From Candidatus Gastranaerophilales bacterium (GTDB lineage: Bacteria > Cyanobacteriota > Vampirovibrionia > Gastranaerophilales > Gastranaerophilaceae), in assembly GCA_944323275.1 (NCBI GenBank), contig CALUSA010000006.1, positions 1 to 52,250 on the forward strand: a DNA stretch of 52,250 nt, written 5' to 3'. Positions 1 through 52,250 of the stretch are shown piece by piece. Every line of letters starts with the position of its first letter. The first letter of the stretch is position 1. The position numbers were made by a program, and so were the translations under genes. Under the pieces are notes generated by a model that did not search any database, was not told the origin of the DNA, and saw only the letters and a list, made by a program, of their open reading frames with translations.

Positions 1-71
1 GATGTAGCGCAGTTTGGTAGCGCACCGTGTTCGGGTCGCGGGGGTCGCAAGTTCGAATCTTGTCATCCCGA
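1..71 (+). tRNA. tRNA-Pro (anticodon CGG), 5' end cut off by window edge
   Basis: The cloverleaf folds with D-stem GCGC/GCGC, anticodon stem CCGTG/CGCGG around loop TTCGGGT (anticodon CGG, reading CCG), T-stem GCAAG/CTTGT with TTCGAAT loop, and acceptor 3' strand CATCCCG plus discriminator A at 71. The first three acceptor bases lie before base 1; the full gene would be 74 nt, the same as the second tRNA-Pro at 1186. No CCA is encoded, so the CCA end must be added after transcription. Confidence 0.93.
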
Positions 72-97
72 TTTTTTGTGTCTCCAAATATTTTAAG

Positions 98-151
98 GAC
101 AAGATTACATCTTGTCAGACTTCTCGAAAAATTACGCTTCCGCTATTTTTC
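98..151 (+). repeat. Paired-hairpin element downstream of tRNA-Pro(CGG)
   Basis: The first hairpin is GACAAGAT-TAC-ATCTTGTC (98-116), a perfect 8-bp stem. The second is GAAAAAT-(TACGCTTCCGCT)-ATTTTTC (126-151). The same pair, with different stem bases but conserved loops, lies downstream of tRNA-Pro(GGG) at 1290-1345. The stem differences are compensatory, so the pairing itself appears to be maintained. It could be a tRNA 3'-processing or terminator structure or a dispersed repeat family; the sequence alone does not decide. Confidence 0.6.
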
Positions 152-160
152 CTATAAAAT
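132..160 (+). promoter_or_regulatory. Leaderless promoter of the phosphatase gene at 167
   Basis: A -10 hexamer TAAAAT (155-160, 5 of 6 to TATAAT) ends six bases before the ATG, placing +1 on the A of the start codon at 167. No Shine-Dalgarno sequence precedes the ATG. The -35 region (TTACGC, 132-137) is poor and overlaps the second hairpin of the downstream tRNA element. Confidence 0.5.
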
Positions 161-166
161 AATATT

Positions 167-658
167 ATGAAAATTTCTGCAATAACCTTTAAAACCAGAC
201 CACAAAATTATTTAAAAATAGATGATACTGTTTCTCGTTCTGCACAACCAATGGCAGAAGATTTTGAATGGCTAAAAAATCAGGGTGTAACTGATGTGAT
301 AAATTTCAGAACAATGATAAAGTCAAATCTCAATTTTGATGAAAAAACTATTGTTGAACAAAACGGAATGAAGTATCACTCTCTGCCATCAATTTCCAGA
401 CATCCTGATGAAAACAAAATAAAAAACTTTTTAAACATCATAGACAATGTAAAAGAATCAAACGGCAAAGTGCATATTCACTGCAAAGCAGGTGCTGACA
501 GAACCGGCATGTATTCTTTAATTTATAAACAAATTAACCATCTTGGAGATTTAATTTCTAACAAAGCAGAAATGCTAAAAATGGGACACAACAACAAATT
601 ATATCCAGATTTGCTGCCTTGGATAGAAAATTTTTTAAAAAAGAACAATATTATTTAA
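167..658 (+). CDS. Dual-specificity / tyrosine phosphatase-like protein
   Basis: A 163-residue cytosolic protein with the cysteine phosphatase signature HCKAGADRT at residues 105-113 (nucleophile Cys106, phosphate-binding Arg112, Thr113), which matches the CX5R(S/T) loop of the protein tyrosine / dual-specificity phosphatase superfamily. The 'SRSAQP' segment near residue 23 is typical of the small bacterial DSP-like subgroup. The substrate is unknown. The N-terminus MKISAITFKTR carries the FK signature shared with other unknown proteins in this window. There is no Shine-Dalgarno; the start coincides with the predicted transcription start. It lies alone between the two tRNA-Pro genes, apart from the small gene that follows. 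Confidence 0.85.
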   Translation: MKISAITFKTRPQNYLKIDDTVSRSAQPMAEDFEWLKNQGVTDVINFRTMIKSNLNFDEKTIVEQNGMKYHSLPSISRHPDENKIKNFLNIIDNVKESNGKVHIHCKAGADRTGMYSLIYKQINHLGDLISNKAEMLKMGHNNKLYPDLLPWIENFLKKNNII

Positions 659-721
659 AATATTTAATACTAAAGTAAATTTGTTTGCTTTATAATATTT
701 ATGTACAGAAAAGAGGTAAAA

Positions 722-952
722 ATGAATATAACACCTGTATCATTTAAGGCAAAATTTACAATTCCGTATAATGATGTAAATAAAAAAATTGATTTCTTAC
801 ATACAAAAGTTTTAAAAATTGGCAAAGAAATTCAAGCAACAACCACTATAAGAAACGAAGCTTTAACAATAGACTCTTACAAAAGCAAAGACAGCTTTGT
901 TAGAGAGTCATTAAACAAACTTGGAATAGAATTCAAGGAAAACAGTAAATAA
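722..952 (+). CDS. Small hypothetical protein with SFK N-terminus
   Basis: A 76-residue, lysine-rich protein of unknown function beginning MNITPVSFKAKF. An ATG at 701 in frame would add seven residues, but AGAGG lies six to eight bases before the ATG at 722 and a TATAAT (691-696) overlaps the longer version's upstream region, so 722 is preferred. No signal peptide or membrane segment is seen. It shares the '(V/I)(S/T)FK' start with genes at 167, 23317 and 48097. Confidence 0.65.
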   Translation: MNITPVSFKAKFTIPYNDVNKKIDFLHTKVLKIGKEIQATTTIRNEALTIDSYKSKDSFVRESLNKLGIEFKENSK

Positions 953-995
953 TCTGAATCTTGAAAATAATTATTTTATGATAAAATAAAAATAT

Positions 996-1064
996 CGGGA
1001 CACTCTGCCAAAAGGATAATTCAATGAATTAACTGTAAGAGGTAAGCGTAGCTGCGCTAGTCCC
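996..1064 (+). repeat. Structured repeat, copy 1
   Basis: The copy opens with CGGGACACTCTGCC and closes with GCGTAGCTGCGCTAGTCCC. GGGAC at 997 can pair with GTCCC at 1060. Inside are CTCT/AGAG and the perfect arm TAATTCA/TGAATTA, followed by an AGCG/CGCT hairpin. The flanks of copy 2 at 1100 are nearly identical while the central hairpin differs wholly in sequence, yet stays a perfect hairpin. This suggests an RNA structure or a small mobile palindromic repeat. Confidence 0.6.
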
Positions 1065-1099
1065 TATATTAATTGAAAATTGAATACTACAAAAATATT

Positions 1100-1172
1100 G
1101 GGACACTCTGCCGAACAAACAAGACTAAATGTCTTGTTTGTGAGAGGAAAGCAGCGTAGCTGCGCTAGTCCC
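1100..1172 (+). repeat. Structured repeat, copy 2
   Basis: The same 5' arm (GGGACACTCTGCC) and 3' arm (GTAGCTGCGCTAGTCCC) as copy 1 flank a different central hairpin: an 11-bp perfect stem at 1115-1125 / 1131-1141 with loop TAAAT. The 3' part adds GCAGC-GTA-GCTGC. It ends 13 bases before tRNA-Pro(GGG). No open reading frame explains it. Confidence 0.6.
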
Positions 1173-1185
1173 TATATTAAAAAAT

Positions 1186-1251
<66 letters not shown>

Positions 1252-1259
<8 letters not shown>

Positions 1260-1345
1260 TATTTTTTTGTGTTTGTTCGCAACATCATTGACAGGATTAC
1301 ATCCTGTCACAACTCGCCAAAGATTACGCTTTCGCTATCTTTGGG
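1252..1345 (+). repeat. tRNA-Pro 3' end plus downstream hairpins, repeat unit A
   Basis: It begins at CGTTCCGAT (tRNA acceptor) and runs through the hairpins GACAGGAT-TAC-ATCCTGTC (1290-1308) and CCAAAGAT/ATCTTTGG (1317-1344). About 87 bases recur at 1667-1753 with only a few differences. The two copies bracket the 135-bp tandem array, as attL/attR-like direct repeats would. Confidence 0.7.
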
Positions 1346-1396
1346 CGGTTCTGATTCGCTCTCGTACGGCTCGTTTCCTCGCCTACGACAGCCTAT

Positions 1397-1531
1397 CGTT
1401 CCGATATTTTTTTGTGTTTGTCGCAGGTTTCACGTTTCGGATTTTTTACGTCCTTCGGACTTAAAAATCACTCACCTGATCCTGATTTGTTAGACTCGCA
1501 TAGCTCGTCTACAACTCAGGACAAATCCTGT
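1397..1531 (+). repeat. 135-bp tandem repeat, unit 1
   Basis: The unit starts with the tRNA-Pro acceptor end CGTTCCGATATTTTTTTGTG and contains a GTCC-TTC-GGAC hairpin flanked by T and A runs and a GATTTGT/ACAAATC inverted pair. It is identical to the next unit except for one base near its end. Because 135 is a multiple of three, it leaves a meaningless repetitive open frame. Confidence 0.85.
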
Positions 1532-1666
1532 CGTTCCGATATTTTTTTGTGTTTGTCGCAGGTTTCACGTTTCGGATTTTTTACGTCCTTCGGACTTAAA
1601 AATCACTCACCTGATCCTGATTTGTTAGACTCGCATAGCTCGTCTACAACTCAGGACAAATCCTAT
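1532..1666 (+). repeat. 135-bp tandem repeat, unit 2
   Basis: A near-perfect copy of 1397-1531. The difference is the base before the junction: the unit ends CCTAT rather than CCTGT. Recent duplication is indicated by the lack of divergence. The stretch from 1667 returns to the sequence that follows the intact tRNA. Confidence 0.85.
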
Positions 1667-1755
1667 CGTTCCGATATTTTTTTGTGTTTGTTCGCAACAT
1701 CATTGACAGGATTACATCCTGCCACAACTCGCCAAAGATTATGCTTTAGCTACAA
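1667..1755 (+). repeat. tRNA-Pro 3' end plus downstream hairpins, repeat unit A'
   Basis: A direct repeat of 1252-1340, beginning with the acceptor CGTTCCGAT and containing GACAGGATTACATCCTG. The second hairpin loop has drifted (TATGCTTTAGCT instead of TACGCTTTCGCT). The remaining sequence to 1837 holds no gene that I can support. Confidence 0.7.
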
Positions 1756-1837
1756 TTTTATTAAAGCCGAATAGAAATTAAATCAAGTTCTATTAATTTT
1801 CTCTGAAAACAATTTCTTTATAATCATGCTGGCTCAT

Positions 1838-2956
1838 TTATACAATTTTTTCATACATAGTTGTTAAATTACAATTATTTCTATCAATATAACATTTTGC
1901 TTCCGGCGTGCCGTTAAACTGTCCATGAGAATATCTTAATTCATTACGAAATACAATTTCACAGCCATTCAACAAGTTCACAACCTGGGTATAAAAATTG
2001 AGCTGAGATTTTGGAACTTCTATCCATAATTTCTTAATTATAATATTTTTACAAGCATCATCAATTGATGGAACTTTATATATTTCTAAAGAATTATTTG
2101 TTGTTTTGGCATAATAATATTCTTCATTTTCAATTCTAAAAAAACTCATAAAAGAAACCGGACAAGTGTTTTCACAGTCTTTAACAAGTTTCAAAATATT
2201 TTCTCCGGCTTGAATCGCACAGTATTTTTTTGCTTCAATATACTTAATATCATACTCAACAGATTTTTTAATCCATTTACTAAAGACATACTCTCTTAAA
2301 TGACTATTTGTATGAGTTTCAAATTCTTTATAACTCAAACCCGTAATGTCATCAAAACTGACGGATTCAGTATTGTTATATTGTAAAAACATTCCTCTGT
2401 TTTCTATCACACCTTCTGCTTTATATTTTCCAATTTTTTCTATCAAAAAATCATTAGGTCCGTCATTTAATAAACAGTTGCAGGTAACATTAAACCAGTG
2501 TTCAAATTCATCTGGCGCAAATTCTTTAAAGACATGCAGTCCTGTATGATATTTATCCGTATCTAAAAGAATATTTAACAACTTATACAAACCCATGTTT
2601 TCCAAAATAAAGCTTTCTTCTTTTAAGGAAAATTTATATTTATCAATAACCAAATCTATAGGAGAATTAGACTGTGTTTCATATCCAACCCAGACAATTT
2701 TAGGATAATGTGATATATTAAAATTCTCTTTTATTGCATTACCTAATTTTATTGCATTATTTATAATTTCAATCTCCTTTTTATTAAAGGCATATTGATT
2801 ATTAGCAATCATTGAAATATCAATCCGCATAGCCATTTCAATATTTTTAACACAAATTTCTAAAAAATATTCAGGGGTAATTTCATCTATATTTTTTTTG
2901 TTATAAAAAGAAAATGCAACTCCGAGTTCTCTTAAATGAGTATAAATATCAGCCAC
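1838..2956 (-). CDS. Probable restriction endonuclease paired with the cytosine methyltransferase
   Basis: I do not recognise the 372-residue protein as a named family. It is divergently transcribed 78 bases from a C5-cytosine methyltransferase, the usual layout of a type II restriction-modification system, so its role is inferred mainly from position. A candidate PD-(D/E)XK core is visible: Pro99-Ile-Asp101 followed by Ser110-Leu-Lys112, though Ser stands where Asp/Glu is usual. No signal peptide or membrane segment is seen. The start is GTG at 2956, supported by GGAG five to eight bases upstream. It might alternatively be an unrelated accessory protein of the same island. Confidence 0.6.
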   Translation of the reverse strand: MADIYTHLRELGVAFSFYNKKNIDEITPEYFLEICVKNIEMAMRIDISMIANNQYAFNKKEIEIINNAIKLGNAIKENFNISHYPKIVWVGYETQSNSPIDLVIDKYKFSLKEESFILENMGLYKLLNILLDTDKYHTGLHVFKEFAPDEFEHWFNVTCNCLLNDGPNDFLIEKIGKYKAEGVIENRGMFLQYNNTESVSFDDITGLSYKEFETHTNSHLREYVFSKWIKKSVEYDIKYIEAKKYCAIQAGENILKLVKDCENTCPVSFMSFFRIENEEYYYAKTTNNSLEIYKVPSIDDACKNIIIKKLWIEVPKSQLNFYTQVVNLLNGCEIVFRNELRYSHGQFNGTPEAKCYIDRNNCNLTTMYEKIV

Positions 2957-2999
2957 TTCACTCTCCAGATAACTATATTCTTAACATTCTAACACAAAT

Positions 3000-3028
3000 C
3001 GGACATTCATAAGTATTTTTTGTATAAT
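3000..3028 (+). promoter_or_regulatory. Leaderless promoter of the DNA methyltransferase
   Basis: -35 CGGACA (3000-3005, 4 of 6), a 17-base spacer, and -10 TATAAT (3023-3028, perfect). The predicted +1 is A3035, the first base of the methyltransferase ATG. There is no Shine-Dalgarno. Confidence 0.6.
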
Positions 3029-3034
3029 CCTAGT

Positions 3035-4339
3035 ATGAATCAAGGTGTAAATATATTAAAAAGAAAAATTAAAAAGAAAAAAATTCTTTCCTTGTTTAGC
3101 GGCTGCGGTGGGATGGATTTAGGTTTTGAAGGTGGCTTTATTGTTCCTGCTCCTTGCGTAAATGAAAAAATTCATCCTGATTGGATTGCGCAGAAAAATG
3201 GCAATTTCATAAAATTACAACCCACCTTTTTCAATCTGGTTTTTGCAAATGATATCTTAGACTTTGCCCAAGTTGCCTGGCAGTCGTATTTTAAAAAATT
3301 CGGATACGACGACAAGTTATTCCATTTAGAAAGTATTGTTGATTTAGTAAAAAAGCATAAAAAAGGCGAATATTCTTTCCCTAAAAATATCGATATTGTT
3401 ACCGGTGGTTTTCCTTGTCAGGATTTTAGCGTAGCCGGCAAAAGAAAAGGATTTAATTCTGAAAAAAGTCATAATGGAAAAAAAGAGAATTCTGAAATTC
3501 CTACAACAGAAACTCGCGGAATGTTATATCTATGGATGAAGGAAGTTATTGAAATTACAAAACCTAAAGTCTTTATAGCAGAAAATGTAAAAGGCTTAGT
3601 TTCTTTTGGAGATGTAAAAAATATTATAGAAAATGATTTTAGAAACATTGATGACGGATATCTTGTAGTACCGGCAAGAGTTTTATTTGCAGGAGATTAT
3701 GGGATTCCTCAAAAAAGAGAACGTGTCATTTTTATCGGTTTTAATAAAAAATATTTAAAACCCGAAGCATTAATAGCCTTAAGTAAAGAAAATATAGAAG
3801 AAGACTATGACCCGTATCCAATTAAAACCCACTTTGATAATACAAAAGATATACAACTCAGCTTAGATAATAATATATCTAAATTAAAACCGTATGTAAC
3901 AACTTATGATGTATTGAAAGACTTGAAAGAGCCGGAGCAAGAAAATATTGATTTAGCCCAAATGTCATATTCAAAAGCCAAATATTGCCCAAACACGCAA
4001 GGGCAAACAGAAATTAATTTAAATGGACTGGCACCTACAATAAGAGCAGAACATCACGGCAATATTGAATACAGAAGACTTTCCAAAGAAAATGGCGGCA
4101 AACATATAAAAGAATTGAGCAAAGGTTTAAAAGAACGCAGATTAACGGTTAGAGAGTGTGCAAGATTCCAGACATTTCCTGATGATTACCCTTTTGTTCA
4201 AGCCTCCTCAAAAAAGGGAAAATACAAACTGAGCGCAAGTAACGCTTATAAATTAATAGGCAATGCCGTACCGCCATTATTAGCTTACAATATAGCAAAG
4301 CGTTTAGAAGATTTATGGGATAAACTTTTTGTAAAATAG
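3035..4339 (+). CDS. DNA (cytosine-5-)-methyltransferase
   Basis: A 434-residue enzyme that transfers a methyl group from S-adenosylmethionine to C5 of cytosine at a specific site. The motifs occur in canonical order: I (SLFSGCGGMDLGFEGG, about residues 19-34), IV with catalytic Cys128 (GGFPCQDFS), VI (ENVKGL), VIII (QKRERVIFIGF), IX (RECARFQTFPDDYPF) and X (YKLIGNAVPPLLAYNI). The target-recognition region between VIII and IX decides the site and cannot be read here. A TTG at 3020 would extend it by five residues but lies across the -10 box, so ATG 3035 is chosen. It forms a divergent pair with the gene at 1838-2956. Confidence 0.95.
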   Translation: MNQGVNILKRKIKKKKILSLFSGCGGMDLGFEGGFIVPAPCVNEKIHPDWIAQKNGNFIKLQPTFFNLVFANDILDFAQVAWQSYFKKFGYDDKLFHLESIVDLVKKHKKGEYSFPKNIDIVTGGFPCQDFSVAGKRKGFNSEKSHNGKKENSEIPTTETRGMLYLWMKEVIEITKPKVFIAENVKGLVSFGDVKNIIENDFRNIDDGYLVVPARVLFAGDYGIPQKRERVIFIGFNKKYLKPEALIALSKENIEEDYDPYPIKTHFDNTKDIQLSLDNNISKLKPYVTTYDVLKDLKEPEQENIDLAQMSYSKAKYCPNTQGQTEINLNGLAPTIRAEHHGNIEYRRLSKENGGKHIKELSKGLKERRLTVRECARFQTFPDDYPFVQASSKKGKYKLSASNAYKLIGNAVPPLLAYNIAKRLEDLWDKLFVK

Positions 4340-4411
4340 AATAAGCCGAATAATCTAATAAATTTACGCCCTATTGAATTTGAATTAACATATCTTCATA
4401 TTGTTTTTATT

Positions 4412-4441
4412 AGCTGACAAAATTATTTTTGTCAGCTTTTT
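4412..4441 (+). terminator. Intrinsic terminator after the methyltransferase
   Basis: An 11-bp perfect stem AGCTGACAAAA/TTTTGTCAGCT with loop TTAT, followed by a T run. It lies about 70 bases after the methyltransferase stop and before the Shine-Dalgarno of the lipoprotein gene at 4479. Confidence 0.85.
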
Positions 4442-4478
4442 AACTATGATAAATGCTTAAGAAGGAGAAATTTTTAAT

Positions 4479-6062
4479 ATGAAAATTGCACCGGCACAAA
4501 TGCCTAAGAATGCTAAAAAATATGCAAAAATACTTGTTATTCCTACAGTAATTGCTGCAGGTTTATCCTCTTGCAATACGAAAAACACATCTCCGGAAAA
4601 AGATATATTTGAAAAAACGAAAGAGATTGTTGAGTCTTTACAAGAAAACATGGCACAGTTAAATCCGGAGCTATATATGTATTCCCCTGACTCCGCAGCT
4701 GCTGTCGTTGGAAAATCTCTAGCACTTGTTGATTCTCTGCAAAGAACAATGTTACAGGCAAGTCCTGTAGCTAACATATCTGCCGCTGACACTACGTCGA
4801 CCGGTAAGGATGTTAATATCCAAATTAGCTCTGCAAACGGTGTTACATCAATTAATGCCAATAATTTTGATATACAGCATGATAATGGAATATTTCCAAT
4901 TGACTTTCCATTTAGTAATAACAGAACCTATCAATCAGCAATTTTTCAGGCACTGCCGTATATTAACGACGGAAAATTTAAACGTATAGAAGCTATGGCT
5001 AACGGTTTTGTTATAGACGGCAAGTATAAGATGAAGGCTGATAGAGCTGGCGGCTACAGCGGAAAATATAGTTTGCTTGACAGTCACGGTTTCAAAATTG
5101 ACAGATTAAGAAACGGTAATTTTAACCTTCTTTATAAAAATGATGACGAAATAGAAGCAGTCGCATTTTCTAAAGACGGAAAAATGTTAAGCAAGTTTGA
5201 AGCAATAAGACAAAACAGTAATGGTAATCCATTTATATTGCCGGTTAGTGAAACTCTGTTTTCTATCGGTGCTGTAAAAACATTTTCATTTGGTACTAAT
5301 TTAAGAGATGAGTATAAAAATACAGAAGAAAGGATAGTTAAATTTAACAATCCGCTCTCTCACAAAGAATTTGAATTAATAACGGATGCATTAAGTGATG
5401 CACGCAAAGCGATGGTTTTTATAGATAAGAAACAAATTAGCGGTGATAAACTTGAATATGTATATGCTTCAGATCTCAGTGTTAACGATCCGGATAACTG
5501 GCACACCCTGACGCTGCATAATGATATTGGTCTGGTATTTAATAATCGAAACCTATTCAGATTTGGTATTAATCGTGTAAATATACAACCTATGGAAAAC
5601 GGAGGATTTGCGCTTTCTATTATAGACCCGGAAAACGAAATTATATTAACAAATTACTATGATAAAGACTTAAACAAGCGTGACAAAGAATGGTTTGAGA
5701 AAGAGAAAGAAATAAGAGAACGCTTACAAAGAGAACTGTCCGCCGCTATGATGGAAAAAGCACTTGAAAATATCAAAAACGGCAAACCCGCACATTTTAA
5801 ACTCGGTGAAAACAGTGTAATATTGCTTCCCAAACCCGGAGAAATGGTTGTTGGCGAAACTTCCTTAGGTGTAAGGGCACAAACTTCTTTTGATGAAATA
5901 AGAGAGGCTATAGAAAATCTACCGCCAGCAGTAAAAGCCGGTATGGTAGTTGTAACAGTTGCAGCCGGTGCTTATGCGCTTGATGCGATAGTATTCCCGT
6001 CTTTTCTTGACGGTGCTGCTGCAATGGGAGTAATACCTGCGAGTGTCGGCGCAGCATTGTAA
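4479..6062 (+). CDS. Putative lipoprotein of unknown function
   Basis: A 527-residue protein with a lipoprotein-type signal: a lysine-rich N-region, hydrophobic segment KILVIPTVIAAG and lipobox LSSC with acceptor Cys32. The mature part is rich in short beta-prone repeats of the kind 'DGKYKMKADRAGG', 'NGNFNLLYKNDDE', which suggests a WG/MORN-like or beta-strand fold, but I do not recognise a family. A charged helix (about residues 405-430) precedes a hydrophobic, alanine/glycine-rich C-terminus (about 480-527), unusual for a lipoprotein. AAGGAG at 4462 supports the ATG. Monocistronic between a terminator and a convergent gene. Confidence 0.7.
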   Translation: MKIAPAQMPKNAKKYAKILVIPTVIAAGLSSCNTKNTSPEKDIFEKTKEIVESLQENMAQLNPELYMYSPDSAAAVVGKSLALVDSLQRTMLQASPVANISAADTTSTGKDVNIQISSANGVTSINANNFDIQHDNGIFPIDFPFSNNRTYQSAIFQALPYINDGKFKRIEAMANGFVIDGKYKMKADRAGGYSGKYSLLDSHGFKIDRLRNGNFNLLYKNDDEIEAVAFSKDGKMLSKFEAIRQNSNGNPFILPVSETLFSIGAVKTFSFGTNLRDEYKNTEERIVKFNNPLSHKEFELITDALSDARKAMVFIDKKQISGDKLEYVYASDLSVNDPDNWHTLTLHNDIGLVFNNRNLFRFGINRVNIQPMENGGFALSIIDPENEIILTNYYDKDLNKRDKEWFEKEKEIRERLQRELSAAMMEKALENIKNGKPAHFKLGENSVILLPKPGEMVVGETSLGVRAQTSFDEIREAIENLPPAVKAGMVVVTVAAGAYALDAIVFPSFLDGAAAMGVIPASVGAAL

Positions 6063-6170
6063 TATGCACAAATGCGTTAATTTTCAAAAAGCTTTCAGAT
6101 TGTAACACAGCTAAATTAACAAATTATTTAAACAGAAACATATCGCAGTTATTTATCCTGGCAAACTTAA

Positions 6171-6842
6171 TTAAAGATAAGGACAGACCCTGTAATACTT
6201 GCATTTTTTACAGGCTGGTGTTTTGTTGCAATAAAAATTAGTATTTTCATTGATATTTTTTATTATTTCAAGAATTTGTTTTCGATACAGCATGTACGTT
6301 TCTTGATTAAACGTTATATTAATTTTACTGTTTGCAGCAAGATTAAAATATTGCATAGAGAGTTGCTCAGGAGCTTGTATGAGTTTTTTAATTTTTAAAA
6401 TTTCATACATACACAAAAGATAAAAAGTTGTCTGAAATTTTACATGCTCAGGGGCAAAACTTGTACCGGTTTTCCAATCTGCAATAATATAATTGTCATC
6501 AAACTCAAAAAGTGCATCAATTCTTCCTGCCAGCCAGTATTCATCAACCTTTAAATTAAAGGGGTACTCGCTTTTTACAATTTTATAATTTTTTATATCA
6601 CTGTTTTTAAAGTTAAACCACAGCAGTTTGTCACCAGCACCAAGTGCTTCGACAAGTCTTGTAACATCATTGCCTTTAAGATAATGGTTTATTATGTTAT
6701 GCAAATTATTACCTGTAGCGGTGTATGAAATCGGTTCAACTATATGTACCTTATCTATATAACAAAGCTTGTATTTTTGCGGACATTCATCATACATTTG
6801 CAATTTGTTTAAAGTATAGGTCGGTATTATATTATTTTTCAT
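6171..6842 (-). CDS. PD-(D/E)XK nuclease with Fe-S cysteines (AddB C-terminal / Cas4-like)
   Basis: A 223-residue nuclease domain of the PDDEXK_1 / RecB-Cas4 group. Visible features are Cys20, the GRID motif (Asp109), catalytic Asp122-Trp-Lys124 (ADWKTG), the QxxxY motif (Gln137-Tyr141) and C-terminal cysteines 211, 214 and 220. One early plus three late cysteines is the iron-sulfur arrangement known from AddB and Cas4. The chosen ATG (6842) has GGAG seven bases upstream and overlaps the helicase stop by 11 bases, indicating translational coupling. It is inferred to supply the nuclease of a double-strand-break resection complex with the helicase upstream. No cas1/cas2 or CRISPR array is nearby, so a Cas4 role is unlikely. 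Confidence 0.85.
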   Translation of the reverse strand: MKNNIIPTYTLNKLQMYDECPQKYKLCYIDKVHIVEPISYTATGNNLHNIINHYLKGNDVTRLVEALGAGDKLLWFNFKNSDIKNYKIVKSEYPFNLKVDEYWLAGRIDALFEFDDNYIIADWKTGTSFAPEHVKFQTTFYLLCMYEILKIKKLIQAPEQLSMQYFNLAANSKINITFNQETYMLYRKQILEIIKNINENTNFYCNKTPACKKCKYYRVCPYL

Positions 6843-9800
6843 TTTTAACTCCGGAAGATTCATTAAAAAATTCATCAAATAATAGTGAAATTTTAGTTTC
6901 TTTAATTTTTGAAAATTTTTTATATTTTTTTGCGCAGGTAATGTAGAGTTTTTTCTTTGCTCTTGTTATTGCAACATAAAACAACCTCATATTTTCCTGA
7001 GCAATAAAGACTTTCAAATCTTTTTCATTTTTCTTTTTATATTTCAAGTTTAAACCTTTTACAGCTTCAATAAAACGCTCTTTTGATTTAATTTTTATCT
7101 CATCTAAATTTAAAGGCAAAATTTCTTCACTCAATCCCGGAATAAAAACATAATCAAATTCCGCACCCTTGGATTTGTGATAGGTCATGATATGTACTGC
7201 ATTTTGATGTACAGACTCCTCGGTATCATCATTAAAAAATTTAAACCTTGCGGATACCGGTCTTTGAGAAATATCCTCAAGTCTTTCGAGCATTAAATCA
7301 TTTGTGGCGTATTGTGCAGTCATTCTTTTTAGAAACAGAGCAATTATGTACACGTTAGACTTTTCAATATTAGTATTGTAATAATATGAACCTATTTTAA
7401 CTACAATTTCTTCCGTAGTAAGCCCCGAGTTTTCAAGCCAATAGTTCAAATCCCACAGCAGCTGTGATAAAGCTGCACTTTGTATATCATCAGGCTTTTG
7501 CATAATAAAAGGTTCTTTAAGCTCTTTTAAATAAAGCAAATCCTCCTGAGTAAAAGCAAACATTTTTTGCTGTTTCAATTCTTTTACAACTTCTAAAATC
7601 GTCGTATTTTGCCACGGGTGGGCAAGAAATTTCAGAAAAGCAAAAATAAGAGCAAAAACAGCCTGATTTTTAAGACAATCGCCTCTACTAATCACGCTAA
7701 ACCCATAATTTCCCAAAAAATGTGAATATTCTTCTATTTTATAATTGTTTCTTACCAGTATTGCCACAGAAGCCTCAGGCTCCTGCTGAAAAATATTTTT
7801 AATCTGCTGAAGAATGTAAGAATTTTCCTCGTTATAGCCGTCATAAACAGATACGGACAAACCGTTTTGAACAACAGGATTTTTTCCCTTAACCTCTTGC
7901 ATTTTTATATCAAAAAAAGCACCCTTAAGATACTCTTTAGATTCAGAAAAATCAATAAGTCTGTTAGCCGTTTTATAAACCTCTGCAGAACATCTTTGAG
8001 AACGGTTCATTGAAACATTAGTTGAGGTTTGTATAAATTTTTTAAACCCGTCCGTATCAGAATTGGTAAATGTTGTGGTAATTGCCTGATTTATATCACC
8101 GCAGCGTATCAAATTATTATACTTTTGAGTCAATATATTCAGCAACTTTTGCTGTATGTAAGAAGAATCCTGAGCTTCGTCTTCAATTACATAACGGCAT
8201 AAATTTTGATAATAGCCTGCTATTTCACTGTTTTCTTCAAGTATTTTTACGCAGTAGACAAGCATGTCATCATAATCAATAATATTTCTGTTTTTTATAT
8301 AATCGTTGTAAATATTATAAAAATTAATAAAGGTCTTAAGCTCTTTATCTTTTACAAAAGGCAATTTTTCAATATCAGAAAGTTTTAACGCAGAAACAGC
8401 TTTTTCATATTTGTCAAATTCCTCTTGAGGCAGCTGCATTTTAAACATAATTTCTCTTAAAATTTTCTGGCGTGTATTATCATCACAAACCTCAAAATTT
8501 TCAGCAAGCCCTGCTTTTACATAATTGGAATTTTCTTTTAAAATTCTTAGAGCAAGCCCGTGTATAGTAGAGATATTCGGAAGTTTATCAAGGTCAGGAC
8601 AGATTTTTTTTATTCTTTCCTTAAAATTTTTTGCTGCTGAATCCATATATGTCATAACAAAAATATTTTCGCTTTTTGCACCGCAGCCGAGCAGTTTTAT
8701 TATAAGAGCAAGCAAAATCGTAGTCTTTCCAGCCCCGGGCACGGCTGATACAGCCATGCGACCTTTTCTGTATTCAAGTACCGGCTTCTGGTCATCACGA
8801 GGAACAAAATCAAAATTGATTTTACCGGCTTGTACATCTTCTTTAGGGATAATATATTCTTCAATACCCCCAAAATTTTCATTTCCTTCCGTATCAAAAA
8901 GACTTGAATAGCTATAAATATTTTCACCTGCAAGCAAGGCGAGTTTACGCAGTTGTTTTTTAGTTTTTAATTGCGTTAATTCAATATTGTCCTCGTATGT
9001 AAATTCTTTTTTATTCCAGGATTTTTGAAAAACCCAGGCATTATATAAAGTGCCGAAATCTTCTTTTGTCCATAATGCAGAGCTTGTATCAAGCCAGAAC
9101 TGATATTTAGTTTTAAGTGAAAAATCAATAATCTTTTGTGCGGTTGCAACAACCACGGATTTTTCTTCTATTTCAGGAGAAAAAGACGGATTTTCCGATA
9201 TTATGGAATTTTCAATCTGATTAAGCATTGCTATTTGCATTGCCTGAGTGTTTTTTTGCAAAGAAAATACTGTTTCAAAATCCTGTATCTGTTTTATAAA
9301 AAAGTTATATTTTTCAAGCTGACGGATTTCATCAAAAGAAGGATTTACAAGATTTTTATATATGACAAATATCTTTTCAGACAATGGGATTTCTGTATTT
9401 TTTATAAATCCAATTGTATCTTCTAACACTTTGAGCTTATCATTATATATTTGATTACCGGTATCAACAGCTTTTAGCACACCTGATGTGCCGTATTTGG
9501 AAACAACCGGCAGACAATATTTTACCGGAATTTTCAGCATTCCGTTTAAAAGAGCACGTATTTTATAAATATCAGTATCAACACCCAATGCCAAATTAAG
9601 CACAGTCAACGTATCTCTAACAAGCGGTATTTCGCAAAGCTTTTCGCTTCCTGAAAAATAAGTTGTTTTAATATTCAAAGGGGATAGAATTTCTGTTAAT
9701 GTAAACTTTAGTGTTGTATCAATAACCGGTGTAACAACAGTTATTTCATCAGGACTTACCCCGTTTTTTATCAGAGCGGTAATTTGTTCTGTCGCATTGT

Positions 9801-10662
9801 TTAGCATTTCAAGCCTGCGGGTATAACTGTTGTGAGTGGTTTTAAATTCAATTTCTTTTATATTATCGAGGTTAATTATTTTTTCGGAAGAAAAAAATTT
9901 TTCCAGATATTCAACAATTTTAACATCTGCATTCAAAAAGCCTAATCTGGAAGACCCGTATCTGTCATAACCAATAAAGACCTGTTTTAATTGCGATTTA
10001 AGATACTTTATAAACTCAAACTCAAGGTATGGAATCTCATCTGCATCATCAATTATCAAATATTCAATGTTGTCAAAACATAGCATTTTTTTGTAAATAT
10101 AGCGAAATATTGCGCACTGACGTATGTAATCAAAAGCCCTGTACTCCAGTGTCTTTTTTTTATAAATTTCTATAGCCAGTTTTGCATCATTAGCAAAAGT
10201 TTCACCCGGAATTTCGCTTTTGCGCATAACCTCATCATCAGTCAATGCATTATTTACAATAAGAGAATATCTTCTGAATAACTGGTGTATCAGATTAATT
10301 TTAGAGTTATAGTCTTTAAATCCAACCTCTTTAATTGCCTGTTTAAAAAAGATTTGAGATATTTCAAGTCCTGTCAAATTCGGGGCAACAACATCCGCTC
10401 CTGTATTAATTTCATTTTGAATATCAGTCCACCTGTTTTGTATTGTGTTATACACAAGCCCGAAAAAGGTATGTATTTGTGGGTTCTCAAAATGATTAAT
10501 TTTAATATTTTGTTTGACTGAATTTATAAAAAAATTTTTTTTAAAAGAATTTTGCAGCAGCACAAGAATTTTGTCAGCTTCTATCCCCATTTCAAGCAGA
10601 TTTGTGTATTCTTTAACCAGCCGTTGGGTTCTCTCTGTTTTACTGCTGCCTTGTATAAGCAT
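6832..10662 (-). CDS. UvrD/AddA-like helicase with an extra degenerate N-terminal helicase-like module
   Basis: A 1276-residue protein. The C-terminal half (about 620-1276) is a superfamily 1A helicase: Walker A AVPGAGKTT (near 640), Ia MTYMDSAAKNFKERI, DEAQD box (near 827), GDINQAI, MTYHKSKGAEFDYVFIPG, and motif VI YVAITRAKK (near 1229). The N-terminal half repeats the order in decayed form: QGSSKTERT where the P-loop should be, HTFFG, and a DDAD Walker B-like segment. This resembles AddB, whose helicase fold is also non-translocating. GGGAG before ATG 10662 makes this start preferable to the longer frame beginning 84 bases earlier. It is coupled to the Fe-S nuclease at 6171-6842; together they probably unwind and resect DNA ends. 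Confidence 0.85.
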   Translation of the reverse strand: MLIQGSSKTERTQRLVKEYTNLLEMGIEADKILVLLQNSFKKNFFINSVKQNIKINHFENPQIHTFFGLVYNTIQNRWTDIQNEINTGADVVAPNLTGLEISQIFFKQAIKEVGFKDYNSKINLIHQLFRRYSLIVNNALTDDEVMRKSEIPGETFANDAKLAIEIYKKKTLEYRAFDYIRQCAIFRYIYKKMLCFDNIEYLIIDDADEIPYLEFEFIKYLKSQLKQVFIGYDRYGSSRLGFLNADVKIVEYLEKFFSSEKIINLDNIKEIEFKTTHNSYTRRLEMLNNATEQITALIKNGVSPDEITVVTPVIDTTLKFTLTEILSPLNIKTTYFSGSEKLCEIPLVRDTLTVLNLALGVDTDIYKIRALLNGMLKIPVKYCLPVVSKYGTSGVLKAVDTGNQIYNDKLKVLEDTIGFIKNTEIPLSEKIFVIYKNLVNPSFDEIRQLEKYNFFIKQIQDFETVFSLQKNTQAMQIAMLNQIENSIISENPSFSPEIEEKSVVVATAQKIIDFSLKTKYQFWLDTSSALWTKEDFGTLYNAWVFQKSWNKKEFTYEDNIELTQLKTKKQLRKLALLAGENIYSYSSLFDTEGNENFGGIEEYIIPKEDVQAGKINFDFVPRDDQKPVLEYRKGRMAVSAVPGAGKTTILLALIIKLLGCGAKSENIFVMTYMDSAAKNFKERIKKICPDLDKLPNISTIHGLALRILKENSNYVKAGLAENFEVCDDNTRQKILREIMFKMQLPQEEFDKYEKAVSALKLSDIEKLPFVKDKELKTFINFYNIYNDYIKNRNIIDYDDMLVYCVKILEENSEIAGYYQNLCRYVIEDEAQDSSYIQQKLLNILTQKYNNLIRCGDINQAITTTFTNSDTDGFKKFIQTSTNVSMNRSQRCSAEVYKTANRLIDFSESKEYLKGAFFDIKMQEVKGKNPVVQNGLSVSVYDGYNEENSYILQQIKNIFQQEPEASVAILVRNNYKIEEYSHFLGNYGFSVISRGDCLKNQAVFALIFAFLKFLAHPWQNTTILEVVKELKQQKMFAFTQEDLLYLKELKEPFIMQKPDDIQSAALSQLLWDLNYWLENSGLTTEEIVVKIGSYYYNTNIEKSNVYIIALFLKRMTAQYATNDLMLERLEDISQRPVSARFKFFNDDTEESVHQNAVHIMTYHKSKGAEFDYVFIPGLSEEILPLNLDEIKIKSKERFIEAVKGLNLKYKKKNEKDLKVFIAQENMRLFYVAITRAKKKLYITCAKKYKKFSKIKETKISLLFDEFFNESSGVKNEK

Positions 10663-10835
10663 ACTTTCTCCCTGATATTCTATTTTAACATTTAAAAATA
10701 AATTGAGCAGGTATTTAACATTATTAATAAAGCTTCCGGGCAGCAAAAATTATGCAAGAGATTTATTAAATAATTGCCTGAAATAATAGAATTAATTTAT
10801 TATAAAAAGATTAATAAAAATAAGGATAAAATATT

Positions 10836-13001
10836 ATGCTCGCAACATTTTTTATAGTAATTCTTTTTGTTTGGATTATTGTCCTACAAAGCAAAATTAT
10901 TAATATATCTAACACAGTTAATGAGATAAAAAAATATTTTGAGGAAAATAATTATTCTCCTCAAAATAAAGAAATACAAAACGCAACTGCTCAAGGTGAA
11001 AACAAATCTGTCTTTGTACAACAAACAGAAAACCAACAAAATATTGAGGACCAAATTGCGCAAAATTTATTCGCCAATGAAACAATTGAAGATACTAAAG
11101 AAACTGTTCAACCGCAAATTGTTCAGCCGGTTGAAAAGCAGACATTTTCCTTTGAAAAATTATTTTTGGGCAATATTTTTAACAAAATCGGTGCGCTTGC
11201 TATTTTAATAGGTATAGTGATTCTTATTAAAATAGTATCTCCGTATCTGATATTTACACCCGTAGTAAAAATTTCCTTAAGTTATCTTGCTGGTTCGGTG
11301 ATGATAATCGGAGCATTTATGCTGCACTCAAAAGAGAATATGCAAAAATATTCGGAAGTTCTTTTAGGTACCGGTTTTGGAGCAATGTTTATTTCAACAT
11401 ACTGTGCAAGTGCCCTGTTTAAGCTATACACAATGCCGGTTACATGTATAATTGCAACATTATTCCTTCTTGCAGCGTTTTATCTCGCCGACAAACTAAA
11501 AACTGTATCAATGCTGATTATCAGTCTTATTGCCGCATACATAAACCCGTTGTTTTTAAATTCACAGTATGATGTATCTCAAAATTTTATATTCGGATAT
11601 CTGATTTTTGTAAACCTGCTTTCTATTGCATATACCTGCAGAAACAGACGGAACAATATTTTAAACTGCACAAATCTTTTTATTACATTAATTTTAGCTA
11701 CAATCTTCTGCTATGAGGCAAGCATTATTGCGCCGGTAATTTTATGGGGATTATACACAGTTTACGACTTAATTTCTCATAATGACAAACTGCCAAATAC
11801 AGCTCTCAACTACTGGAATTTTGCTGTTTTTACAATTCTGCTTATGTTGTGTGCAGACTTTAAGTCTGATTTAACAGGATACATTTTACTGGCAATAGTA
11901 TTTGTTTATGCGTTAATAGCATATTTAAAGAAATCAGACGAAAAAATATGGAAAAATTATATGCACCTTGGGCTTATCAGTGCGTATTTATGCGTATGCT
12001 TTTTATGTAAAGGAATGCCTGAAAAAAGATGTTTTATCTGGACACTCGAAACAATAATTCTTGCTTATTATGGATACAAATACAAGAACAAAGCCCTATG
12101 CGCCTGGGCAACAGGTATTTTGATTTCTGCTTTTACTTCAATGTTGCCTGCTGACGGAGTATTTTATATAGAAAACATTAAAGATTATATTCCGTTTAAG
12201 AATGTCAGATTTTTATTATTTTCACCTGTCATTGTGTCCTCTGCATTATCGGGATATATTCTTTCCAAAACAGAAGATGAAACAATCGAAAAATTCGCTC
12301 ATTTCTTCCGTTTCATGTGTTTATCCTCATTGTTCCTTTATGCAGGACTGGAGATAAACAGTATTGTCACAAAACACTTCATTAACAGCAATAATTCGGC
12401 TGATTTTATTAACAGTATGATAAACATTATTCTCGGTTTTGCTTATGCAATATCACTGAGATATCTTAACAACGTAATAAACTCAAAGTTTTTTATACAA
12501 GCAATTTCTATAATGACAAGTATTTTTTCTTTATTGTTTCTTATCGGGCTTGCTGTTCATTACAAACCGCTTGCAGCCTTCATACCGCTGATAAACTTAA
12601 GAACAGCTGCTTTTGCTGCGGGCATTGGTACAATGATTGTATATAAAAAATGGTTTAATAAGCAGATTTTTAGTTATATTTCTATATTTTTAGGCTTTTT
12701 GTTTACGCATTATGAAATTGCTGACACAGTAAAAAAATGTTTCTTTAATGGCGGAGGGGAATACCTTATTTCCGTCTGCTGGATATTATTCTCCGGTATA
12801 GTAACAACCCTCGGCATTTTTAAAAACAAAAACTATTTAAAAAACTCAGGTATTTGTCTTTGCATTCTGTCTATTATAAGAATTTTTATATATGACCTTG
12901 CACATATTGACATTTTGTACAAACTAATTGCCTTCCTTACACTGGGTATCATATTAATGGTACTTTCATTCCTATATAACAGAAATATGACAACAAAATA
13001 A
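10836..13001 (+). CDS. DUF2339-type polytopic membrane protein
   Basis: A 721-residue membrane protein. After one N-terminal membrane segment come a short coiled-coil and a Gln/Glu-rich cytosolic linker (about 30-105), then some twenty hydrophobic segments. The stretch beginning LGNIFNKIGALAILIGIVIL is characteristic of the DUF2339 (PF10101) family, whose function is unknown. AAGGA lies nine bases before the ATG. It is divergent from the helicase operon and converges on pgi at a shared terminator. Confidence 0.75.
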   Translation: MLATFFIVILFVWIIVLQSKIINISNTVNEIKKYFEENNYSPQNKEIQNATAQGENKSVFVQQTENQQNIEDQIAQNLFANETIEDTKETVQPQIVQPVEKQTFSFEKLFLGNIFNKIGALAILIGIVILIKIVSPYLIFTPVVKISLSYLAGSVMIIGAFMLHSKENMQKYSEVLLGTGFGAMFISTYCASALFKLYTMPVTCIIATLFLLAAFYLADKLKTVSMLIISLIAAYINPLFLNSQYDVSQNFIFGYLIFVNLLSIAYTCRNRRNNILNCTNLFITLILATIFCYEASIIAPVILWGLYTVYDLISHNDKLPNTALNYWNFAVFTILLMLCADFKSDLTGYILLAIVFVYALIAYLKKSDEKIWKNYMHLGLISAYLCVCFLCKGMPEKRCFIWTLETIILAYYGYKYKNKALCAWATGILISAFTSMLPADGVFYIENIKDYIPFKNVRFLLFSPVIVSSALSGYILSKTEDETIEKFAHFFRFMCLSSLFLYAGLEINSIVTKHFINSNNSADFINSMINIILGFAYAISLRYLNNVINSKFFIQAISIMTSIFSLLFLIGLAVHYKPLAAFIPLINLRTAAFAAGIGTMIVYKKWFNKQIFSYISIFLGFLFTHYEIADTVKKCFFNGGGEYLISVCWILFSGIVTTLGIFKNKNYLKNSGICLCILSIIRIFIYDLAHIDILYKLIAFLTLGIILMVLSFLYNRNMTTK

Positions 13002-13015
13002 CAGTAAAAAATATA

Positions 13016-13047
13016 AAAACCGCATTTTATACAAAATGCGGTTTTAT
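13016..13047. terminator. Bidirectional intrinsic terminator
   Basis: A perfect stem AAAACCGCATTTT/AAAATGCGGTTTT with a 4-base loop lies between the converging DUF2339 and pgi genes. A and T runs on either side let it work in both directions. Confidence 0.9.
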
Positions 13048-13067
13048 TAAAAAATATTTGCTTATAC

Positions 13068-14369
13068 TTATTTAGAAATTCTGCCGGGTACAACAACTCC
13101 GCCTTTTAAATTCTTTTTGTAGAATTCAACGTGTGGCTGCAATACACTGTCTAAAACTTCAGGGAATGCTGTATTTGTCATAATTTTCTCAACTATTTCC
13201 TGATATACTGTAGCATAAGCCCGAAGCATAGTCATTGCACCTGCAGCTTTAGGGGTTAAGCCCATTCCTTTTGTTTCTATTCTCTCAACAAAGGTTGCGC
13301 CTGTAACTTCATAAGATTTTGTTAATGCTCCGATATAAGCTTCTGCATTTTCTTTGCACACACCATTGTCAACCGGAACAGTCAGAGCAAAGACAAGTTT
13401 GTTTGCAGGGTTAAAGTGAGCTTCTGCACTGTGGTGCATAGCGTCAGGCACTTTAGCGACCTGTTTTAACGTATCTTTAACAGATTCATTTTGCATTTGT
13501 GCATGCCAGTAAACAGTATTTTCAAAAATAGCTCCCATATACTGATGTACGGAGGCTTCAATACCGTTGAGTTTGGCATCAGCCCAGAAGATACCTTCTT
13601 TAAGTGCATCGTTATTGTCAAAATCAGTACTTAAAGCAATAGCAGACATTTCTTGAGCAGCATTAAGCATTTCAACCATATCTTCTTTTTTCATGCCTGC
13701 CCATGCAAGAGTAAACAAAGCATGATCATCAAAAGCTGAAAATCTGCCGCCTACATCATCGTGAATATACAAATCTCCAAGCCAATTGTTTTCGTTAGAA
13801 GTTCTTCTTAATTCGCTTTTTTCTGCATTAGCGTCTGTAACTGCAATAAAATGTTTGTTAGCTGATTTTTTAGCCTCATCTTCAGAAAGACCTTTAGAGA
13901 TATAAGCAGATTCCAGCATTGCAAGTACTCTTAAAAATCCGTCTTTGGTTTCAAAAGTTGAGCCTGATTTTGAAGCAATCATAAAGGCTGATTCTAAAAT
14001 ATTATCGTTTAATCTGTACAAAAATCTTTCAAGGCTTGCAGAATCAACATCCGAATAAAATTCAACAACATCGTGTTTTACATTCAAGCCGTTGATAGAA
14101 AGCATGTGTTCTACCGTATGTTTTGAACCGCCTATACCCATAACGCTGAGTTTTTTAACTCCTGTTTGTGATTTCAATTTTGAAGCAAGTTCATAAATTT
14201 CATCAACTCTTTTTATTTGTTCCTGAGGCAAATTAACCCAGTTTAAAAATTGACCTTTTTGATTTGCCCTTTTTGAAAATTCATTAACAAATTCTGACAC
14301 TTTTGATGTGTATTTTGAAAAATCAATACCGCTAAAATTTGTTGTAATATCGGGATTTTTTGTAATCAC
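13068..14369 (-). CDS. pgi: Glucose-6-phosphate isomerase
   Basis: A 433-residue cytosolic enzyme that interconverts glucose 6-phosphate and fructose 6-phosphate in glycolysis and gluconeogenesis. Family marks are the sugar-phosphate loop VMGIGGSKHTVEHML, the phosphate-binding IASKSGSTFET, and DDVGGRFSAF. The length suits the shorter bacterial Pgi group. The start is GTG with AAGGAG eight bases upstream. It converges with the DUF2339 gene and is followed upstream by a small unknown gene on the same strand, 38 bases away. Confidence 0.93.
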   Translation of the reverse strand: MITKNPDITTNFSGIDFSKYTSKVSEFVNEFSKRANQKGQFLNWVNLPQEQIKRVDEIYELASKLKSQTGVKKLSVMGIGGSKHTVEHMLSINGLNVKHDVVEFYSDVDSASLERFLYRLNDNILESAFMIASKSGSTFETKDGFLRVLAMLESAYISKGLSEDEAKKSANKHFIAVTDANAEKSELRRTSNENNWLGDLYIHDDVGGRFSAFDDHALFTLAWAGMKKEDMVEMLNAAQEMSAIALSTDFDNNDALKEGIFWADAKLNGIEASVHQYMGAIFENTVYWHAQMQNESVKDTLKQVAKVPDAMHHSAEAHFNPANKLVFALTVPVDNGVCKENAEAYIGALTKSYEVTGATFVERIETKGMGLTPKAAGAMTMLRAYATVYQEIVEKIMTNTAFPEVLDSVLQPHVEFYKKNLKGGVVVPGRISK

Positions 14370-14407
14370 TTTGTTTTCTCCTTATATTTTGTCCGTTATA
14401 AAATTTT

Positions 14408-14614
14408 TTAATCACTTTCAGCTATTACTTCAACCAGCAGCTCACCGTAACTGTTAAAATGTCCTGAGGTTGATTCCACTATATATTTTAAGTCGGGTTT
14501 GCCTTCTATTGCTTTCTCTGCAAAATCAAGAGCTTCTTCAAGATCCGAAAATTCTCCGACCTGTGTTTTGGTAAGATCGGAACCGCCCTTTTTGGTATAA
14601 ACCTGATACATCAT
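14408..14614 (-). CDS. Small hypothetical protein upstream of pgi
   Basis: A 68-residue acidic protein with no signal peptide and no recognised family. The pattern (YQVYTKKGG, GEFSDLEEALDFAEKAIEG, YIVESTSGHF, GELLVEVIAES) suggests a compact alpha/beta domain with a central helix. A purine-rich GGGGGA lies upstream of the paired ATG codons. It probably shares a transcript with pgi; a specific link to Pgi is not shown. Confidence 0.65.
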   Translation of the reverse strand: MMYQVYTKKGGSDLTKTQVGEFSDLEEALDFAEKAIEGKPDLKYIVESTSGHFNSYGELLVEVIAESD

Positions 14615-14701
14615 AGAATAGTCCCCCTTTCCCTTATACCTTTCAAAACATGAATATCATACTACAGAATTAAAAAAGTATGAATTTTAAATTAAAAAAT
14701 G

Positions 14702-14707
14702 TATAAT
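14702..14707 (+). promoter_or_regulatory. -10 box of leaderless GspF/PilC gene
   Basis: A perfect TATAAT ends seven positions before A14714, so +1 falls on the ATG. The -35 region is weak (ATGAAT at a 16-base spacing). No Shine-Dalgarno lies in front of 14714. Confidence 0.55.
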
Positions 14708-14713
14708 AATTTT

Positions 14714-15727
14714 ATGAAAGAATTAACTTTATCAGAAAAAAAACAATTTTTTAACTCAATAGAAAGCCTCTACAGTGCAGGTTTTCCTTATACTGAAATA
14801 TTTAAAACAATAGAATCTTCCTCTGTAAATGTAAACATAAGGTTGCTTGCTCGAATATTCAGAAGCGGTATTGAAGACGGAATGCCAATAACAGAGCTCA
14901 TGATGAGATACAAAAGCATTGTCGGGGCGCAATACGCTATGCTGTTTTGTGCGGGAGATAAAAGCGGCAAGGTAGAAGCCGCCGTTTTCCGAATAAGGGA
15001 AGATATAAAAAGAACAGAAAATTTAAAAAATTCTTTAATAGCTTCGCTCACATATCCTGCGGTTTTACTGTTAGGCTGTATAGGTGTTTTAATTTTATGT
15101 CAATCCTTCTTCTTTAAGATATTTGATGTAATGTACACAACCGGTATGTGCAGGACATCAATATTTACATTATTTATCACTACTGTGATAAAAATTATTA
15201 TTGCTTATGCTGCCATTTTCGGTGGAATTTTTTATGTTGTATCGAATAAACAGGTTCTTGGTAAAGTAATTGATTTTATTGTAGAAAAAACGCCTCTGGC
15301 ACCTTGTGTAAATAATATTTATTTTATAAATTTTTTCTATGTACTTGCAGCTTCTTATGACGCAGGAATACCTATTATGGAATCCGTTGAGCTTGCTTCT
15401 ACACTGTTTAAAACAAAACAAGCTTCACTCGGGATGATAAAAGCTAATAATGTATTAAAAAACGGCGGCGATGTTGCTTCAGCATTTGTTACTGCACAAC
15501 TTTTCAGCCCGTTTGCTCTGTCACAAATAGCTACAGGCGAAAAAACTGGTCGTTTGGCAGAAGCCTTTAAGGACGCAGCAAAAGACTACGAATACCAGCT
15601 ACAAAACTTTTTAAATGTCTTTACTGCCTGGCTGCAGCCTATGTCTATAGTTTTCATAGGCTTAATTGTCCTGTACATAGCAGTAACGTTTTACAAAAAA
15701 CTGTACGGCGGTTTGCTTAATATATAA
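14714..15727 (+). CDS. Type II secretion / type IV pilus inner-membrane platform protein (GspF/PilC family)
   Basis: A 337-residue protein with two T2SSF domains, each with the pattern seen in the family: a soluble helical part (SLYSAGFPYTEIF; YDAGIPIMESVEL), a 'GDKSGKVEAA' / 'GEKTGRLAEAF' turn and following membrane segments (about 111-133, 150-176, 310-331). It anchors the assembly ATPase and pseudopilus or pilus machinery in the inner membrane. A frame start at 14699 would add five residues, but the TATAAT lies inside that stretch, so ATG 14714 is used. No pilB, pilT or pilin gene is adjacent, so it is an isolated member here. Confidence 0.85.
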   Translation: MKELTLSEKKQFFNSIESLYSAGFPYTEIFKTIESSSVNVNIRLLARIFRSGIEDGMPITELMMRYKSIVGAQYAMLFCAGDKSGKVEAAVFRIREDIKRTENLKNSLIASLTYPAVLLLGCIGVLILCQSFFFKIFDVMYTTGMCRTSIFTLFITTVIKIIIAYAAIFGGIFYVVSNKQVLGKVIDFIVEKTPLAPCVNNIYFINFFYVLAASYDAGIPIMESVELASTLFKTKQASLGMIKANNVLKNGGDVASAFVTAQLFSPFALSQIATGEKTGRLAEAFKDAAKDYEYQLQNFLNVFTAWLQPMSIVFIGLIVLYIAVTFYKKLYGGLLNI

Positions 15728-15744
15728 ATGTATATTCGCTTGTT

Positions 15745-16956
15745 TTACTTATGTCTTGCTTCGAGTTCTCTAAGTTCTCTCTGATAAGGCGAAATATGAT
15801 TGAGTTTTTTAATTACGTCAGGCAGCACCTCGAGTACGTAATCAATTTCTTCTTCAGTTGAAAACCTGCTTAAGCTGAAACGGATACTGCCATGCAAAGA
15901 TTCAAACGGAACACCCATTGATTTTAATACATGGCTTGGTTCAAGACTTCCTGAAGTACAGGCACTGCCAGAGCTTGCACAAATACCAAGATCGCTTAAG
16001 TGAAGCAGTATAAGTTCACCTTCGATATACTGAAAACCAATGTTTGTAGTGTTTGGCACCCTATTTATCGTGGAACCGTTTACTTTGGCGTTATAAATTT
16101 TGTTAAGTATTCCCTGCTCAAGCTTATCTCTCAAACGCTTTACCTCTGTCATTTCGTAAGAGAGGGATTGTTTTGCCAGCTCACAGGCAAGCCCTAAGCC
16201 GACTATGTACGGAACATTCTCTGTACCGGCACGTTTTCCTCTTTCCTGATGACCGCCTATAACAAACGCAGGCAGCAAGGTTCCTGTTTTTACATAAAGT
16301 GCCCCTATACCTTTAGGCGCATGAATTTTGTGACCTGCTATAGATAAAAGGTCAATATCAGTATTTTTTACATCTATAGGAACTTTCCCGGCTGCCTGTA
16401 CTGCATCAACATGTACTTTTATTTTAGGATTCTTTTGTTTAACAATTCTGGCAGCTTTTTCTACAGGCAGGATAACGCCTGTTTCATTGTTGGCATACAT
16501 TATGCTGACAAGAGCAGTATCATTAGTTATTGATTCACTCAGCTGATTCAAATCCAGATTTCCCAGAGAATCAACCTCAAGATATGTAACCTCATAGCCC
16601 TGTTTTTCAAGGTATTTATATACATTTAACACAGCAGGGTGTTCTATTTTTGTTGTTATTATATGTTTTTTACTTTTGTTAGCCTCAAGCACACCCCTTA
16701 TTGCCATATTGTCACCTTCTGAGCCGGAAGCGGTAAAAATAATTTCTTTGGAGTCTGTTGCACCTAAAAATTCTTTAACCTGTTCACGTGCTTTGTCAAC
16801 GGCTTTGTGTACCTGTCCGCCAAATGCATGCATACTTGACGGATTTCCGTAAAGCTCGCAAAAATAAGGTTTCATTGCTTCAAATACTTTAGGATCAACC
16901 ATAGTGGTTGCATTGTTGTCTAAGTAGACAACTTTTTGTGTGCTGTTTTGCGGCAT
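15745..16956 (-). CDS. nifS: Cysteine desulfurase
   Basis: A 403-residue PLP enzyme that takes sulfur from cysteine as a persulfide and hands it to the NifU scaffold. Visible are the N-terminal YLDNNATT, GSEGDNMAIRG, the PLP-binding lysine in SIAGHKIHAPKG, and the catalytic cysteine loop SSGSACTSGS. It lies two bases downstream of nifU in the same operon. The nifU partner, not a nitrogenase context, motivates the symbol; the housekeeping IscS role is likely. Confidence 0.92.
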   Translation of the reverse strand: MPQNSTQKVVYLDNNATTMVDPKVFEAMKPYFCELYGNPSSMHAFGGQVHKAVDKAREQVKEFLGATDSKEIIFTASGSEGDNMAIRGVLEANKSKKHIITTKIEHPAVLNVYKYLEKQGYEVTYLEVDSLGNLDLNQLSESITNDTALVSIMYANNETGVILPVEKAARIVKQKNPKIKVHVDAVQAAGKVPIDVKNTDIDLLSIAGHKIHAPKGIGALYVKTGTLLPAFVIGGHQERGKRAGTENVPYIVGLGLACELAKQSLSYEMTEVKRLRDKLEQGILNKIYNAKVNGSTINRVPNTTNIGFQYIEGELILLHLSDLGICASSGSACTSGSLEPSHVLKSMGVPFESLHGSIRFSLSRFSTEEEIDYVLEVLPDVIKKLNHISPYQRELRELEARHK

Positions 16957-16958
16957 AA

Positions 16959-17780
16959 TTAAACCTCCACAACTTCAATATCAGGCGAAATATGCTCTTT
17001 TAAAGAGGCTTCTACAAAATTCGTCAAAGTGTTTGACGAAAATTTGCAAGATTTGCACATACCTTTCAAAGATACATAAACCTTGTTGTCTTTTACGTCA
17101 ATAAGCTCAATATCTCCGCCGTCTTTGCGAAGTTCATTTGAAATATATTTTTCTATAACATTATTAATTTTTAAAACAAGCTGGGTTACGGACATGTTTT
17201 TTATATCTACTTTTTCTTTTTTATTTTTAAGCTCGTCAATAATTTTTTGTATTGCCACATGGCACTGTCCGCAGGCTCCGCCTGCTTTTGTATAGTTCAT
17301 TACGTCTTCGAGGTCGGTAAGGTTATTTTGCTCAATTGCTTCTCTGATAACGTTTTCTGTCACATGATAACATTTGCAGATTATTTTTTCGTCACAGTGA
17401 AGTGCTGCGTCCTCACCCTTATAATTTGCAATAGCGGACTCTAATGCTTCATGTCCCATTACAGAGCAGTGCATTTTTTGAGGAGGCAGTCCGCCTAAGG
17501 CATCGGCAATCTGCTGATTTGTTATTTTAGAGGCTTCCTCAATTGTCAATCCTTTTATCATTTCTGTTAAAACGCTTGAAGAAGCAACAGCGGAGCCGCA
17601 ACCGAAGGTTTGAAATTTTGCATCCGTTATAACGCCCTTATCGTCAACTTTTAAATATAATTTAAGTGCATCACCGCAAACAAGAGAACCAGCCTCGCCG
17701 ACAGCAGACGGATTTTCTATCTCGCCGACATTTCTCGGATTTTTATAGTGATCCATTACTTTATCCGTATAATCCCACAT
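16959..17780 (-). CDS. nifU: Three-domain NifU iron-sulfur cluster scaffold
   Basis: A 273-residue protein with three modules: an IscU-like N-terminal scaffold (MDHYKNPRNVGE, cluster cysteines in GSLVCGD, FGCGSA and MHCSVMGHE), a central [2Fe-2S] BFD-like domain (CKCYHVTE, GGACGQCH), and a C-terminal Nfu domain with CKSC. The full NifU order is typical of diazotrophs and of anaerobes such as Helicobacter that use NIF as their housekeeping system. AAGGA precedes ATG 17780; a frame extension to 17858 lacks support. No nitrogenase gene is present, so general Fe-S assembly with the downstream NifS is inferred. Confidence 0.93.
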   Translation of the reverse strand: MWDYTDKVMDHYKNPRNVGEIENPSAVGEAGSLVCGDALKLYLKVDDKGVITDAKFQTFGCGSAVASSSVLTEMIKGLTIEEASKITNQQIADALGGLPPQKMHCSVMGHEALESAIANYKGEDAALHCDEKIICKCYHVTENVIREAIEQNNLTDLEDVMNYTKAGGACGQCHVAIQKIIDELKNKKEKVDIKNMSVTQLVLKINNVIEKYISNELRKDGGDIELIDVKDNKVYVSLKGMCKSCKFSSNTLTNFVEASLKEHISPDIEVVEV

Positions 17781-17994
17781 GATACATTCCTTTTCTTTAT
17801 ATTCCCCTTGCCGCACGGCATTAGCCAAATTATTATGCGGTCTTAAAAATTTACACAAACATTTTAGCTCAAAGAATATTAATATTAAATAGAAATTTTA
17901 TTAATTTTTCTTAACAGACATAATAATTATTTTAAAGTTTAACCGTTAATATGCCGATATGATTTTTGTAAATAGCATAGGAGAATAACAAATT

Positions 17995-18126
17995 ATGGAT
18001 AAATATTATTGGCCCGGTGCATACAGCTTTAAATTTGAATTAAAAACACTGCTTGAATGCCTCAAAGAGCAGATAGACATTATTCTTTATAAAATTGATA
18101 AAGCTGACAAAATGGCTCAATTATAA
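17995..18126 (+). CDS. 43-residue small protein
   Basis: ATG at 17995 is preceded by AGGAG (17979-17983) and runs to TAA at 18124. The product MDKYYWPGAYSFKFELKT continues as an amphipathic helix rich in Leu, Ile, Lys and Asp and ends in KMAQL. It has no signal peptide. The function is unknown. It sits between divergent nifU and an exported-protein operon. The evidence for a real gene is the good ribosome site and the GC-richer codons relative to flanking AT-rich DNA. A possible -10 is TATGAT (17958-17963). Confidence 0.55.
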   Translation: MDKYYWPGAYSFKFELKTLLECLKEQIDIILYKIDKADKMAQL

Positions 18127-18175
18127 AACAAAAAAATTTAGCTGTTTTTTAGCTCGGGAGTTTAATACTGCTTAA

Positions 18176-18204
18176 TTGACATTGTGCTATAAACTTTATA
18201 GAAT
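18176..18204 (+). promoter_or_regulatory. Consensus leaderless promoter
   Basis: A perfect -35 TTGACA (18176-18181), a 17-base spacer, and -10 TAGAAT (18199-18204). The predicted +1 is A18211, the first base of the next gene's ATG. This is the clearest of the leaderless promoters in the window. Confidence 0.75.
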
Positions 18205-18210
18205 ATTGAT

Positions 18211-18684
18211 ATGAATAAAGTGTTTATCACAGTGTTGTTTCTTGTATTCTGCTCCGGTGTATTTATTCCTGCACAGGCCCGTGAACGTGTTGTTACGGAA
18301 GTCGGTAAAACAGGAATAATTTCTAACGGTCTTTATTTTAGAATACACGACATAACCACACATTCTAAAAATATTGTGATAACGGTAGAAGCAAAAAACA
18401 AATCAATGCTGAGTCAGGCAGTTTATCTTGAACTTATTGATGCCCAAGGAAAAGCCTATAAAACAGACAGCAAAGAGGATTTAACATTTTTTAAACCGCT
18501 TAAATTCAACAAACCACGTATTCAAAAAATAAATTTTACTGTACCGTCTAATAGCGGAAAATACTGGCTTGTCGTGTACAGCAAAGATATTTTTAAAAAG
18601 AACAAAAAACAAATTATTACAAAAATGCCTTTAAACGAGGCAAAAACAGAACTAAATACAAAGCAGCAAACAAAGGACGATTGA
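18211..18684 (+). CDS. Exported protein of unknown function
   Basis: A 157-residue protein with a signal peptide (MNKVFITVLFLVFCSGVFIPAQA, cleavage after AQA at about residue 23). The mature part looks like an all-beta, immunoglobulin-like domain ('LYFRIHDITTHSKNIVITVEAKN', then strands to about residue 130) similar in style to DUF4352-type exported domains. The charged tail is lysine-rich. It is the first of four same-strand genes that probably form an envelope-related unit with the TPR protein. Confidence 0.7.
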   Translation: MNKVFITVLFLVFCSGVFIPAQARERVVTEVGKTGIISNGLYFRIHDITTHSKNIVITVEAKNKSMLSQAVYLELIDAQGKAYKTDSKEDLTFFKPLKFNKPRIQKINFTVPSNSGKYWLVVYSKDIFKKNKKQIITKMPLNEAKTELNTKQQTKDD

Positions 18685-18709
18685 TTTTTTTAAAAAATCA
18701 TAAGATAAT
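18681..18709 (+). promoter_or_regulatory. Leaderless promoter of the TPR gene
   Basis: -35 TTGATT (18681-18686), a 17-base spacer, and -10 GATAAT (18704-18709), which puts +1 on A18716 of the ATG. The -35 overlaps the last codon and stop of the preceding gene. Confidence 0.6.
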
Positions 18710-18715
18710 CAAACT

Positions 18716-20719
18716 ATGAAAAAGCAAATTACTTTAGCAGTATCTTTAATGTTGGCACTCACACCTGTGTGTTCTGATTTTAGTGCCTGTGCAAAAATGT
18801 CTATGGAATCTTACAAACTTTTTCAGGAATCTAATGTGCTTGAAAAAGACTGTAATTATTCAATGGCAATAGAAAAAATAAAAAGTGCAATCGAGCTTTC
18901 GCCGGATGAAGCAATTTTGTATATAAAACTCGGCGGTTTATATACGGAAATGGGCGACTGGGAAAACGCTCTTATTGCATACAAAAAAGCTATTAAATTA
19001 AAACCGAATGATGCTGTTGTTTACATAAGTATAGGCAACATTTTGCAGCAGCAGCATGATTACGAAAATGCTTTTGCTGCATATAATCAGGCATTAACAA
19101 TATTCCCCGATTATAAATATAACTACCTCAATCTTGCAAGTGTAAAATCATTGCAGGGCGATGATCAGGAAGCAATAAAATATTACAAAACATTCTTGGG
19201 CTATTATCCTGATGATGCGGAAGCCAGAGCAAACCTTGCCTCTATTTATTTAAAGATGGACAAATATCAAGATGCCGCAGATGAGTATGCAACTTTATAC
19301 ACAAAAAATCCTACGGTATTTAAAGAATATGCAAATTACGGGCTTGCATTACTGCGTTCCGGTGATTATACAAACGCTGTTGAAATGTTTAAAAAAGCTG
19401 TAAGAAATGATTCAACGGATTATGCTTCACATGCAAACATGGCACTGGCTTATGTAAGGCTTTCTAAAGACGAGCTTGCGCTTATAGAATTTCGCAATGC
19501 CTTTACAATAAAACCGGACTTAAATGATTTAAAACTGGATTATGCGAATCTGCTTGCCGATATGGGCAAAACGCAGGATGCAATCAACATGTACAAAGAA
19601 TACATACAATACAAACCTAAAGATGCCTCTGCATATTACAATCTGGCACTTGTTTATCAAAAAAGTGAAAAGTTTGATGACGCTATTTTAAATTTTAAAT
19701 CCGCATTGGCAATCGACTCCGCCAATGCAGATGTAAAAAAAGAACTGGCAAGAACTTATCACCTTTGCAAAAATTATAACGAAGCTATCAAATTATATGA
19801 TGAATTATTAGCAGTTGACAAAAATGATTACAACGTGCTTTTCAACAAAGCTATCGCAGAACACGCACTTAACAACTATGATGCGGCAATTTCTATCTAT
19901 AAAAATCTTTACGAACAACGCAATGAGCCTAAAGTCAGAGAATATCTTTACAAAGCATACATTGCACAGGGTGACAGCTATACCCGCAACGGTCAAACAA
20001 AGAAAGCACTCAACAGCTATTCACTTGCTGCAGATTTAAATGCCAATGAAGTTGCTGCTTTTAGAGCAATGGCTGGGCTTTATGATTCAATGGATGCAAA
20101 GGTTAAAGCAGTTGAACAATATGAAAAGGCTCTTGTTATCGAACCTGAAAATATCAATTTAATGATTGATTACGCAAAATTGCTTGTTAAATACGGAAAA
20201 AATCAAGCGGCAATAGCTGTTTATAATAAAATTTTATCACTGGATGTAAAAAATGCTCAGGCTCACGAAGCTCTGGCAGATTTATATACAAAAGAAAATA
20301 TGCTTGATAAAGCTGTTACTGAATACCAAAAGACACTGGAACTTTCTTCTGACAACGAAGCTGTTTTAATAAAACTTGGAAACACATACAAAGCCGGTGA
20401 TAATACAAATGATGCGCTTTTGCAGTACGAAAAAGTACTGACGCTTAATTCTAAAAACACTGACGCAATGTTCAATGCAGGTCTATGCTATGCAGAATTA
20501 AAACAAAAAGACAAAGCTAAAGAAACATTCAATAATGTTATTTTGATAAACCCGAAATATGCCTATGCATATTATGCACTTGGTATGGCTTATGAAGAAG
20601 ACAAAGACTATGAGCAGGCTATTTTGAATTATGAAAAGTTTGTCGGGCTTACTGATGATAACCAGATGAAGTCAGATGTAAAAAAACAGATTGAGTACTT
20701 AAAAAATATTGGTAAATGA
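18716..20719 (+). CDS. Exported tetratricopeptide-repeat protein
   Basis: A 667-residue protein made almost wholly of TPR units from about residue 30 to 660 (roughly 17-18 repeats with the A8-G/P32 pattern, for example 'AIEKIKSAIELSPDEAILYI', 'ALIAYKKAIKLKPNDAVVY'). An N-terminal signal peptide (MKKQITLAVSLMLALTPVCS, then SACA) directs it out of the cytoplasm. TPR superhelices act as protein-binding scaffolds; the partner is not visible. The next gene overlaps its stop by four bases (ATGA), so the two products are translationally coupled. Confidence 0.88.
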   Translation: MKKQITLAVSLMLALTPVCSDFSACAKMSMESYKLFQESNVLEKDCNYSMAIEKIKSAIELSPDEAILYIKLGGLYTEMGDWENALIAYKKAIKLKPNDAVVYISIGNILQQQHDYENAFAAYNQALTIFPDYKYNYLNLASVKSLQGDDQEAIKYYKTFLGYYPDDAEARANLASIYLKMDKYQDAADEYATLYTKNPTVFKEYANYGLALLRSGDYTNAVEMFKKAVRNDSTDYASHANMALAYVRLSKDELALIEFRNAFTIKPDLNDLKLDYANLLADMGKTQDAINMYKEYIQYKPKDASAYYNLALVYQKSEKFDDAILNFKSALAIDSANADVKKELARTYHLCKNYNEAIKLYDELLAVDKNDYNVLFNKAIAEHALNNYDAAISIYKNLYEQRNEPKVREYLYKAYIAQGDSYTRNGQTKKALNSYSLAADLNANEVAAFRAMAGLYDSMDAKVKAVEQYEKALVIEPENINLMIDYAKLLVKYGKNQAAIAVYNKILSLDVKNAQAHEALADLYTKENMLDKAVTEYQKTLELSSDNEAVLIKLGNTYKAGDNTNDALLQYEKVLTLNSKNTDAMFNAGLCYAELKQKDKAKETFNNVILINPKYAYAYYALGMAYEEDKDYEQAILNYEKFVGLTDDNQMKSDVKKQIEYLKNIGK

Positions 20720-21144
20720 GAAATAAAACAAAATATGGTTTAGTTTTATTATGTCTGTTGAGCATATTTGTTTGCAGCGGTTTTGGCTTTAGGTGCCGTA
20801 AAAAAGATGCCTTACTGCTCTTTAACAGTCAGCCGATAACCAATCAAACAATCAACAACGCAGGACGCCATTTCGCTGCCGGAGAAAAGGTTTATTATAT
20901 TTTAATCAACAACGAAGGCTTCAAAGACGATTATATAAGAGTACAAATCATTAAAAAAGAAGAAAAGACAAACCACTGGGGATATAAAATATACTGGTCA
21001 AAAGATTTTCAGATAGATACTTCTTTAGACTATTTTAAATCATATTTTGTTATAGATGAACCGGGCTACTACTTTATGCAGATTTTCTCTTTTGATGACT
21101 TTGATTGGCCTATAATACGTAATGACTTCTGGATAGGTAAATAG
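20716..21144 (+). CDS. Exported hypothetical protein coupled to the TPR gene
   Basis: A 142-residue protein with a hydrophobic N-terminal signal (YGLVLLCLLSIFVCSGFGF). Cysteines at the end of that segment do not form a convincing lipobox, so ordinary export is more likely. The mature part is aromatic-rich and probably all beta, with no recognised family. The start overlaps the TPR stop as ATGA. Confidence 0.65.
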   Translation: MRNKTKYGLVLLCLLSIFVCSGFGFRCRKKDALLLFNSQPITNQTINNAGRHFAAGEKVYYILINNEGFKDDYIRVQIIKKEEKTNHWGYKIYWSKDFQIDTSLDYFKSYFVIDEPGYYFMQIFSFDDFDWPIIRNDFWIGK

Positions 21145-21551
21145 TGCTCAGAGATTTATTCTTATACATAAAATTTTATCTTGACAGAATTTTTTCTTCC
21201 AAATACAAAATAGAAGGAAAATGTCTTCAATGCGGAGCCTGCTGCAAGAATATAGTCTTTATGATAGAAGACAAATATGTTAAAGATGTAAAACAGTTTG
21301 AAGATTTAAAAAAGTTTGACAAAAAATACAACTGCTTTGAAATTGCGGGTAGAAACGAAAAAGGAATATTGCTGTTCAAATGTAAATCATTAGATAAAAA
21401 TAATCTCTGCAAAGATTATCTTTTTCGCTCTCTTTACTGCAGAATGTATCCTATGGTTAACTCAAAAATAAGGCTTGGAGGATGTGAAACCTTTGACAGC
21501 TGCGGATACAAAATAATAATTAACAAAAAATTTGATGAATTTTTAAAATAA
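21144..21551 (+). CDS. YkgJ-family cysteine-cluster protein
   Basis: A 135-residue protein with the CxxCxxCC cluster (CLQCGACC, near residue 27) and later cysteines in LFKCKSLDKNNLCKDY, LYCRMYP and GGCETFDSCGY. This is the layout of the YkgJ / UPF0153 family, proposed to bind zinc or iron-sulfur. The biochemical role is unknown. It starts with GTG, sharing one base with the preceding TAG stop, so it belongs to the TPR operon and closes it before a terminator. Confidence 0.82.
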   Translation: MLRDLFLYIKFYLDRIFSSKYKIEGKCLQCGACCKNIVFMIEDKYVKDVKQFEDLKKFDKKYNCFEIAGRNEKGILLFKCKSLDKNNLCKDYLFRSLYCRMYPMVNSKIRLGGCETFDSCGYKIIINKKFDEFLK

Positions 21552-21566
21552 CAATTATTTAATTAC

Positions 21567-21602
21567 AAAAGCCTTCGCTTAATGAATAACGAAGGCTTTT
21601 TG
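21567..21602. terminator. Bidirectional intrinsic terminator
   Basis: An 11-bp stem AAAAGCCTTCG/CGAAGGCTTTT with a 12-base loop and T/A runs on both sides. It separates the YkgJ gene from convergent glnA. Confidence 0.9.
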
Positions 21603-21617
21603 TAACATCTGAAGGGT

Positions 21618-22985
21618 TTAATATTTTTCAAGATATTCTTTTGTTTCCCAAGGAGAAACATCAGTTCTGTATCTATCCCATTCTATTTCTTTAGCCATAA
21701 CAAATTCGTTAAAGATATGTTCGCCGAGGGCTTTTCTGACAATTTTGCTTTTTTTCATCAAGGCAAGAGCTTCATTCAAACTCCCCGGCAATGAATCAAT
21801 ATGACTGCGTTTTCTTTCTTTTGCACTCATTTCATAAATATTTTCTTCTGTTTGCAGCGGAGGTTTTACTTGATTTTTTACCCCTTCCATAGCTACCGTC
21901 AAAAGGACAGCCATAACAAGATAAGGGTTGCAAGAACCGTCAGGCGAGCGCAATTCTATTCTCGTTGCATTACCTCTTTTGGCAGGAACTCTTATAAGTG
22001 CACTTCTGTTAGATAACGACCACGCTATATATACAGGGGCTTCATACCCCGGTACAAGTCGTTTATAACTGTTAACCGTAGGATTGGTAACAGCAGTGAA
22101 GTCTTTTACATTTTCAAGAATTGCACCTATTGTATAAAGAGCCTCTTTAGAAAGCTGATATGCGGAATCTTCCGAATAAAAAGCATTTTTGTCTTCTTTA
22201 ATATTGTACAAAGAAATATTACAGTGCATACCTGAGCCATTAATGCCGTAAATAGGTTTAGGCATAAAGGTTGCATGCAGCCCGTTTTTATCAGCACAGG
22301 CTTTAACAGCATATTTAAACGTAACAATATTGTCTGCTGCGGTAAGTGCGTCTGCATATTTAAAATCAATTTCGTGCTGACCTCTTGCAACTTCGTGGTG
22401 GCTTGCTTCTATCTCAAAACCAAGACGCTCAAGATTGTCAACAATTTCGGCTCTTATATCTTCGCCCTTGTCATCAGGTCCTACATCGTAATACCCTGCT
22501 GCATCATGGGTAGAAGTTGTTGGCATACCGTCTTCATCTTTTTTAAATAAAAAGAATTCAGCTTCCGGTCCTACGTTCATAACAAAACCCATTTCCTCAG
22601 CTTCTTTAATAACTCTTTTCAAATTACATCTTGGACAGCCTTCAAAGGGAGTACCGTCGGAATTATATATATCACATATGATTCTGGCTACATTCCACTC
22701 GCCTTCTTTACATCTCCACGGCAAAATTGCAAAGGTCGAACGATCAGGATGAAAACACATGTCTGAGGTTTCTATGCTACGGAACCCTTTAATAGAAGAC
22801 CCGTCAAGCATAAGCTCGTTATTCAAGATTTTATCTATCTGTCCTGCAGGTACAGCCAAATTTTTAACCATACCGTTAATATCAACAAATTGCAATCTAA
22901 CAAATTTAACTTTGTGAACAACAATTAATTTTTTAATTTCTTCTTTTGACAACTCGACTCCCGGTTTGGGAATATAGGTACTCAT
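21618..22985 (-). CDS. glnA: Glutamine synthetase type I (alpha subgroup)
   Basis: A 455-residue enzyme that joins ammonia and glutamate with ATP hydrolysis; the central nitrogen-assimilation step. Motifs include the DGSSIKGF latch, VGPEAEFFLF, HHEVARGQHEIDF (metal ligands), NGSGMHCNISL, and NRSALIRVPA with RIELRSPDGSCNPY. The length and the 'NIYEMSAKERKR' segment, which lacks the adenylylation-tyrosine loop of the beta type, fit GSI-alpha as in Firmicutes. Cyanobacteria proper mostly use GSI-beta or GSIII, so this is a point of interest. AAAGGAG precedes the ATG. Confidence 0.95.
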   Translation of the reverse strand: MSTYIPKPGVELSKEEIKKLIVVHKVKFVRLQFVDINGMVKNLAVPAGQIDKILNNELMLDGSSIKGFRSIETSDMCFHPDRSTFAILPWRCKEGEWNVARIICDIYNSDGTPFEGCPRCNLKRVIKEAEEMGFVMNVGPEAEFFLFKKDEDGMPTTSTHDAAGYYDVGPDDKGEDIRAEIVDNLERLGFEIEASHHEVARGQHEIDFKYADALTAADNIVTFKYAVKACADKNGLHATFMPKPIYGINGSGMHCNISLYNIKEDKNAFYSEDSAYQLSKEALYTIGAILENVKDFTAVTNPTVNSYKRLVPGYEAPVYIAWSLSNRSALIRVPAKRGNATRIELRSPDGSCNPYLVMAVLLTVAMEGVKNQVKPPLQTEENIYEMSAKERKRSHIDSLPGSLNEALALMKKSKIVRKALGEHIFNEFVMAKEIEWDRYRTDVSPWETKEYLEKY

Positions 22986-23026
22986 AGCATACTCCTTTGT
23001 TTCGTAGTGTTTATTATTACTTTTTA

Positions 23027-23055
23027 ATTATGATGAATTTAGCGATTTTGTGCAA
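23027..23055 (-). promoter_or_regulatory. Candidate glnA promoter
   Basis: On the minus strand, TTGCAC (23055-23050) and CATAAT (23032-23027) are spaced by 17 bases, with predicted +1 near 23020. The 5' leader would be about 35 bases before the AAAGGAG ribosome site. Confidence 0.45.
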
Positions 23056-23100
23056 TAAAATCTTTTTATTTTCTTATTTGTTGAGTTTTTTAAAACAATA

Positions 23101-23122
23101 AATGTTAATATTTACTAACATT
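23101..23122. promoter_or_regulatory. Inverted repeat upstream of glnA
   Basis: AATGTTA-(8 bases)-TAACATT is a perfect 7-bp inverted repeat centred about 90 bases upstream of the predicted glnA start. It resembles, but does not match in spacing, the GlnR/TnrA site TGTNA-N7-TNACA. The remainder of the 300-base gap up to 23316 is very AT-rich and holds no gene that I see. Confidence 0.35.
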
Positions 23123-23316
23123 AATCATAAAATTTTGTTACTTATTTAGAAAATAAAAATAAAAAAATTCCAAAATAATATCAAATATTTTTATAATTTT
23201 ACGTATTATTATATAAAAAATTTTATATTTATACTATGTAACAAATAGTTAAAAAAATAGCAAAAAATATTATTTACTGCGTTATTATGACCAGTAGGAT
23301 ATTTAGGAGAATATAT

Positions 23317-24588
23317 ATGACTATTTCTGCAATTACTGCTAATATAACAACACACAAACCCGTGCAGTCAAATTTTCAAGCTGCAAAGAGCAATGTTTCT
23401 TTTAAAGGTTTAGAACCAGAAAAAGATGTAAAAAAAGATGCCATTGATTTTACAAGAGCATTTTTTAATATGGAATTTGAAAACAACATTAATACAAAAA
23501 GCTCTGCCATAAGACAAAAAGATGCCTCTGGCAAAATTATAAAAGAAATTATACTTGATGCACAAAAAATCCCAATGCAAATGACAGAAAGAAATGAAGG
23601 TCAAAATACAAGAGTAACGTATTTTGAAAAAGACGGTGCAACTGTTAAAGAATATAAAGAATACGCTGCAGATGACGAAAATATTCTGTTGAAGCATTTT
23701 CAATATAATGAAGAAAATTTCCCTTATATAGAAGAATATAACCGCAACGGCATATTAATAAAAAAAGAAAAACATAAAAAAGCTTATGACCAAACAAACC
23801 ATACCTTCTGGCTTGAAAAAACATTAACCTCTATTTACGATGAAAAAACCGGCAAAATAATTGAACACATTGAAGCTTTGCCAATTATGGCTCCACGAGT
23901 AACTAAATATAAATATAATGACAAAAATCAACTGATACAAACAACCTTGACAAATAGAGATTATAGAGAAATTACAGATTACAATCCCCAAACAGAACTT
24001 CCACAACATTCAGAAAGACACTATTTTTCACAAGAAGAAAACCCGGAAGCCCGCAGTGCAAGTTACGGTGCAGATTATTATACGGAATATGTATATGATT
24101 CCCACAACAGATTAATAAAAGAAAAAACTTTCAATAAACGAGATAATAGGTTCGAGTACGGTAAAAAGTATAATCCGGAAACAGGTAAAACAATACTTGA
24201 AGCTTCCAGAGGACACGCAACACATTATGACAAAGACGGGGATATAGACATAGAGAGAACAACAAGTTATCCTAATACTGTCAAAACATTATATTACGAT
24301 AAAGAACAGGCGGTTCCGTACAGAGAGATATATAAAGACGGAAATAATTACAGAATTGACAGAATATACAAACCTGATAAAGAAAAATATAAGAACAACC
24401 TACACCGCATAGAATCCCAAAAATTATTAACTAGGACTCACTCGGATTTGGACGAATATCATTTTAAAAAATTAATAAATCGTTTTACTCATTGGAATGT
24501 TATTTCCATCCAAAAAGATTATACCGACGACAATTATGATATTTACAAAATAAAATTACCCAAAAATTCGCAGCAAGACGATTTTTAA
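23317..24588 (+). CDS. Unknown protein with SFKG N-terminus and YD-like repeats
   Basis: A 423-residue protein of no recognised family. AGGAG seven bases before ATG 23317 makes this start better than the frame start at 23287. The N-terminal 40 residues are low-complexity and end in NVSFKG. The body has YD/RHS-like beta repeats ('YNDKNQLIQTT', 'YDSHNRLIKEKTF', 'YNPETGKTI', 'IYDEKTGKIIEH'), each a strand-turn unit with a Tyr-Asp/Asn and Gly/Asn turn. No signal peptide is present. This class of protein is common in gut Melainabacteria-like genomes as far as I can judge. Confidence 0.7.
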   Translation: MTISAITANITTHKPVQSNFQAAKSNVSFKGLEPEKDVKKDAIDFTRAFFNMEFENNINTKSSAIRQKDASGKIIKEIILDAQKIPMQMTERNEGQNTRVTYFEKDGATVKEYKEYAADDENILLKHFQYNEENFPYIEEYNRNGILIKKEKHKKAYDQTNHTFWLEKTLTSIYDEKTGKIIEHIEALPIMAPRVTKYKYNDKNQLIQTTLTNRDYREITDYNPQTELPQHSERHYFSQEENPEARSASYGADYYTEYVYDSHNRLIKEKTFNKRDNRFEYGKKYNPETGKTILEASRGHATHYDKDGDIDIERTTSYPNTVKTLYYDKEQAVPYREIYKDGNNYRIDRIYKPDKEKYKNNLHRIESQKLLTRTHSDLDEYHFKKLINRFTHWNVISIQKDYTDDNYDIYKIKLPKNSQQDDF

Positions 24589-24689
24589 ACTATTGTTTGC
24601 AAACTCTGCCTAAAATTGCTATATTATAATAACTATTTTAAGTTGCATTGGAAAGTTATCAATAGCGCACACGACTTGGCGGAGAAAAA

Positions 24690-25892
24690 ATGTTAACAAT
24701 AGACAAAATAATAAAAGCGGCTGAAACACTCAAACCTGTTATAAGAAAAACAGATTTAATATATTCTTCTGCATTGTCAAAAGATAATGAAATTTATTTA
24801 AAATCAGAAAATCTTCAAATAACAGGTTCATTTAAAGTCCGTGGTGCTTATGTCAAAATAGCAGGATTGTCCGAAGAACAAAAAAGCAAAGGCATTATAG
24901 CTTGTTCAGCAGGCAATCATGCACAGGGGGTTGCGCTCTCCGCACACAAAAATAACATAACCTCAACAATTTTTATCCCGAGCACAGCACCTATTTCTAA
25001 AATAGAAGCAACGAAAAAATTAGGCGCAAATGTAAGGCTCGTAGATGGTGTGTACGACGATGCATATAATGAAGCCGTAAAATTCCAACAAGAAACAGGT
25101 GCCGAATTTATACATCCGTTTGATGATGAAGACGTAATAGCTGGTCAGGGAACAATTGCCCTTGAAATAATAGAACAGCTTCCGGATGTTGATGCTGTTA
25201 TTGTACCTATAGGCGGCGGCGGTCTGATTTCCGGTATTGCATACACAATAAAAATGCTTAAACCTGACTGTAAAGTTTATGGAGTACAGGCAGCAGGGGC
25301 GGGCAGTATGTACAATTCCATAGAAAAAAATGAACGTATAGAGTTGCCGTCAGTTTCTACTTTTGCGGACGGAACTGCCGTAAAAATGCCCGGGGAAAAC
25401 ACTTTTGAATACTGCCAAAAATATGTGGACAAAATTGTTACAGTATCTGATGACGAAACAGCTACTGCCGTTTTATCGCTTATTGAATCTCAAAAGTTGA
25501 TTGCAGAAGGTGCCGGTGCACTAAGCGTTGCTGCTGCAATATTCAAAAAGCTGCCCGTTGACGGTAAAAAAGTTGTATGCGTTGTTTCCGGAGGAAATAT
25601 TGACGTTAACATACTGTCACGTGTCATAAACAGAGGTCTTTTAAAATCAGGCAGAATTGCTGATTTAACAATAGAAATGCTCGACAAACCGGGACAATTA
25701 AAAGAAGTTTCCCGTATTATTGCAGATTTAGGCGCAAACGTAATAAGGGTAAGACACAATCAAGGCGGTGAAAATACGGATATAAATGATTGTTACCTTA
25801 AAATAACAATGGAAACACGAAATATGCGTCACCTGTGCGAAATTAAACAAGCATTAATCGACGCAGGCTACAAATTAACGTCAGAGAAATAG
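24690..25892 (+). CDS. ilvA: Threonine ammonia-lyase (threonine/serine dehydratase)
   Basis: A 400-residue PLP enzyme that converts threonine to 2-oxobutanoate and ammonia by way of an enamine. The PLP lysine is Lys49 in GSFKVRGA; the phosphate-cup loop is IGGGGLISG. The C-terminal ~75 residues form one ACT domain (IEMLDKPGQLKEVSRII). This is the short, single-ACT form found in clostridia and archaea. Whether it feeds isoleucine synthesis or threonine catabolism is not clear, because no ilvBCD genes adjoin. GGAG precedes the ATG; ridA follows after 19 bases. Confidence 0.93.
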   Translation: MLTIDKIIKAAETLKPVIRKTDLIYSSALSKDNEIYLKSENLQITGSFKVRGAYVKIAGLSEEQKSKGIIACSAGNHAQGVALSAHKNNITSTIFIPSTAPISKIEATKKLGANVRLVDGVYDDAYNEAVKFQQETGAEFIHPFDDEDVIAGQGTIALEIIEQLPDVDAVIVPIGGGGLISGIAYTIKMLKPDCKVYGVQAAGAGSMYNSIEKNERIELPSVSTFADGTAVKMPGENTFEYCQKYVDKIVTVSDDETATAVLSLIESQKLIAEGAGALSVAAAIFKKLPVDGKKVVCVVSGGNIDVNILSRVINRGLLKSGRIADLTIEMLDKPGQLKEVSRIIADLGANVIRVRHNQGGENTDINDCYLKITMETRNMRHLCEIKQALIDAGYKLTSEK

Positions 25893-25911
25893 AAAAATAA
25901 AGGAATAGGTT

Positions 25912-26292
25912 ATGAATAAAATAATTTATACAAACAATGCACCGGAACCTGTTGGACCATATTCACAGGCTGTTCTTGCAGGCAATACCTTATATTGTTC
26001 CGGACAAATAGCCATAGACCCTGCAACAGGAAAACTTTCTGACGGTGATGTCACGCTACAGGCACATTTATGCTTAAAAAATATAAAAAATATTTTACAA
26101 GCAGCACAAATGGACATTAATAACGTAGTCAAAGTTTCATGTTTTTTGAAAGAAATGAGCGACTTTGCCCAATTTAACGAAGTTTATGCACAATACTTTT
26201 TTGAAAACCAGCCTGCACGTTCTTGTGTAGCTGTTAAAGATCTGCCAAAGGGTGCGCTTGTTGAGATAGAAGTAATTGCTGTTAAAGGATAG
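25912..26292 (+). CDS. ridA: RidA enamine/imine deaminase
   Basis: A 126-residue member of the Rid family with all the hallmarks: [47 protein letters not shown], including the conserved Arg103 and Glu120. It hydrolyses reactive enamines/imines (2-aminoacrylate, 2-aminocrotonate) released by PLP dehydratases. The location directly behind ilvA, with AAGGA upstream, is a functional pairing of producer and detoxifier. Confidence 0.95.
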   Translation: MNKIIYTNNAPEPVGPYSQAVLAGNTLYCSGQIAIDPATGKLSDGDVTLQAHLCLKNIKNILQAAQMDINNVVKVSCFLKEMSDFAQFNEVYAQYFFENQPARSCVAVKDLPKGALVEIEVIAVKG

Positions 26293-26381
26293 ACAACAAC
26301 AATTGTAACAATTTCTACACATTTGGGCTTAAAATCGATAAAAAATGTTTAAAAATTGAAAAATTGGGTATTTATATTATA

Positions 26382-26541
26382 GTGAAGGTTTCATGCTTTT
26401 TTAAGAGATGAGCGATTTTGCTGAATTATTAATATTTACGCAAAATACTTCACTGATTACAAAACGGCTCGTTCCTGCGTAGCAGTTAAGGAACTGCCAA
26501 AGGGAGCCTTCATAGAAATCGAAGTTATTGCAGTTAAGTAA
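26382..26541 (+). pseudogene. Decayed 3' remnant of a second ridA
   Basis: From GTG 26382 the DNA encodes VKVSCFFK then, after a one-base loss, MSDFAE, and from about 26440 in another frame [20 protein letters not shown] followed by [12 protein letters not shown] and a TAA at 26539. This aligns with residues 73-125 of the intact RidA 90 bases upstream, but with at least two frameshifts. The 5' half is missing. Several codon differences show it is an old paralogue or a decayed duplicate, not a fresh copy. Confidence 0.85.
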
Positions 26542-26693
26542 TAAGTAAGTGTAAAAAACTCTGTCAAGGTTTTATTAATTTTTAGCCGAAAATTGTAAAG
26601 TTTTTTTACATAATTAAAAAATATGCGCAATTAAATTTCTTCACTGTATTTCTATTAGGCACCACAACATTAATAACAAAAGGAGTAAATTTC

Positions 26694-29075
26694 ATGACTA
26701 TTGATGGTATTAATTTCAACAAGCTTCCGAAGAAGACTGATGTAAACAGTAAAACTGACAAAGAAGCTCCAAAAGGTCCCTCTGTTGAACCGGAAATGAC
26801 AGAAGAAGAAAAAACAGCATTACAAAGACTAAGAGATAGTGCTCTTGCCGGCTATGTACTAGGACTTATGAAAGTAACAGGCGGCGTACTTGGTGTTGGT
26901 GCAACTGCAGCTTCATTACAAAGCTGTATTGAACAAAACCAGGATGTAGATGTTGACATGGCTCCGATTTTAGAAAAATTGGATGCTATGATGAAATTGC
27001 AGCAGCAGCAAATCGATCAACAGACTGAAATGCTTAATTATTTAAAAGAAATGAATTCTGATAATAAACAATTAATCTCCCTTGTTGAGAGCATAATTGA
27101 TCAAGGCAGGGATATTACTTCTATTTTACAGAGCATCAACGGCACAGTAGAATCCATTGATGCTGCAACTATCAGAATTGTTGCATTGCTTGAAGATGCA
27201 AACGCTAATGACGCTGAATTTCTTGCTAAATTAGATGCAATTATTAACGGTCAGGCTGATGCAGCTGATAAATTAAACCAGATTTTGCAGGCTAATAAAG
27301 AGCAAAACCAGACGCTTATTAATCTGGAAAAATTACTCGAAACACTTAATGACACAAACAAAAATCTTTATAACAAGGTTATTGATTTCTACAATGAATA
27401 TCAAAACGGCGATATTACAAAATCAGAAATGCTCGAAAATATTCTTAATGAAATTAAGAACAACGGCAGCATAAGCTCTGATATTTTAGCAACAATCAAC
27501 AGCCTTGCTCAAAAATTTGAAAACGGTCAAATTACAGAATCTGAATTACTTAATCAGATTATCAACCTGCTCGCAAGCATTGACAGCAAACTTGACGGTT
27601 TGAAAGATGCTGTTGATCAGATTAAAACAGAATTCCCTGACCTTGCAGGAAAAATTGATGAATTTATCCAAAAATACGAGCAAGGTTCTATAAATGAACA
27701 AGAATTGTTAAGACAAATCATTGAAGAAATGAAAAATGTTCAAGGCGGAACAAATCCTGATTTCAATACAAAACTCGATGAAATCCTCGCAGCTATTAAT
27801 ACAGGTAACATGACCATATCAGAAGCAATGGATAAAGTAATCGAATTATTAGGAAAAATCGAAGCCAATACAGGTGCAATTCTCGAGGCTATCAACAAAC
27901 TTGCCGAAGAAGTCGATAACTTGAATGCTAACTTTGAAAATAATCAAACAGCAATAATTGACGGTTTGGCAAATATCAATGACGGTATCGGCAGCATTAA
28001 CAGTAAATTAGATCAGGTAATTGAAAATCAAGAAGAAAACAATCAGACTACATTAGACATTTCACAAAAAATGGATGAATTATATGCCCAGGTTGCACAA
28101 ATTAATGATAAAACTTTAACAATTGATCAGGTTCAGGAAATGTTCGGACCTATGTATGAAGAAATCAAAGATTACCTGAGCAATATATCAGGCAACCAAA
28201 TTACAATCGGTGATATTAAAGCAGCTCTGGAAGCACACAAAACCGACCTTACAAGAACAAACGCATTGTTAGAAACAGTTGTAAGCTTGCTGTCTAACGG
28301 TGACTTTGAAGGCGGCGAGGGCATTGACCCTGCCGGGCTTAAAGAAATTGCAGATGCAATCAAAGAATTCCAGCAGCAAAGCAACAATAACAGCGCACAA
28401 ATAAACGCTAACCTCGAACAAGTTCTTGAAAAATTAGCAGGCATACAGGGTTCTTTAGATGCAATCGTCACTACTGGTGAAGACATCAAAAACACCTTTG
28501 ACAGAGCTATTTCATCCGCAACAACTTACGGTGAAAGATTATTCAACGAACTTCAAAAAATAAGCGGCAATATGGTTAACCAAACCACCTTGCAGGTCTA
28601 CCTTGACAGCTATACAGAATATCTGCAAAAAGCCGAACAGGCAAGACAGCAGCAGTTTGAAATTCTGCAGGCAATCTTGACCAATATGGGCAAAGGCGAC
28701 AGCGGTATGACAGTTGACGAATTAAAAGAAATTATTCCTGATTACACAGATATCTTAAATGAAATCAGTGACAAAATCGGCAACTTAGTTACTACTGCAG
28801 ACTTAGAAGCCTACTTTGAAAACAGCACAGTAGACCTTACAAGAACAAACGCTTTACTTGAAACTCTTGTAAGCCTTGTATCAGGTCTTGATACTTCAGG
28901 AGTAAATTCATCTAAACTGAACAGCACTTTAAATGAAATACTCAACGAAGTAAAAAGTAAAAAAGCTCCTTCGGAAGACCAGATACAAACCTTAATTGAT
29001 CTTGTTCAAGAATCACAAACACAAACCAGATCAGCAGGCGGCGACTACTACCATCAAGGTTGGAGATATAACTAA
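26694..29075 (+). CDS. Large coiled-coil protein with internal lipobox-like segment
   Basis: A 793-residue protein of no recognised family. After 50 charged residues a hydrophobic segment (about 50-77, ALAGYVLGLMKVTGGVLGVG) ends in LQSC (Cys78), a lipobox-like site preceded by an unusually long N-region. The rest is acidic coiled coil with internal repeats: the motif NGxI(T/N)xxELLxxII recurs near residues 236, 275, 328 and 368, and LTRTNALLET recurs near 519 and 715. The C-terminus is RSAGGDYYHQGWRYN. AAAGGAG precedes the ATG. A surface stalk or tether is the likely use, but this is inference. Confidence 0.7.
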   Translation: MTIDGINFNKLPKKTDVNSKTDKEAPKGPSVEPEMTEEEKTALQRLRDSALAGYVLGLMKVTGGVLGVGATAASLQSCIEQNQDVDVDMAPILEKLDAMMKLQQQQIDQQTEMLNYLKEMNSDNKQLISLVESIIDQGRDITSILQSINGTVESIDAATIRIVALLEDANANDAEFLAKLDAIINGQADAADKLNQILQANKEQNQTLINLEKLLETLNDTNKNLYNKVIDFYNEYQNGDITKSEMLENILNEIKNNGSISSDILATINSLAQKFENGQITESELLNQIINLLASIDSKLDGLKDAVDQIKTEFPDLAGKIDEFIQKYEQGSINEQELLRQIIEEMKNVQGGTNPDFNTKLDEILAAINTGNMTISEAMDKVIELLGKIEANTGAILEAINKLAEEVDNLNANFENNQTAIIDGLANINDGIGSINSKLDQVIENQEENNQTTLDISQKMDELYAQVAQINDKTLTIDQVQEMFGPMYEEIKDYLSNISGNQITIGDIKAALEAHKTDLTRTNALLETVVSLLSNGDFEGGEGIDPAGLKEIADAIKEFQQQSNNNSAQINANLEQVLEKLAGIQGSLDAIVTTGEDIKNTFDRAISSATTYGERLFNELQKISGNMVNQTTLQVYLDSYTEYLQKAEQARQQQFEILQAILTNMGKGDSGMTVDELKEIIPDYTDILNEISDKIGNLVTTADLEAYFENSTVDLTRTNALLETLVSLVSGLDTSGVNSSKLNSTLNEILNEVKSKKAPSEDQIQTLIDLVQESQTQTRSAGGDYYHQGWRYN

Positions 29076-29101
29076 TAAGCAAATAGTCAATTGCTTAATT
29101 A

Positions 29102-29139
29102 AAAAAGCCCTCTGAGATAATTCTCAGAGAGCTTTTTAT
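29102..29139 (+). terminator. Intrinsic terminator between convergent genes
   Basis: A stem AAAGCCCTCTGAGA/TCTCAGAGAGCTTT with loop TAAT and one mismatch, followed by a T run. A-rich flanks allow use on the other strand too, where the LysM-like gene ends. Confidence 0.8.
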
Positions 29140-29148
29140 TATTTCAAA

Positions 29149-31275
29149 TTAGTAAACTGTTACTGTTTGTTTTCCGTCGAGGTCAGTGTGAGTTATTCTC
29201 ATTCTGCCCTGTTCATCTCTGTCAACTACTGATGTTGTTACACCTTTAGCTTTGAGATCTATTGCTGCCTGTTTAGCTTTTCTTTCAGCTTCAGCTTTGT
29301 CTTCGCCAGCGTAAAGTTCACCTTTACGTTCTTCGTTACGTGAATCATTTACGACATAGTATCTTGATTCAACTTCTTGTTTTTCAGTTTTGCCTCTGTA
29401 TGCAGCTACAGTTCCGAAGGATACGTTTTTCGAATCTGTCATTTTACGTTCAAAATCTGCGTTTACATTGAGTTTATATTCACGTTTGCCGTCTTCGCTC
29501 TTGAATACAGTCGGGAGGCATAATTCTTCGCCCGCTTTCGGGAAGAAGCCGTCCCTCCAGCTTGTAACACCTGCCGGTAAAGTACCTTCATCTTTCATTT
29601 TGTTGAAGAATTCTTTTTTGATTTGAGTTCTGATGTATTTAACATCTGCTTCATTTGTGATACCGTAAACGTTTCTTACAACTATATCCCAGTTATCACC
29701 TGCTTTAACTTCGTAACAATCTGTAGGTATTTCTACATCTTTTACTTCTTTTACGATTTCTTCCTGAAGGTGAACATACGGTTTTTCAGTAGGAACAACA
29801 ACCTCATCATTGTCCGGTTTTTCTACTTTGATTTCACCTGATTCAAGTTTTGATAACAGTGTCAGAGCTTCTCTGTGGTTAAGTACACTTGCATCTCTGT
29901 AATTATCAGAATCTTTTTTATCATCAGGGTCAGCAGAGCCGCCTGCATGTCTGTATGCGTCAATTAACTGATCTTTTAACAGATTGCCTTCCTTATCTGT
30001 GTAGTATGATGCAATCTTCATTGCCATTGCTTTTGCCTGTTTTGATGGGAAGGATTCTGACTCTAATACAAAGTCAACATAGTCTTCGTATTTTTGAATA
30101 TCAGAGTGAATATCCACAGGGATTGCTTTGTCTTCAACTCTTGTAGCCTGTTCTTTGATTGAACTTAATGCTGATAGACCTGCTGCTAATGCTGCCGTTA
30201 CTGCCGGAGCAATTGCGACTGTCTGATCCTGGTGAATTGTTTCCGGTTCTATACCTTCACCGTAATTTAAGTTAACGTTCTGATTTTGAACCGGAATGAG
30301 CGGAACACCGACGCCGCCGCCAACTATCGTAGGAATAGCCATATCTCTTATGACTTTTTTAGCATCGATTTTCTTTTCAATACCGTAGCCGGCACCTTTC
30401 ATAATCTCTTTGGCTTCTTTAACGCTAAATCTTGTATCAGAGCCATTGTTACGGGCACGTCTGTTCAATTCGTCAGTGATGAACTGAGCTTCACCTGCCT
30501 GTACCTTTCTGTTTGAATAAGATACAACAGCTTCTGAGCCGACTAAGTTGTCACCGACTTGATAAATATCATCAACAGAAATACCAGCTTTGTCTAATTT
30601 AGCCTGCAATTCAGGGTCATATTGAGGACCTTCTTCGCTTGTTCTGATTTTTGTAACATTGTTGTTTTGAGCAGCTGATCTGTAAAGTTCAGAAGATTCT
30701 TTAGTTCCGCCGAACACGCCTCTCCAGATAGATTTAAAGAAGTGAGTGCCTTTTTTGGTTTCGCCGTATTTTCTTGCTGCGGCATATTGTTCTTCAGTAA
30801 GATTACCTGCTTCAAATTCTTCTTTTAATTGATCTCTGACATAAGATCTGATTTGTCTGTGTTTTGTTACATCATATTCAGAATCCTGTCCTAATAATTC
30901 TCTTGCCTCACCGGTGATTTCTCTGACTTTGCTTTGAGCATAAGCTAAGTTAGCTTCTTCACGGATGTCCATCTGTTTTTCCAATACATCCATTGCTGTT
31001 CTGTAAGTATCATCATTTATCGGTGAGAAGGAATCAACACCACGTTTTCTGTCATCTCTTGAACGTTTTGTATGTAAAGCTTTTAAATCTTTTTCAAGTT
31101 CTTTTCTGAGATCGTCAGTTGACATTGATTCTTTATATTCTTTTTTACCTGCAATCTGGTTAAGTAATTCTAATGCAGCTTTTTCTTTTTCAGATAACTG
31201 TGTAAAGTTTGCGCTTGCTGTACCATTGCTTCTAACAGGGTTTGTTGTAAATAATCTTAATTCTTCTCCGCTCAT
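29149..31275 (-). CDS. Large protein with LysM-like domain, no signal peptide
   Basis: A 708-residue protein. Residues about 519-591 match a LysM-type module in an expanded form (CYEVKAGDNWDIVVRNVYG ... FPKAGEELCLP), which in known proteins binds peptidoglycan or chitin. The N-terminal 250 residues are charged, helical and rich in EL/KK; two hydrophobic stretches (near 320, VGGGVGVPLIPV, and near 350, AVTAALAAGLSAL) could be membrane-associated. There is no recognisable N-terminal export signal, which is odd for a LysM protein; a specialised secretion route or internal anchoring is possible. GGGA upstream supports the start. Confidence 0.65.
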   Translation of the reverse strand: MSGEELRLFTTNPVRSNGTASANFTQLSEKEKAALELLNQIAGKKEYKESMSTDDLRKELEKDLKALHTKRSRDDRKRGVDSFSPINDDTYRTAMDVLEKQMDIREEANLAYAQSKVREITGEARELLGQDSEYDVTKHRQIRSYVRDQLKEEFEAGNLTEEQYAAARKYGETKKGTHFFKSIWRGVFGGTKESSELYRSAAQNNNVTKIRTSEEGPQYDPELQAKLDKAGISVDDIYQVGDNLVGSEAVVSYSNRKVQAGEAQFITDELNRRARNNGSDTRFSVKEAKEIMKGAGYGIEKKIDAKKVIRDMAIPTIVGGGVGVPLIPVQNQNVNLNYGEGIEPETIHQDQTVAIAPAVTAALAAGLSALSSIKEQATRVEDKAIPVDIHSDIQKYEDYVDFVLESESFPSKQAKAMAMKIASYYTDKEGNLLKDQLIDAYRHAGGSADPDDKKDSDNYRDASVLNHREALTLLSKLESGEIKVEKPDNDEVVVPTEKPYVHLQEEIVKEVKDVEIPTDCYEVKAGDNWDIVVRNVYGITNEADVKYIRTQIKKEFFNKMKDEGTLPAGVTSWRDGFFPKAGEELCLPTVFKSEDGKREYKLNVNADFERKMTDSKNVSFGTVAAYRGKTEKQEVESRYYVVNDSRNEERKGELYAGEDKAEAERKAKQAAIDLKAKGVTTSVVDRDEQGRMRITHTDLDGKQTVTVY

Positions 31276-31390
31276 GTAAATATCCCTTTCTTTTCCCTAA
31301 ATAATAATCCTATTTGGATTTCTAAATCCTCTATACATACATAAACAATTTTTGTATTTAAAAATTGCCTGAAAGAAATATTTTTTTTAT

Positions 31391-31427
31391 AAAAAAAGAA
31401 CGTTTTGAGTCCAAAACGTTCTTTTTA
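31391..31427 (-). terminator. Intrinsic terminator after the autotransporter gene
   Basis: AAAAAGAACGTTTT/AAAACGTTCTTTTT is a 14-bp perfect stem (31393-31406 / 31413-31426) with a 6-base loop and a T run on the minus strand. It lies 35 bases past the autotransporter stop. The gap up to the LysM-like gene start at 31275 holds only its ribosome site and AT-rich DNA. Confidence 0.88.
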
Positions 31428-31460
31428 CAAGTATTTTCAAATTGTTAAGTTATGTTAACA

Positions 31461-34400
31461 TTAATGTCCTAATGCCCATCTTAAACCTAAGGTCAAAGCA
31501 ATACCGTTACGTCCGCCGTTTCTTATCATAGCTTGTCCGAAACCGGTAAATCTTTCACCATGGCGTTTTTGAAGACCTACGCCGTATTCAATATAAGGTT
31601 TAACTGCAAGTTCTGTTAAAGCAACATTATCGGCATAGAATTTTGTTCTGTCCATAATATTCCAGGTCATATTTACGCCGAGGTAAGGCTGCCATCCGTT
31701 ACCTAAGTTACCAATGATTCTCAACCCCGGAATAATTTCTATAGCGTGGAGAGGATCCTGTGTGACTCTGACACCTGCGGCATTAGTGTAATCAAACACA
31801 TTAACCATCGTATAGCTCATCATATAGCTGGGCTGGATAACCATTTTATTGTTAAACAATCCCCAGTTATAACCTGATTTCCAGGCAGCACCTGTCATCA
31901 ATATCGGGAAGTCATCATTGCCGTACATGTGGCTTGCCTGAGCTGCACTTGCACCTATGTTAGCAGTAACACCTGTCCAGAAATTACCTTTGTATGCAGT
32001 AGCAACACCGCCTATTGTACCGCCGTTTTGCCAGATATCAACGCCGTTATAAGCCTGATGCGAACCATGGTAAGCCCCGAAGAAGGAGTAATTTGCATCC
32101 CATCCGTGACCGATGTCAATAAGGTCAGACTCACCGCCTATTAAAGTACCGTATGATACGTTAGAAACTTTAGGTCCGTTCTTAAGCCCTACGCTTTCAA
32201 AGTTAGCAAAAGGTCTTACATAAAAGCCGTCACGTTCTTCAGGAATAATGTTCGGAGCAAATACGCCTGTATGATAAGCAGAGGCATATTTGTTTCTCAT
32301 CTTCCATGCCATTCTTTCTTCAGGAGTCATTAATGCAACCATATCCATATTTGCAAATGACTGTCTGTACAAGTTATCCATCATCAGGAAGGCAGCCTGT
32401 GCAGCAACAGGTCCGGCAATAATAGAATCAGAGTTGCCAATTTTGTTAAATATGAAATATTCTCCGGGGTCAACATTAGATGTAGAGCCGCCTGTTGTAG
32501 GATATGGAACGGTTTCCTGTTTAACTTCATATTTATAAATAGGAGCCTGTACGACATTAGCACCTTTTGCCAAATCTACATGACCGACAAGAGCTTCTGC
32601 ATCGGTAAAGAGTATTTTTACATTGTCACCTTTAGCCTCAGAAACGGATTTCATCTGGTCGATGAACAATGTATGTCCGCCAGCATTTGTAATTGTCGGA
32701 ATATTTGCATTTAACAATGCATCCATTTCAGGTTTACCTGAATCAGAGTATTCACCGCCTAAGTCAACGTCCAGTTTAATATGTGAATCACCCATCAAAT
32801 GCAAGGACTGAGCCTGAATTTGGTTAGATGAATATTCATTATTTAACAGGTTTAACAAACCGCCATGAAGATAAACATTGTTGGAAGATGTAAGACTTGC
32901 ATCGTGGTCGAATTTTAATTCCCCATTGTAAAGGTGGAGGTTTGCATTTTCAATCTTTCCGTTTTCACCTTTAAAATGTACGACACCGGTATAATTGCCG
33001 TTGTTAATGTTTATAACAGAGCTTTCACCGCTGTCAGCAGCATCACCTCTTACAACAGAGTTAAGTTCAATAACGCCTGTACCTTCTGCATTAAAGTTAC
33101 CTACTGCGTCACCGGCAAAGCTTATTGTATCGGTAGACATATTGTAAGTACCCGGCAGCGGGGCAGTTTGTGTAACACCAATAGTGGTTTTGTTACCGTT
33201 GGTTGCAACGATATTTGTTACTGAACCGTCATTAGCATATATAGCACCGCCTGATTCAACAGTACCGTCATTAGTGGTGTTGCCTGTCATTGTTACGTTT
33301 GTTAATGTAACTGTTGCAGCAACATCATTAACGTTTTCACCGCTGTTGTAAACAGCACCGCCGTAATTTAAAGCATTGTTATTGGTAAAAGTCGAACCGA
33401 TTACCGTTAATTCCGGTGTTGCAGGTGAAGCTGAAGCAAAGTTTCTTATTGCACCGCCGGTTGTTGTTGTACCGTCGCCGTTGTTGTGGAAGGTGGAATT
33501 TTGAATTATCATATCCCCCTGGTTGTTGATGGCACCGCCGCCGCTTGGAGCTGTATTAGATTCAAATATTGAATTATTAATACGGGCTACACCATCATTG
33601 TCACCGGCTGTTTTAGCACCGTCATTATATATTGCACCGCCTCTTGCTGCGTTTCCGCTGCGGAAGGTTGAATTATTAACAATCAAGGTACGTGAAGCAT
33701 CTGCATTTGATACACTGTCGTTATAAATTGCACCGCCGCCGTTAGTTGCAGTGTTGCCGGTAAAAGTTGAGTTATTAACTTCTAAAACCAGATTTTTATC
33801 AGGGTTTTTTGCCGGATCATATATAGAGTTTGCAATTGCACCGCCAAAGGTACCTGCTGTGTTATTTTCAAAATATGAATTAGAAATAGTCATGTCGGCA
33901 CTGTTTAAAATTGCACCGCCCTGACCAACACCGCTTGCAAGGTTACCGTTTACAATATTTCCTTTAAAAATAGAGTTTGAAATTTCCGTATAACCTGCCC
34001 TGTTTGAAATAGCACCGCCGTAGCTGTATGCTGTATTAGAATCAAAAACTGAATTTGAAATATTAAGCTGCGGATTTGTATTGCCGGTGGATATAAAGTT
34101 GTCAATAGCACCGCCGAAGCCGAGACTACCGTCATCCAGGGTTTCTGAAGTATTGTTGTAAAAATAAACACGGTCAACAGACATATTGCCGGTATTTTCC
34201 AACGCACCGCCGTTACCTTCAACTTTGTTGCCTGTAAATGAACTGCTGAAGTTTATTGCGTTGTATGTACCCTGTTCAACATTTGTTATACCGCTGTTGC
34301 TGCCTTGAACAGTCATTGTACCGCCGTCGTTTGAAACAGCACCGCCGTTATTTTGAGTACCTTCTACACCATCCAAGCCATTGAATTTTGTATCGGTAAT

Positions 34401-34703
34401 TGTAGTTGTAGCACCTGTCTGGTTTTGAATAGCAGAACCTGACAATGTTGCGTCTGATGTAACGGTATGACCGCCGCCGTTAATATTATATGTACCTGTA
34501 GATCCCGGCACAGGCGGCAACGAAATTGTTTTGTCGGCAGTTGCGTCACCCTGCAGCTGCATATTCGCAGGACTTGATGTTACTTGAGAATCAAGTTCAG
34601 TCCAATTTACATCTGCCATTACTGCAGAACCTGAAAGCAGAAGCACCAGTGCACATGTAAGAACCACACTTTTTTTGAATTCTTTTACTTTAATCTTTCT
34701 CAT
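31461..34703 (-). CDS. Polymorphic-type autotransporter outer-membrane protein
   Basis: A 1080-residue type V secretion protein. A signal peptide (cleavage near SAVMA, residue 30) leads to a passenger of about 650 residues with some eleven GGA(I/V)xN units alternating with NSTF.. strands, the right-handed beta-helix seen in Pmp-like and AIDA-type passengers. The last ~270 residues (from DGFYVRPFANFESVG) form the beta-barrel translocator and end in GLRWALGH, a slightly unusual C-terminus because the final residue is not aromatic. It implies an outer membrane with BAM machinery. It is probably an adhesin or surface coat; the ligand is unknown. Confidence 0.88.
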   Translation of the reverse strand: MRKIKVKEFKKSVVLTCALVLLLSGSAVMADVNWTELDSQVTSSPANMQLQGDATADKTISLPPVPGSTGTYNINGGGHTVTSDATLSGSAIQNQTGATTTITDTKFNGLDGVEGTQNNGGAVSNDGGTMTVQGSNSGITNVEQGTYNAINFSSSFTGNKVEGNGGALENTGNMSVDRVYFYNNTSETLDDGSLGFGGAIDNFISTGNTNPQLNISNSVFDSNTAYSYGGAISNRAGYTEISNSIFKGNIVNGNLASGVGQGGAILNSADMTISNSYFENNTAGTFGGAIANSIYDPAKNPDKNLVLEVNNSTFTGNTATNGGGAIYNDSVSNADASRTLIVNNSTFRSGNAARGGAIYNDGAKTAGDNDGVARINNSIFESNTAPSGGGAINNQGDMIIQNSTFHNNGDGTTTTGGAIRNFASASPATPELTVIGSTFTNNNALNYGGAVYNSGENVNDVAATVTLTNVTMTGNTTNDGTVESGGAIYANDGSVTNIVATNGNKTTIGVTQTAPLPGTYNMSTDTISFAGDAVGNFNAEGTGVIELNSVVRGDAADSGESSVININNGNYTGVVHFKGENGKIENANLHLYNGELKFDHDASLTSSNNVYLHGGLLNLLNNEYSSNQIQAQSLHLMGDSHIKLDVDLGGEYSDSGKPEMDALLNANIPTITNAGGHTLFIDQMKSVSEAKGDNVKILFTDAEALVGHVDLAKGANVVQAPIYKYEVKQETVPYPTTGGSTSNVDPGEYFIFNKIGNSDSIIAGPVAAQAAFLMMDNLYRQSFANMDMVALMTPEERMAWKMRNKYASAYHTGVFAPNIIPEERDGFYVRPFANFESVGLKNGPKVSNVSYGTLIGGESDLIDIGHGWDANYSFFGAYHGSHQAYNGVDIWQNGGTIGGVATAYKGNFWTGVTANIGASAAQASHMYGNDDFPILMTGAAWKSGYNWGLFNNKMVIQPSYMMSYTMVNVFDYTNAAGVRVTQDPLHAIEIIPGLRIIGNLGNGWQPYLGVNMTWNIMDRTKFYADNVALTELAVKPYIEYGVGLQKRHGERFTGFGQAMIRNGGRNGIALTLGLRWALGH

Positions 34704-34947
34704 ATTTATTCCACTCTATTAAATATTTTCGTATTAATTTTTTATTTATATAATAAAACCAAGTCTATATTTTATCATCGCACAAAAACATTAAAAAGTT
34801 CAAAAACTTCAAAAAACATTACAATTTAGACATATATTTATTTTCTACAAATTGTTAGGGATTTAAAGCTGTTAAAATAAAAACAGCAATAGCAAAAAGA
34901 TTAGCTGATAATATATCCTTAAGTAAAATTTTCACAAGCTTCTTTAA

Positions 34948-35523
34948 TTAGTCATTAACAATAACAACTTCACCGGTATCAAATTTAAGATACGCCCGTA
35001 CAATTTCAAATTTACCGTCAAAGTGAGCCTGTCTTAATATTTTTGAACGTTTTAAGAGCTTTCTTTTCTTAGTAAGAGTATAATTTTTAGCTATTTCGTT
35101 ATAGCATTCCGTTTCACTGTCAATAATTTCATAAACAGAGCGAATTAAAAGTTCCAGATGTTCGGGTTCTTTCGGATACAGCGATTTTGCGGCTTTCATA
35201 ACACCGCAATCATCATGACTCAGAACCATGACAAGAGGGACTTTTAAATGGTCTACGGCATACTCGACGCTTTCCAAAATATTTTCACCTATAACAGCAC
35301 CGGCACAACGCACAACAAATATATCCCCAAAGCCTTTATCAAAAACAAGCTCCGGTATAACTCTGGAATCCGAACAGGTAACAATACATGCAATCGGAGA
35401 TTGTCCTTGTGATAAGGTTTTTAAATCCTCAACCGTTCTGTGGTTTGCACAAGATTTACCGTTCACAAAATTTTTATTGCCCTCAAGCAGTAAATCAAGA
35501 GCCTGCTGTGCTTTTTCGTTCAT
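34948..35523 (-). CDS. Beta-class carbonic anhydrase
   Basis: A 191-residue zinc enzyme that interconverts carbon dioxide and bicarbonate. Zinc ligands are Cys50 (TCSDSR), His103 and Cys106 (SHDDCG); Asp52-Arg54 form the catalytic dyad. The family core GDIFVVRCAGAVI is intact. It shares one base with the yidC stop (TAATG), and AAGGA is upstream, so it is translated from the yidC transcript. The 244 bases between it and the autotransporter start hold no gene that I can support. Confidence 0.93.
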   Translation of the reverse strand: MNEKAQQALDLLLEGNKNFVNGKSCANHRTVEDLKTLSQGQSPIACIVTCSDSRVIPELVFDKGFGDIFVVRCAGAVIGENILESVEYAVDHLKVPLVMVLSHDDCGVMKAAKSLYPKEPEHLELLIRSVYEIIDSETECYNEIAKNYTLTKKRKLLKRSKILRQAHFDGKFEIVRAYLKFDTGEVVIVND

Positions 35524-36653
35524 TATAAATCCTTTTTGCCGTTGTCTGAATCAAGATTTTTAATTTCTTTTGCTTTAACCTGTTTGGCATCTTTTACAGA
35601 AGAATCATCAACAAGAACTTTTTTATCTTTATTTTCTATTTCTTCCATATCAATTTGCTTGTTAATTATCACAGTCTGGAACACCATAACAACATTGCTG
35701 GCAATAAGGTAAAGCAGTACACCAGCAGGAATCGGTATAAACAGGAACGACGCCGTCAGCATAACAGGCATCATTGTGCCGAGAGTTTTTTGCATGGCTT
35801 CCTGAGTCGGGTCTGCCTGCTGCATTTTATTAGTAGCCATCATAATTTTTTGCGACAGGAACATTGATGCACCAAAAATTACAACAAGAAGCAGCACATC
35901 GTAATTAAATGAAGATTTTGTCGCAAGCGTCGGTACAGAGGCAATAAGGTTATCACCCTGTTTTTTAAAGGTTACGGTTTCAATTTCTCTTGTGTTGTTA
36001 TCCGTAACTGTAGCGACAGCACTTGTTATCTGGGCAAGCTGGCTGAATTTCAAATCAAAATCATCAAGACTGATTTTTAAGTCAACAGGCTCACCGGGTG
36101 TAATATCACCTTGAACTTTAACAGCGTTACGGGGACTTGAGAGTTTTACATTTTCAAGTTCTTCATCCCCTATATATACTTTAATATTTTTATTCAAAGA
36201 GAATGTATCACGCACGCCGACAGAAAATTTTCCGTCATTAGAAATACCTGCATTGCCTTTTAATGTAGCATCCAATCTATTTATAAAAAGAAATTTTGAC
36301 TGTCCTGCAAGAGATATAAACTGCGGGCTCATTAAAGATGAGTACAGTAAAATAAATATAGGCATTTGTATTAACAGCGGCAAGCAGCCAGACATAGGAT
36401 TGAAGCTGTGTTCTTTATAGAACTCCATCATCTTTTGCTGCATCATTTGCGGATTGTTTTTATATCTTTCCTGAATAGCCTTCATTTTAGGCTGGAGTTT
36501 CTGCATGGTTTTCATGGAACGCTGCTGAGAAACGTTAAACGGCCACAGACATAGTCTTATAATAACTGTAAGAGCTATAATCCCAAGACCGTAGCTGCCA
36601 AATATATCACTTAAAATTTTTAAAAAGTTTATGGTTAAAGTTGTAAAATCCAA
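35523..36653 (-). CDS. yidC: Membrane protein insertase YidC (cyanobacterial type)
   Basis: About 376 residues from TTG 36653, which has GGGGAG at eight bases; a longer TTG start at 36695 lacks a ribosome site. The core segments are present: SYGLGIIALTVIIRLCLWPF, the cytosolic helical hairpin (QPKMKAIQERY), GCLPLLIQMPIFILLY, and C-terminal membrane segments. A beta-rich insertion of about 115 residues sits between LLYSSL and the membrane segment LLLVVIFGASMF. This central insertion and the short N-terminus match cyanobacterial YidC rather than the E. coli form with its large N-terminal P1 domain. It inserts proteins into the cytoplasmic membrane with or without SecYEG. Confidence 0.92.
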   Translation of the reverse strand: MDFTTLTINFLKILSDIFGSYGLGIIALTVIIRLCLWPFNVSQQRSMKTMQKLQPKMKAIQERYKNNPQMMQQKMMEFYKEHSFNPMSGCLPLLIQMPIFILLYSSLMSPQFISLAGQSKFLFINRLDATLKGNAGISNDGKFSVGVRDTFSLNKNIKVYIGDEELENVKLSSPRNAVKVQGDITPGEPVDLKISLDDFDLKFSQLAQITSAVATVTDNNTREIETVTFKKQGDNLIASVPTLATKSSFNYDVLLLVVIFGASMFLSQKIMMATNKMQQADPTQEAMQKTLGTMMPVMLTASFLFIPIPAGVLLYLIASNVVMVFQTVIINKQIDMEEIENKDKKVLVDDSSVKDAKQVKAKEIKNLDSDNGKKDL

Positions 36654-36749
36654 TTTTCTTCTCCCCTGAACGGCACCTGCCGTCGATACTCTCAATACAT
36701 ATTTTATATTCTAAAACAAAAATATATTTTGCAAAATAAAATTTTAGCA

Positions 36750-36794
36750 CTAAAAGACCTCCGCTATTATTGTCTATAACAATACGGAGGTCTT
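36750..36794 (-). terminator. Intrinsic terminator after the Spy-like gene
   Basis: A 10-bp stem AAGACCTCCG/CGGAGGTCTT (36754-36763 / 36785-36794) with an inner TATTGT/ACAATA extension. On the minus strand it is followed by TTTTAG. It ends the anti-sigma / sigma / Spy-like unit. Confidence 0.75.
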
Positions 36795-36839
36795 AAAATC
36801 CGGTATGAGTTGTCTTGTGAATATTCAATAACTTTTTAA

Positions 36840-37379
36840 TTATTTCACGGGTCTTTGCGGAGCTTTAGGTCCTTTAAAACCTCTGTGTTTTTTCATCATA
36901 TGCATTCTTCTGCCTTCTTCTTTCATTTTGTTGAATTCGGCTTTTTGTTCGTCAGTCAGAATAGCTTCAAACTCTTTTGTATTCTCCATTCTGATTTTTC
37001 TTGCCTGTTGTTTAAGCTTTAAAATATCTATTTCTAAAGCGTCAATTTTTTTAGTTTTCTGTTCATCAGACAATTTTGTATTTAAAGCTACAGCTTTTAT
37101 TTCTGCTTTTTTCGCTTTTATTTCATCAAAAACAGGTTTTATTTGTTCATGACCTTTCATTCTGATTTCATGAGCCTGCTTTTTCTGTTCTTCTGTCAGT
37201 TTCAATCTGTCATCAAATGCCTGACGTTTCATTTTTTTATCGTTCTTATTAGGTAGTTGTTTTTCTACTGCCGGTTGTTTTGCATTATCAGGAGCCGTAG
37301 TTTTTACTTCGGCATTTGCCATAGTTGATGTAAGTGCCAAACTTGCTGCTAAACCTGCTATTATTAAAGTTTTTTTCAT
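36840..37379 (-). CDS. Spy/CpxP-like LTXXQ periplasmic protein
   Basis: A 179-residue protein with a signal peptide (MKKTLIIAGLAASLALTSTMANA). Two LTXXQ motifs (LTEEQ near 61, LTDEQ near 143) flank a long charged helix, the hallmark of Spy, CpxP and ZraP. These act as periplasmic chaperones or stress/metal sensors. It is the last gene of a unit with an ECF sigma factor and a zinc-finger anti-sigma, so it is probably both a target and a modulator of that system. AAAGGAA precedes the ATG. The C-terminus is basic and His/Met-rich (MHMMKKHRG), which could bind metal. Confidence 0.8.
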   Translation of the reverse strand: MKKTLIIAGLAASLALTSTMANAEVKTTAPDNAKQPAVEKQLPNKNDKKMKRQAFDDRLKLTEEQKKQAHEIRMKGHEQIKPVFDEIKAKKAEIKAVALNTKLSDEQKTKKIDALEIDILKLKQQARKIRMENTKEFEAILTDEQKAEFNKMKEEGRRMHMMKKHRGFKGPKAPQRPVK

Positions 37380-37394
37380 TTTAAATGTTCCTTT

Positions 37395-37892
37395 CTACAT
37401 TAGATTTTCCAGCATCTCTGCCAGTTCTTTTTTTGCATTGTATAAACGAGATTTTACCGTTCCTATAGGACATTTTATTTTTTGTGAAATTTCTTCGTAC
37501 GATTTGTTTTCGATTTCATAAAGCATAATAACTTCCCTGAGTTTTGGTTTTAGTTTGTTAATCGCCTCTGAAATCATTTGCTGCCGTTCTCTCCTTAGCA
37601 TAATTGATTCGGGAGTTTCTTTTTTATCAGCAACAAATTCCATTACAGTTTCATCATTTGTTGTGTTGTCAGACAATTTTTTTTGTGAAGATTTAAGGTA
37701 ATCTTTGGACAAGTTAGCACTAATTGTTCTTATCCAGGCGTTCAGGACACCTTTTTCTTCATATTTATCGGAATTTTTCCATATTTTAGTATAGACCTCC
37801 TGTTCAAGGTCTTCGTTTTGTTCATTTGTAATTCTTTTAATTATGTTTCTTACGGTAGTACCGTGGTTGCGTATTATCTCTCTTAAATCCAT
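37395..37892 (-). CDS. ECF-family RNA polymerase sigma factor
   Basis: A 165-residue sigma-70 family protein with only region 2 (ITNEQNEDLEQEVYTKIW, LNAWIRTISANLSKDYL) and region 4 (LREVIMLYEIENKSYEEI, GTVKSRLYNAKKEL). It directs RNA polymerase to stress promoters. The gene lies four bases downstream of an anti-sigma gene, and its ribosome site is within that gene's end. The LTXXQ gene follows after 15 bases. Confidence 0.92.
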   Translation of the reverse strand: MDLREIIRNHGTTVRNIIKRITNEQNEDLEQEVYTKIWKNSDKYEEKGVLNAWIRTISANLSKDYLKSSQKKLSDNTTNDETVMEFVADKKETPESIMLRRERQQMISEAINKLKPKLREVIMLYEIENKSYEEISQKIKCPIGTVKSRLYNAKKELAEMLENLM

Positions 37893-37896
37893 CTAC

Positions 37897-38259
37897 TTAT
37901 TCCACATAGAGGAAGCCGTACTCGTCAACAGGCATGCCCATTTCCTCGACGGTCAGGGTGTTTTGTACAACATAATCATCGTACACACTGACACCTGTCA
38001 TACACAAAGGAACGCTTAAAGTCGCAAAAGCTATTACAAAAACTGCCGCCGCACTTTTTAAAATATTACGACTTTTTTGTTTTTCCCTTATGTACGGTTT
38101 TGCTTCCCTTATAAGCTGGGATACCCGCTGCATTCTTGCATGTTCCCTGGCACATTCGTCACACACTTTGAGGTGTTCCAGAAAGTCCGTTTCATTCAAG
38201 AATGTGAACATGGCTTCGTATCCGTTGCATATTTTTTTGTTTTCGTTGTTCTCATTCAT
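37897..38259 (-). CDS. Zinc-finger anti-sigma factor, membrane-anchored
   Basis: A 120-residue protein with an HxxxCxxC zinc-finger motif (His29, Cys33, Cys36; EHLKVCDEC), one membrane segment (about 69-89, AAAVFVIAFATLSVPLC) and a short periplasmic tail. This is the ZAS-type architecture that holds an ECF sigma at the membrane until a signal releases it. Its place directly before the sigma gene supports the pairing. AAGGA is upstream. Confidence 0.85.
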   Translation of the reverse strand: MNENNENKKICNGYEAMFTFLNETDFLEHLKVCDECAREHARMQRVSQLIREAKPYIREKQKSRNILKSAAAVFVIAFATLSVPLCMTGVSVYDDYVVQNTLTVEEMGMPVDEYGFLYVE

Positions 38260-38282
38260 TGTTTTTTGTCCTTACATCATAT

Positions 38283-38309
38283 ATAACGATGTAAAAATTA
38301 TTTTGTTCA
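38283..38309 (-). promoter_or_regulatory. Candidate ECF-type promoter of the sigma operon
   Basis: On the minus strand TGAAC (38309-38305), a 16-base spacer and CGTTAT (38288-38283) resemble the -35 'GGAAC' and -10 'CGTC/CGTT' elements of ECF-dependent promoters. If real, the operon is autoregulated. It overlaps the stop codon of the upstream membrane protein gene. The match is short and uncertain. Confidence 0.35.
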
Positions 38310-40370
38310 TTTTTTGTTTAAATTTTGTTTAAAAATGTACAAATCCTTGTTTTGAGCGTATATCTCGTATCTTTTTTTTGAAAATAATTCTTCAAATTTT
38401 TTACTTTCATATTTTTTTAAATTATCCAGTACTTTAACATCCATAATAAGTGTGTTGTCAGAACTTTCAAGATAATCAAATACTTTACAGTATTGCTGCT
38501 TATCCGCCCAGTCTATGAAAGTATTAAATTTTAAAGAATCTTTTATATTGAGCATGGAATACATTGTATCCGCATCAATAGTTAGTATATCAATTTTTTC
38601 ATCAATTTGGGTATTTTGTTTTATAAATTTAACATTATTTACACAAGAACCGTCTTGAATTGTATTTGTTTTTAATAGATTAAAATAAGGTGCAGGATTC
38701 TTTAAAAATACTGTATAAACAGCAGACACAGAAAAGTACAAAACAGGCAGCAATATTAGTACGGTTCTTGCTAAATAAGATACTGAAACAAAAGAGTTGT
38801 CTTTATTCTCTAAATATTTTTGTATAAAATCATTGCAAAACATTGCAAGTATAATCAAGGCAGGAAAAGACACTATAACTAAATTAAGAATATAGCTTCT
38901 GCCCTGATAATATACAAATATTCCTAAACCTAGAAGGGATAAAAGCAAATATAAACTATTTTTTACGGTATTACAATCATCCTTCTTAAGCAAAAGAGCC
39001 TTTACCGGCTTAACAAGTGCAATCAAATAAACAAGTATTACAAGCATCCACGGGTGTTTAAAAAGAGGCATCGGAAGCATGTAATATCCTGATTTATAAA
39101 ATAAGGTCTGATAATAAAAATTAGAGGCATTATCAAGCCACATGCCGGTTCTAAAAAATGTTATCAACTGTATTGACGTCAGATAGATTAAAAACGACGC
39201 TGCGGCAGCTGATACAATCAATATTATTTTTTTATAGTTTACAGGCTTATTTTCAAATACTTTTAGAGAAACATATTCATAAAGCAAAAACAGAGTCCAG
39301 CAGACTAATACAATCAAACCAGATTCCGCATTCCAGAGTATAGCAAGGATTGAGATGATATATCCCGTTATTTTTAAAATATTTCGCAGAATGATGTTTT
39401 TTATTTTTAAATAAATTGATGCACAAGCTGCAATCATAGTTATAAAAAACACTCTGTGGGGCATAAATTGTAAAAAGAAAAGTGTATGTGTCGAAAAAAT
39501 ATTTGCCCAGTTATATATAAATACATACGAAAGAAAGAAATTAAATGCCAAAAATTTATTTTTTACGTTTAAGAAAAGAGTTATGCTGACAAACAACAGT
39601 GATAAACAGACCAGAATACTGTTTATCAAACTAAAAAACTGAACAGAGGCATTATTAAAAAGTTTTAACACAATATTATAAAAATATGGATAAAATCCGT
39701 AAAGGTTAGTAAAATCAACACCTGCGCTCAACCCCGAATATACTTTATACACAGGGCTGAAATATGCAGCAAAATGCATAACGGAAGCTTCTGAAAAATC
39801 ATAAGTCGGTGTGTAATACAGGTTTGCTGTTGTATAAAAAACAGCTATCACAACTATTAACATTAATATATTAACAATATATTTAAAGGGTTTGAAAAAT
39901 CGTTTTAAATCAAAATTGTATAACGCCATCAAAATTAAACAAGAAAATATAGAAAAAATAGCCCCTGCTTTGCTTTTTATTCCAAGGTACAACATATTGA
40001 GTGCATCATTATCAATATTTTTACACAGCAATGCCGTTAACAGCACAGGCAGTGCAATTTCCACAAGAATCACAGTTTTATACAACTTGTCACCGGCATT
40101 TATTTGAACCGTTTGTAAAATTTTAAAAAATATTGCATAAACAAAAGGAAACATGCCAACGCAGAGAAAATACTGTAATTTTTCAGCTGTTTCAGGTCTA
40201 AAATCCATTACATACAAATTAAAATACTCTGTTAAATCCACAGGCAAACACTCCGGAAAAAACACTCCTGCCAGATATTTTATGAAATATGCAGCAATAA
40301 AAATTATATAAATGCTAAAAATAAATGCTAAAAATGATTTTATATGATTTTGTACTGATTTTTCTGACAT
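38307..40370 (-). CDS. Polytopic membrane protein, possibly GT-C glycosyltransferase-like
   Basis: A 687-residue protein with about 13 predicted membrane segments and a soluble C-terminal domain of some 120 residues. The first large loop has 'TPTYDFSEASVMHFAAYFSP' and 'GVDFTNLYGFYPYFYNIVLK', similar in style to the catalytic loop region of GT-C/PMT-like or O-antigen-processing proteins, but a DXD motif is not convincing. The family is not certain. There is no clear Shine-Dalgarno. Confidence 0.6.
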   Translation of the reverse strand: MSEKSVQNHIKSFLAFIFSIYIIFIAAYFIKYLAGVFFPECLPVDLTEYFNLYVMDFRPETAEKLQYFLCVGMFPFVYAIFFKILQTVQINAGDKLYKTVILVEIALPVLLTALLCKNIDNDALNMLYLGIKSKAGAIFSIFSCLILMALYNFDLKRFFKPFKYIVNILMLIVVIAVFYTTANLYYTPTYDFSEASVMHFAAYFSPVYKVYSGLSAGVDFTNLYGFYPYFYNIVLKLFNNASVQFFSLINSILVCLSLLFVSITLFLNVKNKFLAFNFFLSYVFIYNWANIFSTHTLFFLQFMPHRVFFITMIAACASIYLKIKNIILRNILKITGYIISILAILWNAESGLIVLVCWTLFLLYEYVSLKVFENKPVNYKKIILIVSAAAASFLIYLTSIQLITFFRTGMWLDNASNFYYQTLFYKSGYYMLPMPLFKHPWMLVILVYLIALVKPVKALLLKKDDCNTVKNSLYLLLSLLGLGIFVYYQGRSYILNLVIVSFPALIILAMFCNDFIQKYLENKDNSFVSVSYLARTVLILLPVLYFSVSAVYTVFLKNPAPYFNLLKTNTIQDGSCVNNVKFIKQNTQIDEKIDILTIDADTMYSMLNIKDSLKFNTFIDWADKQQYCKVFDYLESSDNTLIMDVKVLDNLKKYESKKFEELFSKKRYEIYAQNKDLYIFKQNLNKK

Positions 40371-40461
40371 GATTTAATACTTTGTCTTATGCAAATAGAG
40401 GATACTTTAATTTAACTTATTTGGCAAGTATTTTATAATCAGAATTACCCTGTTAAACTTC

Positions 40462-42033
40462 CTAATTACCTTTTTTAGGAACCTTAAGCAAAAATCCGAA
40501 AGGTATTAAAAGAAAGGCAATGAGCGCAAACATTTCAAACACATCAACATAAGACATCAATTTTGCCTGAACAAGCATCTGTTTGTACAAAAGACCGCCG
40601 GCTTTGTGCGTTGCATAGTTTGAAGCAAAATGCATAAAATTGCCCGCCATCGAGTGTAATCTGGACTGAAAAGCGAGGTTAAAATTGGATAAATTATGAA
40701 CCAGATAAGTCTGATGCACCTGAGAAAGTCTTGCAACAAGTGTAGATGACATAGACACAACAAACGCCGTCATAACACACTTACAAAGGCTGTGCAAACC
40801 TGCCCCGTTTGAGAGTTCCGACTTTGGCAGAGTTCCCAGAACAAGACCGGATACCGGAATAAATACAAGAATTACGCCGATACCCATAAGTATATTTGGT
40901 ATAACAACATAATCAAAAGATATTGCGAGATTTAAATTAGCATACATAATTGTCGACAGCCCGAGGAAGAAGAAGCCCGAGGCTATAAGTATTCTGTTAT
41001 CCAAAAACTCAACCATGGGTCCTATTATCAACAGCATAATAATACATGAAAATACCCTTGGAGCTAAAGACATACCACTTAGCATAGCAGTGTAACCCAT
41101 AAGGCTCTGCAAAAAACTCGGCAAAAGCACTATTGTAACATATATAATCATATTTACCGATGACCCGAGTATTGTTCCTATAAAAAAGTTTTTATCTTTA
41201 AAAATTCGCAAATTAACAATCGGGCTATGATACTCAAGCTCCCATACAATAAAGAAAATAAAAGAAAATAACGAAATTCCGGCTAACCAACAAATCCACG
41301 TACAATCAAACCAGTTGTACTGCTGACCTTTATCCAGAACTATCTGCATTGACATAAGCCACAAAACAAGAGCACCAAACCCGATATAATCAACTTTATC
41401 AGGTTTAACCCTGTTTTTAAGTTCAACTATATTGCAGTGAACAAGCACTATTGAAAAAATCCCGACAGGTATATTAGCAAGATAAATCCACTGCCATGCG
41501 GAATTATCTACAATAAACCCGCCCAAAGTAGGTCCCATAATAGAAAATACCATTACGGCAAGTGCAAACAACGCCATCGCCTGACCTCTTTTATTATAAG
41601 GAAAGCTTGCAATCAAAATAGCCTGTGATATAGGCATCATAGGACCTCCGCCTATCCCCTGAATAAGTCGCCCCAGAACAAGCATGTTCAAGCTAGGTGC
41701 AAGAGCACAAATTACAGAGCCTATGGTAAATATTGCAATAAATACTTTCAAAAACATTACCCTGCCCATGTAGTTTTCGAGCCAGCCTGTTAACGGAATC
41801 AAAATGGCATTTGCTATCATATAAATTGTTATAACCCAGTTTGCCTCATCAACAGTTGAACCAAAATACCCCGCAATATAAGGTATTGCAACGTTTGTTG
41901 CCGACGTTGCAAGCATTGCAAACGCAGTCGGCAAAAGTATTGATACAGCTACAAGCCATATAGGCACATCTTTTTGTTGTTTAATGTTCGGTAGCGGATT
42001 TCCTGTTTGTGTTACAACTTCTGTCGTGGTCAT
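40462..42033 (-). CDS. emrB: EmrB/QacA-type multidrug transporter (MFS, 14 segments)
   Basis: A 523-residue proton-driven exporter of the DHA2 family. Visible are NWVITIYMIANAILIPLTGW, the motif-A-like ENYMGRVMFLK, the motif-C-like VFSIMGPTLGGFIVDN and WQWIYLANIPVGI, with about 14 membrane segments. It is preceded by the emrA-like gene 15 bases upstream and has GGGAG before the ATG. With EmrA and the TolC-like porin at 43775 it would form a tripartite pump across both membranes. Substrates cannot be read from the sequence. Confidence 0.9.
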   Translation of the reverse strand: MTTTEVVTQTGNPLPNIKQQKDVPIWLVAVSILLPTAFAMLATSATNVAIPYIAGYFGSTVDEANWVITIYMIANAILIPLTGWLENYMGRVMFLKVFIAIFTIGSVICALAPSLNMLVLGRLIQGIGGGPMMPISQAILIASFPYNKRGQAMALFALAVMVFSIMGPTLGGFIVDNSAWQWIYLANIPVGIFSIVLVHCNIVELKNRVKPDKVDYIGFGALVLWLMSMQIVLDKGQQYNWFDCTWICWLAGISLFSFIFFIVWELEYHSPIVNLRIFKDKNFFIGTILGSSVNMIIYVTIVLLPSFLQSLMGYTAMLSGMSLAPRVFSCIIMLLIIGPMVEFLDNRILIASGFFFLGLSTIMYANLNLAISFDYVVIPNILMGIGVILVFIPVSGLVLGTLPKSELSNGAGLHSLCKCVMTAFVVSMSSTLVARLSQVHQTYLVHNLSNFNLAFQSRLHSMAGNFMHFASNYATHKAGGLLYKQMLVQAKLMSYVDVFEMFALIAFLLIPFGFLLKVPKKGN

Positions 42034-42048
42034 CGAGGTTTATCTCCC

Positions 42049-43185
42049 TTATCTGACCTTAACTTCCGGTACTACAGACATGCCCGGAACTATGTTGTAG
42101 TCCGATACATCTTCTTCAAACACAATTTTTACAGGCACCCTCTGTACAATTTTTACATAACTGCCCACAGCGTTTTCAGGCGGAAACAGACTTGCCTTGG
42201 CACCTGTAGCACGCTGGATACTGTCCACTTTGCCTTTAAATTTTTTACCGGGGTATGTGTCTATTTTTATGGAAACAGGCTGACCAGCTTTCATATATGT
42301 AAGCTGTGTTTCTTTAAAGTTAGCCACAACCCATACTTTTTCCGGCACTATAGCAAACATAGGCTGGGCTGTTTGCAAATAATTACCGAGTTCTACTGTT
42401 CTGTTTGTAATCAAGCCGTCTTGAGGTGCGTAAATTTTTGTATAAGAAAGGTTTAATTCATCTGTTTTAACCTCAGCCTCAAGTTTTTGAATTTCAGCCA
42501 AAGTTGCTTCTTTTTTAGCCTTTGCACTGTCTAACATAGCTTTTGCGGCTTTTTGTCGTTCTATAGCGGAATTGTGATTCGATTTTGCAACTGTTAAAGC
42601 CGTCTTGCTTGAATCGAAATCCTGTTTTGAAGCTATTCCTTCTTTGTACATTGAAGAATATCTTTTGTAATCTTTTTTGGCAAAATCAAGTTTTGAAGTT
42701 GTAGAAGCAATGTCATGTGTTGATTCCTCCAACCCTGATTTTGACCTTGTTATATCTTTTTCAGAAATATTTAAAGTTGCTTTAGCCTCGGCAAGTTTTG
42801 CTTTTGACTGGGCAAGCTTTGCCTCATAGTCACTCGGGTCAATAACAATAAGCAAATCACCTTTTTTTACAGGTTTGTTATCGTCAATAAGCATTTCAAT
42901 AACAGGACCTGAAACTCTCGGTGCTACAGAAACGATGTGACCTTCCACAAAAGCATCATCAGTCGATTGAAAATGCAGTGCATGCACCATAAAATAAATT
43001 CCGATAAAGAAAAACAAAATAGCCGTGATTGACGGAACTATTACCCTTTTCTTTTTATAGCTGGGTCTGTGGTCTTCGCCGTCATCATCTTCTTCACTTG
43101 TTTTTTCGGCTTCTGTCTGTTCTTTTTGTTGTTTTATGTCTTCGTCTTCCGGTTTAACAATATTTTTGTTTTCTTCATTACTCAT
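42049..43185 (-). CDS. emrA: EmrA/HlyD-type membrane fusion protein
   Basis: A 378-residue periplasmic adaptor. An acidic cytosolic N-terminus (about 1-45) precedes one membrane segment (VIVPSITAILFFFIGIYFM), the lipoyl halves (STDDAFVEGHIVSVAPRVSG and YAPQDGLITNRTVELG), a long alpha-helical hairpin (about 120-240), and a beta-barrel domain. It bridges EmrB and the outer-membrane channel. AGAGG precedes the ATG. It is cotranscribed behind marR. Confidence 0.92.
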   Translation of the reverse strand: MSNEENKNIVKPEDEDIKQQKEQTEAEKTSEEDDDGEDHRPSYKKKRVIVPSITAILFFFIGIYFMVHALHFQSTDDAFVEGHIVSVAPRVSGPVIEMLIDDNKPVKKGDLLIVIDPSDYEAKLAQSKAKLAEAKATLNISEKDITRSKSGLEESTHDIASTTSKLDFAKKDYKRYSSMYKEGIASKQDFDSSKTALTVAKSNHNSAIERQKAAKAMLDSAKAKKEATLAEIQKLEAEVKTDELNLSYTKIYAPQDGLITNRTVELGNYLQTAQPMFAIVPEKVWVVANFKETQLTYMKAGQPVSIKIDTYPGKKFKGKVDSIQRATGAKASLFPPENAVGSYVKIVQRVPVKIVFEEDVSDYNIVPGMSVVPEVKVR

Positions 43186-43212
43186 ATATTTTCCTCTGAT
43201 AGTCTTTCATTT

Positions 43213-43692
43213 TTATATCTGTAAAGTTACTTTATCTTTCATATTTTTTAACATTTGTTCAAGAATTTTTAATGCATTTTGCAAATCTTCTTCTTCAATC
43301 CCCTGAGTTGCGTTTGCCCTCAGCTCCCACATTGTCGGCTGAATTTTCTTTCTCAGTTCAATACCCTCTTGTGTTACGGCAATTTTATAAACTTTGCGTT
43401 TGTTAACATCTTCAATTCTTTTAACAAGCCCTTTTTCTTCAAGAATATTTATAATCCTTGTTACATTCGGACGGTCTTTGTATGTAATTTCCGAAATCTG
43501 TCGTTGATAAAGCTCACCGCCGGAATCCATAATTATGGAAAGTATAAGATACTGTTCCGGAGTTATTTCATACCCGCAAGCCGCATACTTTTGCAAAGCC
43601 ATGACCCGCCAGAGCACGCCTGTTGCAACAAGCATTGCGCCTACCCTTTTATTAAGAAGGTTGTTGTGTATTGTTGTTTCGGTATTTTGCAT
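43213..43692 (-). CDS. MarR-family transcriptional regulator
   Basis: A 159-residue protein with the winged-helix of MarR: LYQRQISEITYKDRPNVTRI (recognition helix) and LEEKGLVKRIEDVNKRKVY (wing). Such proteins repress drug-efflux genes and let go of DNA when a small ligand binds. It is the first gene of marR-emrA-emrB and faces the TolC-like gene; a perfect palindrome lies in the shared 82-base gap. There is no Shine-Dalgarno in front of its ATG. Confidence 0.9.
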   Translation of the reverse strand: MQNTETTIHNNLLNKRVGAMLVATGVLWRVMALQKYAACGYEITPEQYLILSIIMDSGGELYQRQISEITYKDRPNVTRIINILEEKGLVKRIEDVNKRKVYKIAVTQEGIELRKKIQPTMWELRANATQGIEEEDLQNALKILEQMLKNMKDKVTLQI

Positions 43693-43724
43693 AGTGTTTA
43701 CAAAAAAGTTGTACTTAAAAATCT

Positions 43725-43750
43725 TCTTGTGTTATCATCATAACACAAGA
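43725..43750. promoter_or_regulatory. Perfect palindrome, probable MarR operator
   Basis: TCTTGTGTTAT-CATC-ATAACACAAGA has two 11-base arms without mismatch. It lies in the gap between marR and the divergent TolC-like gene. Each arm contains TTGTGT, a possible -35 for its own direction, so binding would block both promoters. Confidence 0.75.
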
Positions 43751-43774
43751 ATAAAAAATGGAAATTAAATTTTT

Positions 43775-45196
43775 ATGAAGAAATTACTAACCGCATTAAT
43801 AACACTTTTATTTGTCGTGCAAATTTTTGCACCACTTACCTCTACAAGCGCATTTGCAAAGAAAAACAAAAAAGAAGAACAACAAAAAGAACAGCGCATG
43901 CAATACCTTAATTTATCCTGGTGGGAAAAATATAATGACCCGATTTTGACAGGTTACCTGCAAGAACTGTTTGACAAAAACCATGACCTCAAAATTGCAG
44001 CTCTAAAAGTGCAGGAGGGCGAACAGATGGTAAAAGTTTCTCTTGCCAATGAACTGCCGCAGGTTTATTTTGACGGCAATCTCGGCAGGATAATGAGTTC
44101 CAGCGACCAGCACTTCGGCAGCATGGTTATCCCGAGTTACGCTCAATACGGATACCAGTTTCCCTTCACGGCAACGTACGAAATCGACATCTGGGGGCAA
44201 AACAGAATAAGAACCAAAAGCGCAGAACAACAGCTGGCAATCATTGAACAGGCGCAACGTGCAAGCTATATCTCATTAACCTCGGCTTTTGCGTCCAATT
44301 ATTTTAATCTTGTGAAAACAGACAAGTTACTTGAAATTCAGCAGCAAATCGTTGATTTACAAACAGAGATTACCCAAAAAACAAAAAAGAAATTTGAAAA
44401 CGGACTCTGCACGGTTAATGAAGTCATTGCCGAAGAAAAAATGCTCACTACACAAAAAGAGCTTTTAAACAATCTTGAACACACAAGAACAATTATAGAA
44501 AGCCAGTTAAAAGTGTATCTGGCTGACGAGTCAAAAGAAATCACAAGAACAGACTGTGACAAACTCACGGTAATGCAGGGGATTCCTTTAAAAATGGACG
44601 GTAGTGTAATTACACAGCGTCCTGATTATATTCAATCTGAAGACAACATCAAAAAAATCGGCTATGATGTACGTGTTGCAAGAAAAGACTTTTTGCCCAA
44701 ATTTGTTATATACGGTCAGTTAGGGCTTAATGCTTACCACTGGGATCAACTGTTTAACAGTTATTCACAGCTTGCCAATGCAGGTATTATGCCGTCATTT
44801 GACTTATTCTCCGGCGGAAGAAAAAAAGCTGTTTTAAAACTACAAAAATTCCGTTACGAAGAAGCAAGACATGAATACGAAAAAGCAATTCTAAATGGAT
44901 TCAAAGAAGTCAATGACTCAACTGCACAGCTAAAAACAGACCTCAAAAACTACGAAGAAAGTGTAGAAAGATACAATCTCGAGCATAAAAGATACGTTTT
45001 GATGGAACACAAAAACAAAATAGGTGCAGCCTCTGAACTGGATTTGTTATACAACAAACAAATTGAGCTTATGACAAAGAGAGAAGAAGTATCAAACAAA
45101 ATCAACTGTCTTATCTCAACAATCAGTCTTTACAAAGCAACAGGCGGTCATGATTTATATTCAATAAAAGAACCCGAACAAAACGAAAATATCTGA
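43775..45196 (+). CDS. TolC/NodT-like outer-membrane efflux protein
   Basis: A 473-residue outer-membrane factor. A signal peptide (cleavage near TSAFA, residue 28) is followed by LSWWEKYNDPILTGYLQELF, the start of the OEP repeat seen in NodT/OprM-type proteins, and long periplasmic helices. The barrel-tip pattern FDLFSGGRKK is typical of the second repeat. It shares the regulatory palindrome with marR-emrAB, so it is probably the outer channel of that pump. The tail is hydrophilic (KEPEQNENI). Confidence 0.88.
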   Translation: MKKLLTALITLLFVVQIFAPLTSTSAFAKKNKKEEQQKEQRMQYLNLSWWEKYNDPILTGYLQELFDKNHDLKIAALKVQEGEQMVKVSLANELPQVYFDGNLGRIMSSSDQHFGSMVIPSYAQYGYQFPFTATYEIDIWGQNRIRTKSAEQQLAIIEQAQRASYISLTSAFASNYFNLVKTDKLLEIQQQIVDLQTEITQKTKKKFENGLCTVNEVIAEEKMLTTQKELLNNLEHTRTIIESQLKVYLADESKEITRTDCDKLTVMQGIPLKMDGSVITQRPDYIQSEDNIKKIGYDVRVARKDFLPKFVIYGQLGLNAYHWDQLFNSYSQLANAGIMPSFDLFSGGRKKAVLKLQKFRYEEARHEYEKAILNGFKEVNDSTAQLKTDLKNYEESVERYNLEHKRYVLMEHKNKIGAASELDLLYNKQIELMTKREEVSNKINCLISTISLYKATGGHDLYSIKEPEQNENI

Positions 45197-45199
45197 TAC

Positions 45200-45231
45200 T
45201 TGATAGATTCCTGAATTATGTTAATATTAAC
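45200..45231 (+). promoter_or_regulatory. Candidate metX promoter with palindrome
   Basis: TTGATA (45200-45205) and TAATAT (45222-45227) are spaced by 16 bases. The -10 lies inside the perfect 12-base palindrome GTTAATATTAAC (45220-45231), which could be an operator. A further GTTAAT follows at 45238. No SAM-type riboswitch is seen in the short leader. Confidence 0.4.
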
Positions 45232-45257
45232 GTTGATGTTAATGGAGAAAAAGATAA

Positions 45258-46391
45258 ATGAATGACGAACAAAAATCCGTTGGCATAACGCAGACAAAAT
45301 TTTTTAACATACCTGACAAAATAACGCTTGAATCAGGTACAGAATTTGGTCCGATACAGGTTGCATACGAAACTTACGGCACTTTAAACAAAACTAAAGA
45401 TAACGCCATACTGCTTTTACATGCACTGACAGGCGATGCTCACGCTGCCGGATACCACGACGAAAATGACAAAAAGCCCGGCTGGTGGGATGACATGGTA
45501 GGACCTGACAAAGCGTTTGACACAAACAAATATTTTGTTATTTCATCCAATATGCTTGGCGGCTGCAGCGGCACAACAGGACCTTGTTCAATAAATCCGG
45601 AAACTCAAAAGCCCTACGGTTTAAGCTTTCCTGTCATAACAATTGAAGATGCGGTTAAAGTTCAAAAACGACTTGTTGAATTTCTTGGAGTCAAAAAACT
45701 TATAGTAGCAGGCGGTTCAATGGGAGGAATGCAGGCTCTTGAATGGTCCATAACAAATGCAGATATGGTTGAAGCAGTTATTATTATCGCCTCAACAAGC
45801 AGACTGACGGCTCAAGGAATAGCATTTAATGCTGTAGGGCGCAACGCAATACTTTCAGACCCCAATTTTAACAACGGCGACTATTACGGAAAAGAAAAAC
45901 AACCGGAAAAAGGCTTATCCATAGCTCGTATGGTCGGACATATCACATATCTGTGTGAAGAATCAATGCATAAAAAATTCGGCAGGCGTTTTCAGTACAG
46001 CGACAAGCCAAACTTTGATTTCAACATAGATTTTCAGGTGGAAAGCTATCTGGAACATCAGGGACGGACATTTGTAGACAGATTCGATGCAAACAGTTAT
46101 CTTTACATTACAAAAGCCGTTGACTACTTTGATTTGGCACAAAAGCACGGTTCTCTAGAAGCTGCGTTTGAAAAAACAAATGCTCGTTTTCTTGTAATGT
46201 CTTTTACTTCTGACTGGCTCTTTCCTACTGCACAGTCCAAAGAAATTGTACACGCTCTGATAAAAGCCGGTAAAGATGTATCTTTCTGCGAAATAGAATC
46301 GCCCTGCGGGCATGATGCTTTTTTACTGGAGTTTGAAACACAGACTAAAATTGTAAAAAGTTTTCTGGCAAAAGGAGAAGGAAATGCCTGA
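45258..46391 (+). CDS. metX: Homoserine O-acetyltransferase
   Basis: A 377-residue alpha/beta-hydrolase enzyme that activates homoserine as the O-acetyl (or O-succinyl) ester in methionine synthesis. The nucleophile is Ser154 in GGSMGGMQ; the other triad members are in SDWLFP (Asp) and CGHDAF (His). NMLGGCSGTTGP is the family's substrate loop. The acyl donor cannot be safely inferred from family membership alone. GGAG precedes the ATG. It overlaps metW by eight bases. Confidence 0.93.
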   Translation: MNDEQKSVGITQTKFFNIPDKITLESGTEFGPIQVAYETYGTLNKTKDNAILLLHALTGDAHAAGYHDENDKKPGWWDDMVGPDKAFDTNKYFVISSNMLGGCSGTTGPCSINPETQKPYGLSFPVITIEDAVKVQKRLVEFLGVKKLIVAGGSMGGMQALEWSITNADMVEAVIIIASTSRLTAQGIAFNAVGRNAILSDPNFNNGDYYGKEKQPEKGLSIARMVGHITYLCEESMHKKFGRRFQYSDKPNFDFNIDFQVESYLEHQGRTFVDRFDANSYLYITKAVDYFDLAQKHGSLEAAFEKTNARFLVMSFTSDWLFPTAQSKEIVHALIKAGKDVSFCEIESPCGHDAFLLEFETQTKIVKSFLAKGEGNA

Positions 46392-46998
46392 TTTTATTGA
46401 CTCTTTACATCTTAACTATGCGGTTATCACTGACATCATACAAGAAAACTCAAAAATTCTGGATTTAGGCTGCGGATGCGGTACTCTGTTAAAACTGCTT
46501 ATTGATAAAAAAAACTGCAGCGGACTCGGCATTGATATTAACCAGAACAATGTTATTGAAAGTATTCAAAAAGGTCTTTCGGTTGTACAAGGCGATATCG
46601 ACGAAGGATTAAAGGAATTTGCCGACAGAGAATTTGACTACGTAATACTAAATCAAACTCTGCAATCAACAGAAAAACCCGATTTTGTAATAGAAGAAAT
46701 GCTGAGAGCAGGGAAAAAAGGAGTTGTCAGTTTTCCTAACTTCGGCTACTGGCGTGTAAGATTTTATCTGTTTTTCAAGGGAAGAATGCCAAAATCCAAG
46801 ATGCTTCCGTTTAACTGGTACGATACCCCGAACATCCACCTTTTAACAGTCGAAGACTTTTTTGACTTTTGCAAAGAACGGGATATAACAATAACAAAAT
46901 CAGTCTATATAAAGCGTGGCAAAATAAGCAAAAATCCATTTAACCGAATTTTAACAAATCTGCTTTGCGAAGAAGCATTGTTTGTAATAGAAAAATAA
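46384..46998 (+). CDS. metW: Methionine biosynthesis protein MetW
   Basis: A 204-residue class I methyltransferase-fold protein. KILDLGCGCGTLLKLL is motif I; LGIDINQNNV is the acidic loop; SFPNFGYWRVRFYLFFKGRMP and WYDTPNIHLLTVEDF are MetW-specific. MetW binds MetX and supports homoserine acylation in bacteria where it was tested. The overlapping start with metX indicates coupled translation. Confidence 0.92.
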   Translation: MPDFIDSLHLNYAVITDIIQENSKILDLGCGCGTLLKLLIDKKNCSGLGIDINQNNVIESIQKGLSVVQGDIDEGLKEFADREFDYVILNQTLQSTEKPDFVIEEMLRAGKKGVVSFPNFGYWRVRFYLFFKGRMPKSKMLPFNWYDTPNIHLLTVEDFFDFCKERDITITKSVYIKRGKISKNPFNRILTNLLCEEALFVIEK

Positions 46999-47024
46999 AT
47001 TAAATTTGCCCCAAATTAATAAAA

Positions 47025-47052
47025 AAAGACACACCTTTTATAGTGTGCCTTT
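47025..47052. terminator. Intrinsic terminator between metW and a convergent gene
   Basis: AAAGACACAC/GTGTGCCTTT with one mismatch and an 8-base loop, followed by a T-rich run. It serves metW and possibly the opposing gene. Confidence 0.7.
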
Positions 47053-47083
47053 ATTATATATTTATTATCTTAAAGATTAAATT

Positions 47084-47959
47084 CTAACAGTTAGCTCCGA
47101 AGATACCTGCGATAAGACCGGCTGCACCGCCTATGACAGCTCCGACAGGTCCGCCGACTACAAAACCGAGAGCTGCACCTGCACCTGTTGTAGCAGTCAC
47201 ACCGCCAACCTTGCCGGCTATGGCTTTGGTTCTTTCTGATTTCGGCGGTTCTGAGCCTTCCATTTTTGCAATCACTTCGCCTGCTGAGTATTTTTGAGCA
47301 TTGCCAAATGTGATTGTGTTCCAGAAAGCATTTGCCAGTGTGCCGTCGCAGTTTTGCTGAATCATTGCCTTCAAATCCTGACCCGTTACTGCGTGGAATT
47401 GTTCTTTTGCACAGTTTCTTAATGTCATTTCGAGCATTGCAGGATTATCTTTGAATTCCTGCTGTAATCTTGTATATAACGGAGATTGTCTTAAAGTATT
47501 AACAATTCGTTCAAACTGTTCAACAATCTGATCTGATTCACCTTCTATTACAACTGTTTGTAAAGCGTTGCAGGCTTCTCTGATAGAACCTGTTAAACCG
47601 TCAGTTGCAGAGGCGTAGTTTTTAGCGTCCTTACCTTCCTGATAATATTGTTCTCTTGCCAGATTTCGCAGTTCATAATCGTAAGCAAGACGATCTTTAT
47701 AATCCATATTCATATATTTAAGATATTGCGGCCAGTATTGCGGATTCATACCGTACATACCCATACCGCCCATTGCGTAAGGATTTGACATGCCGGCGAT
47801 TGAACCGTTTATAGACATATCATAAACCGGCACATTGCTGATACCGAATTGCTGATAAAATCCCGCATTCAAATCGGTCAGCCCGTTACCTGATGCTGTT
47901 GCCATCATCTGGTACGGATTTGGATAACCGTAAAATCCTGCTGATGATATACCGTTCAT
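47084..47959 (-). CDS. Unknown protein with glycine-zipper C-terminus
   Basis: A 291-residue protein of no recognised family. The N-terminal third is rich in Gly, Met, Tyr and Asn (GGMGMYGMNPQYWPQYLKYM), the middle is helical with conserved-looking cysteines (NCAKEQ, NCDGT), and the C-terminus is a glycine zipper (GAGAALGFVVGGPVGAVIGG, then AAGLIAGIFG) ending in Cys. Glycine zippers form tightly packed membrane helices or pores. No N-terminal signal is visible. GGAGG precedes the ATG. Confidence 0.65.
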   Translation of the reverse strand: MNGISSAGFYGYPNPYQMMATASGNGLTDLNAGFYQQFGISNVPVYDMSINGSIAGMSNPYAMGGMGMYGMNPQYWPQYLKYMNMDYKDRLAYDYELRNLAREQYYQEGKDAKNYASATDGLTGSIREACNALQTVVIEGESDQIVEQFERIVNTLRQSPLYTRLQQEFKDNPAMLEMTLRNCAKEQFHAVTGQDLKAMIQQNCDGTLANAFWNTITFGNAQKYSAGEVIAKMEGSEPPKSERTKAIAGKVGGVTATTGAGAALGFVVGGPVGAVIGGAAGLIAGIFGANC

Positions 47960-48096
47960 AACCGACCTCCAAATTAATTTACCCTCTACGGGTACATAAC
48001 CTTATTAATCTAACCTTACATTTATATAAAAACAATTTGTTTTTTAAGATTGCTTAAAATAAAAACTTTTCTTAACATTTGTTAACAAATTAATTG

Positions 48097-48759
48097 TCAT
48101 GCATTTAAAAGTAATTCGGGCTTTGTCAGCAGCTGAGGATATTTTGACCTAAAATAATTTAACTGTTCCTCTGTAAGTTCCTGAGCAGGATTAAGTTTGA
48201 TTTCAACAATCGAACCTTGCTGCGGTGTTTTTAAGTATCTGGCATACTCATTTTTATATTTCGACAGCATCTCAGGCAAAAAAGCGCAATCCTGCAGCCA
48301 CGGATCAATTATTATTGACTTTTTAAGATTGTCAGAATTTTTTATACAAACAACACTGTGATTAAGAAGTTTGCCTGAACTATCCACAAGCGACGCTTTT
48401 GTACAATTTTTTACACCGTTCATTCTCAGAGCCAGTTCAACGAGCGACGAAAGCTCGAAACAAGCACCAAGCTTTTCTTTTAAGGCACAGTAAATAATTT
48501 CTTTATAAAAAACAAACGGGCTTTTGACATAATGCCTGTCTTTTCTGTATTCTTTTAATATTTCATTTTTTTTCAAAATAAAATTTTTAATATTTTTATA
48601 GCCCGAAAGCTTTCCACGATATTCATGCGCAGCCTTTGTGTACGAAACAACAGGGAAATGCCTGTTAACAGTACGACGAATATAATCCGCATCTTTTATT
48701 AACGAACTGCGGGACTTAAATGATATATCAGAACTTAATTGCATACCTGCATAAAACAT
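48097..48759 (-). CDS. Transglutaminase/papain-like cysteine hydrolase candidate
   Basis: A 220-residue protein. A catalytic-triad-like order is visible: Cys100 in LGACFELSSLVE, His134 in LLNHSVVCIK and Asp152 in IIIDPWLQ, matching the Cys-His-Asp order of transglutaminase-like and papain-fold enzymes, including some effector proteases. The N-terminus has DISFKSR (residues 11-17), the FK signature shared with other proteins here. ATG 48759 and ATG 48744 are both possible; neither has a good Shine-Dalgarno. The substrate is unknown. Confidence 0.6.
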   Translation of the reverse strand: MFYAGMQLSSDISFKSRSSLIKDADYIRRTVNRHFPVVSYTKAAHEYRGKLSGYKNIKNFILKKNEILKEYRKDRHYVKSPFVFYKEIIYCALKEKLGACFELSSLVELALRMNGVKNCTKASLVDSSGKLLNHSVVCIKNSDNLKKSIIIDPWLQDCAFLPEMLSKYKNEYARYLKTPQQGSIVEIKLNPAQELTEEQLNYFRSKYPQLLTKPELLLNA

Positions 48760-48799
48760 CTGAAATAAAAAAATTGCCGTTTTATCTAAAAATTAGAAT

Positions 48800-48865
48800 A
48801 AAAAAAAGCCGTCCTTTTAGGCCGGCTACTAGACTTGGGGAGGAGGTTTGTTTGACCTTTCGGTC
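48800..48865 (-). ncRNA. Candidate small RNA with Yfr1-like architecture
   Basis: On the minus strand a -10 TATATT (48875-48870) predicts a transcript from about 48864. It would begin with hairpin GACC-GAAA-GGTC (48865-48854), continue with an unpaired CU-rich core (ACCTCCTCCCC, about 48847-48837) and end with the intrinsic terminator AGCCGGCCTAAAAGGACGGCT (48827-48807) plus eight U. Cyanobacterial Yfr1 is 54-65 nt, with the same order and the core ACUCCUCACAC. The core here is similar, not identical. The anti-Shine-Dalgarno-like core suggests pairing to ribosome sites. It could instead be only the terminator region of an upstream transcript. Confidence 0.5.
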
Positions 48866-48962
48866 TAACAATATACTTATCGGCATTTGTATCCAAAAAC
48901 TTTAATAATATCATCCATTTAGTTTACATAACTTAATATTTATAAAACAATACAATCAAAAT

Positions 48963-48986
48963 AAGCCTGTAAAATAAGGCTTTTCA
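48963..48986 (-). terminator. Probable terminator after csaB
   Basis: AAGCCT/AGGCTT (48963-48968 / 48977-48982) with an 8-base loop; on the minus strand it is followed by TATTTTG. It lies about 30 bases past the csaB stop. The stem is short. Confidence 0.45.
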
Positions 48987-49013
48987 AGAATTCATACAAA
49001 AACATAAAATAAT

Positions 49014-50039
49014 TTATTTTTCTATAGCACTGATTATTTTGGAAAAATCGAACCTGCACTCCTGGACTTTAGCGAGCAAATCTTTAGAATTTAAAGCCGA
49101 CATTTGGACAAAATAATCTCCCAATTTGTCTTCGTCGTTTAAAAAGGAACAGGGAATATCAAATCTTTTTGCTATCTTTTCAACCTTTTGGTCATAACTC
49201 AACGCAAGCGTCGGTATGCCGTATTTTAAAGCAAGAAGACAGGCATGATAGCGCATAGCTATAACATAATCCAGATTTGAAAAAGACTGAATTGTATCAT
49301 CTATGGTCAATGCTGATAAAAGTTTAGTCTTAATTACAGGATTAACAAGTTTTAACTGGGCTTCAAAATGTTTACACAGGTCAAAGTCCAACGCATCTTG
49401 AAAGGAATAGATGTAAATTTCTTTATCCGCAAAATTTTTATTAATTTCTCTTGCTAATGCAAATAAATATTTTTGAGAAAGATTTTTCCAGCTTCTAAGC
49501 TGTACACCGATACGGTTCATGGAAACCCTCGGCTTTAACTCAATATTCCACACCGGATCAGAAACCAAATCCGGTTTTAAATCCCAGCCACGAAGCAGAA
49601 AAAGACTTTTTTCATCACGGACGGTTATATATTTGCATTTTTTTAGCAAACTTTTTGTAAGCCATCTGCCAACCGGATTTTTTAGCGGACCTATACCCTG
49701 CGCAAAAATTATTACATCTTTTTTGTAATGCTGCGCAAGAAAAATTACAAACAAATAATAAAAAAGGCTTTTCAGGCTTGTTGCATCCTGCAGCAAGCTG
49801 CCGCCACCGCTTATTAACACATCACAATTTTTAATAGTATTAATTATTGATTTCAAAGAAAACGTATAAACAGAATTTACAGCTAGTTTTGCAGAAGTAC
49901 GCTGCGGATTTTTAGAAAAAACCGTTATATTATGTTCCCTTGTTTTAAGCTCTTTTGTTAAAACACTTAAAATAGCCTCGTCACCAAAATTTTCAAAACC
50001 GTAATAACCTGAGATTGCAATATTTTTTTGAGAAGACAT
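49014..50039 (-). CDS. csaB: Polysaccharide pyruvyl transferase (CsaB family)
   Basis: A 341-residue enzyme. GYYGFENFGDEAIL at the N-terminus, ISGGGSLLQD, IFAQGIGPL and RYHACLLALKYGIPTLALSYD are characteristic of CsaB. It adds a pyruvate ketal from phosphoenolpyruvate to a cell-wall polysaccharide, which in Gram-positives and cyanobacterial relatives serves as an S-layer (SLH domain) anchor. GAGG five bases upstream supports ATG 50039; a TTG at 50063 would add eight residues. It lies close behind the sugar kinase and probably shares its transcript. Confidence 0.88.
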   Translation of the reverse strand: MSSQKNIAISGYYGFENFGDEAILSVLTKELKTREHNITVFSKNPQRTSAKLAVNSVYTFSLKSIINTIKNCDVLISGGGSLLQDATSLKSLFYYLFVIFLAQHYKKDVIIFAQGIGPLKNPVGRWLTKSLLKKCKYITVRDEKSLFLLRGWDLKPDLVSDPVWNIELKPRVSMNRIGVQLRSWKNLSQKYLFALAREINKNFADKEIYIYSFQDALDFDLCKHFEAQLKLVNPVIKTKLLSALTIDDTIQSFSNLDYVIAMRYHACLLALKYGIPTLALSYDQKVEKIAKRFDIPCSFLNDEDKLGDYFVQMSALNSKDLLAKVQECRFDFSKIISAIEK

Positions 50040-50066
50040 ATACACCTCTGAGCGATGTTTCAATTA

Positions 50067-51002
50067 TTAACTGTAATAGGCGGCGTACACCTGCTCTTTA
50101 TACGGAGTAGACTTTATTGCACCCATACCATGACACTGCAAAGCAGCATCTATTGACGCAAGTTTTGCTGCTTCAACCGGAGTCATGCCGGAATTAAGCC
50201 CGTGTAAAAAGGCACCGTTAAATGCGTCGCCGGAACCTGTAGAATCAATTATTTCGTCAGTTTTAAAATCAACAAAGACAATATCACCTTCCGCACCGAT
50301 AAAGTAACCTCTGTCTTTTGCTGATTTAACAATCACCTTATTTATGCCTTTATCCCACAGATATTTTATACATTTATCCGGCGAGTCTATATCAAAAACT
50401 CTGACCGAATCATGCTCAAGACTCAAAAACATTATATCAATATACTGTGCGATTTCTTCAAAAGCTTCTTTAGCTTCATCACAGCTCCACAGACGGTGGT
50501 CATAATTTATGTCATAAGCAGCACACATACCGTGTTCTGAAGCAATTTGAAATGCTTTTTTTACTGCTTCACGTGCACTTAAAGATAAAGACTGGGTACT
50601 TCCGGTTGTATAGATAATACCTGCACTTAAAATATAATCAGAAGAAATATCATCGACAGACAATTTTGTTGCGGCTGTTTTTTTTCTGTAATAAACAAAC
50701 TCTTTGTCACCGTTTTCAGGATGCCCGATAAAATATACCCCGTTAAAACCGTCAACAAGCTTTACCTGCGAAATATCAAGCCCCTCTAACTGCCAGCTTT
50801 CCATTAAAAATTCTTTAAAAGGGTCATTGCCGACTCTTGTAATGTAACCGGCTTTTGAACCCAAACGCTGTGCAGCAACTGCCGTACACAGGGTATCACC
50901 GCCGTAATACTTATTCAGGTTCTGTGAATAAGCAAGACTTGTGCTGCTGGAAAGCTCAATCAGACTTTCACCTATTGTTATTATATCTAAATGTTCACCC
51001 AT
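50067..51002 (-). CDS. PfkB-family carbohydrate kinase
   Basis: A 311-residue ribokinase-type enzyme that phosphorylates a sugar or sugar acid with ATP. The N-terminal GGDTLCTAVAAQRLG and C-terminal DSTGSGDAFNGAFLHG (catalytic Asp, anion hole) are the PfkB signatures. The sequence resembles 2-keto-3-deoxygluconate kinases, but the substrate is not certain. GAGGA precedes the ATG. Upstream of csaB on the same strand. Confidence 0.88.
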   Translation of the reverse strand: MGEHLDIITIGESLIELSSSTSLAYSQNLNKYYGGDTLCTAVAAQRLGSKAGYITRVGNDPFKEFLMESWQLEGLDISQVKLVDGFNGVYFIGHPENGDKEFVYYRKKTAATKLSVDDISSDYILSAGIIYTTGSTQSLSLSAREAVKKAFQIASEHGMCAAYDINYDHRLWSCDEAKEAFEEIAQYIDIMFLSLEHDSVRVFDIDSPDKCIKYLWDKGINKVIVKSAKDRGYFIGAEGDIVFVDFKTDEIIDSTGSGDAFNGAFLHGLNSGMTPVEAAKLASIDAALQCHGMGAIKSTPYKEQVYAAYYS

Positions 51003-51089
51003 AATATTATCCTCAAAGCAAATTTAGCACAAATATATCGGAATGTAAAAATTGCTATGTATATATAGTTTACGAAAAAATTTGCTAAT

Positions 51090-52043
51090 TTACTTCATTA
51101 AAGGAAGCTGCTCAAGCATGTTTTTCAATTTAATTGCGGTTCTCGGCATAGGTTCTGCAATGGTAAGACCTACAACATCATATTCTTTGGCTATATCATT
51201 GATAACCCGTGTAACTTCATCTATTTTCATTCCGTCAGGGACAACCCCGACAGCCGCTCTAATTTCATCAGGTTCGAGCACATCCATATCAAAATGGATA
51301 ACAACATGTTTGGCACCACTTTGTTTCAACCAATTCAAGATTTGTGTACTATCTTTTGATACCTCCAGCACTGTCAAATGCTTTATGCCAAGTTCTTGCT
51401 GACGATCTTTAATCTGCGGTCTTTCCCAATCTCTTAAACCAACATACAAAATTTTATCGGGTTTAATCGTAGCAGGGAGTTCTGAAACAATAGCATTATC
51501 GCATTTACCAATAATGGCGGCAACTGCCATTGCGTGATAACCGTTATAAGTTTTGTCCTCCGGCAAAGTTATATCAGGATGTGCATCAATCCATATCATA
51601 GCGACATCGCCGTTATATTTATGAGCAAGGTAAGTAAACGGCACTACACTGACCGAACACTCACCGCCTAAGACCAAAATTTTATCAGGATTTGTAGTAT
51701 TTAAAATTTTCAGAGCCTGTTTGGTTTGCAATAATATTTCTTTATAGCCTAGTATGCCGTTTTCTTCAATTCTGTTTATATTACTGCTGACAGGAACTGT
51801 ATAAGTCTTATTTTGTGTTTCAGGAGCCAAAAAATTCAACAAATATGCTCCCAATATATACCCCCTTGATGCATCCTCAGGCTTTAATTCCGGCAGCAAA
51901 GCAGCAATGTTTCCGCCCTGCCACTGAGGATAAATTAATCTTATAGTTTCCTGTTGATTCATATTTTTAACCTCTTTAGCTTTTAGTGGAGATATATTTA
52001 GAACAATTACAAATAATAAAAATAAAAATTTAATGTATTTCAT
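51090..52043 (-). CDS. Arginase/agmatinase-family ureohydrolase with optional signal peptide
   Basis: A 317-residue member of the ureohydrolase fold, which hydrolyses guanidino compounds with two metal ions. Metal ligands seen: Asp153, His155, Asp157 (WIDAHPDI) and Asp252, Asp254 (HFDMDVLEPD); Glu297 in IAEPMPR. The first ligand loop is GGECS, so Cys129 replaces the usual His. The frame opens with a signal-peptide-like segment (MKYIKFLFLLFVIVLNISPLKA) with AAGGA upstream, while Met28 (51962) begins the usual cytosolic family N-terminus and has its own AGAGG eight bases upstream. Both starts may be used. The substrate is not determined. Confidence 0.85.
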   Translation of the reverse strand: MKYIKFLFLLFVIVLNISPLKAKEVKNMNQQETIRLIYPQWQGGNIAALLPELKPEDASRGYILGAYLLNFLAPETQNKTYTVPVSSNINRIEENGILGYKEILLQTKQALKILNTTNPDKILVLGGECSVSVVPFTYLAHKYNGDVAMIWIDAHPDITLPEDKTYNGYHAMAVAAIIGKCDNAIVSELPATIKPDKILYVGLRDWERPQIKDRQQELGIKHLTVLEVSKDSTQILNWLKQSGAKHVVIHFDMDVLEPDEIRAAVGVVPDGMKIDEVTRVINDIAKEYDVVGLTIAEPMPRTAIKLKNMLEQLPLMK

Positions 52044-52141
52044 AATATTTTCCTTATTTTAGAAAATAATAACATAAATCGCTGCCTTCTTAAAATGGTT
52101 AAAAATATTGAAAAAAGGTTATAAATTAAAGCGATAGATAT

Positions 52142-52199
52142 CCACACCGAGCCGACCGACAACAGATGTGTGCGGGAGTTCTCAAAAACAGGCTGTTGT
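52142..52199 (-). promoter_or_regulatory. Structured leader upstream of the arginase-family gene (pseudoknot-capable)
   Basis: The minus-strand leader starts near 52206. Stem 1 is ACAACAG/CTGTTGT (52199-52193 / 52165-52159), stem 2 is CCGCAC/GTGTGG with one G-U pair (52175-52170 / 52147-52142). Their crossed order makes an H-type pseudoknot. It is markedly GC-richer than its surroundings. A further ATCGCT/AGCGAT pair (52135-52130 / 52083-52078) lies before the ribosome site. This may be a metabolite- or protein-sensing leader. I could not match it to a known riboswitch class. Confidence 0.4.
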
Positions 52200-52212
52200 T
52201 TTTTGTTTAAGC

Positions 52213-52245
52213 ATTATACTAAACCGCAGTTCTTGCACGTAGTGC
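52213..52245 (-). promoter_or_regulatory. Promoter and palindrome ahead of the structured leader
   Basis: A perfect -10 TATAAT (52218-52213) on the minus strand gives +1 near A52206. The -35 region is poor but contains the palindrome GCAC-GTA-GTGC (52235-52245), which could bind a regulator. The expected leader before the first start codon is about 163 bases. Confidence 0.5.
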
Positions 52246-52250
52246 TTAGA

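Follow-up and report, generated by a model that had tools for sequence, protein, structure and literature searches.

Five genes in the window (the whole 52,250-nucleotide stretch of Candidatus Gastranaerophilales DNA that was analysed) carry a -10-like hexamer exactly six bases (N6) from the ATG, which raises the question of whether these genes are transcribed from their start codons as leaderless mRNAs. The genome (2.27 Mb in 165 contigs, 35% GC) belongs to the Gastranaerophilales, non-photosynthetic relatives of cyanobacteria found in the gut. An earlier note had reported the five hexamers, and when the coordinates were rechecked both the hexamers and the six-base gap to the ATG were correct at all five genes, which are named here by their start positions (Table 1). 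The -35 matches that the note had placed at a 17-base spacer were likewise found at three genes, as TTGACA (6/6) at 18211, TTGATT (4/6) at 18716 and CGGACA (4/6) at 3035; genes 167 and 14714 have no -35-like hexamer at that spacer. As had also been claimed, none of the five starts is preceded by a convincing Shine-Dalgarno (SD) sequence, and 18716 scores only through a TAAG inside its own promoter. A lenient 4-base test assigned an SD to 23 of the 34 genes in the window, a count that includes this TAAG. From the geometry, we infer the +1 position of each gene to be the A of its ATG.

Table 1 Promoter elements and coding regions of the five genes with a -10 hexamer six bases 5' of the ATG
Feature	Coordinates	Strand	Remarks
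-10 element of 167, TAAAAT	155..160	+	TAAAAT-N6-ATG in 2 orthologues; TAAAAT-N5 and TACAAT-N7 in 2 more
DSP/PTP-like phosphatase (PF22785, PF22741), predicted leaderless start	167..658	+	
-10 element of 3035, TATAAT	3023..3028	+	N6 geometry; CGGACA at 17-base spacer
C-5 cytosine DNA methylase (PF00145), predicted leaderless start	3035..4339	+	
-10 element of 14714, TATAAT	14702..14707	+	TATAAT or TATACT in most orthologues; ATG spacing 6 to 10
T2SS F-domain protein (PF00482)	14714..15727	+	ATG 14714 rather than 14699
-35 element of 18211, TTGACA	18176..18181	+	6/6 consensus, 17-base spacer; kept in 8/8 close congeners
-10 element of 18211, TAGAAT	18199..18204	+	Six bases 5' of ATG; TAGAAT-N6-ATG in 8 close congeners
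157-aa protein, signal-peptide-like N terminus, predicted leaderless start	18211..18684	+	
-35 element of 18716, TTGATT	18681..18686	+	Spacer 17; TTGATT or TTGCTT in most congeners
-10 element of 18716, GATAAT	18704..18709	+	Six bases 5' of ATG; N6 or N7 in nearly all 22 congeneric orthologues
667-aa TPR-repeat protein, predicted leaderless start	18716..20719	+	Pfam TPR

The explanation that we hold with high confidence is that sigma-70-type promoters with a -10 box N6 (sometimes N7) from the ATG produce leaderless mRNAs that are translated by SD-independent initiation, as a standing minority mode. With the box six, sometimes seven, bases 5' of the ATG, transcription by RNA polymerase would begin on the A of the start codon or on a base beside it. 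Translation of the resulting leaderless mRNA would have no need of an SD; judging from other bacteria, 70S ribosomes presumably initiate directly at its AUG. The scheme presumes that these genes have no other upstream promoters; additional upstream promoters may nevertheless give leadered transcripts, and the -35 element is weak at several sites. The observations from which this explanation is drawn are the boxes themselves, the spacing peak, the absence of an SD, conservation across genera and the alternation of box and SD at dxr.

Spacing was assessed in a 452-kb sample of the genome (the window plus 400 kb, taken as 20 stretches of 20 kb) that contained 383 non-overlapping ORFs. The scan was for TAnnnT boxes that differed from TATAAT at one position or none and lay 5' of an in-frame ATG anywhere within the first 30 codons. 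N6 accounted for 23 boxes, and each of the remaining spacings in the 0 to 12 range had 4.6 on average (Poisson P ~8e-10); perfect TATAAT occurred 9 times at N6 versus about once. These results agreed with the earlier statement that the same geometry five times was unlikely to have arisen by chance. ATGs deep inside genes gave no comparable N6 peak, and GTG and TTG starts gave none. The peak recurred (25 boxes versus 6.2) when 20 further genera of the family were sampled, each as one 20-kb stretch (shorter in one case). When the own-genome and family samples were combined, a 4-base SD match was present at 5 of the 48 N6 starts compared to 331 of 497 other first-ATG starts (Fisher p 1.6e-14), and the TG of an extended -10 element was commoner before N6 boxes (13/48 versus 30/297, p 0.003). 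No SSU rRNA, and hence no 16S anti-SD, was found in the MAG. From reading the protein sequences, we take the list of N6 starts to include smpB, dxr, uvrA, mnmA, rimO and other housekeeping genes. With background subtracted, the N6 criterion marked about 18 to 20 of the 383 genes (5%) in the own genome and 19 to 30 of 318 (6 to 10%) in the family sample as leaderless, percentages that are rough because they vary with the number of mismatches allowed and with start positions taken from ORFs. These values suggest that roughly 5 to 10% of Gastranaerophilaceae genes are leaderless, beside SD-led initiation.

The upstream regions of orthologues were then compared. At 18211, TTGACA-N17-TAGAAT-N6-ATG was intact in all eight close congeners, and on the 5' side of the -35 element the DNA of most of these congeners was mutually unrelated. 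In two distant orthologues (48 to 50% identity), TTGACA was retained together with a -10-like box at N6 or N7. The 157-aa protein itself had no Pfam match. Orthologues of 18716 were present in 22 of the 22 congeners searched. The -35 element of 18716 and the TGA stop codon of 18211, the gene before it, overlap, and the 18716 promoter was also kept in congeners that lacked an 18211 orthologue in the DNA examined.

The box of 167 was found at N5 to N7 in four of the five closer orthologues. At 14714 the box was kept and the spacing was not: relatives had values between N6 and N10, which would give leaders 0 to 4 bases long at this gene. Short leaders are thus predicted to exist, both in the 14714 congeners with N7 to N10 and at some other promoters with N7. 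The geometry that the earlier note had described as identical five times therefore held in the window, but in relatives the exact spacing varied for some of the genes. The note had also used the geometry to choose between the ATG and a longer frame at two genes. For 14714 this choice was supported by the orthologues: the longer frame was out of frame or broken in some of them, which identifies ATG 14714 as the start, and the protein alignment begins at this ATG. For 3035 the choice is plausible; no close counterpart of the methylase was found in any of the 22 further genomes of the genus, and the gene was probably acquired. Upstream of the T2SS F-like gene lies an inverted repeat, TCATAC...GTATGA (14657-14683), which was present in most congeners and had no other copy in the sampled 452 kb of the genome; it is possibly an operator or other regulatory site. 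The cysteine desulfurase encoded at 15745-16956 shared 80 to 91% identity with proteins of Candidatus Gastranaerophilales MAGs, and 94% with that of one MAG. The desulfurase-bearing loci of relatives contained no close orthologues of the five genes, and those used here were retrieved by separate searches.

Two housekeeping genes were followed across the family. For smpB, the box was at N6 in 18 and at N7 in 9 of 30 orthologues (27/30 together), and an SD match was present in 2. For dxr, the box was at N6 in 22/30, N7 in 2/30 and N9 in 2/30; the remaining 4/30 had no box, and all four had an SD-like match. This alternation is hard to explain unless box and SD are alternative ways to start. Orthologues of 18211, 18716, 167, smpB and dxr conserved the arrangement, and the footprints at 18211, 18716, smpB and dxr fit promoters lying directly 5' of the start codon. 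The smpB gene (L004:13290-13739), which encodes a ribosome-rescue factor, is predicted to be leaderless in almost every genus of the family. It is conceivable, but rather unlikely, that the conserved leaderless set, smpB included, forms a translational class active when canonical initiation fails, and that leaderless initiation, lacking in oxygenic cyanobacteria, was retained or acquired in the non-photosynthetic part of the phylum.

The pattern might have arisen by chance in an AT-rich genome (35% GC), and the five genes had been picked by eye. Whole-genome counts of TATAAT-N6-ATG were compared with those of the phase-matched TATAAT-N9-ATG, a control that was preferred because in some cyanobacteria a reversed pattern is not a safe control by itself. 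The own genome contained 77 N6 and 42 N9 occurrences, and N6 exceeded N9 in 124 of 124 family genomes (totals 14035 versus 6579, median ratio 2.14). The genome-wide scan for TATAAT-N6-ATG without an SD that the earlier note had proposed thus found enrichment in the own genome and in each of the 124 family genomes examined. Since the reversed-pattern controls and the footprints also oppose it, chance retains next to no probability as an explanation, and these results indicated that the pattern is genuine, holds across the family and shows strong conservation.

A real pattern could still reflect transcription that starts several bases upstream of the ATG at most genes and leaves a tiny leader rather than none. 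The N7 boxes in 9 of 30 smpB orthologues, the mixture of N6 and N7 at 18716 and the N6 to N10 range at 14714 are what such starts would produce, yet genome-wide the peak falls exactly at N6 and none of N5, N7 and N8 is in excess, and we consider short leaders at most genes very unlikely. The box might instead act in translation, as an AT-rich, non-SD ribosome binding signal like that of Bacteroidetes, and AT-rich non-SD sites before start codons are indeed known in other phyla (PMC9581028). Against this stand the single-base precision of the spacing, the TATAAT consensus and the TG extension, all of them promoter features, as well as the conservation of TTGACA at a 17-base spacer with DNA upstream of the -35 element that is not conserved; a ribosomal signal is therefore exceedingly improbable. 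We retain promoters giving leaderless mRNAs as the explanation.

The N6 to N9 ratio was then determined beyond the family (families are given by our own labels). Within the order, N6 was in excess in families f6 (1.86), f7 (1.73) and f3 (1.32), and no excess was found in f2, f4 and f5, where the ratio was near 1. In family f8, which belongs to the same class, it was 1.34. Elsewhere in the phylum, enrichment was found in f11 (2.24; genomes G148, G152, G157, G166 and G170), f15 (4.0; G154) and f19 (4.3; the single genome G174), and no excess was found in f17, the largest cyanobacterial family sampled (900 versus 871, ratio 1.03). For the ORF-based test, too little sequence was sampled from f8 and f11. 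The 2- to 4-fold N6 excess in f11, f15 and f19 suggests that leaderless genes occur outside Gastranaerophilales too.

These results have consequences for annotation and for comparative work. Gene finders that rely on SD sequences only will misplace starts in these common gut bacteria, 14714 and probably 3035 being examples. The lineage also offers a within-phylum comparison between families with and without leaderless genes, and since dxr orthologues swap box and SD, the change can be mapped phylogenetically and tested. The earlier note knew of no description of leaderless genes in this lineage, and our full-text literature search, which covered few subscription papers and is weak evidence, likewise found no report of them for Melainabacteria, Gastranaerophilales or Vampirovibrio. 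Because other phyla are well known to use leaderless initiation, the finding represents a new lineage for a known mechanism.

In a survey of 953 bacterial genomes, TA-led leaderless genes were described and 207 genomes had leaderless genes (Zheng et al. 2011, PMC3160421). No cyanobacterial group was among the groups listed with leaderless genes, and many cyanobacteria were classed as using neither SD-led nor leaderless genes (PMC3160421). A later gene-start paper cites predictions of leaderless transcription for 21.6% of bacterial species (PMC9581028). The TA-led genes of Zheng et al. share with those of Gastranaerophilaceae a TANNNT about 12 bases before the start codon, the lack of an SD and their occurrence in a minority of genes in genomes that otherwise use SD (PMC3160421). 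The mycobacterial leaderless transcriptome is also alike, with the -10 element positioned to start transcription on the start codon; there the starts were experimentally mapped, whereas in Gastranaerophilales they are predicted and the excess is confined to ATG (PMC3898074, PMC4633059). A similar arrangement is known from Deinococcus-Thermus, in which a -10 box that adjoins the ORF yields leaderless mRNA, as was reportedly tested experimentally (PMC12340547). By the count of Zheng et al. (PMC3160421), about 39% of genes are of this type in Deinococcus-Thermus, compared to the estimated 5 to 10% here.
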